Below, piece by piece: positions 1 to 64,000 of a stretch of 64,000 bases of DNA. Source of the DNA: an uncultured Latescibacterota bacterium (GTDB taxonomy: Bacteria > Latescibacterota > UBA2968); the NCBI GenBank assembly GCA_951812755.1, contig OX638329.1:6377107-6441106 (forward strand), given 5' to 3'. The position numbers and the translations under genes are program-made. Position 1 is the first letter of the stretch, and the number at the start of each line of letters is the position of its first letter. The notes below the pieces were generated by a model. It saw only the letters and a list, made by a program, of their open reading frames with translations, was not told the origin of the DNA and did no database searches.

Positions 1-89
1 GTTCTGTCTTGACAAGTGCTCAGATGTGTCAGTACTTTTAGTTTTAACAGGTATTAAAACGCCTATTTAAAGTAGATATGGAGGATTAA

Positions 90-1235
90 ATGAGCGATAT
101 AGGTGGAAAAATAGGTGCTGCACCCATTACGGCACCGGGCTGGCCCGCGAAGTCCAGGGAAGGTGTTGCGATTGTCGATTGCGATGTACACCAAAATTTT
201 CGCCGTCCGGAAGATTTGTTACCGCATCTTTCCAAATTCTATCAGGAACATCTCTACGATCAGGGTTTGCATCTGCCCGGCGGTGGATATCCCAATATGC
301 CCTTCCGCGCCAACCGACCAGATTTGAAAGATCCGGATCTCAAAGAGCGGGATTTCAATTTTTCCGTTGAGTTTTTGCAGAAAGAGCACCTCGACCGCTG
401 GCATATTGATTACGCACTGTTGACGGGGCCACCGCCTTTTTACGGGTATTCGGGTTTGCCGGATCCGGATTGGGCGGCTGCGCTGTGTCGCGCGTTCAAC
501 GATTGGACGATTGAGCACTGGCTCAGTCGCGATGGCCGTCTCGTCAATGCCATTCTGGTTTCGCCTACCGATCCCTCTCAGGCTGTCGATGAAATCAACA
601 GGCTGGCGCATCGCAAAGATACGGTTGCGGTGATGGTGCCTATGGGCACGATGATGCCTTTTGGCAATCGCTTTTACCATCCGATATGGGAGGCGTGCGA
701 GAATCACGGGTTGCCGGTGGTTTCTCATGTGGGTGGCGGTGGTGGGGCAACGCGGACTGTTCCGACTCCGGTGGGTTTTCCCACGTATTATATGGAGTCC
801 AGGATGAGCCGTCCGTATATGGCGAGTACCCATGCGGCGTCGTTGATCTGTGAGGGTGTTTTTGAGAAGTTTCCAAATTTGAAGTTTGCGCTCATTGAAG
901 CACAACAGTTTTGGGCTGTTCCGCTGATGTGGCACATGGATTCGGATTGGAAGGCTTTGCGCGACCAGACGCCGTGGCTCAAGCGGTTGCCGAGTGAGTA
1001 TTTTCGCGACCATATTCGGGTTGGCTCACAGCCTTTGCACGAGCCTGAGCGACCCGAGCAAATACACCAGATGCTGGATATGTTACACGCCGATGAGACC
1101 CTTATCTATTGTTCGGACTTTCCCCATTTTGACTGGAACGATCCCGTGACGACATTTCCCAGGCTGGCAGAGGATTTGCACCAGCGCATTTTTGTCGGTA
1201 ATGCTCTGGAGATGCTGCGTATGGAGGATGTGTAA
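90..1235 (+). CDS. Amidohydrolase family 2 protein
   Basis: A 381-residue metal-dependent hydrolase or decarboxylase of the amidohydrolase_2 (TIM-barrel) family, probably cytoplasmic because no signal peptide is seen. An N-terminal D32-V-H34 strand motif lies where the family has its first metal ligands, though the second His of the usual DxHxH is Asn here. A mid-protein SHVGGGG segment and a C-terminal YCSDFPH segment fit the later metal or catalytic His and Asp positions. The start is supported by GGAGG a few bases upstream. The stop codon directly abuts the ATG of the Rieske gene, so the two are co-translated and the hydrolase may work with a ring-cleaving or hydroxylating step. Substrate unknown. 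Confidence 0.85.
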   Translation: MSDIGGKIGAAPITAPGWPAKSREGVAIVDCDVHQNFRRPEDLLPHLSKFYQEHLYDQGLHLPGGGYPNMPFRANRPDLKDPDLKERDFNFSVEFLQKEHLDRWHIDYALLTGPPPFYGYSGLPDPDWAAALCRAFNDWTIEHWLSRDGRLVNAILVSPTDPSQAVDEINRLAHRKDTVAVMVPMGTMMPFGNRFYHPIWEACENHGLPVVSHVGGGGGATRTVPTPVGFPTYYMESRMSRPYMASTHAASLICEGVFEKFPNLKFALIEAQQFWAVPLMWHMDSDWKALRDQTPWLKRLPSEYFRDHIRVGSQPLHEPERPEQIHQMLDMLHADETLIYCSDFPHFDWNDPVTTFPRLAEDLHQRIFVGNALEMLRMEDV

Positions 1236-1613
1236 ATGGCGCGCATCACAGTTGCCAGGGTCTCGGAGATACCGCCCGGGCAGCGCAAAATTGTGGTGCC
1301 ATTTCGCGGGCGCGCCGGGATTGGCATTTTTAATGTCGGGGGGTCGTTTTACGCGGTTCGCAATATCTGTCCGCACAAGAATGGTCCGCTTTGTACCGGG
1401 ACACTCGGCGGTCGGGTGACGACTCAGGTGCCGCCTTCCACGCGGGGAGGCGAAATTTCTATTGATGGCGATGGCGAGATTTTGCACTGCCCATGGCATC
1501 AGTGGTCTTTTGAAATTTCAACAGGACGCTGTCTGGTGGATCCCGAGGTGTATGTCAAGACTTACGCGGTAGAAATTGACGGCGATGATGTTGTCGTCAC
1601 TTATGAGGACTAA
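1236..1613 (+). CDS. Rieske [2Fe-2S] ferredoxin-like protein
   Basis: A 125-residue protein with one Rieske domain. The cluster ligands are visible as C45-P-H47 and C85-P-W-H88. The spacing between the pairs is longer than usual, with a Gly/Ser/Thr-rich insert at about residues 58-80, as in stand-alone Rieske domains of the aromatic-dioxygenase ferredoxin type. It has no membrane anchor, so it is probably a soluble electron carrier. The ATG follows the upstream amidohydrolase stop with no gap. The electron-accepting oxygenase is not obvious; the PhyH enzyme downstream does not normally need a ferredoxin. Confidence 0.9.
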   Translation: MARITVARVSEIPPGQRKIVVPFRGRAGIGIFNVGGSFYAVRNICPHKNGPLCTGTLGGRVTTQVPPSTRGGEISIDGDGEILHCPWHQWSFEISTGRCLVDPEVYVKTYAVEIDGDDVVVTYED

Positions 1614-1985
1614 GAGACTGTTTTAAAACTCATTTTGCCCCTTCTCGGCGACGCGCTATTGCCCTGTCATTCTGAGCGGAGCGCAGCGGAGTCGAAGGAG
1701 TGGGGTATAACTGCGTAGCAGTTCATCTCTTACCAACTCAGGTGGAAAAGATGCTTCGGCTACGCTCAGCATGACAAAACGCCGGACATGCGTAACATCA
1801 GGTATTAAGTGACGTTACGCATAGGCACAATATAATGCGATAATGCGCCTGTCATTCTGAGCGTAGCGCAGCGGAGTCGAAGAATCTTCTACCAACTCAG
1901 GTGGAAAAGATGCTTCGGCTACGCTCAGCATGACAAAAACGCAGACATGCGTAACATCAGGTATTAATTTTAAAACAGCTTCTAA
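1612..1985. mobile_element. MITE-like non-coding repeat element
   Basis: This gene-free stretch is bounded by an exact 11-base inverted repeat, CTGTTTTAAAA at 1618-1628 and its complement at 1968-1978. Inside are two related units (about 1664-1776 and 1849-1937), each starting CTGTCATTCTGAGCG and ending in the near-complement CGCTCAGCATGACA, so each can fold into a long hairpin. Both end with the same GCGTAACATCAGGTATTAA tail. The right end sits immediately before the Shine-Dalgarno of the PhyH gene. A right-half copy lies at 3273-3357 and a related unit at 35782-35887. No transposase is encoded. Confidence 0.7.
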
Positions 1986-1996
1986 GGAGAAATAAA

Positions 1997-3121
1997 ATGG
2001 AAATTAAATCAGAGGGCGCTTATGTCCGAGAGGGCGAGGAGATGGCGTTCGCGCTTGGGAATCGCGGTGCTATCCGATTTAATGTGGATGGTACGCTGGA
2101 TGAGGATATTGTAGAGGCGTATTGTCGCGTGGGTTTTTATGTGTTTGAGGGTGCGCTGGGCGATGAGGAACTCGAAGATTTGCAGGCGGATCTGGCGCAT
2201 GCATTTGAGCGGGCGCCGCATACTAAAGATGCGGTGGTCGATTCGAAGGGCCGCAAAGCGCTCGGGGCGGATTTGGTGCGACAGCCGTTTCGCTTTGTCA
2301 GACCGCTGAGCGATCCCGTGGGGGGTACGTCGAGCAATAATGGGCGGCATCCGGCCAGGATGACGGAGCCAGAGCCTCCCGCCGATGCGCCGGATTATGT
2401 GATTTCCAATATCGGTGCCCCTTTGCAAATTATGGATTCTTGTTTGCGGCTTTACGGACATCCCCAACTGCTGTCTGTTGCAGAGCAGATTAATGGGCCG
2501 GATTTTACGCCGTTTACCGAGTCTGTTATTGTCAAGCAGCAAGGGTTGGGCGCATCGGTAGCCTGGCATCAGGATGGCACCACGCAGTGGGATAGGCCCG
2601 ATTGGGATGAGGGTACGCATGGGTTTAATTTTATGGCTCAGCTTTTCGGGAGTACTGCGGCCAATGGGGTGTGGGTGGTTCCCGGGTCGCACAAGCAGGG
2701 CAAGCTGGATATTAAAGCGATGATTGCGGATAATGGTGGTTCTGACCGTTTGCCGGGGGCGGTTCCTATGGTGTGTGAACCCGGCGATGTGGTTATGTCC
2801 AATCGCCAGGCTTTGCACGGCTCTTTTGCCAATACGTCGCCGGATAAGCGGGTGACGGTCAATTTTGGCTTTCACCGCCGGTCTTCTGTTCTGAATGCGC
2901 GGGTGAGGCGTGGGGATGAGGAGGTGATTTACGACGAGGCGCGTATCTACGAGCGTTCTCGTTTGATCGCGCTGGGGATTGATGCGCGGCAGCAGCGATT
3001 TCCAGATGAATCCCGCTATGTTTATCAGCCTTTGATTGGGGAGGAGGATGTCAACAGGTGGAACGAAGAGACGCGGGAGAGCATTTTGAAAAATTATAAT
3101 CAGAGAGATCTGGGGCTTTGA
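1997..3121 (+). CDS. Phytanoyl-CoA dioxygenase (PhyH) family oxygenase 1
   Basis: A 374-residue non-haem Fe(II)/2-oxoglutarate dioxygenase. The iron triad is visible as H191-Q-D193 (WHQDG) and H274 (ALHGSF), with R285 positioned to bind the 2-oxoglutarate carboxylate. The double-stranded beta-helix core spans about residues 180-300. AAGGAG lies just upstream of the ATG. The last 154 bases, including the stop, recur at 5420-5573 beyond the next gene. It sits upstream of a DUF6785 gene, an arrangement that suggests a shared substrate. Bacterial members hydroxylate varied small molecules, so the substrate cannot be named. Confidence 0.88.
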   Translation: MEIKSEGAYVREGEEMAFALGNRGAIRFNVDGTLDEDIVEAYCRVGFYVFEGALGDEELEDLQADLAHAFERAPHTKDAVVDSKGRKALGADLVRQPFRFVRPLSDPVGGTSSNNGRHPARMTEPEPPADAPDYVISNIGAPLQIMDSCLRLYGHPQLLSVAEQINGPDFTPFTESVIVKQQGLGASVAWHQDGTTQWDRPDWDEGTHGFNFMAQLFGSTAANGVWVVPGSHKQGKLDIKAMIADNGGSDRLPGAVPMVCEPGDVVMSNRQALHGSFANTSPDKRVTVNFGFHRRSSVLNARVRRGDEEVIYDEARIYERSRLIALGIDARQQRFPDESRYVYQPLIGEEDVNRWNEETRESILKNYNQRDLGL

Positions 3122-3165
3122 GGTGGGGGCAAATAATAACACCAATAAAACGAAGAGAGTTATCT

Positions 3166-3375
3166 ATGCGAACTATTACGATCGCACTTCCAGACCAGCC
3201 GCTCGGAGATGTAGAAATGACGGATGATGAACTCACCGAAGAGATTCGGATGTTGGCGGCTAATACTAAAATAGGTGGAAAAGATGCTTCGGCTACGCTC
3301 AGCATGACAAAACGCCGGACATGCGTAACATCAGGTATTAATTTTAAAACAGCTTCTTACAGAATACTGTTTTGA
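3166..3375 (+). pseudogene. Small antitoxin-like gene truncated by repeat insertion
   Basis: The first 35 codons read as a plausible small protein (MRTITIALPDQPLGDVE... then EEIRMLAA), resembling UPF0175-type antitoxins, which begin with a beta-strand and then an acidic helix. From about 3273 the reading frame runs into the right half of the MITE-like repeat and stays open to 3375 only by chance. The rest of the gene is absent. The family call rests on memory of the N-terminal pattern and is tentative; the truncation itself is clear from the nucleotide match. Confidence 0.6.
3273..3357. repeat. Right-half copy of the MITE-like element
   Basis: It matches the end of the first internal unit at 1739-1806 nearly base for base, then the terminal TTTTAAAACAG inverted-repeat arm of 1968-1978. 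The left half of the element is missing, so this is a partial insertion or the product of recombination. Confidence 0.8.
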
Positions 3376-3402
3376 GTTTAGCGAGTGAAGATTAAGGTCG
3401 TT

Positions 3403-5403
3403 ATGTCAATTGATGCCTCTCAGACTTTACAAGATGTATCGAGACAAAAACGTCCCCTTATTACCGTGCGGGCGGTCGTATTGGGCGTGGCTACGGGGGT
3501 CTTGCTCAATACTTATACCAATTACACGGGCATGGTGCTCGTCAATAGCGCGCTGGTCAAGTCGCAACTCCCGATGTCTATGTTGCTGCCTTTTGTGGGA
3601 TGGATTGGTGTCAATCTCGTTCTCAGATTTTTTTGGCCCCGCATCGCGCTTTCCAGTTCTGAACTCGTCTTGATTTACAGTATGTCGTGGATTGTGGGGA
3701 CGATTCCGGTTGCGGGATGGGCGACTTACTGGGGTGGTATTGTCAGTTCTCCGACTTATTATGCCTCGCCCGAAAACCGATGGGAGGAGTTTCTCTTCGA
3801 CGTTATGCCCTGGTGGGTGTTGCCCCAGGTGTCGGAGGGATCCATAACGACCTTTTACGAGGGTCTGCCGCCGGGCGAGAGCATTCCGTGGGGCAGTTGG
3901 ATAGGCGCGCTTGGCTGGTGGTTCAGCTTGTCTATCGCGCTTGTGGTGGCTGCGCTTTGTGTCTCGGTTATTTTTCAGAGGCAGTGGGAAGATGCCGAAA
4001 AGCTGACGTTTCCTCTGGTGACTTTTCCCGTCGCGCTGACCGAGGGTTTTGATGGTAAGGAGCGCATTCCCGCGATGTTCAAAGATGGCATCTTCTGGGC
4101 GGGCGTTCTGGTTGTGCTGCTGGTTTATGTTTATAATATCATCACGTATTTTGCGCCCAATTTGCCCCATATTGGGATCTACGATTCGGTGCGTATCGCG
4201 GATAAGGATGTTATTCTCGCAGAACATTTCCCGCCTTTGAGGCTGCGTATTATGCCGCCCGTTATTGGGCTGACCTATCTGTGCAATCTTGATATTCTTC
4301 TTTCTTTTTGGGCGTTTCGACTCTTTGCGATTTTGAAAGAGGGATTTATCAACCGCGTGGGCTATACGGTGGGCTATACGGGTCAGCAGGCAGATGCGTA
4401 TGAGATTTTGCTGCTGGAATCTCACGGGGCTTTTGTTTTTCTCGCGCTGTGGTCGGTCTGGATTGCTCGGGGGCATTTGCGCAGGGTGTTTCAGGCGGCG
4501 GTGGAAGGCTGTCGATCCCCCAAAGACGATGGTCTTATTCCCTACCGTTTCGCGCTTGTGGGGTTGGGACTTTCTACGGTTTTTGTGGTGGGGTTTGTCA
4601 CGTATATGGGGCTTTCGCTGCCCCTTGCGATTCTTCAGGTGGTGCTTCTCTATATTGCCTATTTTACCATTGCGAAATACACGGCGGCGAGTGGGTTCTC
4701 CTATTTGTTTCCGGTGGCGGTTCGGGGCGGGCGAATTATTGAGAGTTTGATTGGCTATTCGACGTTTACGCGCCGGGAGGTCGTCGGTCTGGGTCTTGTC
4801 AATTCCAATATGTTTTTTGGGAATTACCGCATTCCGGTCTGGCCTTCGCTGCCCCATCATCTCAAATTTTTTTCGTCCGAAGTGAGACGAAAGCGGGTTG
4901 TCTGGACGATTTTTCTGGCTTTTTCGACGTGTTTTTTCGCGTCTATGCTCTATACGATTTATCTCGGCTATGACAATGCAGCGCAGAATTTGGGGTTGGG
5001 TGGGTTCCAGGGGGGTAATAGGAATCTCTATAATCGCATGGTTTCAATTATTGTGCAGGCCGATAAGACGGTGTTCGATCCGGCCAAGGCGACTGTGTGG
5101 GTTCTGGGTGTGCTTTTTGCCGGTTTGCTCACGCTTTTGCGAAATCGCGTGCCGTGGTGGCCGCTGCATCCGATGGGACTGGCTTTTCAGATTAGCCAGG
5201 GGTCGAGGACGTATGCTTTCAGTATGTTTTTGACGTGGTCGGCCAAGCATCTGATTCTGCGGTTTGGCGGTATCCCGCTTTACAATCGCGTGCGTCCTTT
5301 TTTCTTTGGTCTCGTTGTTGGATATGTGACGGGGTGCGCGCTTTCTTCGCTTGTGGATTATATCTGGTTTCCGTCAACGCCACACTGGACGCATGGGTGG
5401 TAA
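3403..5403 (+). CDS. DUF6785-type multi-pass membrane protein 1
   Basis: A polytopic inner-membrane protein of 666 residues with about 14 hydrophobic segments. It shares with the proteins at 11037 and 20858 the motifs SSPTYYASPENRW (about residues 115-127), FYEGLP, QWEDAEKLTFP, a P-x-x-x-L-R-x-R-x-x-P-P segment, and a C-terminal VDYIWFP followed by HGW at the very end. I take this to be the DUF6785/DUF6784 family. The build looks transporter-like, but function is unknown. ATG 3403 is preferred over GTG 3385 because AAGG precedes it at good spacing and the paralogs align from there. The gene lies between a PhyH gene and a copy of that gene's tail. Confidence 0.8.
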   Translation: MSIDASQTLQDVSRQKRPLITVRAVVLGVATGVLLNTYTNYTGMVLVNSALVKSQLPMSMLLPFVGWIGVNLVLRFFWPRIALSSSELVLIYSMSWIVGTIPVAGWATYWGGIVSSPTYYASPENRWEEFLFDVMPWWVLPQVSEGSITTFYEGLPPGESIPWGSWIGALGWWFSLSIALVVAALCVSVIFQRQWEDAEKLTFPLVTFPVALTEGFDGKERIPAMFKDGIFWAGVLVVLLVYVYNIITYFAPNLPHIGIYDSVRIADKDVILAEHFPPLRLRIMPPVIGLTYLCNLDILLSFWAFRLFAILKEGFINRVGYTVGYTGQQADAYEILLLESHGAFVFLALWSVWIARGHLRRVFQAAVEGCRSPKDDGLIPYRFALVGLGLSTVFVVGFVTYMGLSLPLAILQVVLLYIAYFTIAKYTAASGFSYLFPVAVRGGRIIESLIGYSTFTRREVVGLGLVNSNMFFGNYRIPVWPSLPHHLKFFSSEVRRKRVVWTIFLAFSTCFFASMLYTIYLGYDNAAQNLGLGGFQGGNRNLYNRMVSIIVQADKTVFDPAKATVWVLGVLFAGLLTLLRNRVPWWPLHPMGLAFQISQGSRTYAFSMFLTWSAKHLILRFGGIPLYNRVRPFFFGLVVGYVTGCALSSLVDYIWFPSTPHWTHGW

Positions 5404-5419
5404 AAGCAACCACAGATGA

Positions 5420-5573
5420 GGGGATTGATGCACGGCAGCAGCGATTTCCGGATGAATCTCGCTATGTTTATCAGCCTCTGATTGGGGAGGAGGATGCCAA
5501 CAAGTGCAACGAAGAGACGCGGGAGAGTGTTTTGAAAAATTACAATCAGAGAGATCTGGGGCTTTGAGGTGGG
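5420..5573 (+). pseudogene. Duplicated 3' tail of PhyH gene 1
   Basis: These 154 bases match 2974-3127 at 144 positions by hand alignment, with no gaps. They encode the last 48 residues of PhyH protein 1 with a few substitutions (W to C, R to K), plus the same stop codon and the following AGGTGGG. No start signal or N-terminal part is present. It is the scar of a tandem duplication or recombination around the DUF6785 gene. Confidence 0.9.
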
Positions 5574-5667
5574 ATAAAGAGGATTTTGCGATGAATTGTT
5601 TTGAGTTGGATCAAGTAAAGCAACGGTCCCCTGAACTCTTTGTCAATAACTTCGGCAGTGACAGCGG

Positions 5668-5988
5668 ATGACAGTAGAAATCTATCAAAATAAGCAGGGG
5701 CGTCGGCCTTTTGAAGCGTGGGTTAATAGACTTAGAGATCAACGGGCACAAACGGCTGTTGAAAATCGGATCAGACGATTTTCTCTCGGAAATTTGGGAG
5801 ATTACAAGCCCATAAGCGAGGGAATATGTGAGCTAAGAATAGACATAGGGCCTGGATATCGCGTATATTTTAGACGCATTGGACAAACGATCATTCTCTT
5901 GTTATGCGGGGGTGACAAGCGATCACAACGCAGGGATATCGAGAGAGCGAAACAATTTTGGAATGACTATCAGGAGCGTGTGTCATGA
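5668..5988 (+). CDS. HigB/RelE-like toxin (Gp49 family)
   Basis: A 106-residue basic protein of the phage-derived Gp49/HigB-like toxin family, expected to be an mRNA-cleaving ribosome-associated nuclease. The family pattern is visible: an N-terminal F-x-x-W segment, a basic helix (ENRIRRFSLGNLGD), the central strand ELRIDIGPGYRVYFRR, then LLLCGGDKRSQRRDIERA. It overlaps the next gene by four bases (ATGA), the usual arrangement for toxin-first HigBA pairs. It follows directly after a recombination scar. Confidence 0.88.
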   Translation: MTVEIYQNKQGRRPFEAWVNRLRDQRAQTAVENRIRRFSLGNLGDYKPISEGICELRIDIGPGYRVYFRRIGQTIILLLCGGDKRSQRRDIERAKQFWNDYQERVS

Positions 5989-6314
5989 AACCATCTGTTC
6001 CTTTTGAGAATTATCTTATCGCAAAACTGGAAGACCCCGATTATGCGAAGGTATATCTCGAAACCGCATTGGAAGAATACAGCAAAGACCGCGATGCAGA
6101 TGCCTTTTTATTGGCCTTGCGGGATATTGCCGTTGCACAAGGCGGATTGCGTAAATTGGCGAGCGAGACAAATCTTAATCGCGCAGGGATTTACCGGGCA
6201 CTTGGCACGGGAGGCAATCCTAAATTGGATACGCTGGAGAAGATTCTGCGCAGTCTTGGATTTAGGCTATCAGTTGAGCCTCTGGTCTCAGAGAAAGTCA
6301 CTGATACGGTGTAA
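5985..6314 (+). CDS. HigA-like antitoxin (addiction module antidote)
   Basis: A 109-residue partner of the preceding toxin. The N-terminus (F-E-N-Y-L-I-A-K-L-E-D-P) and the A-x-x-Y-L-E-x-A-L-E-E-Y segment fit the probable addiction-module antidote family. A helix-turn-helix follows at about residues 55-95 (LRKLASETNLNRAGIYRAL and NPKLDTLEKIL). It should neutralise the toxin and repress the operon. The start codon overlaps the toxin stop. Confidence 0.88.
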   Translation: MKPSVPFENYLIAKLEDPDYAKVYLETALEEYSKDRDADAFLLALRDIAVAQGGLRKLASETNLNRAGIYRALGTGGNPKLDTLEKILRSLGFRLSVEPLVSEKVTDTV

Positions 6315-6381
6315 CTGTCAGGACGCACAGAATGAGCTTCTTAATTTCTTTTGAAGCCCAGGCTTTGAGTAAGGTATGGAA

Positions 6382-7824
6382 ATGATTTCGAGAAATTTCC
6401 TGGCGGGTGTTGCCAAGGTGGTTATAACCGATCCGGAGGCGGGACCGGCCAATGACCCGCTTTATGTCAAAGCGCTGGTATTGAGGTCTGGTGATGAGAT
6501 AGCTGTTATTGTGACTGTAGATGCGGTAGCGATAGCTGAGATCGGTTCTATCAAAAATGACTTTCTCGCCAATGTGCGTTCGCAATTGAATAGGGAGTTA
6601 AATCTCGATCCCGCACGTATTCTAATCAACGCCAGTCATTGTCACGGCAAGGTCTGTGCAGATGTGGAAGCGCGAACGGTTCAAGCAGTCGTGGAGGCGT
6701 GGCAAAATATGGTCCCCGTAAGTGTGGGCACTGGCACCGGCTGCGAGGACAGGATTATGGAGAACCGCAGGCTTGTGTTGAAAAATGGAAAGGAGGCCGA
6801 TGTCCGTCACGCGTACTCGCTTCCGCCCGATGAGGAAATCGCTTCGGTTGGGCCAGTCGATCCGGAAATCGGCATTCTTCGGCTGAACCGGGAGGACGGA
6901 GAGACGCTGGCGGTTGTTTTCAATTTCGCGTGTCATCCGATTCTGGAGGTGCCGAGCAGAGAAAATACGGCGGATATTTCCGGGTTTGCGTCACAAGTGA
7001 TTGAAGATAATTTGAGCGAGGATACGATTGCCCTGTTTTTGCAGGGTTGTGGGGGCGATGTCAATCCGGTTTTGTACAAGGATGTCAATAATCCGCGGGA
7101 TGCCGAGGTTCTGGGAAATATGCTGGGTCTCAGTACTTTGCAGGCGTTGAAAAAGATCCGCAGTAGTGAAGGCGGGGAGTTGAAGGTTATCCGTGAGACC
7201 ATTGAATTGCCGAGGGCCGATCTCGCGGGGCGGATCGAATCTCTACAGGCCGAACAGATACAATTGCTTCAGGCTCTGAAGGGGACGAGTCTCAATTTGA
7301 AGACGTTTATTCCTCTGTATGTGAAATACAATCTTTCTCGCGATTTTCCTTCTTATTATTCTCATCGTTATTTACATGAGGAGATGATGGGGAGAGATGG
7401 TCTGAAGAAGCTGGATGCCGAAAATAGAGAGAGTATGGATCGATATGTTGAGAATATTTACGCGATGGAGCAATTGACGAGGATCCAGATAAATCTGAAT
7501 TTGCTCAAAAAACATCAGGCTCGGAATGTAGATTCTGGAGAGAATACAATTGAAGTTGAGATGATGGGTTTGAGGGTTGGGGAATTTGTTCTGGTTACGT
7601 TCCCGGGTGAGTTGTCGGTGGAGATCGGTCTCAATATTAAAAAAAGGTCTCCGCATAAGTTCACTTTTGTCGCGGGTGTTACAAATGGCTATATCTATTA
7701 TACGCCAACGGCGGAGCAACTCAAAAATCGGGGTGGGGCACAAGAAGATAGCGATTGTATGCTGGCGCCGGAATGGCAGGTGATTTTTGAGGATAAGGTG
7801 GGGAAATTATTGGCGGTGTTGTGA
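6382..7824 (+). CDS. Neutral/alkaline ceramidase-like hydrolase
   Basis: About 480 residues resembling the N-terminal catalytic domain of neutral/alkaline non-lysosomal ceramidases. Zinc-type motifs NASHCHG (about 84-90) and FACHP (about 182-186) are present. In the segment GCGGDVNP the position that holds the catalytic Ser in true ceramidases (GDVSPN) is Asn. It is shorter than ceramidases and lacks a signal peptide, so a cytoplasmic hydrolase of another substrate is likely. TAAGG precedes ATG 6382 by seven bases; ATG 6376 is possible but too close to that site. Confidence 0.7.
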   Translation: MISRNFLAGVAKVVITDPEAGPANDPLYVKALVLRSGDEIAVIVTVDAVAIAEIGSIKNDFLANVRSQLNRELNLDPARILINASHCHGKVCADVEARTVQAVVEAWQNMVPVSVGTGTGCEDRIMENRRLVLKNGKEADVRHAYSLPPDEEIASVGPVDPEIGILRLNREDGETLAVVFNFACHPILEVPSRENTADISGFASQVIEDNLSEDTIALFLQGCGGDVNPVLYKDVNNPRDAEVLGNMLGLSTLQALKKIRSSEGGELKVIRETIELPRADLAGRIESLQAEQIQLLQALKGTSLNLKTFIPLYVKYNLSRDFPSYYSHRYLHEEMMGRDGLKKLDAENRESMDRYVENIYAMEQLTRIQINLNLLKKHQARNVDSGENTIEVEMMGLRVGEFVLVTFPGELSVEIGLNIKKRSPHKFTFVAGVTNGYIYYTPTAEQLKNRGGAQEDSDCMLAPEWQVIFEDKVGKLLAVL

Positions 7825-7861
7825 TGCGCCTATACTCATCTGTCTGAACAGGTAGAAAAAT

Positions 7862-8146
7862 ATGCATTTTCGCTTTTACATTGATCCAGATACTAATCAG
7901 TTCCACATTTACAACCACGGCGTCGAAGAATACGAAGTGGAAGACGTAATGCACAACGCGCTGGAAGATCGCGCTGGTCGCAATGGCACTCGCGAAGCCT
8001 TGGGCCAGACCCGCGGCGGCCGATATTTGCGCATTGTTTATGTGCGCGACGATTATCCCACAGATAGCTTTTTCATCATAACCGCTATTGAGATGCGTGG
8101 CAACGAATTGCGGGCTCTCCGCCGTCGCCAACGCAGGAGGCGATAA
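7862..8146 (+). CDS. Small basic toxin-like protein
   Basis: A 94-residue protein with an N-terminal strand pair (FRFYIDPDTNQFHIYNHGV), an acidic helix (EVEDVMHNALEDRAGRNG), a strand ALGQTRGGRYLRIVYV and a very basic C-terminal tail (RRRQRRRR). The layout is like BrnT/DUF4258-type toxin folds, which follow helix-strand patterns ending in basic residues. Two bases separate it from the acidic partner that follows. Toxin assignment is inference from size, charge and pairing. Confidence 0.6.
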   Translation: MHFRFYIDPDTNQFHIYNHGVEEYEVEDVMHNALEDRAGRNGTREALGQTRGGRYLRIVYVRDDYPTDSFFIITAIEMRGNELRALRRRQRRRR

Positions 8147-8148
8147 GT

Positions 8149-8361
8149 ATGGATAAAAATAAATATCCTAATGGGTGGAATCAGAAGCGCGTCCAGGAGG
8201 TCATCGAACATGTCGAATCCCGGACGGAAGAAGAGACCATCGCTGAAGACGAGACCGCCTTTGAGCAAGATTACACCGCTATGCAGGTTCCCCGCAAACT
8301 GGTACCTGTTGTGCGCCAACTCATCGTGCTGATGGATGAGAAAAGCGATGTCTCTATCTGA
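8149..8361 (+). CDS. Small acidic protein, probable antitoxin partner
   Basis: A 70-residue acidic protein. A lysine/asparagine-rich start (MDKNKYPNGWNQKRVQEVIEH) leads into a glutamate-rich helix, then VPRKLVPVVRQLIVLMDEK. The Shine-Dalgarno lies in the last codons of the upstream basic gene (AGGAGG), so translation is coupled. The pairing of a basic and then an acidic small protein suggests a type II toxin-antitoxin module. No DNA-binding domain is obvious. Confidence 0.55.
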   Translation: MDKNKYPNGWNQKRVQEVIEHVESRTEEETIAEDETAFEQDYTAMQVPRKLVPVVRQLIVLMDEKSDVSI

Positions 8362-8540
8362 CGCAGTATTCTGAATGCTTCAGGGTTTCAATAGAGTTCA
8401 GCCGAGAGACCCGCAATCTGGTGGTGCTTAATTTTCCTAACAAAACAGCTACTTGCCAAACATCCCGATGCTGTCATTTACGGTTTGCGAATTGGATACC
8501 CAACCGCCTACCGCATCGGGAGTTAAATAGGAGAATAGTC
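8362..8540. other. Intergenic spacer with possible gene relic
   Basis: No gene with a start signal is visible. One plus-strand frame ends in a stretch that looks protein-like (KQLLAKHPDAVIYGLRIGYP, then a stop near 8524) and could be the tail of a lost gene, but it has no recognisable family. Confidence 0.3.
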
Positions 8541-11006
8541 ATGGAAAAATCGATAAACGTCGGTTGCGAAGACCGTTTGGCGATGGACGAACGGCATATT
8601 TATCCCCGGTATATGGGGTTTCGCCCGGCAGATGGTCAGGTGTGCGATGTGAATCCGCCCAGGTTTAGCTGGCCGTTTGACCCGGCGATTATTCCGCAGG
8701 GACCGCTGCCGATAGAGCGGAGGTTCAGGCTTCGGATTGGGCGCACACCCGATTTGAGGGATCCGGTGGTCGATGTCAAACAGACGCCGTATAATTTTTA
8801 CAATGCGCTTCCGGTTTTGAAGGGTGCTCGCAAGTGGTTCTGGCAGGTGACGTACGATGTGGGGACGCCACATGAGCGCGAGAGCGAGGTGAGGAGCTTT
8901 GAGCTTGCGTCCGATGCGGTTGCGTGGGATCGCACGGCGATTGAACATAAGGTGAGCGGGCATCCGAGGATTATTTTCACGCCTGAGAATTTAGAGGAAC
9001 TGAGAGAACTTCAGGACAAGGATTTGGAATGTGGGGAGATTGCGCGGCAGGCCATTCGCCTGGCGGATGAGACGTTGCAGGCGGACTGGTTTGTGAATTT
9101 TCCGGAGACGGATTCGGATACAGGACCTTTGGCGTTTCCCTTTATTTATCCCGAATACGCGCAGTTGCTCACGAATATGGCGTTTGCGTATATGCTGACG
9201 GAGGATGAAAAGTACCTGGCGATGAAAGATCGGCTATTGACTATGGCGCGTTACCAGCCCAATGGATGTTCTTCGCCAGAGGGCTTTCCAAATGGGGAAA
9301 AATTCTGTACTAAAATTACGGAGTTTATGGGGGTCTGTTTTGACTGGTTGTACCCGATTCTTTCCGAAGATGAGCGCGAGACGATTATTCACTCGCTGGA
9401 TTGGCGCATCGAGCATACGCTGAATGAATATTCCTGGCGGCACGAGGGCGAGGTTCGCGCCGATGGCATTGCCGTGGCGCCGGCTTCCCATCCCTGGGAG
9501 AATATTACGTGGACACTGACGGGTGCGCTGGCTGTTGCCGAGCATTCGGAGGCGGCGCAACAATTCGCAGAGCTCGGTTTGCACTATATCACGGGCGTGG
9601 GCACCGGGTTTGGCCCGGATGAGGGATGGAACGAAGGCGTTTCTTATAGTAGCTGGAAGTTCGGTTCTCTGATGGCGACCTCTCTTTATGCCGCGATGAT
9701 GCATCCCGAACTGCATCTGGAACGCAATCCGTTTTACCGGGGTATGGGGAATTTTCTTTTGAATCTGGCACCTGTCGGGGTTTTGAGACCTGCGTGGGGC
9801 GATATCGCTTTTCAGTATCGCTATTACGAACGCGGGCAGCACGCGTACCGCAGAAAGCTATCTTATTTGACGGGGGATGGGCGCGTGCTGGCGGCGTGGA
9901 AGGAGTGGAAACGGGTCCTGGCGACGGGCGAGGTGAAGCCCCTGAACCTCGGAGAACCCGATATTACTGAGATTACGGATTATCCCCGGCCCTGGATCGA
10001 GTATGCGTTGAAGCATTTTTTTCCGGAGCCAAAGGCGGAGTCCAGATACCCGCGCACACATCTCTTGCCGGTTGCCGGTTGGGCGATGGGATATTCAGAG
10101 CGGCCTGAGAAGCTCGAGTCTTTTCGCAAGGGCGTGGGGTTTGTGTTCACCTGCCGGCCGCGCGGAGGATATAGCCATAGCCACAAGAGCAATGGCGGAT
10201 TTGAGTTGTTTGCCTATGGAAAGACGATTGCCACGGGCGGGGGCAAGAAGAGCAACCGGGATGCTGTGGCGCGGTCGAGCCAGTCGCACAATACGGTGTT
10301 GATCGATGGCACAGGACAGGGCGAGGTGCGCGGTTCAGCAGAGTTGCCAAATGCTGGGCGCATTGTGGCGTGGCAGGAGACGCCGCAGATGGTCTATGTG
10401 TGTGGGGATGTGCGAAATGCCTATACCGAGCATCCCAATCTGGCGCGGTTTTACCGCCATTTCCTATTTGTGAGAGATCGCTATTTTGTGGTGTTTGACG
10501 ATCTGGCTCTGACGTCGGATGCCGCGGTGTTTTCCTGGTTGTATCACGTTCAGCCGGATGTGCCGGTGGCGATATCTGGAGAGGCTTTTGATTATGCGAT
10601 TGACGAGGTGCAGGTGCAGGTGCATCACTTTGGGGATACCGGTCCTTTGAAGGTGGAAAATATGTGCGGCGAGAAGGGGTATCGAAACCCAATTACGGGA
10701 GAGGATCTGTATAGCGAAATTGAGGCTCAGATGAATGCACTCAGAAAGTCTAAAGAGGATGAGATCTGGGCGGGTGCGCCTCGCGTACACAACAATCTCT
10801 GGTTTTCTACCGAACCGCGTCGCGAGGCGAAATTTCTCGCAGTTATTGTGCCACATCGAGAAGGCGAGACAAAGCCATGCGTGCGAAAGGTGGCGCCGAA
10901 TGTGGTCGGGATATCGCTGGAAGAGGGCGTGGAAGATGTGATTGCGTTTGGAAAGGGGTGGGAGGGCGCGTTTGCGACGGTTGACTACAAGGCGATGCGT
11001 GAGTAA
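8541..11006 (+). CDS. Heparinase II/III-like protein (DUF4962-type)
   Basis: An 821-residue predicted polysaccharide lyase. The N-terminal part (about 1-130) fits a beta-sandwich. The middle (about 130-480) is an alpha-helical toroid (DUF4962-like) with GPDEGWNEGVSYSSWKFG. The C-terminal half (about 510-800) holds the heparinase II/III beta domain with GGYSHSHKSNGGFELFAYG and QSHNTVLIDG. Such enzymes cleave uronic-acid polysaccharides by beta-elimination using Tyr/His/Asn groups. No signal peptide is seen at ATG 8541, which has AGGAG upstream; a longer start at 8421 lacks a ribosome site. The tail resembles a relic at 29770. It is 30 bases from the following DUF6785 gene, so they are probably one operon. 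Confidence 0.82.
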   Translation: MEKSINVGCEDRLAMDERHIYPRYMGFRPADGQVCDVNPPRFSWPFDPAIIPQGPLPIERRFRLRIGRTPDLRDPVVDVKQTPYNFYNALPVLKGARKWFWQVTYDVGTPHERESEVRSFELASDAVAWDRTAIEHKVSGHPRIIFTPENLEELRELQDKDLECGEIARQAIRLADETLQADWFVNFPETDSDTGPLAFPFIYPEYAQLLTNMAFAYMLTEDEKYLAMKDRLLTMARYQPNGCSSPEGFPNGEKFCTKITEFMGVCFDWLYPILSEDERETIIHSLDWRIEHTLNEYSWRHEGEVRADGIAVAPASHPWENITWTLTGALAVAEHSEAAQQFAELGLHYITGVGTGFGPDEGWNEGVSYSSWKFGSLMATSLYAAMMHPELHLERNPFYRGMGNFLLNLAPVGVLRPAWGDIAFQYRYYERGQHAYRRKLSYLTGDGRVLAAWKEWKRVLATGEVKPLNLGEPDITEITDYPRPWIEYALKHFFPEPKAESRYPRTHLLPVAGWAMGYSERPEKLESFRKGVGFVFTCRPRGGYSHSHKSNGGFELFAYGKTIATGGGKKSNRDAVARSSQSHNTVLIDGTGQGEVRGSAELPNAGRIVAWQETPQMVYVCGDVRNAYTEHPNLARFYRHFLFVRDRYFVVFDDLALTSDAAVFSWLYHVQPDVPVAISGEAFDYAIDEVQVQVHHFGDTGPLKVENMCGEKGYRNPITGEDLYSEIEAQMNALRKSKEDEIWAGAPRVHNNLWFSTEPRREAKFLAVIVPHREGETKPCVRKVAPNVVGISLEEGVEDVIAFGKGWEGAFATVDYKAMRE

Positions 11007-11036
11007 ACGACGCACCTCCAGATCAAAGGAGGAATA

Positions 11037-13028
11037 GTGTCTGAGAATGTCATTGCTGCTCCACGGCCCGAAACACAGGCCGGTCCATTCCCGGAGCGTG
11101 GGATCACGTTCCGGGCGGTCGCTCTGGGACTCTCCATTGTGATCCTCACCAACCTCTGGGTGACCTATGCCGAAGCGGTCGTCAAATCTACCCGGCTCAA
11201 TCTGGCCTACTTTCAGCTTCCGCTACTGGCCCTCTTCGTCCTCCTGGTAGGGTTCCTCAATCCTCTGCTCAAGCTCTACCGGCAACGGCTTGCTTTTTCC
11301 CCCGCGGAGCTTCTGACAGTCGTGGCTATAGGTATTGTCGGGTCGGTTGTCCCTGGCTCCGGCATTACCGGCTTTTTCCTGGGCATCATCACCTCCCCGT
11401 TCTACTTTGCCACCCCCGAAAACCAGTGGGCCGAATTCTATCACCCCCACCTCAGCGCCTGGATGGTGCCCACCGACCGCGAGGCCCTGAGGATGTTCTA
11501 CGAGGGGTTGCCTGCGGGCGCACAGGCTCCCTGGACGGTCTGGCTGGTCCCGCTGATGTGGTGGGGCAGCCTTATTGCGGCCATCCTGGTCGGGACGGCG
11601 TGTGTGATGGTCATCCTTCGAAAGCAGTGGGTCGAGCACGAGAAACTCGTGTACCCACTGGTCTCCATACCCACTGAATTGGCCCGGGACGCCGATTCGG
11701 AGCGCCTCTGGCCGGCCCTGATGCGGAGCAAGCTCTTCTGGGTTGCGGCCCTTCTGGCGTTTGGACTCTTCTTCTGGAAATCCCTCTCCTGGTTTTTTCC
11801 CGCTGTCCCCGATATCGCCCTCATCCCTTCCGGGGGCTACTTCCAATTCACGCGCTACTCGCCATCCCTGCGGATCCGCCCTTTGCAGTTTTACACCCTC
11901 GGCTTTGCCTACTTCGCGAACCTGGAGGTCCTCTTCAGTGTCTGGTTCTTCTTCATAATCCACGTGGTGGAAGGGCACATCATCAACCGCATGGGCCTGC
12001 AGACCGAACAACCCTCGGACTCTTTCACCGCCGATCAGGAGATTCAGTCCTGGCAGTGTTTCGGCGCACTGGCCAGCCTGGTCCTCTGGCGACTTTGGGT
12101 GGCCCGGCACCACCTGAGGGACGTCTTTTTGAAGGCTCTCAATTCCCGTTATCCGGTCGATGACCGCCAGGAGATCCTCTCTTACCGCACGTCGGTTTTG
12201 GGCCTGTTGCTGAGCCTGTTGTATATCCTGTTTTTGATCCATCAGTCCGGCATGGACCTCCTCACAGCGCTGGTCTTCCTGATCGGTACGGGAATCATTT
12301 ACATCGGGATGGCCCGAATCGTCTCAGAGACCGGCCTGGTCACCACGCAGGCTCCCATCACCGCACAGGCCTTTGCGATGGACATGCGGGGGACCGACGT
12401 GATGACAGGGTCCACCCTCACCTCTATGCTCCTTTCCTATTCTTTGATCGACTACATCCGGGGCCTGTTCGCGCCGGGGCTGGCGCAGGCCGTCAAGCTG
12501 GGCGACTTAATTCGGAAAAACCGGCGCATGCTGGTGTTCTGGGTAGTGGTCGGTGCATTGGTCGGGCTTGTCGCCTCGGTCTGGCTTACACTTTATCTGG
12601 GATATATCCACGGGGCCTACAACTTTGCGTTCTACTACAAAGGGAATCCCAAGAGTGTCTTCTCCTCTACCCTGTCGCATATGAGGACACCCGGGCCAAT
12701 GGCCCTGGACCGGATGATCTTCTTCGGCATTGGCGCGGCTCTGATGGGTCTGCTCACCTTCCTGCGGTATCGGTTCGCCTGGTGGTCAATCCATCCCATC
12801 GGCCTGGCCATATCCGCCTCGGATAACTCTAAGTCCATCGTCATCCCGGTCTTCTTCGCCTGGGCCTGCAAGGCGATCCTGATGCGCGTTGGCGGGGTGG
12901 CTCTCTACCGCCGGGCCATGCCCCTGTTTTTGGGCCTGCTGATCGGCTACACGTTTGGGGTCGTCTGGTGTTTCCTCATCGACGCGGTCTGGTTCCCCGG
13001 GCAAGGACATGGCGTGCACAGTTGGTGA
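11037..13028 (+). CDS. DUF6785-type multi-pass membrane protein 2
   Basis: A 663-residue polytopic membrane protein with GTG start and a strong AAAGGAGG. It is the most divergent of the three paralogs but keeps TSPFYFATPENQW, FYEGLPAG, QWVEHEKLVYPL, LRIRPLQFYTLGFAY and a terminal W (HSW end). Codons end in C far more often than in genes 1-11000, a style shared by cassette A downstream. Coupling with a heparinase-like gene suggests uptake or export of a lyase-related compound. Function unknown. Confidence 0.78.
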   Translation: MSENVIAAPRPETQAGPFPERGITFRAVALGLSIVILTNLWVTYAEAVVKSTRLNLAYFQLPLLALFVLLVGFLNPLLKLYRQRLAFSPAELLTVVAIGIVGSVVPGSGITGFFLGIITSPFYFATPENQWAEFYHPHLSAWMVPTDREALRMFYEGLPAGAQAPWTVWLVPLMWWGSLIAAILVGTACVMVILRKQWVEHEKLVYPLVSIPTELARDADSERLWPALMRSKLFWVAALLAFGLFFWKSLSWFFPAVPDIALIPSGGYFQFTRYSPSLRIRPLQFYTLGFAYFANLEVLFSVWFFFIIHVVEGHIINRMGLQTEQPSDSFTADQEIQSWQCFGALASLVLWRLWVARHHLRDVFLKALNSRYPVDDRQEILSYRTSVLGLLLSLLYILFLIHQSGMDLLTALVFLIGTGIIYIGMARIVSETGLVTTQAPITAQAFAMDMRGTDVMTGSTLTSMLLSYSLIDYIRGLFAPGLAQAVKLGDLIRKNRRMLVFWVVVGALVGLVASVWLTLYLGYIHGAYNFAFYYKGNPKSVFSSTLSHMRTPGPMALDRMIFFGIGAALMGLLTFLRYRFAWWSIHPIGLAISASDNSKSIVIPVFFAWACKAILMRVGGVALYRRAMPLFLGLLIGYTFGVVWCFLIDAVWFPGQGHGVHSW

Positions 13029-13075
13029 ATATGTACTCTGGATTGATGAAGGGTATGTTTACGTTTACTAATAAC

Positions 13076-13104
13076 TTGACACAGGAATTCTTACGGTTTA
13101 TCTT
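13076..13104 (+). promoter_or_regulatory. Sigma-70-type promoter for cassette A leader
   Basis: TTGACA at 13076-13081 and TATCTT at 13099-13104 are separated by 17 bases. Transcription would begin near 13111, giving a 5' leader of about 310 bases before the first gene of cassette A. Confidence 0.5.
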
Positions 13105-13112
13105 TTCTCAAG

Positions 13113-13149
13113 ACCGTTCTGATGAACTGCTGAGCACCATCAGAACGGT
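13113..13149 (+). other. Strong hairpin at the start of the cassette A leader
   Basis: A perfect 12-base inverted repeat, ACCGTTCTGATG at 13113-13124 with its complement at 13138-13149, has a 13-base loop. No T-run follows, so it is not a standard plus-strand terminator. It lies right at the predicted transcript start and may protect or regulate the leader. It could also help terminate the upstream membrane-protein gene. Confidence 0.5.
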
Positions 13150-13173
13150 GTAGGGGGATGAGTTCAAGCCTAA

Positions 13174-13223
13174 AAAAAAGAGCCGTTAGCTACCGACCTT
13201 TGGCGAGACTGGAGCTAACGGCT
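13174..13223 (-). terminator. Minus-strand intrinsic terminator or leader hairpin
   Basis: An exact 11-base inverted repeat, AGCCGTTAGCT at 13181-13191 with its complement at 13213-13223, is flanked on its left by eight A residues (13172-13179). Read on the minus strand this is a stem followed by a T-run, the form of an intrinsic terminator. On the plus strand it would be a second hairpin of the cassette A leader. No annotated minus-strand gene explains a terminator here. Confidence 0.5.
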
Positions 13224-13245
13224 TCGGAGTGATGTAAAGAGGCAC
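13186..13245 (-). CDS. Possible leader peptide or small-RNA ORF (19 residues)
   Basis: On the minus strand GGAGG (13251-13255) lies five bases before a GTG that opens a 19-codon reading frame (MPLYITPKPLAPVSPKVGS). The frame ends in the stem of the minus-strand terminator. A TTGACA sequence at 13297-13302 (minus) could serve as a -35 box, though the -10 box is poor. Very short and unsupported by homology. Confidence 0.25.
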   Translation of the reverse strand: MPLYITPKPLAPVSPKVGS

Positions 13246-13424
13246 TGTTACCTCCTCGCATATCCAGGTCAGGAAATAAAACGGGTTGTCTTTTCTTGTC
13301 AAGACAAATCTTGTATTAATTGGTAAACCGTTATGCCTGTTGAGAGGAGGTGAGGCACGGAAAGATCTAATAGTATTTTGGAGTAGTTTTCGAGGGGATT
13401 GAAGGTCTCAAAAAAGGAGGAACT

Positions 13425-14153
13425 ATGAGATATACGATGACGCGAATTTTGCTCTTAGCGGGGGTCTTGGTCTTGCTACTGGCCTGGCCCCGTGGCGCCG
13501 TCGCGCAAGTTGGTGGGACGTGGGGCTTCGGCGTCACTGCCAGCTACGATCTGCCGACCTTCAAATTAAACGAATGGTTTCCCTCCGGTGGTATCAATCT
13601 CGGTGGGACAGCCCTCTATGTCCTCAACGAGCGGTGGACCGCCGAAGTGGAGGGACATTATGTCAAATACAGCGACGGGGAACTGGAGAACCGGAGATTT
13701 CTCTGGTCGATCGACAAGCAGGAGTATGCCAGCCCACAGGCCAGTTCGAAGATGACCTGGACAGGCGGGACCATTAGCTGGCTGTATCATTTCAATCAGG
13801 GGGGTAGGAAGCTGGCAGAAGGCGGGGGAAGGGCGCCCTATCTGGTGGTGGGCACGGGGTATTTTAGATATAAAAACGAGGTCAGTGGCTTGATCTGGCC
13901 CGGTCAGCCCGCGCCGCCTCTGAACGAGAATCTGCTGCTGGAACCCACGGCCGACCAGCACATGACACTGGGGCTCAATGTCGGGTTGGGGGTGCAGTTT
14001 TTCACCACCCAATCTCTGGCTATCGACTTGAGAGGGCAGTATAATATCGTGTTGGGCAGTGTGCGTCCGCTGGAGGCCTGGGGAATGGAAGAGGTCTTTC
14101 CCTTCCAGAAACTCAACGTCGGTGTGCGGTTCAAGTTCTATGCCCAGCAGTAG
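13425..14153 (+). CDS. Outer-membrane beta-barrel protein (cassette A gene 1)
   Basis: A 242-residue exported protein. A signal peptide (LLLAGVLVLLLAWPRGAVAQ) is followed by alternating aromatic/polar strands typical of a small eight-stranded outer-membrane barrel, ending in a strand with terminal aromatic residues. It is clearly paralogous to the protein at 40746 (shared GTWGFGVT-like start, LNEWFPSGG, FLWSID, SGLIWPGQ, RPLEAWGMEE). AAGGAGG precedes the ATG. It opens the four-gene cassette A, about 50 bases before the TonB receptor gene. Function unknown; it may be a structural or accessory partner of the receptor. Confidence 0.75.
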   Translation: MRYTMTRILLLAGVLVLLLAWPRGAVAQVGGTWGFGVTASYDLPTFKLNEWFPSGGINLGGTALYVLNERWTAEVEGHYVKYSDGELENRRFLWSIDKQEYASPQASSKMTWTGGTISWLYHFNQGGRKLAEGGGRAPYLVVGTGYFRYKNEVSGLIWPGQPAPPLNENLLLEPTADQHMTLGLNVGLGVQFFTTQSLAIDLRGQYNIVLGSVRPLEAWGMEEVFPFQKLNVGVRFKFYAQQ

Positions 14154-14202
14154 CCCGTATCCGGCAATGTCTCACGACTTTACTCGATAAGGAGGTTTTT
14201 CT

Positions 14203-17200
14203 ATGAAATACCTTTATAATTTTTGCCTATTGCTGGTCGGGGTGCTGGTCGCCTTCTCGCCCACAGATGTACCGGCCGGGATAGTCGGCAAACTCAATGG
14301 TGTTGTGGCCGACGCCTCAGGCATGCCATTGCCCGGGGCCAACGTGGTGATCCAGGGCACCCGCAGGGGTGCTACGACCGATACAGAAGGCTACTTTCTC
14401 ATCCTGTCGGTCGAACCTGGCAGGTATAAACTGGAAGCCTCGATGGTCGGTTATACCGCGGCGACCAAACAGGATGTGGCCGTGCGTGCGGACTTCACCA
14501 CCACCGTCGATTTTAACCTGGCGGAGGCCGCGCTACAGGCCGAAGAACTGGTGGTGATTGCTGAGCGACCACCCGTGGAGCCGGACCGGACCTTCAGCCG
14601 TTATGTCGTCGATGCCGAGGACATCGAGAATGTGCCTCTTGCGCGCACCCTCGATGAAGTGATCGCGCTACAACCGGGCGTGTCGCTGGACGGCAACCTC
14701 CGCATCCGGGGCAGCAACAATGCGTCTATGGCAGGCTCAAACGATACCTTCGTGGAAATCGACGGGGTTCGGCTCGTCAACAACGACGGATTTGTAGCTC
14801 CCAACTGGATGGGCATCAACAAAAGCGCCCTGCAGGAGGTGCAGGTGGTCACCGGTGGGATGGAGGCCGAGTACGGCAACGCCCAGGCCGGCGTGATCAG
14901 CCTGGTCACCAAAGAGGGCCGGGACGCCTATACGGGCTTTGGGGAATACCGCCTGGATCTGCCAGCCAGGAGACACTGGGGGCCAAACATCTACGATCAC
15001 CCCTTCCACGCAGGCAAGGTGGATTGGAATGACCCCGCCTTTGCGAACGAAACCGATCCCGAGACCGGGCGCAAGGTGCATGAACGCACCGACTACACGA
15101 GCGTGTCCGGACACTATTTGGAGGGTTCGGCCTCTGGACCAATCGCCAGGGATATATCCTTCTTTATGAATGCGGCCCACAGTCGCAAGGCTCCCATCTA
15201 TCCCAGCGCGCTCAACCGAGAGCCATTTAACATCCAGACCTTTGGCAACTTCGTCGCCCGACCGTCCCCCAACTTCAAGGTGAAGTTGGGCGGGGTGTTC
15301 GCCTACTACGAGGGCTTTGACCCCGGGACCAGTGGTAGCAGGCGAATCGATGGATCCAATACGAGGATCGATCCCGATGATCCCTTCGCCGGGCAGCAGC
15401 GAGAGACCGACGGGGGCGTGCGGGGTATCACCAGGGGTGGTCGCAACCTCTTCCTGCCCGAGGGTTACTCCGCAGCCGGCAAACAGAACTTCAGCGAAAG
15501 GATGGCGTATCTCCTCTTTACCCACACCCTATCCCCCACGACCTTCTATGAAGTGCGCCTCAACTGGCAGCAAACTCTGACCGACACCAGTGGCGTGCCT
15601 TCTGCGACCGAAGGCGTGCGGCGCGACAGCAAAGGGTACTTCCTGCCGAGGGACATTTATTCCTTTAAGTATATGGACAACAAGCGGGTGCGCCTCAAAG
15701 CCGATCTGAGCAGCCAGATCACCAAAGGGCACTTCGTCAAAACCGGGTTTGAGATCACTCGCTATGGCCTCTACCACCACGAGGAGGGATCCCGCCAGGC
15801 CCGCGCTTTTACAATCCGCCTTGCTGGCGGTCCGGGCGACCCGATTATCGGCATGGAACGGGCCCACCCCATCCAGTACGGGGTCTATATCCAGGACAAG
15901 ATGGAGTTTGAGGGCCTGGTGATCAACGCGGGTATCCGGTTCGACGCGATGGACCCGGTAAAGGGCTGGCGCAACATCGCCACCCTCTGGATGTTCAGAC
16001 ACTACGAATCCCTGACGCGCTTTCGAAACATGCCCGTAACCGAAGACCTCCCGATTTTGCACGCATGGAGTCCCCGGGTCGGAGTCTCTCACCCCATCAC
16101 CGATCGCTCTACCATCCGGTTCTTCACTGGCGTCTTCCGGCAATTTCCCGATATCCAGAATTTTTATCAGCGGGAATTCGGCGGGACCGGAGAGGACAGG
16201 GACGTGAACGGGAACGGACAGATCGATCAGATGGAGAAGTACAATAGCCTGAAGCAGATCCACCACGGGGTCTCCGGGATGTCCGACATCGAGCCGGAAA
16301 AATCAACCAGTTTCGAGGCCGGTTTCGACTGGAACTTCGCCGGTGAATACGTTGCCAGTGTCACCGCCTTTTACAGGGATCAGATGGGGATTATCACCAA
16401 TGGCTCCACCTCCTGGCGCCTGGAGGAACCGGCTTTCGGGTACGACGGCGTCTCTTCGAGGGGATCCGGCAACCGGGGTCGGAAGTGGTCCCGGGGGTTC
16501 GAGGTCTCTCTGCGGAAGCAATTCAGCAACATGGTCACGTTCAACGTGGCGTACAATCTCGCGTGGACGAAAAATATGAATAATTCCGGCTTTCGGAACT
16601 GGCGAGCCTACCACGTGGTCGGTCCCTCATACGTTATGAGTGATCGATACTTCGTGGGTGTGGATGCGCAGGCGGACGGACAGGAGGTCCCCCATGCGCC
16701 TACCCAGGAGGAGCGGGTGCAGCTGGCCGAAAGGGCCAGGGCACAACTCAAGGATTACGATAGCCGAATCGGCGAGCCTCTGTCCGATGGCTACTGGAAC
16801 GCCCCGGTGGAGATACTCGAGCCCGGGATTTATGCCTATACCATTGGCCGATACAATACGCCGACACTGCAGAGCGGTATTGACCGGCGCAATATTCTCA
16901 GCGGGCAATTTCTCTTCTCCAGTCCTGCTGACTTTCACATTGCGCCTCTGGCCAGCCTTCGGATATCGTTGCTCTATCGGCTCCATACCGGCATTCCCTT
17001 CAATTATACGCCTCCCACAGGTCCCCAGGAGCGACGGACCGGGCCGATCTCTCTGGTTAGCGATATCAACCTGGAGAGGGAATTCTACATTGGCGGCGCG
17101 ATGACAGCCACCGCTTTCCTGGAGATCCGCAACCTCTGGAACGACAAGGCCGACATGACTACCGGTTTCGATTGGATACAGTGGGGGAAGCAGATGCCAG

Positions 17201-17313
17201 ACCCGGACAACGGCACCTACCTGGAGCATGGGGATGGCGATCTAGACCGTTACGACCAGGGACTGGGGCGATATCCCCGCAACTGGGTGGTCGGCGCACG
17301 CCTGAAGTTTTGA
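14203..17313 (+). CDS. TonB-dependent receptor (cassette A gene 2)
   Basis: A 1036-residue outer-membrane receptor for TonB-driven uptake. It has a signal peptide (1-24), a carboxypeptidase-D regulatory-like domain (about 26-110, GANVVIQGTRRGATTDTEGYF), a plug domain (about 120-235, LRIRGSNN and EVQVVTGGMEAEYGNAQAGV) and a C-terminal barrel ending in ARLKF. This SusC-like architecture lacks a SusD partner gene. An EF-hand-like loop DVNGNGQIDQME (about 667-678) lies in the barrel region and could bind calcium. It is paralogous to the receptor at 41484; over the regulatory-like domain about 52 of 77 residues agree by hand. Substrate unknown. Confidence 0.88.
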   Translation: MKYLYNFCLLLVGVLVAFSPTDVPAGIVGKLNGVVADASGMPLPGANVVIQGTRRGATTDTEGYFLILSVEPGRYKLEASMVGYTAATKQDVAVRADFTTTVDFNLAEAALQAEELVVIAERPPVEPDRTFSRYVVDAEDIENVPLARTLDEVIALQPGVSLDGNLRIRGSNNASMAGSNDTFVEIDGVRLVNNDGFVAPNWMGINKSALQEVQVVTGGMEAEYGNAQAGVISLVTKEGRDAYTGFGEYRLDLPARRHWGPNIYDHPFHAGKVDWNDPAFANETDPETGRKVHERTDYTSVSGHYLEGSASGPIARDISFFMNAAHSRKAPIYPSALNREPFNIQTFGNFVARPSPNFKVKLGGVFAYYEGFDPGTSGSRRIDGSNTRIDPDDPFAGQQRETDGGVRGITRGGRNLFLPEGYSAAGKQNFSERMAYLLFTHTLSPTTFYEVRLNWQQTLTDTSGVPSATEGVRRDSKGYFLPRDIYSFKYMDNKRVRLKADLSSQITKGHFVKTGFEITRYGLYHHEEGSRQARAFTIRLAGGPGDPIIGMERAHPIQYGVYIQDKMEFEGLVINAGIRFDAMDPVKGWRNIATLWMFRHYESLTRFRNMPVTEDLPILHAWSPRVGVSHPITDRSTIRFFTGVFRQFPDIQNFYQREFGGTGEDRDVNGNGQIDQMEKYNSLKQIHHGVSGMSDIEPEKSTSFEAGFDWNFAGEYVASVTAFYRDQMGIITNGSTSWRLEEPAFGYDGVSSRGSGNRGRKWSRGFEVSLRKQFSNMVTFNVAYNLAWTKNMNNSGFRNWRAYHVVGPSYVMSDRYFVGVDAQADGQEVPHAPTQEERVQLAERARAQLKDYDSRIGEPLSDGYWNAPVEILEPGIYAYTIGRYNTPTLQSGIDRRNILSGQFLFSSPADFHIAPLASLRISLLYRLHTGIPFNYTPPTGPQERRTGPISLVSDINLEREFYIGGAMTATAFLEIRNLWNDKADMTTGFDWIQWGKQMPDPDNGTYLEHGDGDLDRYDQGLGRYPRNWVVGARLKF

Positions 17314-17343
17314 CCTTGTGGAACATACACTGGAGGAAGTTCA

Positions 17344-19704
17344 ATGTCCGTATCTTTGATAAAGAAATGGTTTGGGGTGGGCCTGCTGGCACTGGCGCTA
17401 CTGCTGTCGAGCGCCCTGACCGCTTCGGCCCAGCTCGATTACTACGCCAGCCGCATGATGACGCGCTCGCTTGTCTGGGAGACCTTTCACAACTACGGGT
17501 TTTCCGGCATGCACTACGCCGACAGCGCGGGCCGGGCTGCATTCCGTCTGATCTACCCCGGCATGATGATGGGGTTTTACACCCTGATGAACCCTACCGA
17601 TTACATGGAATACTGGGGTGACAAGGCCTGGTCCGACGGTGCGAACAAGTCCGAAGGCACCATGCACTCATCCGGCAATGGCGTGCTGGTGCTCACAAAC
17701 GTGGATGGGGAGAAGCACGTCTCATGGACCGGTCCGCGCCACCCCTCGGAGGATGTGTTCCCGATGATCTACGATATCCTGAACGGCCCAGAGGCCAATT
17801 GGGGTATCCGCACGGTCGTGCCCTCCAGGGGGATTAAGACCGGCCTGGACATGGCCAACTGGTATCCCGGCGCAACGCCCAAGTCGGGCGATGCCACGGC
17901 CGCCGAACCCTACGAGATTCACAATTACGACTACCATATCTATCCACCCGTGCAGGACGCGCCTGAGGAGATTCACATCACGCAGACGCGGTTCAAGCAC
18001 AACATCGTGATGACGCGCAAGATATACGCCTGGAGCCATCAGGACTTCGACGACTTCATTATCGTGGATGTCGAGTTCGAGAACCGGGGCGATAAACACC
18101 TCAACGACACCTACTTCGGCTTCAACAACACCCTCTACGTCAACTCCACCGGTACCTCCTACCGATGGGGGCACGAAGGGGGGATGATCCGATACAACAG
18201 GTCGGGTGGGCTGGACGATTTCTTCCGTTTCTCGAGCTCCCCCGGCTTCCAGCCCAATTCCCTCAGCGGCCTGACCGCTGCGGACTTTTCCGGCAAATAC
18301 ATCACCTATGTATATGATGGGAATACCACCAATAGCTTTGAGGATGATACAGGAGATCCATTTGATCCCGACCTCGAGAATCCCGGTGGTTCCTTCCCCG
18401 CCAGCGGAGACCGGCCGAAGGGCACACCGATCGCGCCGGAATACGCCGGATTTGCCCCCCTGGCGTTTCGCAATTCCGGCCCCAGTCACGTTTTCAACGC
18501 GAACGATCTGGTACAGGGCTACGTGGATCCGAAGAGCGACCAGGTTCTGGGGCATTGGTTCAGGGCACACGGGCTTGATAATATCGACGATCCCATCGGC
18601 AAGGGCGTAGGTATGGCCGAACTCTACGACATTTACACGGCTCCCTCAATGGCCGATCCCCCAGCAGAGGGGGTCGTCTGGTCCGACCAGATCTACGGTC
18701 CCTACGACCTGGCGCCCGGAAATAAGGCCAAGATCGTGGTCGCTTACGTCTTTGGCCACGCCGGGGACATAGAAGAGAGCAACGTCGATTCCAGGACCGG
18801 TTTTGCAAGGGACCAGATGAGCTGGGCATTCGGGGTGGGGGAAAGGGGTCTGAATGACGATGCCCGCAAGCAGGTGCTCGCCCAGGGTGAAAAGGCCCTT
18901 CTGCAGAACCTGTCGCACGCCCAGTTCGCATACGACAGCGGCTTACGCATCCCCAACGCCCCACCGGACGTGGACTTCCAGGCGGGGAATAACCGGGATG
19001 CCAACATCGAGATATCGTGGACCGACGCCGCGGAAAAGGCAATCAACCCCGAATATGGGGAGGCCGACGTTGTGGCCTACCGGATCTACCGATCTACCTT
19101 CCAGGAATACGGCCCGTGGGAACTGGTGGAAGAGCTTCCTGCCACCAATGCCGGAACGTATAAGTATGTAGATACGAACTCCCTGGCCGGCTTCCGCTAT
19201 ATCTACAACGTCCGCGCTGTTGCTTCCCCCAAGCAGGATTGGAATGAAGGGACAGTGACGCTGGCCGATCTGCCTCCGAAAGTCCGGGAACACCTCACCG
19301 TGAGCGGACTGGAGGGTGGCTACTCTGCGCCGGAGACAAAGGTCAATGTGCCGCTGCGCCCGAAGATGGCCAGTAGCACAATGAGCGACAATCTGGAGCG
19401 ACAGGTGCGGGTGGTGCCCAACCCATTCAGCGTGACTCTGGACGGCCAGAGTTACCAGGGCTCCGAGAGCCTGCGGTTTGTGGGATTACCCCACAAGTGT
19501 ACGATCCGCATCTTTTCGGTATCGGGCGATATGGTGGCGATAATCAAACACGACAACCCGCTTCTCGGCGAGACCAATTGGGAGTTAAAGGATCGGTTCC
19601 TCAGTGGAGAAGTCATTTCCGGACTGTACTATTTTGTCGTGGAATCCGAGGTACAGGAGAGCATGGGCAAGCTGTCTCGAGGAGCCTTTATCCTGCACAA
19701 GTAG
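17344..19704 (+). CDS. Secreted protein with FnIII-like and C-terminal sorting-like domain (cassette A gene 3)
   Basis: A 786-residue exported protein. A signal peptide (about 1-30, ending ASAQ) is followed by a large region I do not recognise. A fibronectin-type-III-like module lies at about 540-630 (VAYRIYRSTFQEYGPWELV, then IYNVRAVAS). The C-terminal domain (about 687-786) begins VVPNPF and contains IRIFSVSGDMV and SGLYYFVV, the pattern of type IX secretion sorting or FlgD-like domains. This predicts surface display or secretion. Its paralog is at 44557. It lies between a TonB receptor and a PorV-like gene, which fits a cargo or surface-binding protein. Confidence 0.75.
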   Translation: MSVSLIKKWFGVGLLALALLLSSALTASAQLDYYASRMMTRSLVWETFHNYGFSGMHYADSAGRAAFRLIYPGMMMGFYTLMNPTDYMEYWGDKAWSDGANKSEGTMHSSGNGVLVLTNVDGEKHVSWTGPRHPSEDVFPMIYDILNGPEANWGIRTVVPSRGIKTGLDMANWYPGATPKSGDATAAEPYEIHNYDYHIYPPVQDAPEEIHITQTRFKHNIVMTRKIYAWSHQDFDDFIIVDVEFENRGDKHLNDTYFGFNNTLYVNSTGTSYRWGHEGGMIRYNRSGGLDDFFRFSSSPGFQPNSLSGLTAADFSGKYITYVYDGNTTNSFEDDTGDPFDPDLENPGGSFPASGDRPKGTPIAPEYAGFAPLAFRNSGPSHVFNANDLVQGYVDPKSDQVLGHWFRAHGLDNIDDPIGKGVGMAELYDIYTAPSMADPPAEGVVWSDQIYGPYDLAPGNKAKIVVAYVFGHAGDIEESNVDSRTGFARDQMSWAFGVGERGLNDDARKQVLAQGEKALLQNLSHAQFAYDSGLRIPNAPPDVDFQAGNNRDANIEISWTDAAEKAINPEYGEADVVAYRIYRSTFQEYGPWELVEELPATNAGTYKYVDTNSLAGFRYIYNVRAVASPKQDWNEGTVTLADLPPKVREHLTVSGLEGGYSAPETKVNVPLRPKMASSTMSDNLERQVRVVPNPFSVTLDGQSYQGSESLRFVGLPHKCTIRIFSVSGDMVAIIKHDNPLLGETNWELKDRFLSGEVISGLYYFVVESEVQESMGKLSRGAFILHK

Positions 19705-19732
19705 CTGTTTTAAATAAAGGATGGTTTCAACT

Positions 19733-20716
19733 ATGAAAAGAATTCTCTTCTTTGCGATCGCGATTGCCGTCTGCGGCACGCTGGGGGCGGAGGCACAGCA
19801 AGATCTGGATGTGCCGCACCTGTTTAATGACAAGGTTACCGGAGCTTTTGAAAAACAAGGACCGAGCACGCTCGCCTTCCTGAAGGTCACACCCAGTGCC
19901 CGTATTGCGGCGATGGGCGACGCCTATACCTCTGTTGCCGAGGGCATGGATGCGATCTATTTGAATCCGGCCGGTATCACCTCGGTGCGGCGGTTGGGTT
20001 ATTCCTTCGGATACGCGCAGTGGCTGGTAGATTCCAAGTTCTACTCTGGCGCTGTTGCCCTCAATGTCGGGTGGAACGCTATGCTGGGTATTTCCGTGGT
20101 CAACCACCAACCTCCAGAGATCGAACGGACCACCATCCTGGAGCCCAATGGCACAGGAGAAATGCTGGATGTAGGCGACTACGCCCTGGGTGTGATTTTT
20201 GCCCGTCAGTTGACCGACAAGCTCTCTGCGGCTGCCAAGTTTTCATTCGTCCAGTCCAATCTCGGCCCGGAAAAGCTGGGCGGGACCTCGCTGAGCCTCT
20301 ACACGTTGCTGCACACTGGCTACCGCAGCCTCCGCATCGGCATGGGCATCAACAACCTGGGCAACGAGATGAAGATCCACAGCGACCCCGCGGAATTTCC
20401 AGTGGTGTTCAACCTGGGCACCTCGATGGAGATCGTCGGCGAGTTGGGCGATCCAATGTCGCTAACTGCCTCCTTTGAGGGGGCCTACTTCACCGACCGC
20501 GACCAGCGCTATAATCTGGGCGGCGAGTTGTGGTTGAAGAATATCGTCGCGCTGCGCGCCGGCTATAAGTTTGACTACGATGCAGAATCGTGGACCGTCG
20601 GCGCAGGGCTGAAGGGCACCTTCTCAGGTCGAAATATACGGCTGGACATCGCCTACTCCAACTTCGGCAAATATTTCGATGCCCCAATCCGTCTGAGCTT
20701 TTCCGGCTCGCTGTAA
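19733..20716 (+). CDS. PorV/PorQ-like outer-membrane protein (cassette A gene 4)
   Basis: A 327-residue protein with a signal peptide (ILFFAIAIAVCGTLGAEAQ). The core motif is FLKVTPSARIAAMGDAYTSV followed by AIYLNPAG, typical of the PorV/PorQ/UPF0164 barrel family. Members act as outer-membrane shuttles or anchors for type IX-sorted proteins in Bacteroidota. Its place directly after a protein with a sorting-like C-terminus supports a dedicated pairing. ATG 19733 is chosen over 19721 because the signal peptide begins there and AAAGGA lies upstream. Paralog at 46941. Confidence 0.85.
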   Translation: MKRILFFAIAIAVCGTLGAEAQQDLDVPHLFNDKVTGAFEKQGPSTLAFLKVTPSARIAAMGDAYTSVAEGMDAIYLNPAGITSVRRLGYSFGYAQWLVDSKFYSGAVALNVGWNAMLGISVVNHQPPEIERTTILEPNGTGEMLDVGDYALGVIFARQLTDKLSAAAKFSFVQSNLGPEKLGGTSLSLYTLLHTGYRSLRIGMGINNLGNEMKIHSDPAEFPVVFNLGTSMEIVGELGDPMSLTASFEGAYFTDRDQRYNLGGELWLKNIVALRAGYKFDYDAESWTVGAGLKGTFSGRNIRLDIAYSNFGKYFDAPIRLSFSGSL

Positions 20717-20739
20717 CCGCCGGGCTGAAAACGCGAAAT

Positions 20740-20773
20740 CCCCTCGGCTTCCTTTTTAGAAGGAGCTGAGGGG
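20740..20773 (+). terminator. Hairpin at end of cassette A
   Basis: CCCCTCGGCTTCCT (20740-20753) pairs with AGGAGCTGAGGGG (20761-20773) with one bulge and one wobble pair. It lies 24 bases after the PorV-like stop. No T-run follows, so it may attenuate or protect rather than fully terminate. Confidence 0.45.
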
Positions 20774-20857
20774 ACCTCAGGTACAAAGCTTACCCGACTG
20801 GGACCTTTCGGTTTGAATGGGTGGCTTTTGCGCCATTGCGATTTTTTAACAGATCCC

Positions 20858-22870
20858 ATGCCAGATTCTTCAGCTTTTGGCACCAACGCCAGCCAGGCTC
20901 CCGAGAAGGCGCCCGTCCGCATCACCCTCCGCTCCGTTCTCCTGGGCGCGGCCACTGTCGTAATTCTCAACATCTATGCCGACTACGCCGGCATGGTCAT
21001 GGGCTCCTTTTCCTTGAACAAGTCCCAGTTTCCGATGGCGATGCTGATCCCGTTCGGTCTCTGGCTCTTCGTCAATTTGGGCCTGAAGGCCTTCCTCCCC
21101 CGGGCGGCGTTGAGCGGCACTGAACTTCTGGTGATCTACAGCATGTCCTGGATCGCCGGAAACATCCCCTTCGAGGGTTTTACCGGCTACTGGGCGAGTA
21201 CCCTGGCCGCACCCACCTACTTCGCCTCCCCCGAGAACCGGTGGGAAGAGGCGTTCTTCGACGCCTTGCCCTGGTGGTATATGCCCGATGCGTCTCCGGC
21301 CGTTATCCGACCCTATTACGACGGCCTTGCGCCCGAGACACCCGTGCCCTGGATCGGATGGGTCAGGCCCCTCTTCTGGGGTACGGCGATCCCCATCGCC
21401 GTGCTCACAGCCGGCATCTGCGCGTTTATCATCCTCCAGCGCCAGTGGGAGGATGCCGAACGGTTGACCTATCCGCTTGCACAATTTGCCGTGGAGTTGA
21501 CGTCGGGATTCGACGAGCCGGGGCGGGTACCCCGCCTCTTCCGCGATGGCGTCTTCTGGGCGGGCTTTTTTCTGGTATTTGGTATCTTTCTCTGGAATAT
21601 CGCAGGTTACTTCGCGGTCGTATTGCCCGAAATCACCGTTTTTGGATTCTACCTGACCAAAGCGGTGCATGTAAGCAGGGATTTTCCTCCGGTCTATCTC
21701 CGAGTCCTGCCTACGGTGATCGGGCTTACCTACTTCTGCAACCTGGATATCCTGCTCAGCCTCTGGGCGTTCCGCCTGCTGGCGATCTTCAAACTGGGGA
21801 TCATGAACCGCACTGGCTTCGGTATTGGACTATCCGGACAGCAGGCTCCTCCTACTGGAATCCTCGACCTGGAGGGCTACGGCGCAATGGTCCTGTTGGC
21901 GCTCTGGTCGGTCTGGGTCGCGCGGGGCCATCTGCAGCGGGTCTGGCGCACCGCACTCGGGGGCGTGGGTGCTCCGAAGGACGAGGAGACCGCGTTCTAT
22001 CGGATTGCCCTGCTCGGGTTCGGGATCTCTACCGTCTTCATCGTCGGCTTGATGCACGCCTTCGGCATATCGCTCCCAATGGCCATCGCCCACACTCTAA
22101 TGCTCTACATCGCCTACCTGACCGTTGCCAAATTCACGGCCGCCAGCGGATTTACCCATCTCTTTCCAGTGGCCGTAAAAGGGGGACCTATGCTGGAGAC
22201 CCTGGTCGGCACCGCGAACCTTTCCCGGGGGGACCTCGTTGGCATCGGCATGGTCAACACGGGCGTCTTCTTCGGTAACCTCCGCATCCCGGCCTGGCCG
22301 GCGCTGCCCCATCACTTCAAGCTCCTCAGCAGCCTCACCCGCAGGCGATCACTCGTCGTCTGGCTCGTTCTGCTGGCGTTTCTCGCGGGCCTGTTCGCCT
22401 CCTTCTTCTTCGTGATTTACCTGCCCTACATCTACGGTGGACAGAACCTGCACAAAGGACCTTTTAACCCGGCGGGATCACTGGTCGCTCCGTACAACAG
22501 ACTGGCGGCGAAAGTCCTGGAGAGCGATCTCACTGTCTTCGACCCCGCCAAGGTTGGCGTTTGTCTTTTTGGCGCTCTGGAGGTTCTGCTCATGATATTG
22601 TTGCGTAACCGCCTGCCCTGGTGGCCCCTCCATCCCCTCGGCCTGGCCTTTCAGAATACCACGGGCCCCCGGATCTACGCCTTCTCTATCTTCTTGACCT
22701 GGGCCGCCAAGAGCCTGATCATGCGCATCGGGGGCATTGGTCTGTATCGCCGTGCAGCCCCTTTTTTCATCGGTCTCCCGATAGGCTACGTCGCTGGGGT
22801 CTTCCTCTCCTCCCTTGTTGACTACATCTGGTTCCCCCTCGGAGACGGTCATTATGTTCACGGCTGGTAA
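20858..22870 (+). CDS. DUF6785-type multi-pass membrane protein 3
   Basis: A 670-residue polytopic membrane protein, closer to paralog 1 (3403) than to paralog 2. Shared features are SPENRWEEAFFDALPWWYMP, QWEDAERLTYPL, the P-P-V-Y-L-R-V-L-P segment, and VDYIWFP before a terminal HGW. ATG 20858 aligns with the start of paralog 1; the upstream ATG 20813 adds 15 residues not seen in the others. It follows cassette A and is about 30 bases from a sulfatase gene, so it is probably co-transcribed with the sulfatase. Probably a transporter; substrate unknown. Confidence 0.78.
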   Translation: MPDSSAFGTNASQAPEKAPVRITLRSVLLGAATVVILNIYADYAGMVMGSFSLNKSQFPMAMLIPFGLWLFVNLGLKAFLPRAALSGTELLVIYSMSWIAGNIPFEGFTGYWASTLAAPTYFASPENRWEEAFFDALPWWYMPDASPAVIRPYYDGLAPETPVPWIGWVRPLFWGTAIPIAVLTAGICAFIILQRQWEDAERLTYPLAQFAVELTSGFDEPGRVPRLFRDGVFWAGFFLVFGIFLWNIAGYFAVVLPEITVFGFYLTKAVHVSRDFPPVYLRVLPTVIGLTYFCNLDILLSLWAFRLLAIFKLGIMNRTGFGIGLSGQQAPPTGILDLEGYGAMVLLALWSVWVARGHLQRVWRTALGGVGAPKDEETAFYRIALLGFGISTVFIVGLMHAFGISLPMAIAHTLMLYIAYLTVAKFTAASGFTHLFPVAVKGGPMLETLVGTANLSRGDLVGIGMVNTGVFFGNLRIPAWPALPHHFKLLSSLTRRRSLVVWLVLLAFLAGLFASFFFVIYLPYIYGGQNLHKGPFNPAGSLVAPYNRLAAKVLESDLTVFDPAKVGVCLFGALEVLLMILLRNRLPWWPLHPLGLAFQNTTGPRIYAFSIFLTWAAKSLIMRIGGIGLYRRAAPFFIGLPIGYVAGVFLSSLVDYIWFPLGDGHYVHGW

Positions 22871-22900
22871 TTTGGAATTTTCAAAAGGAGATAACCCACC

Positions 22901-24397
22901 ATGGCAACTGAACAACCCAACATCCTCTGGATCTTGACCGACCAGCACAATGCGCGCACGATGTCCTGTGCGGGAGAACCCTTGCTCAGGACGCCCAACA
23001 TGGATCGCCTGGCGCGAGAGGGGGTGCGATTTTCGCGGGCGTATGGCAATAGCGCGCACTGTGGTCCGTCCCGAATTTCCTATATGACGGGGATGTACGA
23101 GCATTTTCACCGGCGGCACAATAACACTGACGAACCGCCCGATCATCTGAATCCGATCACATCTACATTGAAGCGGGTGGGGTATCAAACGGCCATCATC
23201 GGCAAGGGGCATATTGGAGTCCACTGGCCCCGCCGCGAGTTCGATTATCACCGTTTTGACCACATGACCGACGCCCTGCCTGACGACCCGTTGAGTTGCG
23301 ACTATTTTCGCAGTCTGGTAGAAGCCGGGGTGGCAGATGATTTTGACCTGACCAAAAAGTGGGCACGGCACCCCGAATGTGCGGTGACTTCGCCCCTGCC
23401 ACTGGCGCATTCGGTCGAGGTCTGGTGTGGGAATGAGTCTGTCAAATATCTTCGGGAGCGCGACAAGGGCAAACCCTTCTTTGCGTGTATCTCCTTTTCA
23501 AGACCACACGATCCGCTTACCGTGCCCGCGCCTTTTGATCGCATGTACGATCCCGAGGAGGTCACGGTGCCGGCCAATGCAGCGGATGAGTTTGAGGGCA
23601 AGGCCGAACGCCAGCAACAGGCCAAACGGGGGGAACTTCCCTATCCCTTCAGGCCCAGGGATAGGGCACATCTGCAAAAGTGCATCGCCCACTATTACGG
23701 ACTGGTCTCCCTGATTGATGAGCAGATCGGGCGCATTCTCGAAGAATTGGAGTCTCAGGGCATTCTCGAGGAGACCATCGTCATTTATTCGGCAGACCAC
23801 GGCGATTTTGCCGGGGAACACGGCCTGATCTGGAAAAATCTCGGATTTTACGAGTGCATCCATCGGGTGCCGTTTATTCTGCGCTATCCCGCGGCGTTAC
23901 CGCAGGGGGAGGTTTTCGATAGCTTTGTGGAATCCGTCGATCTCTATCCCACCTTGACCGATCTTCTGGGTATCGATGCGCCCAATACTGTTCAGGGCAG
24001 AAGTCTGATTCCCGCTCTTCAGGGGAGAGATACCTGGAATAAGCAGGCCGTGCTCTGCGAACACGTCAAGGCGTATCACCATATGTCGATGCGTACGGAA
24101 GAATTTCGGATTACGCTCGATATTACGGGAGATGAGAGCGAACTCTACGACCATCGCATTGATCCGGGCGAACTCATCAACCGGTGGGATGATTCCGATT
24201 ACCGCGATATCCGGGAAAAGCTGCTGATCGATCTGCTGCGTTTCCGCTCCTGTCCGCCGCTTCTGCACGGCTCGCTTCCAGAGGGATTAACTCCGGCAAA
24301 TGTTCCGGGTTATGAAACTGAGACCTGGTCTCAGGCGCACGAGGACATCCATTCGGGCGTCCCCTGGTCGGAGGTCGTTGCGCGGGATGACGGATGA
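22901..24397 (+). CDS. Sulfatase 1 (formylglycine-dependent)
   Basis: A 498-residue member of the alkaline phosphatase/sulfatase superfamily. It has the N-terminal metal site around D14 (ILTDQH) and the signature C54-G-P-S-R58, where Cys becomes formylglycine. The second metal cluster is visible as YSADHGDFAGEHGLIWKN. It hydrolyses sulfate esters, probably on a sugar. No signal peptide is visible, which would place it in the cytoplasm unless exported another way. AAGGAG precedes the ATG. No sulfatase-modifying enzyme is encoded in this window. Confidence 0.9.
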   Translation: MATEQPNILWILTDQHNARTMSCAGEPLLRTPNMDRLAREGVRFSRAYGNSAHCGPSRISYMTGMYEHFHRRHNNTDEPPDHLNPITSTLKRVGYQTAIIGKGHIGVHWPRREFDYHRFDHMTDALPDDPLSCDYFRSLVEAGVADDFDLTKKWARHPECAVTSPLPLAHSVEVWCGNESVKYLRERDKGKPFFACISFSRPHDPLTVPAPFDRMYDPEEVTVPANAADEFEGKAERQQQAKRGELPYPFRPRDRAHLQKCIAHYYGLVSLIDEQIGRILEELESQGILEETIVIYSADHGDFAGEHGLIWKNLGFYECIHRVPFILRYPAALPQGEVFDSFVESVDLYPTLTDLLGIDAPNTVQGRSLIPALQGRDTWNKQAVLCEHVKAYHHMSMRTEEFRITLDITGDESELYDHRIDPGELINRWDDSDYRDIREKLLIDLLRFRSCPPLLHGSLPEGLTPANVPGYETETWSQAHEDIHSGVPWSEVVARDDG

Positions 24398-24558
24398 TGT
24401 CGGCAGGGAAGCAGTGCTGGTGGGGAAGCGAGGGAGGCCTGGGAGATGAGACCGCCGGAGCCTTACAGGCATCTGTTCCCTCCGGATCTGGTTCCCGGGC
24501 AATGGGCACAACGTTCACAACTATTAAAAAGCCGGAGTAAATGTAAAGGAGATACCTG

Positions 24559-26124
24559 ATGAACTCGAGTAGATCAACGGAAAATAGCTCAAGACCGAAT
24601 ATTCTCTTGATTATGGTCGATGACATGGGCTTTTCCGACCTGGGATGCTACGGTGGCGAGATCCGCACTCCCAACCTCGACCGGCTTGCCTCAAACGGCC
24701 TTCGCTTTACCCAGTTCTACAACAATGCCCTGTGCGCACCCACGCGGGCGTCTCTGCTGACCGGGCTTTACTCCCAGCAAGTCAGCAGGGGAGGGCCGAA
24801 GGGCTGTGTCACTATCGCCGAGGTACTCAAGACCGCCGGCTACCGCACCCTCATGGCGGGGAAATGGCATCTGTCCGGGCTCTTCTCTGGATTACCCGTC
24901 GAACGGGGTTTCGACCGCTATTACGGCCTCGTTGACGGATGCTGCAACTTCTTTAACCCGGGTCTGCAACGGCTCGGCGAAGAACAGCCCGGTGAAAAAT
25001 TTCCGGACGACAATCCCGCATTTGCCATCGACGACAGGGTCATCCAGCCCTACACGCCTGAAGATAAGGACTTCTACACCACTGATGCGTTCACCGATTA
25101 CGCCCTTGGATACCTGGACGAGTACGGGCGAGAAGACAGACCTTTCTTTCTCTACGTGGCCTATACTGCGCCGCACTACCCCCTGCACGCCTGGCCGGGG
25201 GATATCGCAAAGTATAAGGGCAAATACAAAGTCGGTTGGGACAGGCTGAGGGAGCAGCGCCTCGAACGCCTGGTCGAGATGGGCCTGATTGACGAGCGGT
25301 GGGCCCTCTCGGCGCGCGATCCGGATTCGCTGTCGTGGGAGGAGATTGAGGATCGAGATGCCTGGGATCTGAAGATGGCCGTTTACGCGGCCATGATCGA
25401 CCGCGTGGACCAGAATGTCGGACGTCTTCAGGCCAAACTCCGCGAACTCGGTATAGAGGAAAACACCCTCGTGCTGTTTCTGTCCGACAACGGCGCCAGC
25501 GATGAAGACAGGACCAGCACGCCCGATATTCCGCCCGGTCCCGTGGCGTCGTACCGTACGGTAGATCTGCCCTGGGCCAATCTCAGCAATACGCCTTTTC
25601 GCAAATTCAAGCGGTGGAACCACGAAGGTGGTATCTCTACACCCCTCATCGCACACTGGCCGCGCGTGATTCAAAACGGGGGCGAGATCACCCATCAGAT
25701 CGGCCACCTCATCGATGTTATGGCCACCTGTACAGACATTGCAGGGGCGGAATACCCATCCTCCGACAAAGGCGTCCTGCCCCTTGAAGGCAAGAGCCTG
25801 CTGCCGGTCTTCAGAGGCGAACAGCGCGAGGGCCACATGGCGCTGTACTGGAATCAGTATAGTGAGACCGCTCTCTGGCGTGCCGTGAGAATGGGAAAAT
25901 GGAAACTCGTCTCTCCTGATTATTGGAGAGATTACAATCCCTGGCGTCCTGACAGAGAGGCAAGGTCAGAACAAAAAGCGCGGCCGGACCCGAATGCGCT
26001 TTGGGAACTTTACGATATGGAGATCGACCGAACAGAGGTGAATGACCTTGCGGATCAATACCCGGACCTGGTGAAAGAGATGGCCGAGATGTATGATGCC
26101 TGGGAAAGGCATTGTGCGGGGTGA
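24559..26124 (+). CDS. Sulfatase 2 (arylsulfatase-like)
   Basis: A 521-residue sulfatase. The metal-binding start is IMVDDMGFSDLGCYGGE. The modification motif is C59-A-P-T-R63. LSDNGAS forms the later metal site, and FRKFKRWNHEGGISTP is the familiar arylsulfatase segment. It has no signal peptide. It differs clearly from sulfatase 1 in signature and C-terminal half, so the two probably act on different sulfate positions. AAAGGAG precedes the ATG; about 160 bases separate it from sulfatase 1. Confidence 0.9.
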   Translation: MNSSRSTENSSRPNILLIMVDDMGFSDLGCYGGEIRTPNLDRLASNGLRFTQFYNNALCAPTRASLLTGLYSQQVSRGGPKGCVTIAEVLKTAGYRTLMAGKWHLSGLFSGLPVERGFDRYYGLVDGCCNFFNPGLQRLGEEQPGEKFPDDNPAFAIDDRVIQPYTPEDKDFYTTDAFTDYALGYLDEYGREDRPFFLYVAYTAPHYPLHAWPGDIAKYKGKYKVGWDRLREQRLERLVEMGLIDERWALSARDPDSLSWEEIEDRDAWDLKMAVYAAMIDRVDQNVGRLQAKLRELGIEENTLVLFLSDNGASDEDRTSTPDIPPGPVASYRTVDLPWANLSNTPFRKFKRWNHEGGISTPLIAHWPRVIQNGGEITHQIGHLIDVMATCTDIAGAEYPSSDKGVLPLEGKSLLPVFRGEQREGHMALYWNQYSETALWRAVRMGKWKLVSPDYWRDYNPWRPDREARSEQKARPDPNALWELYDMEIDRTEVNDLADQYPDLVKEMAEMYDAWERHCAG

Positions 26125-26208
26125 TTCGGGAATCGGTTCAGCTTATAGTTGACTTTCCCCTGGTCTGGAATACTTTTGAAGGCAGTCTTTCACATAAGGA
26201 GAATACCC

Positions 26209-27132
26209 ATGTCCACTTTTAATATTCCCGACGGAACCCGGGTTTCGATGTCCGGGCGCGAACTCGTCTTTGGCGAAACCATTTTCACTCCCAGAGAAGC
26301 CACTCACCTGCTCGACGATACCGAGGCCCTTCACCAGCGCATCGAAGAAGACGGCTATCTCATCATTCGCAACTTTCATACGCGGCAGCAAATTCAAAAT
26401 GCCCGGCGAGAAATTCTGGAACACATGGCCGCCCAGAATCTCCTTGCCCCGGACACGCCTCTGGACAAGGCGGTAATTGGCGAAAATCGCCGTCCCCGCT
26501 TTCCGGATCGACTTGTGAAACAATGGCCGGGATTTCTCGAAATCGTTGAAGGCAGAAATACCCTGGACTTCTTCGAACGCTTCATGGGTGGCCCTGTTCT
26601 TTCATTTGACCACAAATGGCTCCGCGTGATCTGCCGCAGTCAGAATGCGGGGGCGCATTACGATGTGGTCTATATGGGTGCTGGCACCAAAAAACTCTAT
26701 ACGATGTGGACCGCGCTCGGCGATATATCTCTGGACATGGGCCCGCTTGCCCTTTGTTTAGGCTCCCACAAAATCCAGCATCTCAAAAATACTTACGGCG
26801 CAATGGACGCGCATCAAGATCTGGATGGGGGCGCGTTTTCCACCGATCCCGATGACGTTATGAAAACTCTGGGTGTCCGATGGGCATCCACCCCTTTTAA
26901 CGCGGGCGATGTCGTCATCTTCGGCATGTATTTTATGCACGCCTCGCTTGAAAACACATCCAACTATTTCCGCTTTAGCAGCGATACCCGCTATCAGCTC
27001 GCATCCGAAGCGGTTGACGATCGCCATATGGGAGAAGACGCGGGCGATGTCATTCCCAAGGCTCCTCTGGAAGATCGAAAATCTATTTGGGAACTCCGCA
27101 AAGAATGGGGCCTCACTTCAAAAGCAAAGTAG
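26209..27132 (+). CDS. Phytanoyl-CoA dioxygenase (PhyH) family oxygenase 2
   Basis: A 307-residue Fe(II)/2-oxoglutarate dioxygenase. Metal ligands are H150-Y-D152 (GAHYDVVY) and a distal His near 244 (FMHASLENT), with an Arg shortly after (FRFSSDTRYQ). The upstream ATG 26149 has no ribosome site, whereas ATAAGGAG precedes ATG 26209. It lies between sulfatase 2 and GWxTD protein A. It differs strongly from the PhyH proteins at 1997 and 29821, so they are not recent duplicates. Confidence 0.82.
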   Translation: MSTFNIPDGTRVSMSGRELVFGETIFTPREATHLLDDTEALHQRIEEDGYLIIRNFHTRQQIQNARREILEHMAAQNLLAPDTPLDKAVIGENRRPRFPDRLVKQWPGFLEIVEGRNTLDFFERFMGGPVLSFDHKWLRVICRSQNAGAHYDVVYMGAGTKKLYTMWTALGDISLDMGPLALCLGSHKIQHLKNTYGAMDAHQDLDGGAFSTDPDDVMKTLGVRWASTPFNAGDVVIFGMYFMHASLENTSNYFRFSSDTRYQLASEAVDDRHMGEDAGDVIPKAPLEDRKSIWELRKEWGLTSKAK

Positions 27133-27188
27133 AGCGGAATTTGGATGTACTGGGCGCTTCCAGGTCATTCGCAAAGGAGAAGGATGCG

Positions 27189-29669
27189 ATGAATGCTTTG
27201 ACCGGATTGAGTCGATTACGAGATCGGGGAAACTGGAACAAATTCCCCTGCAATTGGATCCTTTTGGTAGGGATAGGGATTGCGATCCTCATATCTACCG
27301 TTTCTGCCCGGGATGAAACAGAACAACAGGAGCTTTCCAAAGTCGAGAAGGACTCTCTGCTTGTCCGGGGAGAGCAACAGATGCTCGAAGGCGTGCCCGG
27401 CGATGCGGTCGTCACCTTCACCCGGCTGGTTGAGGCCTATCCGGAGGATGCCGCCCTTCGCTCTCGGCTTGGCTACGCCTACCTCAAAAACCGGGACTTC
27501 AAGGCTGCCGAAAAGACCTTCAAAACGGCCAAAAAGCTGGATGCAACCCATCCCGATGCCTATGTGGGTCTCGGACTGGTCTATGTGGAGGGGCCCGGTA
27601 GGGGACTCCAGGCCTTCTTTAACTCCAGGCGCGCTCGAGGCGAGGCCAGGCGGGCGATCAGGATTGATTCTACTTATGCCCCGGCGTACCGGCTTTTGGG
27701 CGAACTCTATGAGCGCTTCTGGCAGGACCACGAGAAAGCCATCCACTACTATGAGAAGTACGTAGTGCTGGAGCCCGACAATGTAGATGGGCTTTACTAC
27801 TTCGGACTCGCCTGTGTGCAGGGCGAACAGTACAGCAAGATTAACACATACCTCACGCCTCACCTGAAACCGCATCTCATGGAGACCCGGCTGATCCCCT
27901 TAATAGCCCAGGGCTACTTCTTTTTAGAGCACTATGAAACCGCCTTAGAACAGTTCGAGCGCTATCTACAGAAGGTAGATGATCAAGAGCGCCAGCACTA
28001 TACCGACATCTCGCTCGTTGCGTCTGAGAGAGAATTTCACGCCTATCAAGCGATCTCTGACAGTATCGAGCGTCTGGATTACCTGGAAAAATTTTGGCTG
28101 CGGCGGGATTCCGATATCCTGACGCGGATCAACGAGCGTATCATTGAACATTACCGCCGGGTCTGGTACGCACGCACCTTTTTTTCCAAAAAGGTCTTCC
28201 CATGGGACAAGCGGGGAGAGGTCTATATTCGCTACGGAGAGCCAGACCACCGTTCCAGTAAGCGGCAGTTGAGTGTGAGCCCTGAGGTCGAGGCGGTGCG
28301 CACCCGGATGGCCGTGGACCTGTATGGCCCTGCCGCCACGTATTTAACCTTTACCGGACCGGTCTTTCCCATCCGGTCCAGCCCTCGTCGCCCCGATATA
28401 GAGTACGATATCGCAACGGAGTCCTTCGACGCGCCCGGAGAGTTAGAAGAGACCGTGGGTCCGGATCCGGCGGAAGCGGAAGGAGATCCCAACGCCGATA
28501 TGCTCGGCCTGAATCCCACGAGTATGTTGGATGAGTTGGGAAATCCAAATCTCCGCCTCACCTTCGAAAACTACGCTCCTGTGACGATGGAGCGCAGCGC
28601 TGAAACCGTGCCCTGGGAGACGTGGACCTACACCCAGCTCCAGGGAGGGGTAGAGTTTACCTTTACCGATGAGTTCGGCAGCGGCGACTACGAGTTTGCC
28701 CGGGTTCCCCCCATTTCCACCGGAGAGAACAAGCTCGCAAATGCCGCGCGAATGCTCGAATATGCTCCCGGGACGGTCTTCCAGAGGATTGTTGCACAAA
28801 CCCCCGATTATTATCGCCCGAGCATACGAGGTGCCGCGTTGCATTTCTATTACGATCTGGCCGATTTTCGTGGTTCCGAGGGACAGACCAATTTCGAGAT
28901 CTATTACGGTATTCCCCCCCGCGAGGTGGAGATCGTCAAGGGAGACGAGGACTTCGTGATCCGGGTGCAGAGCTCCATGGCCCTGATGAACGAGGATTAC
29001 ACCCATATTTACCGCGCTACAGATGATTTTTTTTACCAGAATAGCAAGGGTTTCAGTCAGGCGAGAGGGGTGTTTGTGCCCGACCAACTACAAGTTCAGG
29101 TGCCGCCCGGGAAATACGAGCTACAGGTTCAGCTCAAGGACATGGCCTCGGCACGCATCGGGATCTATAAGCAGTCTGTAGAGGTCTCGGACTATGCATC
29201 GGAGGGCCTCCATGTCAGCGGCATCCAGCTCGCTTCTTCAATTGGCGATGAAGGGACGAACGACCGATTTAGAAAGGGCGAACTCTGGGTGGTTCCGGTG
29301 CCTTCCAGGACCTACACGAAGGAGCAGAAGGTCTATGCCTATTTCGAGATCTATAACTTGAAACGGAATGACTACGGTCAGACCCGTTACAAGGTGAAAT
29401 ACCTGGTGCGGTTCACGCCCGAAGCTACTGTGGGAATTGCCGGGGTGATTACGACCGGGATCCGTTCGCTCTTCAAGCGGAAAAAACCCCAGGTGTCGGT
29501 GACCTACGAGCAGATAGGGACGGAGCGGTCTGAGTACGAATATGTCGAACTCGATTTGAGAAGGGCAAAAGCTGGCGTGAATGTATTGGAGATTACTGTT
29601 GAAGATCTGGTCAGCGGTGAGGTTAGGGTGCGAGAGGTTGTTTTTTATTACGGAGGTACGCCGGGATAG
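27189..29669 (+). CDS. TPR and GWxTD-domain protein A
   Basis: An 826-residue exported protein. A signal or anchor segment (about 19-40) leads to tetratricopeptide-like repeats at about 50-290 (ALRSRLGYAYLKNRDFKAAE and AYRLLGELYERF). A GWxTD-type domain follows at about 300-380, recognised from FWLRRDSDILTRINERIIEH and RGEVYIRYGEPD. The namesake GWxTD is replaced by PWDKRG here and PWDQRG in the paralog at 38131. A long beta-rich C-terminal region (about 430-826) follows. GWxTD proteins are widespread in FCB and related phyla, with no firm function. ATG 27189 has AAGGAG upstream. Confidence 0.8.
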   Translation: MNALTGLSRLRDRGNWNKFPCNWILLVGIGIAILISTVSARDETEQQELSKVEKDSLLVRGEQQMLEGVPGDAVVTFTRLVEAYPEDAALRSRLGYAYLKNRDFKAAEKTFKTAKKLDATHPDAYVGLGLVYVEGPGRGLQAFFNSRRARGEARRAIRIDSTYAPAYRLLGELYERFWQDHEKAIHYYEKYVVLEPDNVDGLYYFGLACVQGEQYSKINTYLTPHLKPHLMETRLIPLIAQGYFFLEHYETALEQFERYLQKVDDQERQHYTDISLVASEREFHAYQAISDSIERLDYLEKFWLRRDSDILTRINERIIEHYRRVWYARTFFSKKVFPWDKRGEVYIRYGEPDHRSSKRQLSVSPEVEAVRTRMAVDLYGPAATYLTFTGPVFPIRSSPRRPDIEYDIATESFDAPGELEETVGPDPAEAEGDPNADMLGLNPTSMLDELGNPNLRLTFENYAPVTMERSAETVPWETWTYTQLQGGVEFTFTDEFGSGDYEFARVPPISTGENKLANAARMLEYAPGTVFQRIVAQTPDYYRPSIRGAALHFYYDLADFRGSEGQTNFEIYYGIPPREVEIVKGDEDFVIRVQSSMALMNEDYTHIYRATDDFFYQNSKGFSQARGVFVPDQLQVQVPPGKYELQVQLKDMASARIGIYKQSVEVSDYASEGLHVSGIQLASSIGDEGTNDRFRKGELWVVPVPSRTYTKEQKVYAYFEIYNLKRNDYGQTRYKVKYLVRFTPEATVGIAGVITTGIRSLFKRKKPQVSVTYEQIGTERSEYEYVELDLRRAKAGVNVLEITVEDLVSGEVRVREVVFYYGGTPG

Positions 29670-29769
29670 GTGGATTTTACCCACCCGAAGGGGCAAGAGC
29701 GCAGTGTGCGGATTAGACCTGAGATCAGGAGGGGTAACCGCAGAGAACGCTTGACCTGGAGAGAATTCT

Positions 29770-29799
29770 GCGGTTGATTACAAGGCGATGCGAGGGTAA
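29770..29799 (+). pseudogene. Relic of a heparinase-like gene 3' end
   Basis: Ten codons plus stop (AVDYKAMRG) match the tail of the heparinase-like gene at 8541 (TVDYKAMRE). At the DNA level, 27 of 30 bases agree between 29771-29800 and 10978-11007. The rest of the 151-base gap between GWxTD protein A and the PhyH gene shows no gene. It suggests a lost or rearranged second lyase gene. Confidence 0.6.
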
Positions 29800-29820
29800 A
29801 AACTTATTGGAGGATTCCCC

Positions 29821-30696
29821 ATGAAATATGGACTGAGCGTGCAACAGGTGGCGCAGTTCCACGACGATGGTTTTTTGATCGTCCGCGATCAGCTTCCCAA
29901 AGAAGCGTACCAACCGTTTATCGATGAAATCATGGCTAAAATTGATGAGGTGGTGGGCGCGGCGGTGGATGAGGGATTGCTCAATCCGGGGGATACCTTC
30001 CCAGACGCGCCTTTTGAGACCCGATTGGCTCTGGTGTCGAATGCATGTTCGGAGCCAGAGCGGATCTGGAAGAATTTTCAGGGCAAGAGATATAAGACGC
30101 CCGGGATGTTCGCGCTCAGGACGCATCCCGCTATACTGGACGCGACTGAATCTCTGATTGGTCCTGAAATTTTCGCCCATCCGCAGTCCAATCTGCGCGC
30201 CAAATTGCCGGATCTGGAGGCGACAGTGGTGCCGTGGCATCAGGACCTGGCTTATCTCATACCGGAGGATGCGGGAGAGACGCTATTCGTCAATTTCTGG
30301 ATTCCACTGGTTAAGGCGACGGCTGAAAACGGGTGTTTGCAGGTGCTTCGCGGCTCCCATCAGGTCGGTCTTTTGCCACATAATTATCGAACGCCTCACT
30401 TCAAAGGGATTTTCGAAAGCGATCTTCCAGATTTTGAGGTCGTGACTTGCGAGGTCAATGTGGGCGATGTGTTGTTGACGATGGAGCGCGTTTTGCATCG
30501 ATCAACTCCGCATACGACAAAATCCGTCAGGTGGAGTCTGGATGTCCGCTATAGCCGCATTGGGCTTCCGACAGGTCGTGAGAATGTGCCGGGTTTTATT
30601 GCTCGCAGTCAAGTTAATCCGGAAAGTGTGGCCCGGTCCCATCGCGACTGGCTCAGGAATTACGAGATGGCGGGTGTCGATCCAGTTGGTAATTGA
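29821..30696 (+). CDS. Phytanoyl-CoA dioxygenase (PhyH) family oxygenase 3
   Basis: A 291-residue Fe(II)/2-oxoglutarate dioxygenase with a clear triad: H140-Q-D142 (PWHQDL) and H226 (VLHRSTPHTT), with R237 as the likely 2-oxoglutarate anchor. TTGGAGG precedes the ATG. The gene ends 13 bases before the aconitase X large-subunit gene, with the ribosome site in between, so it is probably the first gene of that operon. A hydroxylated amino acid or related acid is a reasonable product given the dehydratase downstream; that is inference. Confidence 0.88.
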   Translation: MKYGLSVQQVAQFHDDGFLIVRDQLPKEAYQPFIDEIMAKIDEVVGAAVDEGLLNPGDTFPDAPFETRLALVSNACSEPERIWKNFQGKRYKTPGMFALRTHPAILDATESLIGPEIFAHPQSNLRAKLPDLEATVVPWHQDLAYLIPEDAGETLFVNFWIPLVKATAENGCLQVLRGSHQVGLLPHNYRTPHFKGIFESDLPDFEVVTCEVNVGDVLLTMERVLHRSTPHTTKSVRWSLDVRYSRIGLPTGRENVPGFIARSQVNPESVARSHRDWLRNYEMAGVDPVGN

Positions 30697-30709
30697 GGAG
30701 GAGTGTTTT

Positions 30710-31960
30710 ATGGAACTGACAGGAGAACAGCAGGCGGTTCTGGATGGGTCGCGGGGAGACTATCTGGCCAAGTGTATGCGCTGGCTGGTTGAATGGGGCG
30801 AGGTGATGGGGGCAAAACGGCTGATTAAGGTGGATAATACACACGCTTTGCTGCCAGTGCCCAATTTGATGGCACGGGGGGCGTCCAAAGAGACAATGGA
30901 CCAATACATGGCCGATCTCGTGGAGGCGTGTTCCCACGGGACACATCCCGGATGTACCTGTACGGTGCATGCCGCGTTTGTGACTCTGGACGATGTGGAT
31001 GTGCCCGAGAATGATCCCGAACAGGTGCAGATGCAGAAGGATCTGGCGGTTCTGGCTGCGAATGCGGGGTTTATCCCCACTTTTACCTGTGCCCCGTACC
31101 TGGTGGGCAATGTGCCGCTCAAGGACGAGATTCTGGCGTGGACGGAATCATCTGCGGTGGTCTATGCCAATTCTATCCTGGGCGCGCGGACTACGCGGCA
31201 CGGCACGGAGAGCGCGATTGCGGCTTCGCTTCTGGGTCTGGTTCCGGAGTTTGGCGTGTTGCTGGATGAGAATCGCAAGGGTACGCTTCGGATAGAGGTA
31301 ACGGCGGAGTTGGAAGATCCGCCCGATTGGGGTGCGCTGGGCTATTTTGCCGGGAAAGCAGCGGGTCTGGGTATTCCGGTGTTCAATGGTGTGCGACGGC
31401 CCTCTCAGGACGAGGCCAAGCAACTCTGTGCGGCGCTGGCGACTTCGGGCGGGGTGACGATGTGTCATATCGCCGGGGTTACGCCAGAAGCGCCCACGAT
31501 AGATGCGGCTTTTCAGGGGGATGTTCCCGAGGATTATCTGACGTTTGATGCAGAGACGTTGAGGGAGACGTATGAGTCTTTGCGGGTGCGTACGGGAGAT
31601 GAAATCGATTCCGTAATTTTGGGTTGCCCGCATGCGTCTATTAATGAGTTGTCGAAAATCGCCGCTCTTTTGAAGGGGAAAAAGGTGGCGGAAGGCGTGC
31701 GCTTGTGGATCGATACGGCGCGGGGTACCAAGGGGAATGCGGACAGGATGGGCTATACGGAGATTATCGAGGCGGCGGGCGGGCGCATTCTTTGCGATAC
31801 CTGTCCGACAAATATGCGGATTCCGGCGAAGCGCATTGTGACCCACGGTTTTAAGCAGGCGCACTATGCGCGGGGGATGGTGGGCGCGGAAGTGATTATT
31901 GCCAAGACGGACGCTTGCATACGCGCGGCAGTTGCCGGAAGGTGGCTCGGAGATGGCTGA
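30710..31960 (+). CDS. Aconitase X catalytic (large) subunit
   Basis: A 416-residue protein of the aconitase X family (DUF521). Conserved segments are DNTHALLPVPNL near the N-terminus, TTRHGTES, GCPHAS (305-310, C306) and CDTCPTN (C362, C365), the last likely ligating an Fe-S cluster. Characterised bacterial members dehydrate cis-3-hydroxy-L-proline, and archaeal ones act on mevalonate 5-phosphate. With a PhyH oxygenase upstream, a hydroxy-acid or hydroxyproline-like substrate is attractive. The true start is ATG 30710 after GAGGAGG. It overlaps the small subunit gene by eight bases. Confidence 0.88.
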   Translation: MELTGEQQAVLDGSRGDYLAKCMRWLVEWGEVMGAKRLIKVDNTHALLPVPNLMARGASKETMDQYMADLVEACSHGTHPGCTCTVHAAFVTLDDVDVPENDPEQVQMQKDLAVLAANAGFIPTFTCAPYLVGNVPLKDEILAWTESSAVVYANSILGARTTRHGTESAIAASLLGLVPEFGVLLDENRKGTLRIEVTAELEDPPDWGALGYFAGKAAGLGIPVFNGVRRPSQDEAKQLCAALATSGGVTMCHIAGVTPEAPTIDAAFQGDVPEDYLTFDAETLRETYESLRVRTGDEIDSVILGCPHASINELSKIAALLKGKKVAEGVRLWIDTARGTKGNADRMGYTEIIEAAGGRILCDTCPTNMRIPAKRIVTHGFKQAHYARGMVGAEVIIAKTDACIRAAVAGRWLGDG

Positions 31961-32378
31961 TACCATTGATATTAGAGGACACGGTGTGGTAAAGGGATAC
32001 GCCGAGGGCGAGGCGCTGGTGGCTGATACGACCCTGTCGTTCTGGGGTGAGGTGGATGCGATTACGGGCAAGGTGATCGGCGTGGGGCATCCCCTGGAGG
32101 GGATTTCTCTGGGCGGGCGCGTGCTGGTTATCCGCTCGACCAAAGGTTCTTCGGGTACGCCCATGGTTTTAAATCTGGCACAATTGGAAGGCAATGCGCC
32201 TGCGGCTTTTGTCAATGTGGAGGTGGATGGATTGGCTGCGCTCGGATGTATTGTCAATGAGATTCCTATGATGACAGAGTTGGATCGAGATCCGTTTGAG
32301 ATGATTGCTACAGGCGACCACGTGGTGGTAGATGCCGATGAGGGCGTGCTGCGGGTGACCCCGAGAGCAAGGAATTAA
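31953..32378 (+). CDS. Aconitase X swivel (small) subunit
   Basis: A 141-residue DUF126 protein, the swivel domain partner of the large subunit. The conserved core is VGHPLEGISLGGRVLVIRST, then KGSSGTPMVLN, whose Ser is the family's active-site residue. The ATG lies inside the large-subunit gene (eight-base overlap), the usual sign of translational coupling for obligate subunits. The subunits are separate here, as in the two-gene form of the family. Confidence 0.88.
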   Translation: MADTIDIRGHGVVKGYAEGEALVADTTLSFWGEVDAITGKVIGVGHPLEGISLGGRVLVIRSTKGSSGTPMVLNLAQLEGNAPAAFVNVEVDGLAALGCIVNEIPMMTELDRDPFEMIATGDHVVVDADEGVLRVTPRARN

Positions 32379-32384
32379 CCCGAC

Positions 32385-33131
32385 ATGTCTTTGTCTTTCA
32401 GATCTCGCGTTTTCGTGTTTGATGCCAATGTCGGGATCGGCAATCGCCACGACCGGCGATCTCCATTCGACTCACCCGATCAGTTGCTCGAAGAGATGGC
32501 GCGCCACGGGGTTGATCGCGCGCTTGTCTATTCCGTTCAAGGCGAATGGATTAGTCCGATGCAGGGGAACGACGCGCTCGCGGTATTGACGGATCGGAAT
32601 GACGCGCTCGTTCCCCAGTTCGTCGCCGGGTGCGATTCTGGTTCGCTGAGGCAGTTGTGCGATCTCCACCGGGATGGTGTTGTTTCGAGCGTACGGCTGC
32701 ACAATACCGCGGAATGCAGGCTGCCATTTGTTTCGTGGCTTTACGGTGATTTGCTCGCCTGGCTGAGTGCCGAGGGTATTCCCCTTTGGGTCTCGTTGGC
32801 GGATACGCCGCCGGTCGAGATCGTCGATACGTTGAGTCGGTATCCGGACCTGACTGTCGTGTTGGTCGGCGCGCATTATACGCATTCGATGATGATCCGT
32901 CCGATGATGCGGGTGTTGCCCAATGCGTTTCTCGAACTCAGCCGTTATGAGAATATCTGCGGGATCGAAAAGCTCGTTCGGGAGTTTGGCGCGCGTCGCC
33001 TGCTGTACGGATCGTTTTTCCCGCGATATGCGATGGGACCGATGCTGTACGCGCTCCATCATCTGGAGATATCGGACGATGATCTCAGGTTGATCTGTGC
33101 GGCGAATCTGGAGCGGGTTCTTTATGATTGA
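32385..33131 (+). CDS. Amidohydrolase-fold protein lacking metal ligands
   Basis: A 248-residue protein that follows the amidohydrolase_2 TIM-barrel plan (VFDANVGIG start, VRLHNTAE, LVGAHYTHSMMIRPMM, RLLYGSFFPRY end) but has lost key residues. DANVG stands where the first strand normally has DxHxH, and GSFFP stands for the usual GSDxP, so the catalytic Asp is gone. It overlaps by eight bases with an intact relative and may be a non-catalytic partner or regulatory subunit. Codon use and frame look healthy, so it is not a decaying gene. Six bases separate it from the aconitase X small subunit. Confidence 0.72.
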   Translation: MSLSFRSRVFVFDANVGIGNRHDRRSPFDSPDQLLEEMARHGVDRALVYSVQGEWISPMQGNDALAVLTDRNDALVPQFVAGCDSGSLRQLCDLHRDGVVSSVRLHNTAECRLPFVSWLYGDLLAWLSAEGIPLWVSLADTPPVEIVDTLSRYPDLTVVLVGAHYTHSMMIRPMMRVLPNAFLELSRYENICGIEKLVREFGARRLLYGSFFPRYAMGPMLYALHHLEISDDDLRLICAANLERVLYD

Positions 33132-33873
33132 CGGTTGGGAAATTATCGATTTTCACGGGCACGTCGGCCGATGGGATATTTTTGAGATGAGCGATGATGC
33201 CGAGGAGATTCTCCACGCGATGGATGCCGTGGGCATTGATCGCTGTTGTCTGTTCAATATTTTTCATCCAGATGGCGCAACGGGCAATGATCAGACTGCG
33301 GCTTTTGTGAGTCGCTACCCGGAGAGGTTCATCGGCTTTGCCTATGTCTCTCCCCTGATGTCCGAATTTATGGTATCCGAATTGGAACGGGCGATTGACA
33401 GGCTCGGGTTTTTGGCGATCAAGATCTACCCGCCCTATTCCCGCTGGCTGTTGAACGATCCCGTGTGGGATCCGGTTTATCAATTTGCGGATGACCGCGG
33501 TCTGGCGATTATTTCGCATACGGGTGCGGAAGAGACGTGTTGGCCCGTTTATGTTGAGGATATTGCCGGGCACTATCCGAATGCGAATTTTGTGATCGCG
33601 CATGCGGGCAATTCCGAGCCGTACAGAAGTCAGGCGATTCGGGCGGCGCAGCGATTTTCGAATGTTTATGTCGAGACGTGTTCCACTTTCCGCGAGCCTG
33701 GTGTGATCGAAAGACTGGTTGCCGAAGCGGGTGCCGATCGCGTACTTTTCGGTTCGGATGTTCCGCTTATGGATCCGCGAACGCAACTGGGGAAGATTAT
33801 TACCGCGAGGATTGGCGATTGCGAAAAGCGCCTGGTGCTTGGAGAAAATGCGAGACGTCTATTGAAACTGTGA
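33124..33873 (+). CDS. Amidohydrolase family 2 protein (intact)
   Basis: A 249-residue metal-dependent hydrolase or decarboxylase. The motif D-F-H-G-H appears at about residues 8-12, SHTGAE holds a later His, FVIAHAGN a further His, and VLFGSDVP the catalytic Asp. Its start codon lies within the end of the preceding degenerate relative. Together they may form a hetero-oligomer. The operon context (aconitase X, aminotransferase) suggests work on a small organic acid or lactone from amino-acid-like substrates. Confidence 0.82.
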   Translation: MIDGWEIIDFHGHVGRWDIFEMSDDAEEILHAMDAVGIDRCCLFNIFHPDGATGNDQTAAFVSRYPERFIGFAYVSPLMSEFMVSELERAIDRLGFLAIKIYPPYSRWLLNDPVWDPVYQFADDRGLAIISHTGAEETCWPVYVEDIAGHYPNANFVIAHAGNSEPYRSQAIRAAQRFSNVYVETCSTFREPGVIERLVAEAGADRVLFGSDVPLMDPRTQLGKIITARIGDCEKRLVLGENARRLLKL

Positions 33874-33886
33874 TGGAGATTGTGCA

Positions 33887-35212
33887 ATGTCACAAGAGAC
33901 TATTGAAGTTAGATACCGCGAATTGACGCCGATGTCCCGTCAGATATTTGAGGATGGTCGATCGGTGAATGCCGGCGCCGCCAAGGGCGCCTATTTTTTT
34001 TCGCCGTATCCGATCGCATTGCGGCGGGGGAAGGGATGTGTGCTCGAAGATGTTGACGGCAGGTCTTATGTCGATTTCTCAAATCACCATACCGCACAGG
34101 TTCTGGGGCACAACCATCCTGCGATTGTAGAAGCGGTGGAGAGACAGTTGGTCGATGGTATCGCGCTTGGCGCTGCAACGGGTATCGAGACCCGGTTGGC
34201 GCGGATGATGTGCGAGCGCGTATCATCGGTTGAGCGCATCCGTTTTGTCAATTCCGGGACCGAAGCCACATTGCACGCGGTTCGGCTGGCGAGATGTTTC
34301 AGCGGCAGGCCGAAGATCGCGAAGTTCGAAGGCGGTTACCACGGGAGTCATGACGCTGTGGAAATCAGCACTGCTCCGCCCCTGGAATCCGCGGGTGAAG
34401 CCTCTGCGCCCAATGCGGTTCCCAGTGCGGGAGGTATGGCGTTGCACGCGCTGGAGGATATGATTGTTTTGCCTTATAATGACGAGGAGAGCGTCGAGCG
34501 ACTTCTGTCGCGCCACCGGGATGAGCTGGCATGTGTGATTCTCGATCCAAAGGCGGGTATTATTCCGATCCGGCACGATTTCATCCAGCGGGTGCGCGCG
34601 ATTACCGAGGAACTCGGCATTTTGCTGATTCTCGACGAGATTGTCGGTTTTCGTCAGGCGAAGGGCGGTCTGCAAAGTCATGTGGGGATCAGGCCCGATT
34701 TGACGTGTTTTGGCAAGATGATCGGCGGCGGGTTTCCCGTCGGGGCTTTTGGAGGACGAGCGGATGTTATGGATCTGGTGGATAATTCCAGCGGGTCTTC
34801 GTCTGTTTTTCAGAGTGGTACCCACAGTAGCCACGCGGTGGCGATGGCTGCGGGAATCGCCACGCTCGAATCTATGACTGATGATGCTTACGCGCATCTG
34901 AATCGTCTGGGGAGTCGGCTGAAGACCGGTCTGGAAGATTTGTTCGCCGAACGAGGCGTTATGGCGCAGGTCGTTGTGACGGGGTCGGTGTTCAGTATCC
35001 ACTTTGGCATTGACCGGTTGCACGATTATCGCGATTTGACCCGGTCGGACAAGGCAATAGCACACGCCGTGTTCCTGTCTCTGCTCAATCAGGGCTATTT
35101 CTGCGGGCAGGGATTGAATATGTGTGCGATTAGTGTTCCGACGCAGGATGATCACATTGATGGTTTGATTTTAGCCGTCGGAAACGCCCTCGATGAGGTT
35201 GCGGACGGATAG
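33887..35212 (+). CDS. Class III aminotransferase (GSA-aminomutase-like)
   Basis: A 441-residue PLP-dependent enzyme of aminotransferase class III, closest in layout to glutamate-1-semialdehyde 2,1-aminomutases. Visible features are NSGTEATLHAVRLAR (phosphate-binding), ILDEIVGFR with D250 pairing the PLP nitrogen, and CFGKMIGGG with K277 as the Schiff-base lysine. A true housekeeping HemL is less likely because of its catabolic operon position. It probably moves an amino group on the product of the upstream dehydratase and hydrolase steps. The gene is followed by a hairpin that may end the operon. Confidence 0.87.
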   Translation: MSQETIEVRYRELTPMSRQIFEDGRSVNAGAAKGAYFFSPYPIALRRGKGCVLEDVDGRSYVDFSNHHTAQVLGHNHPAIVEAVERQLVDGIALGAATGIETRLARMMCERVSSVERIRFVNSGTEATLHAVRLARCFSGRPKIAKFEGGYHGSHDAVEISTAPPLESAGEASAPNAVPSAGGMALHALEDMIVLPYNDEESVERLLSRHRDELACVILDPKAGIIPIRHDFIQRVRAITEELGILLILDEIVGFRQAKGGLQSHVGIRPDLTCFGKMIGGGFPVGAFGGRADVMDLVDNSSGSSSVFQSGTHSSHAVAMAAGIATLESMTDDAYAHLNRLGSRLKTGLEDLFAERGVMAQVVVTGSVFSIHFGIDRLHDYRDLTRSDKAIAHAVFLSLLNQGYFCGQGLNMCAISVPTQDDHIDGLILAVGNALDEVADG

Positions 35213-35241
35213 GTCATCCCCATAGTGAGGGCCGGATACAA

Positions 35242-35272
35242 AAAGGGTCACTACAAATTGTAGTGACCCTTT
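35242..35272 (+). terminator. Hairpin terminator after the aconitase X operon
   Basis: AAAGGGTCACTACA (35242-35255) and its exact complement at 35259-35272 form a 14-base stem with a three-base loop, 30 bases after the aminotransferase stop. The T-run is short (CTTTA), but stem stability suggests termination. Confidence 0.7.
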
Positions 35273-35287
35273 ACATGTCTCAGTGAT

Positions 35288-35578
35288 CTAGTGCATCGTG
35301 GCGTAAGTCATGCCCCATATAGACATGAACAGCAAAACCTTCTGGATTACTGGCGTTGTGCCTACGGCGTGGCGGCTAAAACCATGCCGCAATGACAATC
35401 GCAAGTAAGATTGATATGGGTAGTGCATCGTGGCGTAAGTCATGCCCCATATAGAAGTGAACATCAAAACCTTCTGGATTGCGGCTTAAACCATGCCGCA
35501 ATGACAACCGCAAGTCAAATTGATATGACCAGTTTCTTTTGCCGAGATGCAGTAGTCTCTTTTGCCGCGATGAACTAG
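35288..35578. repeat. Two partial copies of the CTAG-bounded short repeat element
   Basis: The first copy begins at CTAGTGCATCGTGGC (35288) and breaks off near 35418. The second begins at about 35419 and ends at GCCGCGATGAACTAG. Both match the tandem array at 62188-62584, sharing GGCGTAAGTCATGCCCCATA and CAAAACCTTCTGGATT. The region otherwise holds no gene. Confidence 0.8.
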
Positions 35579-35591
35579 ATCAAATATATTC

Positions 35592-35774
35592 TCAAGCATT
35601 TGCAATTAATGATCGGAGTGCTTTATTCACAGATTCAGAATTGGGAAAATGTTGTTTTACATCCGAATCTAGCATCACAGAGCCATCTGCGAGTGTAAAG
35701 TGGTGGACTTCTATTGATCCATCCTGTTTTTCTATTTTTACTACGTCATGTGTGACTTCAAGATCAGTGGTCAT
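35592..35774 (-). CDS. Hypothetical 60-residue protein
   Basis: A short minus-strand gene with AGGG about eight bases before ATG 35774. The acidic-polar sequence (MTTDLEVTHDVVKIEKQDGS, then FTLADGSVMLDSDVKQHFP) looks like a genuine small protein and not repeat translation. It sits between two repeat clusters. No family recognised; an antitoxin-like role is possible but unsupported. Confidence 0.4.
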   Translation of the reverse strand: MTTDLEVTHDVVKIEKQDGSIEVHHFTLADGSVMLDSDVKQHFPNSESVNKALRSLIANA

Positions 35775-35781
35775 AAGAGCC

Positions 35782-35887
35782 CTGTCATTCTGAGCGGAGC
35801 GTAGCGGAGTCGAAGAATCTGCTGCCACAACAGTCTGCATGGGTAACAGATGCTTCGTCAGCCTATCGGCTTCCTCAGCATGACAGG
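35782..35887. repeat. Copy of the CTGTCATTCTGAGCG palindromic repeat unit
   Basis: It begins CTGTCATTCTGAGCGGAGCG and ends CTCAGCATGACAGG, so the two ends pair as in the units at 1664 and 1849. The interior differs. It lies just upstream, in transcription terms, of the short minus-strand gene and may carry or disrupt its promoter. Confidence 0.75.
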
Positions 35888-35888
35888 G

Positions 35889-36180
35889 TGTAGTAGCACA
35901 TTTATTTTAAAGTCACACATCACGTTTTTACTGAATGTCCCTGACGATACGCTTTATGGTGTTTTCCGCGAACACCGTCCGAAAAATCGTATTCCGTGCT
36001 CATTTCATTTCCCATTCAAATGTCAGTGCCAATTATTTGCCCTTTCTTCAATTCATTTGTAGAATTATAGCAAAAGTCTCATTGAGCAGCAAGGGGCTTG
36101 AATGCTTTTTGCGTATTCCTCCCTGTTACTTTGTATCGAGTGGTCAGAGAATTGATAGCTGCTTTCAGAAGGAATTTAAT
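35889..36180. other. AT-richer spacer before the dockerin-bearing gene
   Basis: No gene is supported. An open frame runs through it into the next gene, but its codons are unlike a protein and no ribosome site exists before 36169. It probably carries the promoter of the next gene; no convincing -35/-10 pair was picked out. Confidence 0.4.
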
Positions 36181-38112
36181 ATGCTACTTCGAATGCGTTT
36201 AACACCTGCCATCATACTCATCGCTCTGTTGGTCCAGCCGTTGTCTGCGGTGCCTTCCCCAGATTTTGACGAGAGTGGGGCGGTCGATTTTACCGACTTT
36301 TTGCTATTTGTAAGTGCGTTTGGTGCTCGGGAAGGTCAGGAGAGGTATGATACAAAGTACGATCTGAATGGCGATGGCGCAATTGGGTTTGGCGATTTTC
36401 TGCTCTTTGCCAGCAGCTTTGGCAGAACAGTGGAATTTCTGCGGAACGCGACCACCTATCAGCAGTTTGTGAAGGCAAAAGAGTATGGGACAGAACCCAT
36501 TTTGCCCGATTTTTCTTATTCGGGGTATCACTATTTCAATAAGCCTGTTCCCGATGTCGCGCATCCCGTTTTTGACGTCACGACGTATGGTGCGATTCCC
36601 AATGACGATGTATCTGACCAGCCTGCCATTGTACGTGCTATTGCCGCGGCAGAGGAAAATGGCAGAGGTATTGTGTTCTTTCCGCCGGGTGTATTTCTCG
36701 TCAATACCGATGCGGATAAAAACGATGCGGGCTACAATGAGCCTATCTATATCTACAGTAGCAATATTGTTCTGCGAGGTAGTGGTAGCAGAACGGGTGG
36801 CACGATTATCCGAATGGTCAATTATATGTCCCCCCTTCCCGATAGACCCGCTTATGTGCCCAGTATGTTCAATTTCCAGCCTGTTAGCTTCGCTCGTTCT
36901 ACCTTAGCGCGTATTACAGAGAGTGCGGAGCGGGAAACTTTTTGGATTACAGTAGAAGACGCTTCCAGGCTCTCAGTCGGTCAGTGGATTTGGGTCTCTG
37001 TGAATACTGTGGAGGAAGAAGCTATTAATGAGTTTATTGCACCTCTTCAGTCAGCGTCCGGCTTGCGGGAACTTTTCGAAGTGGGGCTTGATATACGGGA
37101 AGAACACAGCATTGCCGAGATTCAGGGCAATCGGGTTCGCCTCAATGCACCCCTGCATACCCATATCAATCATGCGTATAATTGGGGGGTGCAGTCCTTG
37201 CCGCATCTCGAAGAAGTCGGCGTTGAGGACATCAGTTTTCACGGCTCGTTCTTTGAGTCATTTGTCCATCACCTGAATCTCATCCACAATGCGGGCTGGA
37301 AACCGCTCGCATTCAACCGGTGTGTCAATTCCTGGGTTCGGCGCGTCTCTTTCATGCACGTCAGTGGCGCACTTGGTTTTACTGCCAGTGCTGCCTCATC
37401 GGTTTACCAGGTTACAATAGCGGGCAACAAGGGCCATTATGCTTTTAACAGTCAGGGCAGTTACGGGATATGGTTTGGTCTGTCAGAAGATATTGCAGGC
37501 CAGGCGCCTTATAGCACGGCCCCTCTCATCGATGCTCAGAGAAACACCCGTGCGATTCCAGGACAGCATCACGGCACGGGTATGAGTCATGTCTCAACGG
37601 GCAATGTGATTTACCGCTATGATATGTCTCCAGACCAGCCACTCGATATCCATAAGACCGATCCCAGCTATGCAAATTTGTACGACCTCGTGAATAACGG
37701 CAGACTTTCTGGTAGCAGTGGTGGCGGGGTTGAGCCACACCATCTCCGGCGTCTTGTGTTCTGGAATTACAACCACGGGGGTGCTGTTACGCACTACGAT
37801 TTTTGGCGGGGATATCTCAAATTTCTGTATCCGATTATTGTGGGCTTTCACGGCAATCCCGCCACTTTTGAGGAAAGTAATCTCGAAATTTTGGAGTCCA
37901 ATGGCGAGGCGGTTGCACCGGAATCGCTTTTTGACGCCCAGCTCGAATTGCGTTTGGGAACTTTGCCAGCCTGGGTAAAAAATCTACGCACGGAGTGGGA
38001 AGCGATTCGCAACACGCCGCTTACAATCTCAAATAGCAAGCCTTCGAACTTTGGGGCAGGACTTACTGTGGATTCAAAAGCGTTTAGTCCAAATATTTAT
38101 AGCTGTTATTAG
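36181..38112 (+). CDS. Secreted DUF4955/beta-helix protein with dockerin-like repeats
   Basis: A 643-residue exported protein. A signal peptide (about 1-23) leads to two dockerin-like calcium repeats (about 28-47 and 61-80; D-x-x-x-S-G-x-V-D-F-x-D-F and D-x-N-G-D-G-x-I). A pectate-lyase-superfamily beta-helix follows, recognised from FDVTTYGAIPNDDVSDQPAI, GIVFFPPGVF and IVLRGSGS. The C-terminal half resembles DUF4955. It is probably a surface or extracellular carbohydrate-active protein. Here the dockerin-like pair is N-terminal, which is less common than the C-terminal position. AAGGA precedes ATG 36181. Confidence 0.75.
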   Translation: MLLRMRLTPAIILIALLVQPLSAVPSPDFDESGAVDFTDFLLFVSAFGAREGQERYDTKYDLNGDGAIGFGDFLLFASSFGRTVEFLRNATTYQQFVKAKEYGTEPILPDFSYSGYHYFNKPVPDVAHPVFDVTTYGAIPNDDVSDQPAIVRAIAAAEENGRGIVFFPPGVFLVNTDADKNDAGYNEPIYIYSSNIVLRGSGSRTGGTIIRMVNYMSPLPDRPAYVPSMFNFQPVSFARSTLARITESAERETFWITVEDASRLSVGQWIWVSVNTVEEEAINEFIAPLQSASGLRELFEVGLDIREEHSIAEIQGNRVRLNAPLHTHINHAYNWGVQSLPHLEEVGVEDISFHGSFFESFVHHLNLIHNAGWKPLAFNRCVNSWVRRVSFMHVSGALGFTASAASSVYQVTIAGNKGHYAFNSQGSYGIWFGLSEDIAGQAPYSTAPLIDAQRNTRAIPGQHHGTGMSHVSTGNVIYRYDMSPDQPLDIHKTDPSYANLYDLVNNGRLSGSSGGGVEPHHLRRLVFWNYNHGGAVTHYDFWRGYLKFLYPIIVGFHGNPATFEESNLEILESNGEAVAPESLFDAQLELRLGTLPAWVKNLRTEWEAIRNTPLTISNSKPSNFGAGLTVDSKAFSPNIYSCY

Positions 38113-38130
38113 GCGGTTGGTCGGTTTTGA

Positions 38131-40545
38131 TTAAATCCTGCCGTAGAGGAAAGCCACTTCTCTGGTTTCGGTGTTTCCCGTTACCAGATCGGTAATGATT
38201 ACTTCGAGTACATTGACGCCGGTCTCGGCTTTGCTCAGGTCCAGTTCGATGTATTCCCTCTCAGTCGGTTGTGAGCCGACCTGTTCGTAGGTGACAGAGA
38301 CCTGGGGCTTGCGGCGTTTGAACAGGTTGCGGAATCCGGCGGCTACGATGCCTTTGACGCCGACTGGATTTCCGGGGTGGTGACGCACGCGATATTGAAT
38401 GCGGTAGCGCGTCTGCCCAAAGGTATCGCGTTTCAGGTTGTAGATTTCAAAATAGGCATAGACTTTCTGGTTTTCTTGATAAGCCCGGGATGGCATTGGT
38501 TCTATCCACAAATCCCCTTTCTGAAACCGGTCGTTGGTTCCGCTCTCGCCAATGGACGAAGCCAGCAGGATGCCACTTAGCCGAAGCTGATCGGTGCCGT
38601 AGTCCTGAATGTTCAGGGTCTGTTTGTAAACGCCCACGCGCTTGGAAGCCATATCCTTGAGTTGCACCTGTAATTCGTACGTTCCGGGTGGTACCTGAAT
38701 CCGCAGCATATCCGGGATATACGCGCCCTTTCGTCGGTCGAAATCCGTTGTGTTCTGGTAGGAAAATATCTCTGCTGCGCGAAAGATCTCGGTGTGACCC
38801 TCGTTTGCCAGTGCAAGGGCGCTGTGTACCTGGATCAAAAAGTCATCCTGTCCTGTTGCGATTTCCACTTTGCCGGGCGGTACTCCGTAGTAAACTTCCA
38901 CAGAGGTCTTTCCATCTGCGCCGCGAAAATCCGCGAGGTCGTAATAAAAATGGAGGGCGTCCCGTTCAATGTCCGGGCGATAGTAATCGGGGGTGGTGGC
39001 GGTGGCTTTGCGAAAGAGGACCCCGGGCATGTATTCCATCATCCGCGCTGCATGCTGGGTCTGATTCTCGCCTGTGGGCATGGGTGGCAATGGGGCAAAT
39101 GCGTAACGTCCGTTGTTCATTTCATCTGTAAATGTTATTTCGATGCCATCGCGGAGTTGTGTGTAGGTCCACGTCTCCCATGGCACGGTCTCAAACTCCC
39201 GGTCCATTGTGACGGGGGCGTAGTTCTGAAAATTCAGTCGCAATTTGATCCGGCCCGCTTGATCAAAAGGTGCCCGCCCGCTTCCCGCACCGCTTTCCTC
39301 GCTGATGGGGACGGTTAAATCCACCACATCTCCCGCTGTTACCACACCTTCAATATCTATTTCTGTATCCGGGTCCAATGTCCTCAAGTTCTGAATGCTT
39401 TCCCCGGTATTCAGATTGTGTTTTCGGATTGGAAAAACAGGCCCGGTAAATGTCAGATAAGCGGCATTGGGACCGTACATATCCACGGCCATTCGGGTGC
39501 GTACGGCCTCTACTTCGGGGCTGATCAGCAGGTTCGGCTTATCGGATGAAGATCGAAAATCGGGTTCGCCATATCGAATATAAACCACTCCGCGCTGGTC
39601 CCATGGGGTGGTGTTTTGCGAGAAAAAGGTGCGGGCATACCACACGCGACGATAGTGTTCGATAATGCGCTCGTTGATTGGGGTCAACACATCTGGATCT
39701 CGCCTGAGCCAGAATTGTTTCAAATAGGTCAGGCGCTCGGGTTCTTCGCTTTGGTATGCCTGCATTTCCATGTGCGAAGCGATGAGGGATATGTCCGTAT
39801 AGTACCCGCGTTCTCGTTCGCTCAGGCTTTGCAGGTAGCGTTCAAAATGCGCGAGAGCCATTTCGTATTGTTCCCGGTAAGAGTAGCCCTGTGCGACAAG
39901 GGGAAGCAGGCGGATCTGGTTGGGCTGTCGTTCGAGGGCGGGTGCGAGGTGGGTGTTGAGCGGGTCGTATTGTCCGGCCTGTACGCAGGCCAGGCCAAAA
40001 TAATAGAGTTCGTCCGGGCTGTCTGGCTCCAGTTCGAGGTATTTCATGTAGTAGCCAATGGCTTTTTCGTGGTCTGCTCGGAATCGCTCATAGAGGTCGC
40101 CTAATAACCGATAGGCCGGCGCGTAGGTCGAATCGATTTTGGTCGCCCGCCTGGCCTCTCCAACGGCTTTTCGAAAATTGAAAAAGGCTTTTATCCCCAT
40201 TGCAGGTCGTTTTACATAGACTTCGCCAAGGCCCACATAAGGGTCGGGCAATTGCGGGTTGAGTTGTCTGGCGTGCTCAAACGCGGTTTGTGCCGTGTCA
40301 AAATCCCCACGGGCGAGGTGCGCGGAACCCAGACGGGATCTGAATAGGGCATTTTCGGGATGGGTCTCCACCAGTAGGGCAAAGGTTTCGATGGCGGTGT
40401 CGAGCAGGCCGTTGCGCAGTTGATCTTCTCCCAGCGCGAGCAACGAGTCTGATGGCGCTGTTTCTACGCCTGTCTCTGCCCCGGCAAGCCCGAAACACAT
40501 CGGGATGATGAGGCATAATAGTATTCTACACAATATTGCGTTCAT
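38131..40545 (-). CDS. TPR and GWxTD-domain protein B
   Basis: An 804-residue paralog of the protein at 27189. A signal peptide (ILCRILLCLIIPMCFGLAGA) leads to TPR-like repeats (about 45-275), a GWxTD-type region with PWDQRG then VYIRYGEPD (about 314-330), and the same beta-rich C-terminal region (GTNDRFQKGDLWIEPMPSR, QVSVTYEQVG). The first Met at 40590 adds 15 residues without a ribosome site, so 40545 is preferred. It is divergently transcribed from cassette B and shares its 200-base upstream region. Confidence 0.8.
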   Translation of the reverse strand: MNAILCRILLCLIIPMCFGLAGAETGVETAPSDSLLALGEDQLRNGLLDTAIETFALLVETHPENALFRSRLGSAHLARGDFDTAQTAFEHARQLNPQLPDPYVGLGEVYVKRPAMGIKAFFNFRKAVGEARRATKIDSTYAPAYRLLGDLYERFRADHEKAIGYYMKYLELEPDSPDELYYFGLACVQAGQYDPLNTHLAPALERQPNQIRLLPLVAQGYSYREQYEMALAHFERYLQSLSERERGYYTDISLIASHMEMQAYQSEEPERLTYLKQFWLRRDPDVLTPINERIIEHYRRVWYARTFFSQNTTPWDQRGVVYIRYGEPDFRSSSDKPNLLISPEVEAVRTRMAVDMYGPNAAYLTFTGPVFPIRKHNLNTGESIQNLRTLDPDTEIDIEGVVTAGDVVDLTVPISEESGAGSGRAPFDQAGRIKLRLNFQNYAPVTMDREFETVPWETWTYTQLRDGIEITFTDEMNNGRYAFAPLPPMPTGENQTQHAARMMEYMPGVLFRKATATTPDYYRPDIERDALHFYYDLADFRGADGKTSVEVYYGVPPGKVEIATGQDDFLIQVHSALALANEGHTEIFRAAEIFSYQNTTDFDRRKGAYIPDMLRIQVPPGTYELQVQLKDMASKRVGVYKQTLNIQDYGTDQLRLSGILLASSIGESGTNDRFQKGDLWIEPMPSRAYQENQKVYAYFEIYNLKRDTFGQTRYRIQYRVRHHPGNPVGVKGIVAAGFRNLFKRRKPQVSVTYEQVGSQPTEREYIELDLSKAETGVNVLEVIITDLVTGNTETREVAFLYGRI

Positions 40546-40660
40546 TGCTATGGTCTCACAGAGAGGTTTATTTTTAAAGAATATGTCCAATAACTGCGGC
40601 TTTGTAAACCCAATTGCATTAAGTTATCATAGCCATGCTAATTTTCAATATTAAAAACAC

Positions 40661-40689
40661 TTGCGAAGTGAGAAAAGTGAAAATATATT
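40661..40689 (+). promoter_or_regulatory. Promoter for cassette B
   Basis: TTGCGA (40661-40666) and TATATT (40684-40689) are separated by exactly 17 bases in an AT-rich divergent region. It would give a short leader of about 50 bases to ATG 40746. The divergent GWxTD gene probably has its own promoter in the same gap. Confidence 0.5.
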
Positions 40690-40745
40690 AACAGAAATAA
40701 CAGAGTACATAATTACGCCTATTTCTCTGGAAAGGAGGCTTGCTT

Positions 40746-41462
40746 ATGAAGTTTATAGCAGCTGTTTTGTTGTGTTTTGCTCTGATCTGTCTGTGTGCAG
40801 ACAGGGGCGAAGCACAGGTTGACGGTACGTGGGGTGTCGGCGTTGCCCTCGGATATGACAGGCCTGCGTTCAAATTGGGCGAATGGTATCCTTCGGGTGG
40901 CTTTAGTTTCAGTGGTACCTTCGTCTATGTGCTCAACCAGAGCTGGAGTGCCGAAGTCGATGCGTTCTACGGGGGATATAGCGGTGGTGAACTCGAGAGT
41001 CGCACCTTTCTCTGGTCTATTGATGGCAACGAGTACAATAGTCCAAATGCCAACTCCGAGATGGTGTGGGGCGGTGGTATGATTAACTATTTGTGGCATA
41101 TCAATGGGAGCGGTGCCAGGTTGGCGCAGGGCAGCGGAAGTTCGCCGTATCTCATGGTTGGAACGGGGTTCACATTTGTGGAGAATAAGATCAGTGGCCT
41201 GATCTTTCCGGGGCAAAGAAGCCGACCGCTGGATGAATCGCTCGTGCTGGAGCCGGTCTTGGATCGGCGCGTTGCGCTGGGTTTCAATCTGGGTGGCGGC
41301 TTGGAATTTTACGCCTCATCTTCTCTGGCAATAGATGTACGCGGGCAGTACAAACTGGTCATCAGCCGCGTGCGGCCAATGGAAGCGTGGGGTCTGACAG
41401 AGGCATATCCTTTACAGAAGCTCAGTTTTGATGCGAGGATCAAGTTTTTCTTTTCCAACTGA
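40746..41462 (+). CDS. Outer-membrane beta-barrel protein (cassette B gene 1)
   Basis: A 238-residue paralog of the barrel at 13425. It has a signal peptide (FIAAVLLCFALICLCADRGE) and the same strand pattern and landmarks (LGEWYPSGG, FLWSIDGNEY, SGLIFPGQ, RPMEAWGLTE). GGAGG precedes ATG 40746 by seven bases; the in-frame TTG at 40740 is too close to it. It opens cassette B. Confidence 0.75.
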   Translation: MKFIAAVLLCFALICLCADRGEAQVDGTWGVGVALGYDRPAFKLGEWYPSGGFSFSGTFVYVLNQSWSAEVDAFYGGYSGGELESRTFLWSIDGNEYNSPNANSEMVWGGGMINYLWHINGSGARLAQGSGSSPYLMVGTGFTFVENKISGLIFPGQRSRPLDESLVLEPVLDRRVALGFNLGGGLEFYASSSLAIDVRGQYKLVISRVRPMEAWGLTEAYPLQKLSFDARIKFFFSN

Positions 41463-41483
41463 GCAATCGGAAAGGGACTTAGA

Positions 41484-44400
41484 ATGAACAAAATTATTGG
41501 TCTGATACTGGTCGGGGCACTGTGCTGGCCCGCAATGAGTGAGGCGGGGTCGGTGGGGAAAATCAGTGGGACTGTGCGGGATGTCCGCGGTGAACCGTTG
41601 CCAGGTGCGAATGTGGTGGTGCAGGGTACGCGAAGAGGCGCTACCACGGATTCAGAAGGCTATTTTTTGATCCTGGCCATAGAGCCGGGCGAATACCAGA
41701 TGGAAGCGACGATGGTCGGCTATGCGCCGAGGGTGAATAACGCGGTTGTGGTGCGCGCAGACTTTACGACCACGATTGACTTTCAGCTCGAGGAGACGAC
41801 TCTTCAGGCTGCTGAAATGCTGGTGGTTGCAGAACGCCCGCCCGTGGAGCCTGACCGCACGACGAGTCGCTATATTATCGATGTTGTCGATATTAACCGC
41901 GTGCCGCTTGCACGCACTGCCGAAGACCTGATTGAACTTTCTCCAGGTGTGTCTTTAGACGGCAATCTCCGCATTCGCGGCAGCAATGTCGTCGGGAGCG
42001 GAGGTCAAAGGCTAAACGAGACATTTGTAGAGGTAGATGGGATTAAACTGGTCAATAACGACGGCTTTTCGACGCCGAACTTCATGGGCGTCAACAAATC
42101 CGCGCTTCAGGAAGTGCAGGTGGTTGTGGGTGGGATGGACGCGGAATACGGCAATGCACAGGGTGGTGTTATCAGCCTGATCACGCGGGAGAGCAGGGAT
42201 AAGTTTGGCGGGTTGGGCGAGTACCGATTAACGCTGCCGGGCAAAAAGCACTGGGGATCCAATGTTTACGAAAGTGCGATCCACGAAGGACAGGCCGACT
42301 TTAACGACCCGACTTTTGCGAGTGAGATTGACTCCCGAACCAATCAACCGGCGCACCAGCAGACCGACTACACGGGTGTTTGGGGGCACTTTCGGGAAGG
42401 ATCATTTTCTGGTCCTATTAGTGAGGATGCCGGATTCTTTCTCTCGTTGACGAATAGCCGGCAGGCGCCTTTATATCCCGATATCGACAATGGTGAGCCG
42501 TTCAATATCCAGCTTTCGGGCAATGCCACCTATCGGTTGGGAAATAACACGAAGGTGAAAGTGGGCAGCGTGTACGGTTATTACAAGGGCTATAACTTCG
42601 CCCGGGTCTTTAACGATGGAACAGGTGGTACCTCTGCGATTCCAGAGGGTTCGGCGCGGTCGCTTCAGAATGCCACGGAAGGGAAGAATATCTTTGTGCC
42701 CGGCGGCTTCGCCGGTGTTGGCGAGGGAAACGAAACGGAAAATGTGCTTTACGCTGTGCTGACGCATACGATTTCTTCCAAGACTTTTTACGAGCTTCGG
42801 ATTTCCCATCAGCGATCGGCGGTTGACACGAGTGGCGTCCCCGCGACCACCGAAGCGATCCGGCGTTCCGGTGCCGGGTTTTATCTGCCTCGGGACGTTC
42901 ATTCCTTTGATTATTACCGCAGAAATCGCTGGCTATTAAAAGGCGATCTGACCAGTCAGATCACCAGGGGGCATCTGGTCAAAGGTGGCTTTGAACTGAC
43001 CCGTTTTAGCATCTATCAGCACGAGGAAGTCTTTCCCGATCCCCAAATTCGGCAGATCCGCCTGGTGGGCAAGGGAGATCCGATTCTCGGGATGGAACCG
43101 TTCACGCCGCTTCAGTACGCGCTCTATTTGCAGGACAAAATGGAGTTTGAGGGCCTGGTGGTCAATGCTGGCGTGCGGTTCGACGCGGTGGATCCGGGCG
43201 AGGCCTGGGGCTATGCCGGGGAGAAAATACTGTGGCATCACTACAGTTCTCTGACGCGCTGGCGAAATGTCCCCCTGGAAGATTCCCCGCTCAATACGGC
43301 GTGGAGCACCCGGCTGGGTATCTCGCATCCTATCACCGCTCGCGCCAGCATCCGCTTCTTCACCGGAACCTTTCACCAGTTTAACGATATGCAGTGGTTT
43401 TATACGCGGTTCTTCCGTTCTTCTGTTCCGGACAAAGACCTGAATGGCAATGGCGTGATCGACCAGCATGAGATCTACAATTCTCTGGCGCACTCGCTGG
43501 CCGGTAAATTTGGGTCCGTCTCGACCGATCCGGTACGCACCACCAGTTTTGAGGTGGGCGTTGATTGGAATTTTGCGGGCGATTATATTGCCAGCGTGAC
43601 CGCATTTTACAAAGATCAGGAAGGGCAGATTGACGGGCAATCCGCCCATATGGAAGACCCCGCTTATGGATCTGTCTCCACTTATGCAAGTGGGATCACG
43701 AACAAGAGTTTTCTGACGTCCAGGGGTTTTGAGATCTCGTTTAAGAAGATGTTCACGCGCATGACGTCGTTTAATCTGTCCTACAATTTGCAATGGGTAA
43801 AGTCGTTTGAGGGTGGGAAGAGAGCCGCGAAGTGGTTCTATGTGCCCGATGCGACCTGGGTGAACAGCGATAAGTTTTTCAGTGGTATTGAAGTCGAATC
43901 CAATGGTCAGGAGATGCCCATAGTTCCAGATGCGGCAGCGCGGGCTGCATTCGCCGAAAAGGCGGACCAGATCATGCAGAAGTGGATTGATCAGGTTGGG
44001 TCTATCTCAACGGGTAGAATTTTTGAACCCCCGACCGAGATTGAACCCGGGCTGTGGTTATTTTCCAATACGAGTTATGGGATTCCGACGCTGCGAGGCG
44101 GTATTGACCGCAGAAATTACGCCACGGCGCAATTTCTCTTTTCGGCTCCGCCAGACTTTCATTTCAGTCCCCTGGCCGGTTTTCGGGTGACGATGATTTA
44201 CCGCGTGCAGAGCGGTACCCCCTGGTGGTATGTGCCGCCAGAGGGTGGGCAGGTACGCCGAAATGCTCCGATTTCGACGGTTACAGATATGAACTTCGAG
44301 AAGGAGTTTCAATTCGGTACTTCGGCAACGGCAACTGGATTTCTGGAAATACGCAATATCTGGAACCAGAAAGACGATATGTCCACGGGATTTAACTCGG

Positions 44401-44537
44401 TTCAATATGGATTGACATTGCCCTCGCCCACTGACAAGGTCTATCAGACGCACGGCGATACGGACGAACTGACCCGATACAATCGCGGTCTTGGTTTGCC
44501 CCGGTCAATTGTGTTTGGTGCGCGTTTGAAATTTTAA
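41484..44537 (+). CDS. TonB-dependent receptor (cassette B gene 2)
   Basis: A 1017-residue outer-membrane receptor of the same build as that at 14203: signal peptide, carboxypeptidase-D regulatory-like domain (GANVVVQGTRRGATTDSEGY), plug (LRIRGSNV, EVQVVVGGMDAEYGNAQGGV) and barrel ending in ARLKF. An EF-hand-like loop DLNGNGVIDQHE (about 652-663) occupies the same place as in cassette A. Central loop regions are more divergent, suggesting related but distinct ligands. No SusD-like gene is adjacent. Confidence 0.88.
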   Translation: MNKIIGLILVGALCWPAMSEAGSVGKISGTVRDVRGEPLPGANVVVQGTRRGATTDSEGYFLILAIEPGEYQMEATMVGYAPRVNNAVVVRADFTTTIDFQLEETTLQAAEMLVVAERPPVEPDRTTSRYIIDVVDINRVPLARTAEDLIELSPGVSLDGNLRIRGSNVVGSGGQRLNETFVEVDGIKLVNNDGFSTPNFMGVNKSALQEVQVVVGGMDAEYGNAQGGVISLITRESRDKFGGLGEYRLTLPGKKHWGSNVYESAIHEGQADFNDPTFASEIDSRTNQPAHQQTDYTGVWGHFREGSFSGPISEDAGFFLSLTNSRQAPLYPDIDNGEPFNIQLSGNATYRLGNNTKVKVGSVYGYYKGYNFARVFNDGTGGTSAIPEGSARSLQNATEGKNIFVPGGFAGVGEGNETENVLYAVLTHTISSKTFYELRISHQRSAVDTSGVPATTEAIRRSGAGFYLPRDVHSFDYYRRNRWLLKGDLTSQITRGHLVKGGFELTRFSIYQHEEVFPDPQIRQIRLVGKGDPILGMEPFTPLQYALYLQDKMEFEGLVVNAGVRFDAVDPGEAWGYAGEKILWHHYSSLTRWRNVPLEDSPLNTAWSTRLGISHPITARASIRFFTGTFHQFNDMQWFYTRFFRSSVPDKDLNGNGVIDQHEIYNSLAHSLAGKFGSVSTDPVRTTSFEVGVDWNFAGDYIASVTAFYKDQEGQIDGQSAHMEDPAYGSVSTYASGITNKSFLTSRGFEISFKKMFTRMTSFNLSYNLQWVKSFEGGKRAAKWFYVPDATWVNSDKFFSGIEVESNGQEMPIVPDAAARAAFAEKADQIMQKWIDQVGSISTGRIFEPPTEIEPGLWLFSNTSYGIPTLRGGIDRRNYATAQFLFSAPPDFHFSPLAGFRVTMIYRVQSGTPWWYVPPEGGQVRRNAPISTVTDMNFEKEFQFGTSATATGFLEIRNIWNQKDDMSTGFNSVQYGLTLPSPTDKVYQTHGDTDELTRYNRGLGLPRSIVFGARLKF

Positions 44538-44556
44538 TTTTACTCTGGAGGAAAGC

Positions 44557-46899
44557 ATGTTCAACACGCAATTTAACTGGCGGCTGGGCCTTTTGCTGTT
44601 GCTGATTGGCGTGCAGTCCGTCCCCGCCGCAGAGGTGGTTTACGGCACGGCGCGGCACACGACTCGAGCGCAGGTTTGGACTTCGTTTACCAGTGCCGGC
44701 ACGCAGGGGATGCACTACGATGTTTCGGCGACCCGAATTATGATGCGCATGAACTACCCGGGTGGCGTCAATGCCATGCAGATCGGAATGACACCGCCGG
44801 AATTTATCGACTACTGGGGCGAGAAGTCTTGGCCCGTGTATTCTCAGAAAACAGAGTCTCACTCAAATTCCGCGGGTGAAGGGGTGCTTGTTCTCACCAA
44901 TGTGGATGGCGAGAAGTGGGTATCTGCTACGGGGCCGCGCAAGCCGACCGAAGATGTGCTCCCTTTGATTTACGATATTAAAAATATGCCAGAGGTAGAT
45001 TGGGGTCTCGAATCGAGAGTACCCACACGGGGCGTCAGGGTTGGCGATCTCATGGTAAATTATTACAAGGGTGCGCCGGCGTTGACGGGAGATCCGGTGA
45101 GTACATCGCCTTATGAAATCCACAACTACGGGTATGGGGTCTATCCCCCTGTGCAGAATGCGCCCGAAGAGGTGATCATCTCGCAGTGGACGACCAGGCA
45201 CGATCTCGTGGTGACCCGAAAGGCATATACCTGGAGCCATCAGGACTTCGACGATTTCTTTATTCTGGAGTTGGAATTTGAAAATAGGGGAAGCAAACAG
45301 CTCAACGATACGTACTTCGGGTTTTTGAACGCTTTCTATGTCAGCAATGCTGGCACGGCTTACCGCTGGGGGCACGAAGGGGGAAAGATTACTTATGCCC
45401 GCGCGGGTGGCCGCGACGACTGGTATCGCTCCAGTCTGGCGTCTAATTTCCAGCCCAATTCCCTGAGTGGTTTGACCGCCAATGATTTTGCCGGGAAATT
45501 CATCAATTACCAGTGGGATGGCAATGCAGTGGAAAGTAATGAAGAGGATACGGGGGATCCCTTTTTCAAAGACCTCGAATCGGTGGGGTCGGCACGGGGA
45601 TTCCCGGGAAGTTCTGTTCGACCAGAAGGCATGCCGATCTCCCCGCAGTATATGGGGGTGGCACCGCTGGCATTTCGAAATTCTGGCGCGAGCCACACAT
45701 TCAATGCCGCAGATCGGGCAGCGGGCTATGTGGATCCGGAAGGCGAAACGCCCATTCTGGCACACTGGTGGGAAGCTACTGCTCGAAAGAAGATCCAGGA
45801 TCCTCTGCGCGGTGTGTTGAGCCCTGCAGAGATCTACGATGCGTTTACTTCTCCGTCACACGACAATCCGCCGGAAGTGGGCGTGGGTTGGAATGATCAG
45901 GTCTATGGTCCGTACAATCTCGCACCTGGGGACAAGGCCAAAATTGTGCTGGTATATGTGCTGGGTACTGCCGCAGATTTTGACACCCATCCGAGTACGG
46001 GGTACTCCAGAGATATGATCACATGGGGGTGGAATTTTGGCGTTGTAGATGATAATACCCGCAAATCGACACTGGCACAGGGTGAGAGGGCGATGTTGCA
46101 AAATTTGTCGCACGCGCAGTTCGCCTACGAAAATGCGTATGACATCCCCGATTCGCCGCCCGATGTCGAATTCAATATTCGAGGCGATGAAACCGCGCAG
46201 ATGGAGGTGTCGTGGACGAATGCTGCAGAAACTGCTGTTCATCCCGATTTCGGCGTGCCCAATGTCGCGAGCTATCGGATTTATCGCTCTACCTGGCAGG
46301 AATACGGTCCCTGGGAACTCGTGGGTGAGGTTCCGGCGACGGGTGCAAACACCTATTCGTGGTCCGATGATAATTCTCTGGCGGGCTTTCTCTATATCTA
46401 CAATGTTCGCGCTGTGAGCAAGCCGCAGCAGAGCTGGAGCAAAGGGACTAAAACCCTTGCCGATTTGCCTCCGGTGGTTCGAGAACACGTGCTCAATGGG
46501 ATAGAAGGCGGATGGTCGGCGCCAGAACAGCGGATGATTGCTCCGAGGAGTCCGACAATGGCTTCTTCCGTTGCCGCCGACAATTTGGAGCAACAGATAC
46601 TGGTTGTCCCAAATCCATTTAGTTTGGCGGAGTCGCTACAGAATTATCAAAATACCAAAAAGCTGCGGTTTGTAGGCGTGCCCAGAAAATGCACCATTTC
46701 GATCTTTTCGATATCGGGGGATCGGGTGGGTGAGATTGAGCACGACGATCCAAATTCCGGCGAGGCGATCTGGGAGTTGAGAGACCGTTTCATAACCGGC
46801 GAGGTCACATCGGGCGTCTATATTTTCACTGTAGAGTCCCAAGTTCAAGGGTCCGGCTTTGGCAAGGTTCAGCGCGGGCTTTTTGTGATCCACCGGTAA
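44557..46899 (+). CDS. Secreted protein with FnIII-like and sorting-like domain (cassette B gene 3)
   Basis: A 780-residue paralog of the protein at 17344. It has a signal peptide (LLLLLIGVQSVPAAE), a large region with shared blocks such as EGVLVLTNVDGEKWVSATGP and AYTWSHQDFDDFFILELEFE, an FnIII-like module (about 533-620) and a C-terminal domain starting VVPNPF (about 680-780; ISIFSISGDRV, SGVYIFTV). The conserved first two-thirds has no family I recognise. The conserved gene order suggests that the receptor, this protein and the PorV-like partner function together. Confidence 0.75.
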   Translation: MFNTQFNWRLGLLLLLIGVQSVPAAEVVYGTARHTTRAQVWTSFTSAGTQGMHYDVSATRIMMRMNYPGGVNAMQIGMTPPEFIDYWGEKSWPVYSQKTESHSNSAGEGVLVLTNVDGEKWVSATGPRKPTEDVLPLIYDIKNMPEVDWGLESRVPTRGVRVGDLMVNYYKGAPALTGDPVSTSPYEIHNYGYGVYPPVQNAPEEVIISQWTTRHDLVVTRKAYTWSHQDFDDFFILELEFENRGSKQLNDTYFGFLNAFYVSNAGTAYRWGHEGGKITYARAGGRDDWYRSSLASNFQPNSLSGLTANDFAGKFINYQWDGNAVESNEEDTGDPFFKDLESVGSARGFPGSSVRPEGMPISPQYMGVAPLAFRNSGASHTFNAADRAAGYVDPEGETPILAHWWEATARKKIQDPLRGVLSPAEIYDAFTSPSHDNPPEVGVGWNDQVYGPYNLAPGDKAKIVLVYVLGTAADFDTHPSTGYSRDMITWGWNFGVVDDNTRKSTLAQGERAMLQNLSHAQFAYENAYDIPDSPPDVEFNIRGDETAQMEVSWTNAAETAVHPDFGVPNVASYRIYRSTWQEYGPWELVGEVPATGANTYSWSDDNSLAGFLYIYNVRAVSKPQQSWSKGTKTLADLPPVVREHVLNGIEGGWSAPEQRMIAPRSPTMASSVAADNLEQQILVVPNPFSLAESLQNYQNTKKLRFVGVPRKCTISIFSISGDRVGEIEHDDPNSGEAIWELRDRFITGEVTSGVYIFTVESQVQGSGFGKVQRGLFVIHR

Positions 46900-46940
46900 G
46901 TGTTCGGCCATTCATTCACACTCTTTGAAAAGGATAGATA

Positions 46941-47921
46941 ATGATGAAACGGTTCACAGGCTGTGTAGTGCTCGTTTTCGGCATCCTCGGCTTTACATTG
47001 CCGGGGCATGCCCAGGTGAGGCCGACAGATACCCTTGAAAGTACAGAGAATTACGAGAAGCAGGGACCTTCCACGTTTACATTTTTGAAGGTGACGCCCA
47101 CGGCACGCGCCGCATCTATGGGAGATGCTTATACCTCTGTTGCCGAGGGTATTGAAGCGATCTATTGGAATGCGGCGGGGATTGCGAAGGTTCCCCGACT
47201 GGGATATTCTTTCGGGTATATTCAGTGGTTGGCAGATACCAAATTCTATTCCGGTGCTGTTGCCGCCAATGTCAGATGGAGTACTGTGGTCGGGGTTTCG
47301 GTGGTGACTTTTCAAACGCCCGAAATTATCGAGACGACGACTTTGCAACCCACGGGTACGGGCAATATGGTGAATACGGGCGATACTGCGATCGGGTTGT
47401 CGGTTGCGCGGCAGATGACCAACAAGCTCTCTGCTGGTCTGACCCTTCGCTATATTCAATCCACTCTTGGCGCAGAGAAATTACAGGCGTTGAGTCTGAG
47501 TGTGGGCACGCTTTTGCACACCGGGTTCAAGAGTTTTCGCATTGGGATGAGTATGAAGAATCTGGGCGGCGAACAACAGATTGTTACGGAGAAATCCTCT
47601 ATGCCGACCGTGTTTCACGTTGGCGGCTCGATGGAGGTACTGGGTGAGTTGGGCGATCCCTATTCTTTGACCGGGTCACTCGAAGGCGCTTATTTCACCG
47701 ACCGATGGCAGCGTTATAATCTGGGTGCAGAGCTTTGGGTTATGAACGCGATTGCCCTGCGTGCCGGGTACAAGTTCCGATATGACGAAGAATCCTGGAG
47801 TGTTGGCGCGGGCTTGAAGGGTACATTTTCAGGCCGAACTATCCATGTAGATGTTTCGTATTCAGACTTCGGGCCTTTGCTGAATACGCCTCTTCGGTTA
47901 AGTCTGTCCGGGACGTTTTGA
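46941..47921 (+). CDS. PorV/PorQ-like outer-membrane protein (cassette B gene 4)
   Basis: A 326-residue paralog of the protein at 19733, with a signal peptide (CVVLVFGILGFTLPGHAQ) and the core FLKVTPTARAASMGDAYTSV followed by AIYWNAAG. It is predicted to be a barrel in the outer membrane that receives or anchors the sorted protein encoded just upstream. AAAAGGA lies upstream of the double ATG. Confidence 0.85.
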   Translation: MMKRFTGCVVLVFGILGFTLPGHAQVRPTDTLESTENYEKQGPSTFTFLKVTPTARAASMGDAYTSVAEGIEAIYWNAAGIAKVPRLGYSFGYIQWLADTKFYSGAVAANVRWSTVVGVSVVTFQTPEIIETTTLQPTGTGNMVNTGDTAIGLSVARQMTNKLSAGLTLRYIQSTLGAEKLQALSLSVGTLLHTGFKSFRIGMSMKNLGGEQQIVTEKSSMPTVFHVGGSMEVLGELGDPYSLTGSLEGAYFTDRWQRYNLGAELWVMNAIALRAGYKFRYDEESWSVGAGLKGTFSGRTIHVDVSYSDFGPLLNTPLRLSLSGTF

Positions 47922-47953
47922 GAAAGAGGAGGAGAACCCTACCCTGGGACATT

Positions 47954-47994
47954 AGGCCATCAACCGTTATGCATGCGGCTGATGGCCTGTTTTT
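47954..47994 (+). terminator. Intrinsic terminator of cassette B
   Basis: AGGCCATCA (47954-47962) pairs with TGATGGCCT (47980-47988), with a GC-rich inner loop, followed by GTTTTT. It lies about 30 bases after the PorV-like stop and touches the stop of the convergent gene at 47993, so it may serve both strands. Confidence 0.8.
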
Positions 47995-49594
47995 ATCGGG
48001 GTTCGACGAATACTTCTACTTCGTCGATTACAATTATGGAGGACGCGGCTTCGGGGTCGCTTTTGGTGAGTGTGACGGATAAGCGGTTATCGCCGTATTC
48101 GAGGAGCGGGTCCGAGAGCACAAACCAGCGCGTGGAAAAGACGGGTTTTTCCGCGAGTGCGCGAAATTCGATCCGTCCACCCTGAGCAGTACAGGGTATG
48201 TTTCTGCCGTGTTGTTCCCGTGTCGAATCTACGGTTGTGATGCGGTCAGAGGATGCGGTGCGACCGATGACTTCGTCGGGGATGGCATGGCCGTTGAGAC
48301 GCACGTCTAATTCATCGCCCCCGGTCAGGCCAAATCCCCGAAATAGGAGTGTCGCGCAATGCGCTTGCTGCAGGTTTTCAAAAAGTTGAAAGCGAAATTC
48401 ACCCGTGGGGCGCTGTTCGCCACGCGGTAGTCGAAGTTGCTGCGCTTTGATCACTTCTGTGCTGCACATGCCATCGGTCCCAAAACCGCTAAATCCGTCC
48501 CAGGTGGGATCGAAGATGTAGTGCCGTTCGCCGCGTGCGACGCGTTCGGGGTCGCGGAGCTGGTGGAAGACCTGCATGCCCTGAGGATAAAAAGGCGGTT
48601 GCCACACGGAAGGCACAAAATGGTTGTAGATCGATATGCCATCTGCACCGGCGCCGTACATGGTGTGCGCGAGTGCGCGGCAGGTGGCGTGGCTTAAGGG
48701 GATTCGTCCGAGGCGATAGCGCGCGCGGTAGCTGTTCCACGGAAGCAAGCCGGGATAGAGCAGGCACTCTGTTTCCCGGGTTAGTGCCGACCATTCCGAA
48801 TAGGGCAAATTGTGGTCGGCATACATCGTATCTTGCGGGCTGATGTAGTCGAGCAATCCATTCTGTATCCAATTGCAAATATCCAGGCCCTGACGTTCAC
48901 ATTCTGCTGGCGTTGCGTAAATGCGCGCGCCCAACATGAGTTTTTTGCCGATTTCTTTGCCGCGTTCATTCAGTCGCGTGCGGATATTTTGTATTAGATC
49001 TGTCATGAAGTGTGCGCGCTCGGCAGCGTGGTGCGGTGGAAAATAAGCCGTGTCCCGAAAACACAGTTCCACACCGTCAATGTCAAAACCACAGGCGGCT
49101 TCTTCTACAACGCCATAAGTGAATTCTCGAACTTCCCGATGGGTGAAATCGAGTGCTTCTGGTTCCCGGTAGTTCTGCGCCGGGCGCGGGTCGTGCAATC
49201 GCAGATGCGGATTGGATTCAATATATTCGGCGATGCCGACGCCCTGTTTGCGGTTGTGTGCGGCATGGCCATCATTTATGCGGAAGCCAGCGATAAATTG
49301 CATGCCGCGCCGGTGCGATTGGTCGATGAGGATGTCCAGTGGCTGCGTGCCCGCTTCGATTAACGGCCTGAACCGCTGGTGCTGAGGGCGCTGGTCGTAT
49401 TCATAGTGTTCGGATTGCCAGTAGGCCGTCCATCCTTGAGAGAATATCTCCTGATTGAACATATCTATCCCGCTGTCCGCGACCATATCCACCCATTTGC
49501 ACAGGTCCCCTTCTCTTACTGGATCGGGCAATACCGTGCGTGCGATCGTGGATGGGTCGCTCACATAGAGGATCCGATGGGCTTTTTCTGTCAT
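47993..49594 (-). CDS. Glycosyl-hydrolase-like TIM-barrel protein
   Basis: A 533-residue protein with no signal peptide. The first two-thirds follow the plan of hypothetical glycosyl hydrolases (GHL10/DUF4015-like TIM barrel): VDMVADSGIDMFNQEIFSQG, GMQFIAGFRINDGH, EAACGFDIDGVELCFRD and LLDYISPQDTMYADHN. The last third (about 390-533) is a beta-rich module with LNGHAIPDEV. Acidic residues in VELCFRD and PQDTMYAD are candidate catalytic groups. It is convergent with cassette B. Substrate unknown. Confidence 0.65.
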   Translation of the reverse strand: MTEKAHRILYVSDPSTIARTVLPDPVREGDLCKWVDMVADSGIDMFNQEIFSQGWTAYWQSEHYEYDQRPQHQRFRPLIEAGTQPLDILIDQSHRRGMQFIAGFRINDGHAAHNRKQGVGIAEYIESNPHLRLHDPRPAQNYREPEALDFTHREVREFTYGVVEEAACGFDIDGVELCFRDTAYFPPHHAAERAHFMTDLIQNIRTRLNERGKEIGKKLMLGARIYATPAECERQGLDICNWIQNGLLDYISPQDTMYADHNLPYSEWSALTRETECLLYPGLLPWNSYRARYRLGRIPLSHATCRALAHTMYGAGADGISIYNHFVPSVWQPPFYPQGMQVFHQLRDPERVARGERHYIFDPTWDGFSGFGTDGMCSTEVIKAQQLRLPRGEQRPTGEFRFQLFENLQQAHCATLLFRGFGLTGGDELDVRLNGHAIPDEVIGRTASSDRITTVDSTREQHGRNIPCTAQGGRIEFRALAEKPVFSTRWFVLSDPLLEYGDNRLSVTLTKSDPEAASSIIVIDEVEVFVEPR

Positions 49595-49880
49595 ATTCCC
49601 TCGCGATGCCGAGAATTACTCGCACAGCTGTGCCGAGACCTCCACAATGGTTTCTTGTCGTTTGTAAACACAGCGTTAAAATTGCGTATCATTGCCAGGT
49701 AGCGGGCAAGATAGCTTTTCGGCACCGGTCCCGCAAGCAATTCGGGATCTCCTCCCACACACTCACTATTTTGAAACCTTTAGATATATGGCGTGTATCT
49801 AAGATGTAACAGGGGATGGGGCGAGAAATATATTCGAGATTATGAAACTTTGTAAATGTTAAATGCGTTTAAGAGAGGTA
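49595..49880. other. Divergent spacer between hydrolase-like and sigma-factor genes
   Basis: I see no gene and no repeat of the families found elsewhere in the window. It becomes AT-rich towards 49830-49890, where the sigma-factor promoter is likely. Confidence 0.4.
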
Positions 49881-49886
49881 TATAAT
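49881..49886 (+). promoter_or_regulatory. -10 box of the sigma-factor gene
   Basis: A perfect TATAAT lies in an AT-rich stretch about 100 bases before ATG 49992. A matching -35 box is weak (GTTAAA at 17 bases), so the promoter may rely on an activator or another sigma factor. Confidence 0.4.
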
Positions 49887-49991
49887 AATTCATTAAACAA
49901 TGCTGGGAGGGGGTGACAATCAAAAGTGGAAACGCCAGGTGTCGCACCAAAATCTCGCACCGGATCGGGTAAAGAGGAATTAGGAGTTATA

Positions 49992-50855
49992 ATGGAAAAC
50001 ACGCAACAAGAAACGCAGTACGCACGCGAAGCTTCTGTTCAGAGCTATCTCAAGGAACTGCGCAAGTACCCCCCATTGAGCCGAGAAGAGGAACAAAAAG
50101 TCCTTCGCAAGGCCAAACGGGGAAATCAAGCGGCGATTGACAAGATTATTACGTCAAACTTGCGTTTTGTCGTCAGTGTTGCACTCGAGTATCAGGGTCG
50201 GGGTGTGCCCCTTGCCGATTTGATTGCCGAGGGCAATATGGGATTGATGGTGGCACTCAAGCGATTTGACGAAGAACGCGGGTTTAAGTTCATCAGCTAT
50301 GCTGTGTGGTGGATTCGACAGTGCATTCTCAATGCACTCAAGCGCACGTCTAATGTGGTTATGCCTGCAAATCGCCAGGAGGATATGGACCGGATGGCGC
50401 GTCGCTGGGGGCAGATGACCCAGGAATTGGGGCGCGTGCCCACGCTGGACGAAGTTGCCAGTGATATGAAGATCAGCAACAAACGCGCAGAGCGGGCATT
50501 GCGCTGTGTGCGTCCAGATCTGTCTTTGTCCGCGCCTATAGACACGGCGGGCGAGCAGCCGCTTATGAATTTACTCGAGGCCAATGAAGAGGATCCTGAT
50601 CAGCTCGTGATATATCGGGATCAGTCCGAGTTTATATTGCGGTCTCTCAATGATTCTCTGGATCCCCGGGAGCGAGATGTTATTCGCGGTTATTTTGGTC
50701 TCGACGGAAATGAGCGCCGGACGCTGAGTGACATTGGCCAGTCTCTGGGTGTTACCCGAGAACGCGTGCGCCAGATTCGCAACCGCGCGCTTGCCAAGTT
50801 GCAGCGATATTTTCGGAGAAATGTTCCGGGTGGAAAAGTGGAAGACCTGGTCTGA
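49992..50855 (+). CDS. Sigma-70 family RNA polymerase sigma factor
   Basis: A 287-residue RpoD-like sigma factor without the long N-terminal region of a primary sigma. Region 1.2 (VQSYLKELRKYPPLSREEEQ), region 2 (LIAEGNMGLMVALKRFDEER and FISYAVWWIRQCIL), region 3, and region 4 with the helix-turn-helix LSDIGQSLGVTRERVRQIRN are visible. It may be the main sigma of a lineage with short RpoD or a group 2 factor. TAGGAG precedes ATG 49992. A GTG at 49926 with GGAGGGGGTGA upstream would add 22 residues. Confidence 0.9.
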   Translation: MENTQQETQYAREASVQSYLKELRKYPPLSREEEQKVLRKAKRGNQAAIDKIITSNLRFVVSVALEYQGRGVPLADLIAEGNMGLMVALKRFDEERGFKFISYAVWWIRQCILNALKRTSNVVMPANRQEDMDRMARRWGQMTQELGRVPTLDEVASDMKISNKRAERALRCVRPDLSLSAPIDTAGEQPLMNLLEANEEDPDQLVIYRDQSEFILRSLNDSLDPRERDVIRGYFGLDGNERRTLSDIGQSLGVTRERVRQIRNRALAKLQRYFRRNVPGGKVEDLV

Positions 50856-50878
50856 TACCATCTTATTTTTGGCGTAGT

Positions 50879-50914
50879 AAAGGCGGTTCTGGTTTTTCCA
50901 GAGCCGCCTTTATT
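50879..50914 (+). terminator. Intrinsic terminator after the sigma-factor gene
   Basis: AAAGGCGGTTCTGG (50879-50892) pairs with CCAGAGCCGCCTTT (50898-50911) with one wobble pair, followed by ATT. It lies 23 bases after the stop. Confidence 0.8.
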
Positions 50915-51017
50915 GTGCAAGCTCCTTTCAGCGAAAAGGGTTGATTTATTAAAAAAGGGAGTGTAGATTCTATTTGCTTTTTGTATTCTTTTATCCGCCT
51001 CACTATTGGGCTTCACT

Positions 51018-51791
51018 ATGAGCCGATTATTAGCATTTCTCGGTGGGCAACTCGCCGCATTTTTCATCCAGGTTTTCCAGATGTTCTGCTATGGTGTCCA
51101 GTGCGTGACGGAAATGCGGCATCTCTACCTCTATCGACATCAGATTATCGAACAGTGTTATGCTGTTGGTGTTAGCTCTCTGCCTCTGGTTTGCCTGATT
51201 TCGGCTTTTAGCGGGATGGCGATCGCTATTCAGACGGCCTACCAGATGGAAGAATACGTGCCCGACTATATGGTTGGGGCGCTTATGGTCCGCTCTGTGA
51301 TACTCGTACTGTCGCCTATTTTGTTGGGTCTCGTGCTCGCCGGCAGGGTGGGTGCGGGCGTTGCGTCTGAACTCGGTACGATGAAAGTCTCAGAGCAAGT
51401 TGATGCGCTCGCGTCAATGGCTGTCGATCCAGTGGGATATCTCATGTTGCCCCGAATGCTCGCTGGCGCCATTATGGTTCCAATTCTCGTGATTTATTCT
51501 TTTTTGGTCGCGATTCTCTGCGGGTTTGCTATGTCGATGATCAAGATGGCTATTACGCCCACAGAATTAGTCAAAGGTATGAAGCTCTATTTTGAGGTGT
51601 ATGATGTTTTTGTCGGGTTGGTCAAATCCGTTGTTTATGGTGGGTTGCTGACGTTTATGGGGTCTTACAAGGGGCTGTGCACTGCAGGCGGCGCACAGGG
51701 CGTTGGACGGGCTGCTACGGCTGCAGTTGTGATATCTTCTGCGCTCGTTCTCATTCTCGATTATTTTTTAACACACGCGTTGTTGTATTAA
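51018..51791 (+). CDS. mlaE: MlaE-family ABC lipid transporter permease
   Basis: A 257-residue inner-membrane permease of the MlaE/YrbE family. Landmarks are PLVCLISAFSGMAIAIQTAY, LVLSPILLGLVLAGRVGAGV and ASELGTMKVSEQVDALASM, the classic permease block followed by DPVGYLMLPRMLA. With the ATPase and MCE protein downstream it forms a phospholipid (or related lipid) transport system between inner and outer membranes. Start ATG 51018 has only a weak ribosome site; TTG 51006 is an alternative. Confidence 0.93.
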   Translation: MSRLLAFLGGQLAAFFIQVFQMFCYGVQCVTEMRHLYLYRHQIIEQCYAVGVSSLPLVCLISAFSGMAIAIQTAYQMEEYVPDYMVGALMVRSVILVLSPILLGLVLAGRVGAGVASELGTMKVSEQVDALASMAVDPVGYLMLPRMLAGAIMVPILVIYSFLVAILCGFAMSMIKMAITPTELVKGMKLYFEVYDVFVGLVKSVVYGGLLTFMGSYKGLCTAGGAQGVGRAATAAVVISSALVLILDYFLTHALLY

Positions 51792-51794
51792 ACT

Positions 51795-52538
51795 ATGGCA
51801 AATGAAACGGCTATTGAGTTTGTTGAGGTGTTTAAGTCTTTTGAAGCACAACCCGTGCTGAAAGGGCTTGACCTGTGGGTTCCCCAGTCTGAGATTACGA
51901 CTATTTTGGGACCGAGTGGATGCGGCAAAAGTGTGACCTTAAAGCATGTTATTGGGATTGAGCGGGCAGATATGGGAAAGGTCGTCGTTGCCGGTTATGA
52001 CATGGAGCGGATTCGCCATAGCGAGTTGATCGCGTTGCGCAAGCGCATCGGGGTTTTATTTCAGTCTTCCGCACTTTTTGATTCTATGACGGTGAAGGAA
52101 AATGTGGCTTTTGGGTTGCGTATGCACACCAGGATGACCGAAGAAGAAATTGCAGAGCGCGTGCATGTCTGCCTCGATGCTGTGCGGTTGGCGGGTACAG
52201 AGGCCAGGATGCCGGTTGAGTTGTCGGGGGGAATGAGAAAACGCGCGGCACTTGCGCGGGCTATTGCAATGGAACCCGATTTTATTCTTTACGATGAACC
52301 CACAACGGGTCTCGATCCAAATACATCCAGTGTTGTGGGGGACTATATACTTAAGTTGCAATCGGAACTCAATGTGACATCGGTGGTCGTCACCCACGAT
52401 ATGCCCCTTGCCCGGCGCGTTTCAGATCGGGTTGCCCTGCTCTATGAGGGCAAAGCGGTGGTTCAAGGTGCAATGGAAGATGTGGAGGCATCTGGCAATG
52501 AGATTTTTGAATTGTTTGTTCAGGGCAGGTTGGGATAG
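51795..52538 (+). CDS. mlaF: MlaF-family ABC transporter ATPase
   Basis: A 247-residue ABC ATPase with Walker A GPSGCGKSV, signature LSGGMRKRAALARA and Walker B FILYDEPTTGLDP. The LFQSSALFDSMTVKENV Q-loop region is typical of Mla/Mkl importers. It energises the MlaE permease. Three bases separate it from mlaE and three from the MCE gene, so the trio is a tight operon. Confidence 0.95.
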   Translation: MANETAIEFVEVFKSFEAQPVLKGLDLWVPQSEITTILGPSGCGKSVTLKHVIGIERADMGKVVVAGYDMERIRHSELIALRKRIGVLFQSSALFDSMTVKENVAFGLRMHTRMTEEEIAERVHVCLDAVRLAGTEARMPVELSGGMRKRAALARAIAMEPDFILYDEPTTGLDPNTSSVVGDYILKLQSELNVTSVVVTHDMPLARRVSDRVALLYEGKAVVQGAMEDVEASGNEIFELFVQGRLG

Positions 52539-52541
52539 CTT

Positions 52542-53453
52542 ATGAGAAATCGTCGGCAAGAAATTATTCTGGGCGCAGTTGTATTTTTTGCAGCCGTTAT
52601 TCTGGTGGTCGGCACGGTGTGGCTCTCAGAGCGCTATGCGGGTGCGGCTGGTGGATATCGCCTCCATGCCAGGTTCGACAGTGTGCCGGGGCTTCAAGTG
52701 GGCAATCCCGTGACGTTTCGCGGGGTGCGGGTGGGAAAGGTGCTGTCTATCACCCTTGAGGATGGGCTGCCTTATGTTGCACTCGGGTTTGCCGCAGTGA
52801 GAGATTTGCCCGTGGATTCGCGTTTTTTACTCAAATCCGATGGTCTGCTGGGTGGGCAGATGATCGAAATTCAGTTGGGAGAGTCGGAACAGCGTCTTCC
52901 AGATGGCGCTGTTGTGCAGGGGACTTCTGCTTCTGATCTCGATGCGATGGTGTCTGAAAGCAGGCTTATGATCGAAAAAATTCGCAATGCAGTAGATGGC
53001 GTAGCCAGTGATAACAATCTCATGCATCTGGAAAGTGTTCTTTCGCGTATTGATACGACCACGCACTATCTCAACCGATTATTGAATGACGATAATCTGG
53101 GGAAGATCGATAAGATGCTCGATAGTCTGGCGGTGGCGACGGGCGATGCGAGTGGCTTGATGCGGGATAATCGAGAAAATTTGAGTGTTGCTGTGACCAA
53201 TCTCAGTGTGGCTTTGGAACGCCTTGCGCGGATTTCGGCACAGATGGAGACGACTTCGGTTGCTATGCAGAATACATTTGTCAATCTCGATGATATTTCC
53301 AAAGGGATACGAGACGGACGCGGTACGGTCGGGCGTTTGGTTAAGGACGAATCGGTGTACGAGCATCTGGATCGCACATTGACGTCTGTGGATAGTCTTA
53401 TTGAAGATATCAAGCGGGATCCCAAACGCTATTTCCATATTAGTGTATTTTGA
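52542..53453 (+). CDS. mlaD: MlaD-like MCE-domain protein
   Basis: A 303-residue protein with one N-terminal membrane anchor (about 8-28), an MCE domain (about 38-115; FDSVPGLQVGNPVTFRGVRV) and a long helical C-terminal region (about 140-290) that could form a coiled-coil tube spanning the periplasm. It is longer than E. coli MlaD, in the range of single-MCE proteins such as LetB-related or plant-type ones. It binds lipid and passes it to or from MlaE. Confidence 0.92.
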   Translation: MRNRRQEIILGAVVFFAAVILVVGTVWLSERYAGAAGGYRLHARFDSVPGLQVGNPVTFRGVRVGKVLSITLEDGLPYVALGFAAVRDLPVDSRFLLKSDGLLGGQMIEIQLGESEQRLPDGAVVQGTSASDLDAMVSESRLMIEKIRNAVDGVASDNNLMHLESVLSRIDTTTHYLNRLLNDDNLGKIDKMLDSLAVATGDASGLMRDNRENLSVAVTNLSVALERLARISAQMETTSVAMQNTFVNLDDISKGIRDGRGTVGRLVKDESVYEHLDRTLTSVDSLIEDIKRDPKRYFHISVF

Positions 53454-53463
53454 GGAGTTCACT

Positions 53464-54336
53464 ATGGTTATCAGGATTCTGCTTTTGCTCGTTGCTCTTG
53501 CATCTACAATTTCAGCGACCGATCTGGCGTGGTTTCATTGGAAGGATAATGACGCGATTTCTTTTGGTGGGTTTGTACCCGAAATGCGAGCCGTAAAAGC
53601 AATTGTGGGAAAAGATGATGAGGCACCGCGCATTGTGTATGGCGACCGTCATGGGGCAGTTTACGTGTTGGAAATGCAAGAGGGGCGCTTTCGAGAGGTG
53701 TGGAGAAGTCCTCCATTGAGGGCGGAGATTGCAGAAGTTTTTGTTCTGGATATCGATGTCGATGACGAGCTCGAGATCGTTGCATATACCCATGCTGGAG
53801 ATATTGCGTTTTATCGCGCCAGCGATTTCCATGAAATCTGGCGAAGTTCGGACGGTGAGTTTGCATCGGTTTCGGCCATGGTGATTGAAAATATTGACGA
53901 CGATCCGCAGCTCGAGCTGGTATTTTGTGGCGAGGATGCTGCGGAGAGTCGGAGCTATCGGTCGCCGACCGGATCGCGCGATAATCTCGACCGGGATCGC
54001 GCCGCACAGATTGGGCGCTTGTTTGTGTTCGATTGCAAAAATCTGTTTTTGGAATGGCGCAGCGAGCAGGGGCTGTGGGCACAGAGTATGGCTGTTGGCG
54101 ATCTCGACGATGACGGTGAGCTTGAGATTGCACTTAATACGGGGTTTGTTATTGGCGCGACTTATCAGCGCGTTGAGTGGGAATACCGCGATGGCTTTGG
54201 AGATAAAATTGGCTACGCGGACCTCGATGGCGATGGCATACCCGAGTTGATCGGCGAGACGAAAAAGCCCCATCAATTTATTCGCATTTTTGATGTGGAT
54301 CTGCAATCTGAAAGTTTTCTGAGTTCTGGTAGGTAG
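53464..54336 (+). CDS. Secreted FG-GAP/VCBS-like beta-propeller protein
   Basis: A 290-residue exported protein with a signal peptide (VIRILLLLVALASTISA). Repeated blade-like units contain calcium-type acidic turns: VLDIDVDDELEIVAY, NIDDDPQLELVF, DLDDDGELEIAL and DLDGDGIPELIG. This is the FG-GAP/VCBS propeller pattern. GAGG lies before ATG 53464, 10 bases after the MCE gene, so it is the fourth gene of the lipid-transport operon. A link to outer-membrane lipid handling is inference; no such partner is standard for Mla systems. Confidence 0.72.
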   Translation: MVIRILLLLVALASTISATDLAWFHWKDNDAISFGGFVPEMRAVKAIVGKDDEAPRIVYGDRHGAVYVLEMQEGRFREVWRSPPLRAEIAEVFVLDIDVDDELEIVAYTHAGDIAFYRASDFHEIWRSSDGEFASVSAMVIENIDDDPQLELVFCGEDAAESRSYRSPTGSRDNLDRDRAAQIGRLFVFDCKNLFLEWRSEQGLWAQSMAVGDLDDDGELEIALNTGFVIGATYQRVEWEYRDGFGDKIGYADLDGDGIPELIGETKKPHQFIRIFDVDLQSESFLSSGR

Positions 54337-54378
54337 TGTGAATTAGGAATTAAAAATTAAAAATTGAGAATTAAAAGC

Positions 54379-54474
54379 ACCCCCATCCTGGACGCCTGCT
54401 TAAGGCATGCAGGCGAGACGACAGGAATAGCGATTTGTCATCGCGGCATGCTTAAAGCCGCGATCCAGGAGATT
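54379..54474. repeat. Nested palindromic intergenic repeat
   Basis: TCCTGG and CCAGGA bracket two hairpins: CGCCTGC with GCAGGCG, and ATCGCGGC with GCCGCGAT, each around a central ...GC.TTAA.. loop. It is a REP-like element between the propeller gene and the tRNA gene. A degenerate relative appears at about 54690-54752 (GATCGCGGCAAGGATGCCGC). Confidence 0.65.
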
Positions 54475-54542
54475 TTCGCTGATCGCTTGTTTATCTTGAC
54501 GGTCTCTGGCAAAATGGGTAAATTCATTCATGAACGAGTTGT

Positions 54543-54619
54543 CGGAGCGTAGCGCAGCTCGGTAGCGCACCATCTTGGGGTGATGGGGGTCGCTGGTTCA
54601 AATCCAGTCGCTCCGACCA
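54543..54619 (+). tRNA. tRNA-Pro (anticodon GGG)
   Basis: A 77-base cloverleaf with CCA encoded. The acceptor stem is CGGAGCG/CGCTCCG with discriminator A, the D arm GCGCAGCTCGGTAGCGC, the anticodon arm CCATC-TTGGGGT-GATGG giving GGG at positions 34-36, and the T arm CTGGTTCAAATCCAG. It matches the bacterial proline tRNA layout. Confidence 0.93.
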
Positions 54620-54628
54620 TAATAAGAC

Positions 54629-54664
54629 AGGGGTTATGCTTTTATTGCATAACCCCTTGTTTTG
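54629..54664 (+). terminator. Intrinsic terminator after tRNA-Pro
   Basis: AGGGGTTATGC (54629-54639) pairs exactly with GCATAACCCCT (54647-54657), followed by TGTTTTG. It lies 10 bases after the tRNA CCA end. Confidence 0.85.
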
Positions 54665-54823
54665 TGGTAACTATTTAGGTTCTTGTGGTCGCGTAGGAGG
54701 GAAATCCTTTTCCCGACCTTGATCGCGGCAAGGATGCCGCTCCAACAGCATCCTTTTGTGATTTTTGTGCATTTTGTGGCTGTTAGACGAAAAAATAAAT
54801 AGCGGCGAGAGGAGGTTTATGTA

Positions 54824-56476
54824 ATGTCGGACATGTTCTCAGGCGATATAACGAAAGCAGATAGTTTGCAAATTAGTACGATCTTTGGATTTATGAATCC
54901 GGAATATCACGAGGCTGTGGTCCAACGCGCAGTTGATTCACGGAGTAAGGTGCCAACAGAAGCAAGGAGATTGCTTAACTCGGCTATACGCGAGTATATA
55001 AGAGTTGATGGGTACAAAAATGCAGACCGCGCGCCAGTTCATTATCTCATGGAGCCTGTCCTGAAAAATGTGACGCGATCCGACAAACTGGCTGGCGCGG
55101 TTTTGAAGGTCTGGGCAGAGTCGCATGACGTGCTCGGCGATATGGTTGTTAAACATCTCGATAATCTGGCAATGCCGGCTAAGTATCCAGATTTTTCTGG
55201 GAATCGGTTCCGAGGTACCTGGTTCAGCGACGCATGGGCGTGTGAGACGGATAAAATTCTCGAACGCCACGGCGATTTTGATAAAGATGACATCGCTTTG
55301 ATGCTGTGCTATGTATCGGGCAAAATACCCGGGCCTCGAGAAACAAGAGACGATGTTCTGTCGCAGAGTCTCAAATATCTAAGGTCTCTGCCTGCCAATG
55401 CGCCAGAATGGAGAGAGGCGATTCCAGACTTTGCCGAATCGATGCAGGCCATTATAAAAACAAAGGAGGCGCAATACAAGCAAGCCAACGATCTCGATGC
55501 TTTAATTGCCGAGGTACGGGATGTTTTCTCATCGGAATTGGAATTTTTCCAAAAAGACATCACGCCATGGTCTGCGGCGCATTTATTGCCCGATGCTGAC
55601 CTTTCAAAAGTCCTTCAGGATACTCAGAACATGCGGTCTTTGCTGACTGATTACCAACCGATTCACAAACCCGCGCCTGTCCTGGAGGAGGAACGCGAGA
55701 GAAGACCCAGACGGGTGAAGCTGGAGAATCGCCTCTTGCCGCTCATAGACCGCATCGATCAGTTCATGAATGAATCTCCCACACCACCGGTAGAGGAAGA
55801 ATCCGATGTTCCAGACGCGCAACAACCCGCTCAAGAACTCGATAACCAATCAGAGGCAGATTATATCGCGTTGAAATCAGAGCATGAAGAAGAGGTAGAA
55901 TCGCTACAAAGCCAATTGCACGAGCATCAGGATGAGATAGAAAAGTTGCAAAAGGAGGCCGAGAGGTGGCGAAGGCACTATATTGAAGAGGCGAGTAAGG
56001 GGACGGCAACCGCGGGTGAAGATGAGGATTTGTCCATTGAGAGCGTAAATAATGCTGTTGAGCTTGCCAAAGAAAGGTTCGACGATAAACTTTTCTTCCA
56101 GCTCAATGGAAAATCGCGCGTTGAAGATAATCCATTCAAGCATCCCAAAGCCGTTTGGGACGCGCTGCAATGGCTGGCGACCACGTATTATGGGGCTCGC
56201 ATGGGAGAGATCAGTCTAACAAATCCCGATGTGTCCATTCGGAAAGCGTGTAAGTGGTGGTACAAGGGGCACCAGAGCGATATAACAATGAACAAGTACG
56301 AGGATTGGTACACCACCAGAGTTGGTCACAAGACCCATTGGCTAAAAAAGCACATCGGAACGGGAAGCAGTAAGGATGCGCGCTATACCATTCGGATCGC
56401 CTTTGAGTGGGACAAGAGCGAGGAGCGTGTCGTTATTGGTTTCATAGGTCAGCACCAGCAGACAGACGCGACATGA
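54824..56476 (+). CDS. Unknown coiled-coil protein with C-terminal alpha/beta domain
   Basis: A 550-residue cytoplasmic protein of no family I recognise. The N-terminal part (about 1-240) is mostly helical. A Pro/Glu-rich linker (about 285-340) is followed by a coiled coil (about 340-385; EEEVESLQSQLHEHQDEIEK) and a C-terminal domain (about 405-550; VWDALQWLATTYYGARMGE, then YTIRIAFEWDKSEERVVIGF ending IGQH). The last segment is reminiscent of RelE-like strands but the likeness is faint. GGAGG lies eight bases before ATG 54824; an overlapping ATG-TAA at 54819 makes a start-stop pair. It stands alone beside a tRNA gene, a common site for mobile or defence genes. Confidence 0.6.
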   Translation: MSDMFSGDITKADSLQISTIFGFMNPEYHEAVVQRAVDSRSKVPTEARRLLNSAIREYIRVDGYKNADRAPVHYLMEPVLKNVTRSDKLAGAVLKVWAESHDVLGDMVVKHLDNLAMPAKYPDFSGNRFRGTWFSDAWACETDKILERHGDFDKDDIALMLCYVSGKIPGPRETRDDVLSQSLKYLRSLPANAPEWREAIPDFAESMQAIIKTKEAQYKQANDLDALIAEVRDVFSSELEFFQKDITPWSAAHLLPDADLSKVLQDTQNMRSLLTDYQPIHKPAPVLEEERERRPRRVKLENRLLPLIDRIDQFMNESPTPPVEEESDVPDAQQPAQELDNQSEADYIALKSEHEEEVESLQSQLHEHQDEIEKLQKEAERWRRHYIEEASKGTATAGEDEDLSIESVNNAVELAKERFDDKLFFQLNGKSRVEDNPFKHPKAVWDALQWLATTYYGARMGEISLTNPDVSIRKACKWWYKGHQSDITMNKYEDWYTTRVGHKTHWLKKHIGTGSSKDARYTIRIAFEWDKSEERVVIGFIGQHQQTDAT

Positions 56477-56568
56477 GGAGTGTGATTTCCCGTAGGGGCG
56501 AGGCATGCTTGTCATCGCGCCCTGGTGTTGTAGGGGCAACTCCAGTTTCAAATTCTTCAGGAGGCGCT

Positions 56569-57261
56569 ATGGACAAGCAAAAAATTTTGATTGTAGATCA
56601 TGACCTGCTTGTAATCTCAGAGCTTGCAGGATTCTTGTGGGATAAACCCTATGAAATATGCCTGGCAGGATATGGAATAGAAGGTCTTGAAATTTTGAGA
56701 AAAGAGGAGATTGATCTCGCTGTCGTTGAGCTACATGTAGAGGGTATAGATGGTATAACGCTATTGAAGCATGTGAAGGAAGAAAAAATTCAGACAGCTA
56801 TGCTGATCATGACAAGTTTAAGATCTGCAGAATTGGGCGAACAACTGATCAAGGCTGGCGCTGCAAGTGTATTTGACAAACCAATAGAGAGAGATGTTTT
56901 TTTGACGCAGGTCAAAAGATATATGCCTCCACAAGATATATGGAAGACCAGGTTTGAAGTATTTTTGGAGGATCATTACAGCAATCCAGATCTAAAATTT
57001 GAAGATGTCATGCGCTATTTCCGATTTTCTAAGTCGCATGGTTACGCATTGTTCAAAAAACATTTGGGCAAGACCTTCCGTGAGTCATTGAGGGAGGTTA
57101 GAATTGAAAAGGCAAAATCTTTGATTGAAGAAACGCCATTGCCAATTTTTGACATTGCAGCACACTGTGGTTTTCGTTCATCATCGCGTTTAAACGAAGC
57201 CTTTAAGAGATTATATGGCATGTCTCCTCGTGCTTACCGAAAAAAGTGGACGTACGCGTAA
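56569..57261 (+). CDS. Response-regulator-like AraC-family transcription factor
   Basis: A 230-residue protein with an N-terminal receiver domain (about 1-120) and a C-terminal AraC/XylS DNA-binding domain (about 130-228; IFDIAAHCGFRSSSRLNEAF then MSPRAYRKK). In the receiver the usual phospho-acceptor Asp is Glu (E54 in AVVELHVEGIDG), while the Thr (MTS) and Lys (FDKP) of the switch remain. This may lock it in an active-like state or make it phosphorylation-independent. No histidine kinase is nearby. GGAGG precedes ATG 56569. Direct repeats start at its last codons. Confidence 0.82.
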   Translation: MDKQKILIVDHDLLVISELAGFLWDKPYEICLAGYGIEGLEILRKEEIDLAVVELHVEGIDGITLLKHVKEEKIQTAMLIMTSLRSAELGEQLIKAGAASVFDKPIERDVFLTQVKRYMPPQDIWKTRFEVFLEDHYSNPDLKFEDVMRYFRFSKSHGYALFKKHLGKTFRESLREVRIEKAKSLIEETPLPIFDIAAHCGFRSSSRLNEAFKRLYGMSPRAYRKKWTYA

Positions 57262-57322
57262 GAAATTAGACATATAATGCAAAAAAATGGACATACACGT
57301 AAGAAATCAGACGTACGCGTAA
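57247..57322. repeat. Short direct repeats at the end of the AraC-type gene
   Basis: TGGACGTACGCGTAAGAAAT (57247) recurs as TGGACATACACGTAAGAAAT (57288), and AGACGTACGCGTAA appears a third time at 57309. The unit includes the final codons and stop of the regulator gene. It contains the palindromes CGTACG and ACGCGT. It could be replication slippage or binding sites. Confidence 0.6.
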
Positions 57323-57369
57323 TTTTTTGTTGTTGAAATTGTAGTGCCAATTGTATTATTATAAAGAAA

Positions 57370-57404
57370 TCGCCGACAGACTCTGGCAAGTCAAATGTCG
57401 GCGA
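57370..57404. terminator. Hairpin downstream of the AraC-type gene
   Basis: TCGCCGACA (57370-57378) pairs exactly with TGTCGGCGA (57396-57404). No T-run follows on the plus strand. It is the first strong stem after the regulator gene. Confidence 0.45.
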
Positions 57405-57540
57405 CGGAATGTATCTCAAGCTAATAACTTGAGAATACTAATAGATCCAAAATAAGTAATCGAAGCGCCACTGTCAACCACTGAGATTGTTGTCATTCAT
57501 TTTGGAAACGTGTGAATAAAAATCCAGGAAAGCTCAACGG

Positions 57541-57608
57541 CTGCGGGATGTTTTTCTGGATCCTTCCAGAAAAATTAGGGATCGGTCCTCCCTTCCCGCA
57601 GTCTATTT
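57541..57608. terminator. Nested hairpin with T-run between convergent genes
   Basis: The outer stem CTGCGGGA (57541-57548) pairs with TCCCGCAG (57594-57601). Inside is a perfect 10-base stem, TTTTTCTGGA (57551-57560) with TCCAGAAAAA (57565-57574). TCTATTTTTTT follows on the plus strand. It ends just before the stop of the minus-strand gene at 57619 and may terminate transcription from the plus side. Nothing else is seen in 57262-57618 beyond the repeats and hairpins listed. Confidence 0.6.
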
Positions 57609-57618
57609 TTTTGCTCTC

Positions 57619-59112
57619 TTATGGCTCAAAGACTTCGAGTTTGCCGTTTCTGACGATCAGTACAACCGGGTTGTAAATCCCATCTCCATTGGCGTCAAAA
57701 GAGAATTTGCCCAGTATCGTGTCCAGATCCCGGGTTTTTGCCAGGGCATCCCGAATTGCTCTTGAATCTATTGATTGGGCATTGGCGATGGCGTTCGCCA
57801 GGATATGGACAGTGGCATAGGATTGTGCGGTGAATGCATTGGGCTCAACGCTGGCTCTCATCGTGTAATTTTCGACAAAGGCGCGATTTCCCGGCGTGTC
57901 AGCCGTGCTGGTCCATGCGGTAAAACTAATCGCTCCCTCGGCGGCAGCACCTGCGCGTTCTATTTCGCCTGGGGTCAGGGTCTGTGTGATGAAGTGAACC
58001 TCGGCGGGGATACCGATTTCCCGAATCTGGATCATAATATCATTCGCCTCTGTTATTGGTAGCGCAGAGAGAAAGATGGCGTCTGGATTCGATTCTTTTA
58101 TTCGGGTTAATTGATCCGAGAAGTCAGTTTGACCGACCTGGAAGGACTCTGTGATCAAAACTTCGACGCCGTGTTGATGAAGGAGTGTTTCTTTGATTAT
58201 TGCGTCGCTATTTTGGGCAAAGACATCGCCAGCCTGGAATATTGTGGCTACTTTCTGATAGCCGAGTTTCTCATGCGTGGCCGTGACGCCACGGGGTATA
58301 AGCCAGTTAATCGTGAGACTGGTGCGGAAGAGGAAATCGCCCATTGCGCTGAGGCCAGGGGAGGCCGAGGTCGGGCTAATCGCTACGACTTCATTTTGTT
58401 GGGCAATGGGAAAAGCTTCTCTGGTTGCACTTGAGGTGTACGGACCGATGATGACGGATACGCCATCGCGATGAATCAGTTTGTTATAAGCTTCGACTGC
58501 GCCCTCTGGGGTGCTGCGGTTGTCTTCCATAATGAATCTGATTTTTGACCCGCCGAGTAGCGATGATCGGTTGATTTCTTCGCGTGCGAGCTCGAAGCCA
58601 GCTGTAAGCAACTGACCACCTGCACCGAGTTGGCCCGTCATAGGCATGACGATGCCAATGGCAATTTCTGCGGGGAGACCTTCTAATGTCAGCTCTGCCT
58701 TCCCGCCAATGGGCAAGTTGAGCCGTACTTTGTCGCCTTCGTTGATTGGAATGCTGGACCAGGATCCGATCTCGATCCCGTCTTGTGAGGCCCGCGCTTG
58801 ATAATACCCATTGCCCGCTGTGATCTCTATCCGCGCTTGACCGTTCTCATCGGTCATATCTGACCACTGATAATCCGCTTTTTGTCCCGCAATAGAACGC
58901 GCAAATTCTACTTTCGCACCGCTCACGGGTGCGTCATCCTGCTGTACAGTAGCTATGATCACAGCATTTTGTTGTGCGGCCAATTTGCTCAGGGGACGAC
59001 CAATCTGTTCTTCTGTCCCGATTTCTGACTGCGTTACGCGCTCGCCGCCACAGTTCCATATTATTCCTGCGGCAAGGGCTATTGCGATTATAATGCGAAT
59101 ATTTTGCAACAT
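57619..59112 (-). CDS. Branched-chain-type substrate-binding protein with N-terminal Ig-like domain
   Basis: A 497-residue periplasmic, probably lipid-anchored protein (hydrophobic start then WNCGGE). Residues about 45-130 form a carboxypeptidase-regulatory/Ig-like beta domain (GAKVEFARSIAG, SDMTDENGQARIEITAG). Residues about 150-490 form a periplasmic binding protein type I fold (IGIVMPMTGQLGAGGQLLTA, GVSVIIGPYTSSATREAFP, ALPITEANDI). Members bind amino acids or amides. The extra N-terminal module is unusual for this family. No permease or ATPase genes are adjacent, so it may act in sensing. AAGGAG lies upstream of the ATG. Confidence 0.82.
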   Translation of the reverse strand: MLQNIRIIIAIALAAGIIWNCGGERVTQSEIGTEEQIGRPLSKLAAQQNAVIIATVQQDDAPVSGAKVEFARSIAGQKADYQWSDMTDENGQARIEITAGNGYYQARASQDGIEIGSWSSIPINEGDKVRLNLPIGGKAELTLEGLPAEIAIGIVMPMTGQLGAGGQLLTAGFELAREEINRSSLLGGSKIRFIMEDNRSTPEGAVEAYNKLIHRDGVSVIIGPYTSSATREAFPIAQQNEVVAISPTSASPGLSAMGDFLFRTSLTINWLIPRGVTATHEKLGYQKVATIFQAGDVFAQNSDAIIKETLLHQHGVEVLITESFQVGQTDFSDQLTRIKESNPDAIFLSALPITEANDIMIQIREIGIPAEVHFITQTLTPGEIERAGAAAEGAISFTAWTSTADTPGNRAFVENYTMRASVEPNAFTAQSYATVHILANAIANAQSIDSRAIRDALAKTRDLDTILGKFSFDANGDGIYNPVVLIVRNGKLEVFEP

Positions 59113-59196
59113 CGTGATCTCCTTAAAGCGGTATAGAGAAAATCCCAGAATGTGGAAAGCCCATTCTGGGATTCTTTGTGCGAGATGGACGGGTGT

Positions 59197-59637
59197 TCAG
59201 CTCGTCAGTTGTGCGTGAAATTCTGTCCAGTCATCGAGGTTGTTCAGGTTGACGGCGTCGAGAATTGTGCCGTCGTCGTCAATGCCTGCGCCACCGAGGA
59301 TGGCCTGGCGGACATCGTCTGCGTGGTTGTAACCTTCAATTGCCGCGTTGAGTTCTGCAACGGCATTGCTGTCGAGGCTGCCGCCGCTTTGCTCGATAAC
59401 CCATGCTTCAAATTCCGGATAGGAGGGCAGATTTTCGGTGAGATAGGCGACTGTGGCATCGCGGTCGAGACCCAGACCATCGAGGACCATCTGGTCGTAA
59501 CCCATGCCGCACTGGTCATATCCTTCTTCGAGGTTGCCCGTGGCGCCCAACAGGACTTTGCTCCACAGGCGAGGAAGATGGAGTACGCCCGCTGGTCCTG
59601 CAACACCTGAACTGATGAGAGGGATTGTTCCTGCCAT
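59197..59637 (-). CDS. DUF5069-type protein
   Basis: A 146-residue soluble protein. Landmarks are LPRLWSKVLLGATGNLEEGY, GMGYDQMVLDGLGLD and a helical C-terminus ending EFHAQLTS, which I associate with DUF5069. Function unknown. AAAAGGAG precedes the ATG. It lies between two lipoprotein-like genes on the same strand, with gaps of about 90 bases. Confidence 0.65.
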   Translation of the reverse strand: MAGTIPLISSGVAGPAGVLHLPRLWSKVLLGATGNLEEGYDQCGMGYDQMVLDGLGLDRDATVAYLTENLPSYPEFEAWVIEQSGGSLDSNAVAELNAAIEGYNHADDVRQAILGGAGIDDDGTILDAVNLNNLDDWTEFHAQLTS

Positions 59638-59729
59638 TTCTTACTCCTTTTGAATATGGTTCATCGACCAGCACGCGAATGATTGGGGAGGTGCTGGTGC
59701 GATTTGAACCGCGTTTTGAGAATGACTTT

Positions 59730-60239
59730 TTATTTTGCCAAAACACCTTTTTGATCTTTGTTGAGTGTCCAGGTATCGACCACACCGTTTGAATATGTTA
59801 CGGTGAGTTGTGCGCCGATAAACTCATATTGCGTTCCATTATCGTGGGTGAGTGTGACGCGCGCATCGTCAGAGGAGATTTGTCCCGTGCCATTTTGGGT
59901 GGTCGTGTCATAAACTACATCTGTGCTGTCTGTTGCTACTGAGCCAATTCTGAGTTTGGATTGATATGTAAATGACGTGCCCTGAAGATCGTATAAGCGG
60001 TCGATGATTCTGATGCTCTGTCTGTCGTCGGTTACGGAAAGATGTACTTTAGCCTGGGTGGGTGTGGTTGGAAACCATTCGATGAGGCCGCTGATTTGCG
60101 GGCTTTGGATGATTTCACCCTGCGAGGGTTTGCGAGATTCCAATAGCCAGGTTCCGCGAAGCTCTGCCTGGTATTTGGTGTCGTCACCACAACCAATCAG
60201 TAAGGCACAAAAGACGAGTGTTATAGATGTGCGCAACAT
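59730..60239 (-). CDS. Lipocalin-like lipoprotein
   Basis: A 169-residue predicted lipoprotein with lipobox LLIGC (Cys17). The mature part begins with an ELRGTWLLES segment and alternating strands, in the style of lipocalin-like or small beta-barrel proteins. CAGGAG precedes the ATG. It is probably the first gene of a minus-strand group with the DUF5069 and substrate-binding genes. Role unknown. Confidence 0.65.
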   Translation of the reverse strand: MLRTSITLVFCALLIGCGDDTKYQAELRGTWLLESRKPSQGEIIQSPQISGLIEWFPTTPTQAKVHLSVTDDRQSIRIIDRLYDLQGTSFTYQSKLRIGSVATDSTDVVYDTTTQNGTGQISSDDARVTLTHDNGTQYEFIGAQLTVTYSNGVVDTWTLNKDQKGVLAK

Positions 60240-60288
60240 AAAAATCTCCTGTTAAAACGAATGAACTCCGCCATATATTCCACCGCGA

Positions 60289-60318
60289 ACAATAAAAAGG
60301 GAATTAGTGCCTTGTCAA
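60289..60318 (-). promoter_or_regulatory. Promoter for the minus-strand lipoprotein group
   Basis: On the minus strand a perfect TTGACA (60318-60313) is followed after 18 bases by TATTGT (60294-60289). It lies about 50 bases before the lipoprotein start. Confidence 0.5.
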
Positions 60319-60370
60319 GGACAAACTGTTGTGTGTAGTGGGTTCTCGTTCTATATTTTGAAGGGTAATC

Positions 60371-60433
60371 CGCAGATGGACGCAGATGGACGCAGATGAA
60401 CGCAGATGGGTAGGGGCGAAAAATTTTTCGCCC
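60371..60433. repeat. Tandem CGCAGATGGA repeats and a perfect 20-base palindrome
   Basis: CGCAGATGGA-type decamers occur four times head to tail at 60371-60409. They are followed by GGGCGAAAAATTTTTCGCCC (60414-60433), a perfect palindrome within the common GTAGGGGCGAA repeat type. A degenerate relative of the latter is at about 56490-56530. The ribosome site of the DUF368 gene starts 10 bases later. Confidence 0.7.
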
Positions 60434-60450
60434 GTACTGTGAAGGGAGCG

Positions 60451-61392
60451 ATGGAAATGGAAGAGATGGCGCATCGGCCAAAGCGGTCTTTGAGAAGTTA
60501 TTTTGGTATCGCGCTGAGGGGCGTGTGCATGGGGGCTGCCGATGTTGTTCCCGGCGTGTCGGGGGGCACAATGGCGCTGATTACGGGGATTTATGAAGAG
60601 TTGATTCTTTCAATCCGTTCTTTTGATACGCGATCTGCACGGCTTTTGATTGGGTTGCGTATAAGGGAGTTGCTCAATTACGTGCGATGGCCTTTTTTGT
60701 GCGCGCTTGTCGCAGGGATTCTCGTTGCGATTTTTTCTTTGTCGCGCGCGATTACTTATTTGCTGGAAAATGAGCCTGTTCTGCTGTGGTCTTTTTTCTT
60801 TGGGCTGGTGTTGGCGTCTGTTTTTACGGTGGGTGGACGCATTCCGCAGTGGAATTTGAGGATGTTTTTGGGGGCTGTTGGGGCAACACTGGGCGCATAT
60901 TTTCTGGTCGGGTTGGTGCCGGTTGAAATGCCGCATAGCCCGCCGTATATTTTTGGTTCTGCTGTGGTTGCGATTTGCGCGATGATTTTGCCCGGTATTT
61001 CCGGGTCCTTTGTGCTGGTTTTGCTGGGGCAATATCCGTATCTTCTCAACGCGGTCAATACGCGCGATTTGTTTACAATCGCGCTTTTTGGTGCGGGTGC
61101 CATAGTTGGGTTGATGGCTTTTTCGCGCGTTCTGAACTGGTTTTTTCGGCATTATCACGATTTGACGATTGCGCTGTTGACCGGGTTGATGCTGGGGTCG
61201 CTCAGGAAAATTTGGCCGTGGAAAGAGACGCTGGAGAAGATGGTCAATCGGCACGGTGAGGTGGTGCCTCTCGTCCAGGTGAATGCGTTGCCCGAGGTGT
61301 GGTCGGGTGAGGTGATGGGGGCAATAGGACTCGCGCTTTGGGGGCTTGTGCTTGTGCTCGTTCTCGAGCGTTTGGCCAGGCGCGGGGAGTGA
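60451..61392 (+). CDS. popT: DUF368 undecaprenyl-phosphate translocase (PopT-like)
   Basis: A 313-residue polytopic inner-membrane protein of the DUF368 family, whose studied members recycle the lipid carrier undecaprenyl phosphate across the membrane for cell-wall synthesis. The signature GVCMGAADVVPGVSGGTMAL is at the N-terminus and its internal repeat ICAMILPGISGSFVLVLLGQ in the second half. About eight membrane segments are visible. ATG 60451 has GAAGGGA upstream; ATG 60406 lies in the repeat and is unlikely. Confidence 0.85.
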   Translation: MEMEEMAHRPKRSLRSYFGIALRGVCMGAADVVPGVSGGTMALITGIYEELILSIRSFDTRSARLLIGLRIRELLNYVRWPFLCALVAGILVAIFSLSRAITYLLENEPVLLWSFFFGLVLASVFTVGGRIPQWNLRMFLGAVGATLGAYFLVGLVPVEMPHSPPYIFGSAVVAICAMILPGISGSFVLVLLGQYPYLLNAVNTRDLFTIALFGAGAIVGLMAFSRVLNWFFRHYHDLTIALLTGLMLGSLRKIWPWKETLEKMVNRHGEVVPLVQVNALPEVWSGEVMGAIGLALWGLVLVLVLERLARRGE

Positions 61393-61447
61393 GATTAGGC
61401 GCGTGTTTTGGAAATAGGGGATGATATACGTAAGTGCAGGAATCTTC

Positions 61448-61747
61448 CTAATTTGGTAGATTTTGCAGGCATTGTGCTCTCTCAAAGTTGATAGAGGAAA
61501 CAGCCCCAAAAACTGTGGGTAATCCACTTCTGTATAGGCTTTCTGTTGCTCCCACTTGTTTTATCAAAAAAGCGTTGTCCCTGAATTTCTTGACAGCACT
61601 GATTACCGCTTCATTCTGTGTATCAAAGACACCCCTGAGCTTGCCTTCGTAAACGATAATCCATTTACCAAAGTGCTCAAGCTCAAGACCGTCTTTGCAC
61701 ATTTTTCTGTATGCGGCAATTTCTTTTTTAAGTGTCCAGTCACTCAT
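61448..61747 (-). CDS. Small DUF5678-like protein 1
   Basis: A 99-residue protein with a basic helical N-terminus, then ELEHFGKWIIVYEGKLRGVF and a helix EAVISAVKKF ending in AFLIKQVG. The same pattern occurs in the divergent gene at 61957 (HHGECVLIYKQKERGFF, EALKRKY, EFLISECI). I associate it with DUF5678, usually of unknown function. GGAGGG lies seven bases before ATG 61747; GTG 61753 is less likely. Confidence 0.6.
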   Translation of the reverse strand: MSDWTLKKEIAAYRKMCKDGLELEHFGKWIIVYEGKLRGVFDTQNEAVISAVKKFRDNAFLIKQVGATESLYRSGLPTVFGAVSSINFERAQCLQNLPN

Positions 61748-61800
61748 AGCCACCCTCCTTTGCTATTTAACCTCCTGGGCATCTTCACCCCTATTACCAT

Positions 61801-61859
61801 ATATAACGGAACCCCCTTTCAAAAAGTCAAGAATTTTCACTTAAATTTTCTGGTATAAT
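61801..61859. promoter_or_regulatory. Back-to-back promoters of the two small paralogs
   Basis: On the plus strand TGGTATAAT (61851-61859) is an extended -10 box without a good -35. On the minus strand TTGACT (61830-61825) and TTATAT (61806-61801) are 18 bases apart. The two promoters overlap face to face in a 209-base gap, so the genes may be co-regulated. Confidence 0.5.
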
Positions 61860-61956
61860 ACTATGAGGGCTGATTAGTCCTTTTGATATTGACAACAGAT
61901 TTTTGAGGTCGTATTGTCAAGTATCTTTGGACCAATCCACCGAAAGGAGACCAGAC

Positions 61957-62256
61957 ATGGATGCCCTGGTCAGGCAACACAAATATTTTAAGGAACATCA
62001 ACAGGAGTTCGCAGAAGAACATCATGGAGAGTGTGTATTGATATACAAGCAGAAAGAAAGGGGATTTTTTGCCTCACATGCTGATGCCTATTTTGAGGCT
62101 CTTAAACGCAAGTATATAGAAGGTGAATTCCTCATAAGTGAGTGCATCCGCCCTGAAGAAGAAACACCTATTATATTCCATTCACGTCTAGTGCATCGTG
62201 GCGTAAGTCATGCCCCATATAGAAGCGAACAGCAAAACCTTCTGGATTGCGGCTAA
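61957..62256 (+). CDS. Small DUF5678-like protein 2, C-terminus replaced by repeat
   Basis: A 99-residue predicted protein. The first 77 or so residues (to about 62187, ending in TPIIFHSR) match the pattern of the divergent paralog. The remaining residues are translated from the CTAG-bounded repeat element. The original end, probably a short Val/Ile-rich tail, is lost or altered. AAAGGAGA precedes ATG 61957. It may still be functional because the conserved core is complete. Confidence 0.6.
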   Translation: MDALVRQHKYFKEHQQEFAEEHHGECVLIYKQKERGFFASHADAYFEALKRKYIEGEFLISECIRPEEETPIIFHSRLVHRGVSHAPYRSEQQNLLDCG

Positions 62257-62584
62257 AACCATGCCGCAATGACAACGCAAGTAAGATTGATATGGATAGC
62301 CTCTTTTGCCGTGATGCACTAGTGCATCGTGGCGTAAGTCATGCGACATATAGAAGTGAACATCAAAACCTTCTGGATTGCGGCTAAAACCATGCCGCAA
62401 TGACAACCGCAAGTCAAATTGATATGACCAGTTTCTTTTGCCGTGATGCACTAGTGCATCGTGGCGTAAGTCATGCCCCATATAGAAGCGAACAGCAAAA
62501 CCTTCTGGATTGCGGCTAAAACCATGCCGCAATGACAATCGCAAGTAAGATTGATATGTGTAGCCTCTTTTGCCGCGATGAACT
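62188..62584. mobile_element. Tandem array of three CTAG-bounded MITE-like elements
   Basis: Units start at 62188, 62319 and 62451 (131, 132 and about 134 bases). Each begins CTAGTGCATCGTGGC and ends close to GCCGTGATGCACTAG, an imperfect inverted repeat. Adjacent units share one CTAG. An inner hairpin GGATTGCGGC...GCCGCAAT is present. Copies differ at scattered sites, so they are not recent. Two more copies are at 35288-35578. No transposase gene is inside. Confidence 0.8.
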
Positions 62585-62802
62585 AGCGTAACCAGGGGTG
62601 GCTATTTTGTCACAAACTGATCCCCATAACAGGCGTTGATGTGCTCATAGAGATGGATATTATTGGGTGTGGTGATTTCGCGGTAACAAACTATGAGGGC
62701 AAGACCTGTGTGAGTTTTCGGGTTCCTTCCAGGCAGAAAATTGATTTTGGCAGATGGACTTGACCCGTTTTATTTTTTCACTCTTAAACTATCGAGGTAA
62801 AT
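62585..62802. other. Spacer before the dehydrogenase gene
   Basis: No gene, repeat or clear promoter was recognised. It should contain the promoter of the dehydrogenase/peptidase pair. Confidence 0.4.
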
Positions 62803-63696
62803 ATGGCAAATTCAGATTACAAAATTGGCGTGGTTGGCGTTGGTCGAATGGGTGCGAATATTGCGCGTCATCTCAATGATGAGGGGTTTTCGGTCGAGGC
62901 GGTGTACGATATTCGCACAGAGGTCGCATCGGATCTTGCCAGCGAGTTGGGTTGTGAGGCACATACGGAACTCGCGGGTGTGACGGCTGCTGCTGATTAT
63001 ATCATTACAGTTGTGACAGACGACGCTGCGATGGGGGCTATTTATGCCGAATCTGGCGATAGTCTGCTGCAAGGTGCTCAGGGCAAGGTTTTTATCAATT
63101 GCGCGACGATTACGCCACAGATTCACGTGGATGTCGAGGGTCTTGCAGAGCAGGCGGGTGCAAGCAGTCTGGAAGGGTGCATGGCCAGCAGTATTACACA
63201 GGCGCGTGAAGGTACGCTCTATTTGATGTGCGGTGGTAAGCGCGCTGTTTTTGACCAGGCGAACCCGATTCTCGAATCTATGAGTACAAATTTGATCTAT
63301 ATCGGTACGGCAGGACAGGCCGCGCAGGTCAAGGCGCTCGTCAATATGGTTATGAATATCAATACCGCTGGTCTGGCAGAGGGCCTGGGGTTGGGTGCTG
63401 CGCTCGGCCTGGATTTGAATATGGTCATGGAGGTGTTTTCACAAACGGGGGCAAATTCTCGCGTGCTGGAGACCGATGGCGAAGATATGCTCATCCGCGA
63501 TCACGAATGTTATTTTTCCGCCGATCATGCGGCGAAAGATTCGGGGATTGCGCTTTCGCTCGCTCAGGACGCGGGTCTCAATCTTCCATTGGCAGAGGCG
63601 ACAAAAGCCCAATTTGAACTTTTGAAAGAGAAGGGCAAGGGCGATCTGGACAAATCGGGTGTTGCCGAGTTGACTTTCCCGGGGCGTGATGATTAA
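62803..63696 (+). CDS. NAD(P)-dependent beta-hydroxyacid dehydrogenase
   Basis: A 297-residue oxidoreductase of the 3-hydroxyisobutyrate dehydrogenase family. An N-terminal Rossmann fold carries VGVGRMGANIA, GCMASS holds the substrate-binding turn, and AQVKALVNMVMNINTAGLAE carries the catalytic Lys (K171 region). The C-terminal helical domain is complete. It oxidises a beta-hydroxy acid with NAD(P); the exact substrate is not clear. It ends three bases before the M20 peptidase start, so the two are co-transcribed. Confidence 0.9.
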   Translation: MANSDYKIGVVGVGRMGANIARHLNDEGFSVEAVYDIRTEVASDLASELGCEAHTELAGVTAAADYIITVVTDDAAMGAIYAESGDSLLQGAQGKVFINCATITPQIHVDVEGLAEQAGASSLEGCMASSITQAREGTLYLMCGGKRAVFDQANPILESMSTNLIYIGTAGQAAQVKALVNMVMNINTAGLAEGLGLGAALGLDLNMVMEVFSQTGANSRVLETDGEDMLIRDHECYFSADHAAKDSGIALSLAQDAGLNLPLAEATKAQFELLKEKGKGDLDKSGVAELTFPGRDD

Positions 63697-63699
63697 ACC

Positions 63700-64000
63700 A
63701 TGCAGACACAAGATCTCATAGCGGCTATTGACCGGGAGTGGGTGGCGGAACGGACGCTGGAGTTGGTCGATATATACAGTGTTACTATGGACGAAGCCGA
63801 GGTATGCCGCGCGTATTGCGACATGATGCGCGGGATTGGTCTGGATGTGGATGTGCGGGAAGTCACGCCGGGGCGGAATAATCTCTACGCGCGTATCGCA
63901 GGGCAGGGAGATGGTCCCGCGCTTATGCTCAATGGCCATCTCGATACGATTCCCGTGGGGGACTGTCCGCCCGCTCGTCGCGAGGGCAATCGCGTGTACG
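63700..64000 (+). CDS. M20-family metallopeptidase/deacylase (5' part)
   Basis: The first 100 residues of an ArgE/DapE/ACY1-type metallohydrolase; the gene runs off the window edge. An LNGHLDTIPVG motif at about 78-88 carries the first zinc ligands (His and Asp). Such enzymes remove acyl groups from amino acids or cleave dipeptides. The start at 63700 is fixed by the upstream stop, three bases away. Confidence 0.85.
   Translation, partial: MQTQDLIAAIDREWVAERTLELVDIYSVTMDEAEVCRAYCDMMRGIGLDVDVREVTPGRNNLYARIAGQGDGPALMLNGHLDTIPVGDCPPARREGNRVY

Follow-up and report, generated by a model that had tools for sequence, protein, structure and literature searches.

Two separately inherited gene modules, one encoding an aconitase X of a distinct subfamily, are joined at a Candidatus Latescibacterota locus

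Two reactions are known for aconitase X (AcnX) enzymes, the dehydration of cis-3-hydroxyproline (C3LHyp) and that of mevalonate 5-phosphate, and the functions of individual residues have been mapped from two solved AcnX types; the bacterial two-subunit subclasses IIc to IIf of Watanabe et al. 2021 are without assigned function (PMC8184944). Other enzymes considered here resemble the amidohydrolase-2 family (ACMSD, gamma-resorcylate decarboxylase, LigJ hydratase, BB4693 3irs). The omega-transaminase of Sphaerobacter thermophilus (6k8h) acts on beta- and gamma-amino acids, and its Arg36 has been suggested to bind the substrate carboxylate (PMC10589169).

Here we describe a locus in a stretch of 64,000 nucleotides, called the window, which sits in a complete 6.53-Mb Candidatus Latescibacterota chromosome. 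It contains genes for a PhyH-family oxygenase, the large and small AcnX subunits (AcnXL and AcnXS), two amidohydrolase-fold proteins (AH1 and AH2) and a class III aminotransferase (AT3). To our knowledge, and in agreement with the initial annotation of this DNA, so compact a six-gene set corresponds to no known pathway. We favour, with moderate confidence, the reading that two modules were joined here into one operon in recent times, and that the AcnX acts on neither cis-3-hydroxyproline nor mevalonate 5-phosphate. In the first module, PhyH, an Fe(II)/2-oxoglutarate oxygenase, would hydroxylate a compound bearing a carboxylate and a beta-hydroxyl group, which a heterodimeric [4Fe-4S] AcnX would dehydrate. 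In the second, the metal-dependent AH2 and the metal-less AH1, probably as one complex, would act on a small acid by hydrolysis, hydration or decarboxylation, after which AT3, a PLP enzyme of the beta-transaminase type, would exchange an amino group.

Gene layout and transcript end

The six open reading frames all lie on the + strand, separated by 13, -8, 6, -8 and 13 bases (Table 1), and both these spacings and the six families assigned by the initial annotation were confirmed by the reading frames and Pfam. The Pfam cut-offs are 31.5 bits for PF04412, 27 bits for PF01989 and 26.4 bits for Amidohydro_2, the last of which is barely exceeded by AH1 (28.0 bits). Start and stop codons overlap within each module (PhyH-AcnXL-AcnXS and AH1-AH2-AT3). 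Comparison of same-genus genomes gave dN/dS values of 0.04-0.24 for the operon genes (0.09-0.24 for AH1), which means purifying selection on all six, and therefore none of them is a decaying pseudogene.

Table 1. Features of the operon, with positions counted in the window
Feature	Position	Strand	Support
PhyH-family Fe(II)/2-oxoglutarate oxygenase, 291 aa	29821..30696	+	PF05721 86.9 bits
AcnXL, aconitase X large (catalytic) subunit, 416 aa	30710..31960	+	PF04412 404.6 bits
AcnXS, aconitase X small (swivel) subunit, 141 aa	31953..32378	+	PF01989 85.1 bits
AH1, amidohydrolase-2 fold without metal site (putative pseudoenzyme), 248 aa	32385..33131	+	Amidohydro_2 28.0 bits
AH2, amidohydrolase-2 with intact metal site, 249 aa	33124..33873	+	PF04909 126 bits
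AT3, class III aminotransferase, beta-transaminase / GSA-aminomutase group, 441 aa	33887..35212	+	PF00202 188 bits
Terminator-like hairpin at operon end	35241..35272	+	RNA fold

A hairpin with a 14-bp stem and a 3-base loop starts about 28 bases past the AT3 stop codon. The fold of positions 35225-35290 has an energy of -26.3 kcal/mol (z -4.4), equalled by 0 of 200 shuffled sequences, and this strong hairpin after AT3 is therefore likely the transcript end; a consensus terminator scan missed it because its tail contains few U. No + strand promoter-like site was detected upstream of or within the operon by a promoter scan, which counts against the favoured reading. The six genes would form a single transcript in the window genome. 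Several DUF6785, sulfatase, TonB-receptor and TPR genes lie near the operon.

The aconitase X and its oxygenase neighbour

Both AcnX profiles match over their full length and above their cut-offs in Pfam, and AcnXL is the single above-cut-off AcnX match in the genome. Aligned to AF0055 and the N-terminal domain of AtAcnX, AcnXS shows the catalytic Ser in a KGSS motif, and the pair further retains Glu129, Ser130, Ser131, Lys361 and Tyr365 (Tk numbering) together with three [4Fe-4S] cysteines of the archaeal pattern (Tk110, 283 and 342). As judged from these residues and from the profile scores in Table 1, the protein is, as the initial annotation had it, a genuine two-subunit AcnX, and its catalytic core is intact; its fold is fixed by its sequence similarity to solved structures. 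It would work as a heterodimeric [4Fe-4S] dehydratase of a beta-hydroxyl carboxylic acid.

In a 44-row tree a branch of length 0.95 (support 100/100) sets a clade of 19 rows, the window AcnX among them, apart from type I, putative type IIa and archaeal members. The placement proposed in the initial annotation, among the hydroxyproline and mevalonate-phosphate types, thus resulted in neither of the two but in a clade of its own. Its members are 70-98% identical and common to Latescibacterota and Acidobacteriota, and they are marked by a specific residue set (N43, H45, N52, C82, H87), of which N43, H45, N52 and C82 are invariant in the members checked and located within a loop extended by about 20 residues. 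Each of these members also carries His at a position that in nearly all other tabled AcnX is Asn (or Asp, Ser, Leu). Substrate residues, tree position and genome content all speak against both known functions, neither of which is consequently likely, and the clade is a distinct subfamily, probably with a substrate other than the two known ones. The window AcnX may fall in one of the type II subclasses c to f, which it resembles in being a two-subunit bacterial AcnX without the landmark residues of either known function (PMC8184944). With its compact clade, its intact core and its distinct invariant pocket, the subfamily is well suited for study, as the two-gene unit can be expressed and screened.

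The initial annotation had hinted at hydroxyproline, and a corresponding reading would have PhyH make or remodel hydroxyproline and the remaining genes break down the product. Two-subunit bacterial AcnX of type IIa indeed dehydrate C3LHyp (PMC8184944), and the window AcnX shares with the C3LHyp dehydratase LhpI the AcnX fold, the catalytic Ser and the equivalents of Glu292, Ser293, Lys530, Tyr534, Cys273, Cys508 and Trp35. The last of these, which in AtAcnX packs against the proline (pyrrolidine) ring (PMC8184944), is conserved in the small subunit of the window and the clade and favours hydroxyproline. Against this stands that the window AcnX lies outside the type I/IIa clade, has a Cys at 449 instead of 510, and lacks Asp203, Ile206 and Asn233, which bind cis-3-hydroxyproline at its ring and ring nitrogen, in two agreeing alignments; in their place these alignments give Pro/Leu, Met/Leu and His, whereas both type I controls (L161 and L162) retain all three. 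The hydroxyproline gene neighbours are missing as well. Control L161, a fused type I AcnX from a plasmid of Paracoccus, adjoins genes for a 4-hydroxyproline epimerase, a proline racemase-family protein and an Ldh-family oxidoreductase, but a profile search of the window genome gave no match to the proline racemase family (Pro_racemase). With the NCBI model for C3LHyp dehydratase (NF051439), which covers the fused single-chain form, the window AcnX reaches 244.7 bits, the cut-off being 700. With residues, tree and genome content all against it, we rejected C3LHyp dehydratase as the identity of this AcnX and consider the hydroxyproline route very unlikely.

Still less credible, to the point of being extremely improbable, is that the AcnX serves as phosphomevalonate dehydratase in a modified mevalonate pathway of bacteria. 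The archaeal type IIb enzyme (TkAcnX) provides the closest solved structure by sequence (7cnr) and has in common with the window AcnX the two subunits, the three cluster cysteines and Glu129, Ser130, Ser131, Lys361 and Tyr365. The window AcnX, however, is not in the archaeal clade and is without the phosphate-binding loop: Ala47-Gly48-Val49-Ser50, Asn53 and Asn79, which bind the phosphate of mevalonate 5-phosphate, are missing in two alignments, Asn79 being replaced by His after about 20 extra loop residues, while the Asgard controls L022 and L023 retain Gly48-Ser50, Asn53 and Asn79. Moreover, an Asgard AcnX control adjoins a UbiD decarboxylase gene in a genome that also carries HMG-CoA reductase, whereas Pfam revealed no UbiD gene in the operon, no mevalonate genes were found, and HMG-CoA reductase had no match in the window genome (G000) or in nine further genomes of Latescibacterota that were searched. 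This identity, too, we rejected on the grounds of residues, tree position and gene content.

The PhyH profile covers residues 13-237 of the oxygenase, of which the HxD...H iron site was recognized by inspection (WHQD and a distal His in LHRS). AcnX is present in 10 of the eleven same-genus genomes (window included), and in all ten PhyH lies directly upstream of AcnXL (91-97% identity in the nine others), bearing out the PhyH-AcnX link drawn by the initial annotation. PhyH-AcnXL-AcnXS is unbroken in all ten, though both flanks vary. The one-contig genome G008 of the same genus is without PhyH, AcnX and AH1-AH2-AT3 alike. In six relatives, the next gene upstream of PhyH is ceramidase-like; its window orthologue is found at 6376-7821, 22 kb from PhyH. 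As for the sister genera, the surroundings of AcnX in G011 and G012 include other PhyH genes and an alcohol dehydrogenase gene, and in G012 also an esterase-like gene. Orthologous PhyH-AcnX linkage beyond the genus was rejected, since these neighbours are other PhyH paralogues and the best matches lie on other contigs.

These data also bear on the reading that chance brought the genes together in a cargo region while the genome was rearranging, PhyH, AcnX and the second module having unrelated functions. It fits with the DUF6785, sulfatase, TonB-receptor and TPR genes close by, with a block of about 22 kb (heparinase-like, TonB-receptor, DUF6785 and sulfatase genes) that is missing upstream of PhyH in the six relatives, and with the at least 156 PhyH matches of the genome; because each genome has so many PhyH genes, finding one beside AcnX says little about a common function, which, like the non-orthology of the sister-genus neighbours, also counts against the favoured reading. 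Yet PhyH-AcnXL-AcnXS is never split in ten genomes while the flanks change, and start and stop codons overlap inside each module, so that we regard chance clustering as clearly unlikely. Under the favoured two-module reading, it is possible that PhyH supplies the hydroxyl of the AcnX substrate.

The amidohydrolase pair and the aminotransferase

Of its six metal-site and catalytic positions, AH1 has five replaced in the window copy and in all 20 orthologues (HxH by N-x-G, Lys by Arg, His by Ser and Asp by Phe/Tyr), whereas AH2 retains all six (HxH, K, H, H, D) in the window copy and 21 orthologues. The amidohydrolase-2 family is thus matched by AH2 in metal site and by AH1 in fold, with AH1 differing in the loss of this site. 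The AlphaFold model of AH1 (pLDDT 89.6) has amidohydrolase-2 TIM barrels as its top PDB matches, with TM values of 0.7-0.8, and the AH1 and AH2 genes overlap by a few bases at most loci. From these replacements we read AH1 as a catalytically dead paralogue that is kept beside its active partner AH2 across the phylum, a new detail of this locus. Most simply, an inactive and an active subunit would form a heteromer, acting as a hydrolase, hydratase or decarboxylase. We know of no counterpart to such a dead/active tandem pair, and a search of the literature for heterodimers with an amidohydrolase pseudoenzyme found none. If conserved together with an active amidohydrolase, a metal-less one would offer a testable example of a pseudoenzyme with its partner, and it is in this putative dead/active pair and in the well-delimited AcnX subfamily that the lasting interest of the locus lies.

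For AT3, the closest solved structure, related over nearly the full length, is the Sphaerobacter thermophilus omega-transaminase 6k8h (338 bits, versus 256 for GSA aminomutases). The carboxylate-binding P-pocket Arg of beta-amino-acid transaminases (6k8h/4ao9 type) is missing, however: at the position of Arg36, AT3 has a Lys that is invariant in 19 orthologues. For HemL (glutamate-1-semialdehyde aminomutase), AT3 scores 361.8 bits, below the TIGR00713 cut-off of 527.3. AT3 would act as an amino-group exchanger. It seems to us rather unlikely that a third kind of AcnX dehydratase, with a substrate new to the family, shares a single pathway in this genus with PhyH, a heteromer of a dead and an active amidohydrolase and a transaminase with a Lys pocket.

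Inheritance of the two modules

Both modules occur together in 7 of the 11 same-genus genomes, two of which (G003 and G007) have a sulfatase gene between AcnXS and AH1. AH1-AH2-AT3 is missing from G005 and G006, which keep PhyH-AcnX, and G010 keeps PhyH-AcnX with AH1 and most of AH2 deleted. In the sister genera (G011, G012 and G013) AH1-AH2-AT3 forms an operon of its own, away from AcnX, and in other families of the class the AH1-AH2 pair occurs without AT3 or AcnX, and AT3 adjoins a different PhyH gene or another amidohydrolase gene. Because the same-genus flanks vary around it, PhyH-AcnXL-AcnXS is a constant core and the downstream trio a separable module. The six genes are therefore not one conserved unit but two separately inherited modules joined in one genus; of the neighbourhood conservation suggested as a check by the initial annotation, the part concerning PhyH-AcnXL-AcnXS stood and that concerning the whole six-gene set did not.

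The initial annotation had let hydrolase and transaminase steps follow the dehydratase in a single pathway. In its strongest form this reading holds that the six genes are one dedicated new pathway and that the genomes without the second module lost part of it or use paralogues. Tight spacing on one strand with a single closing hairpin, the joint presence of all six genes in 7 of 11 genomes (two with the sulfatase gene between the modules) and their joint absence from G008 argue for it, and since these seven genomes hold both modules, the modules may still cooperate. The second module is, however, older than the arrangement and located elsewhere in sister genera; AcnX occurs without it in sister genera and Acidobacteriota; at least 2 losses inside the genus have to be assumed, the trio being lost or truncated in three genomes; and the sulfatase gene separates the modules in G003 and G007. 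We thus hold one dedicated pathway to be doubtful, and the claim of a single new six-step pathway is a weak one. The two-module reading accommodates the separate operon of the sister genera.

The same AcnX subfamily occurs in Acidobacteriota (70-79% identity), where no constant AcnX neighbour was found except its own small subunit and where AH1-AH2-AT3 is not beside AcnX in any relative examined. As AcnX is shared by two phyla with a patchy presence, lateral transfer of the AcnX pair between the phyla is suggested. The first tree (44 rows) made it seem likely that the Latescibacterota AcnX arose within Acidobacteriota, but in a two-subunit tree a single Acidobacteriota clade was not rejected (AU test, p 0.13), so that the transfer may have run either way. 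A related AcnX class of Acidobacteriota and Proteobacteria, which belongs to a different clade, has a conserved neighbour family (a FAD-dependent oxidoreductase in L158).

Further aconitase X classes

Two further classes of aconitase X (AcnX) were recognised, one of which, from Proteobacteria and Acidobacteriota, is 38-40% identical to the window AcnX (loci L158, L160, L199, L201, L202, L204 and L205). The Paroceanicella member of this class has ilvD and a gene for an FAD-dependent oxidoreductase upstream, and in the Acidobacteriota a recurrent gene family of about 400 residues lies immediately upstream. A second, divergent class occurs in other genera of the Latescibacterota and is also carried on plasmids of Proteobacteria (L089, L091, L094, L096 and L098 in genomes G017, G018, G013, G015 and G016 respectively, plus L208 and L209). 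Here Asp-Thr-Gly replaces Glu-Ser-Ser/Asn and the position of Cys283 (TkAcnX numbering) is occupied by Thr or Ala, so that the catalytic core is altered and no more than two of the cluster cysteines remain.

The amidohydrolase pair

The operon encodes two amidohydrolases in tandem, AH1 and AH2. Across the phylum, the metal site is gone from AH1 in every orthologue and is kept in those of AH2. A literature search found no described counterpart of such a metal-less/active tandem pair.

Surroundings of the operon

Features in and around the operon
Feature	Window position	Remark
PhyH377, full copy	1997-3109	upstream of the remnant
PhyH377 remnant	5421-5564	48 codons, after a DUF6785 gene
Block between ceramidase-like gene and operon PhyH	7825-29820	about 22 kb; DUF4962/heparinase-like, DUF6785, TonB receptor, two sulfatases, PhyH, TPR protein
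TPR protein	27189-29669	strand opposite to that of the other TPR protein
AH1	32385-33131	
AH2	33124-33873	
Two near-identical copies of about 60 bases	~35290-35500	intergenic, past the closing hairpin; gtgcatcgtggcgtaagtcatgccccatatag...
TPR protein	38131-40545	

The ceramidase-like gene adjoins PhyH in six same-genus relatives. Further upstream, the remnant is 92% identical to part of the PhyH377 protein of relative G001 and, alongside the full copy, looks like a rearrangement scar. PhyH-family matches number at least 156 in the 6.5-Mb genome carrying the window, and most relatives searched, with the operon PhyH as the only query, gave many each. The two large TPR proteins flanking the operon region are homologous.
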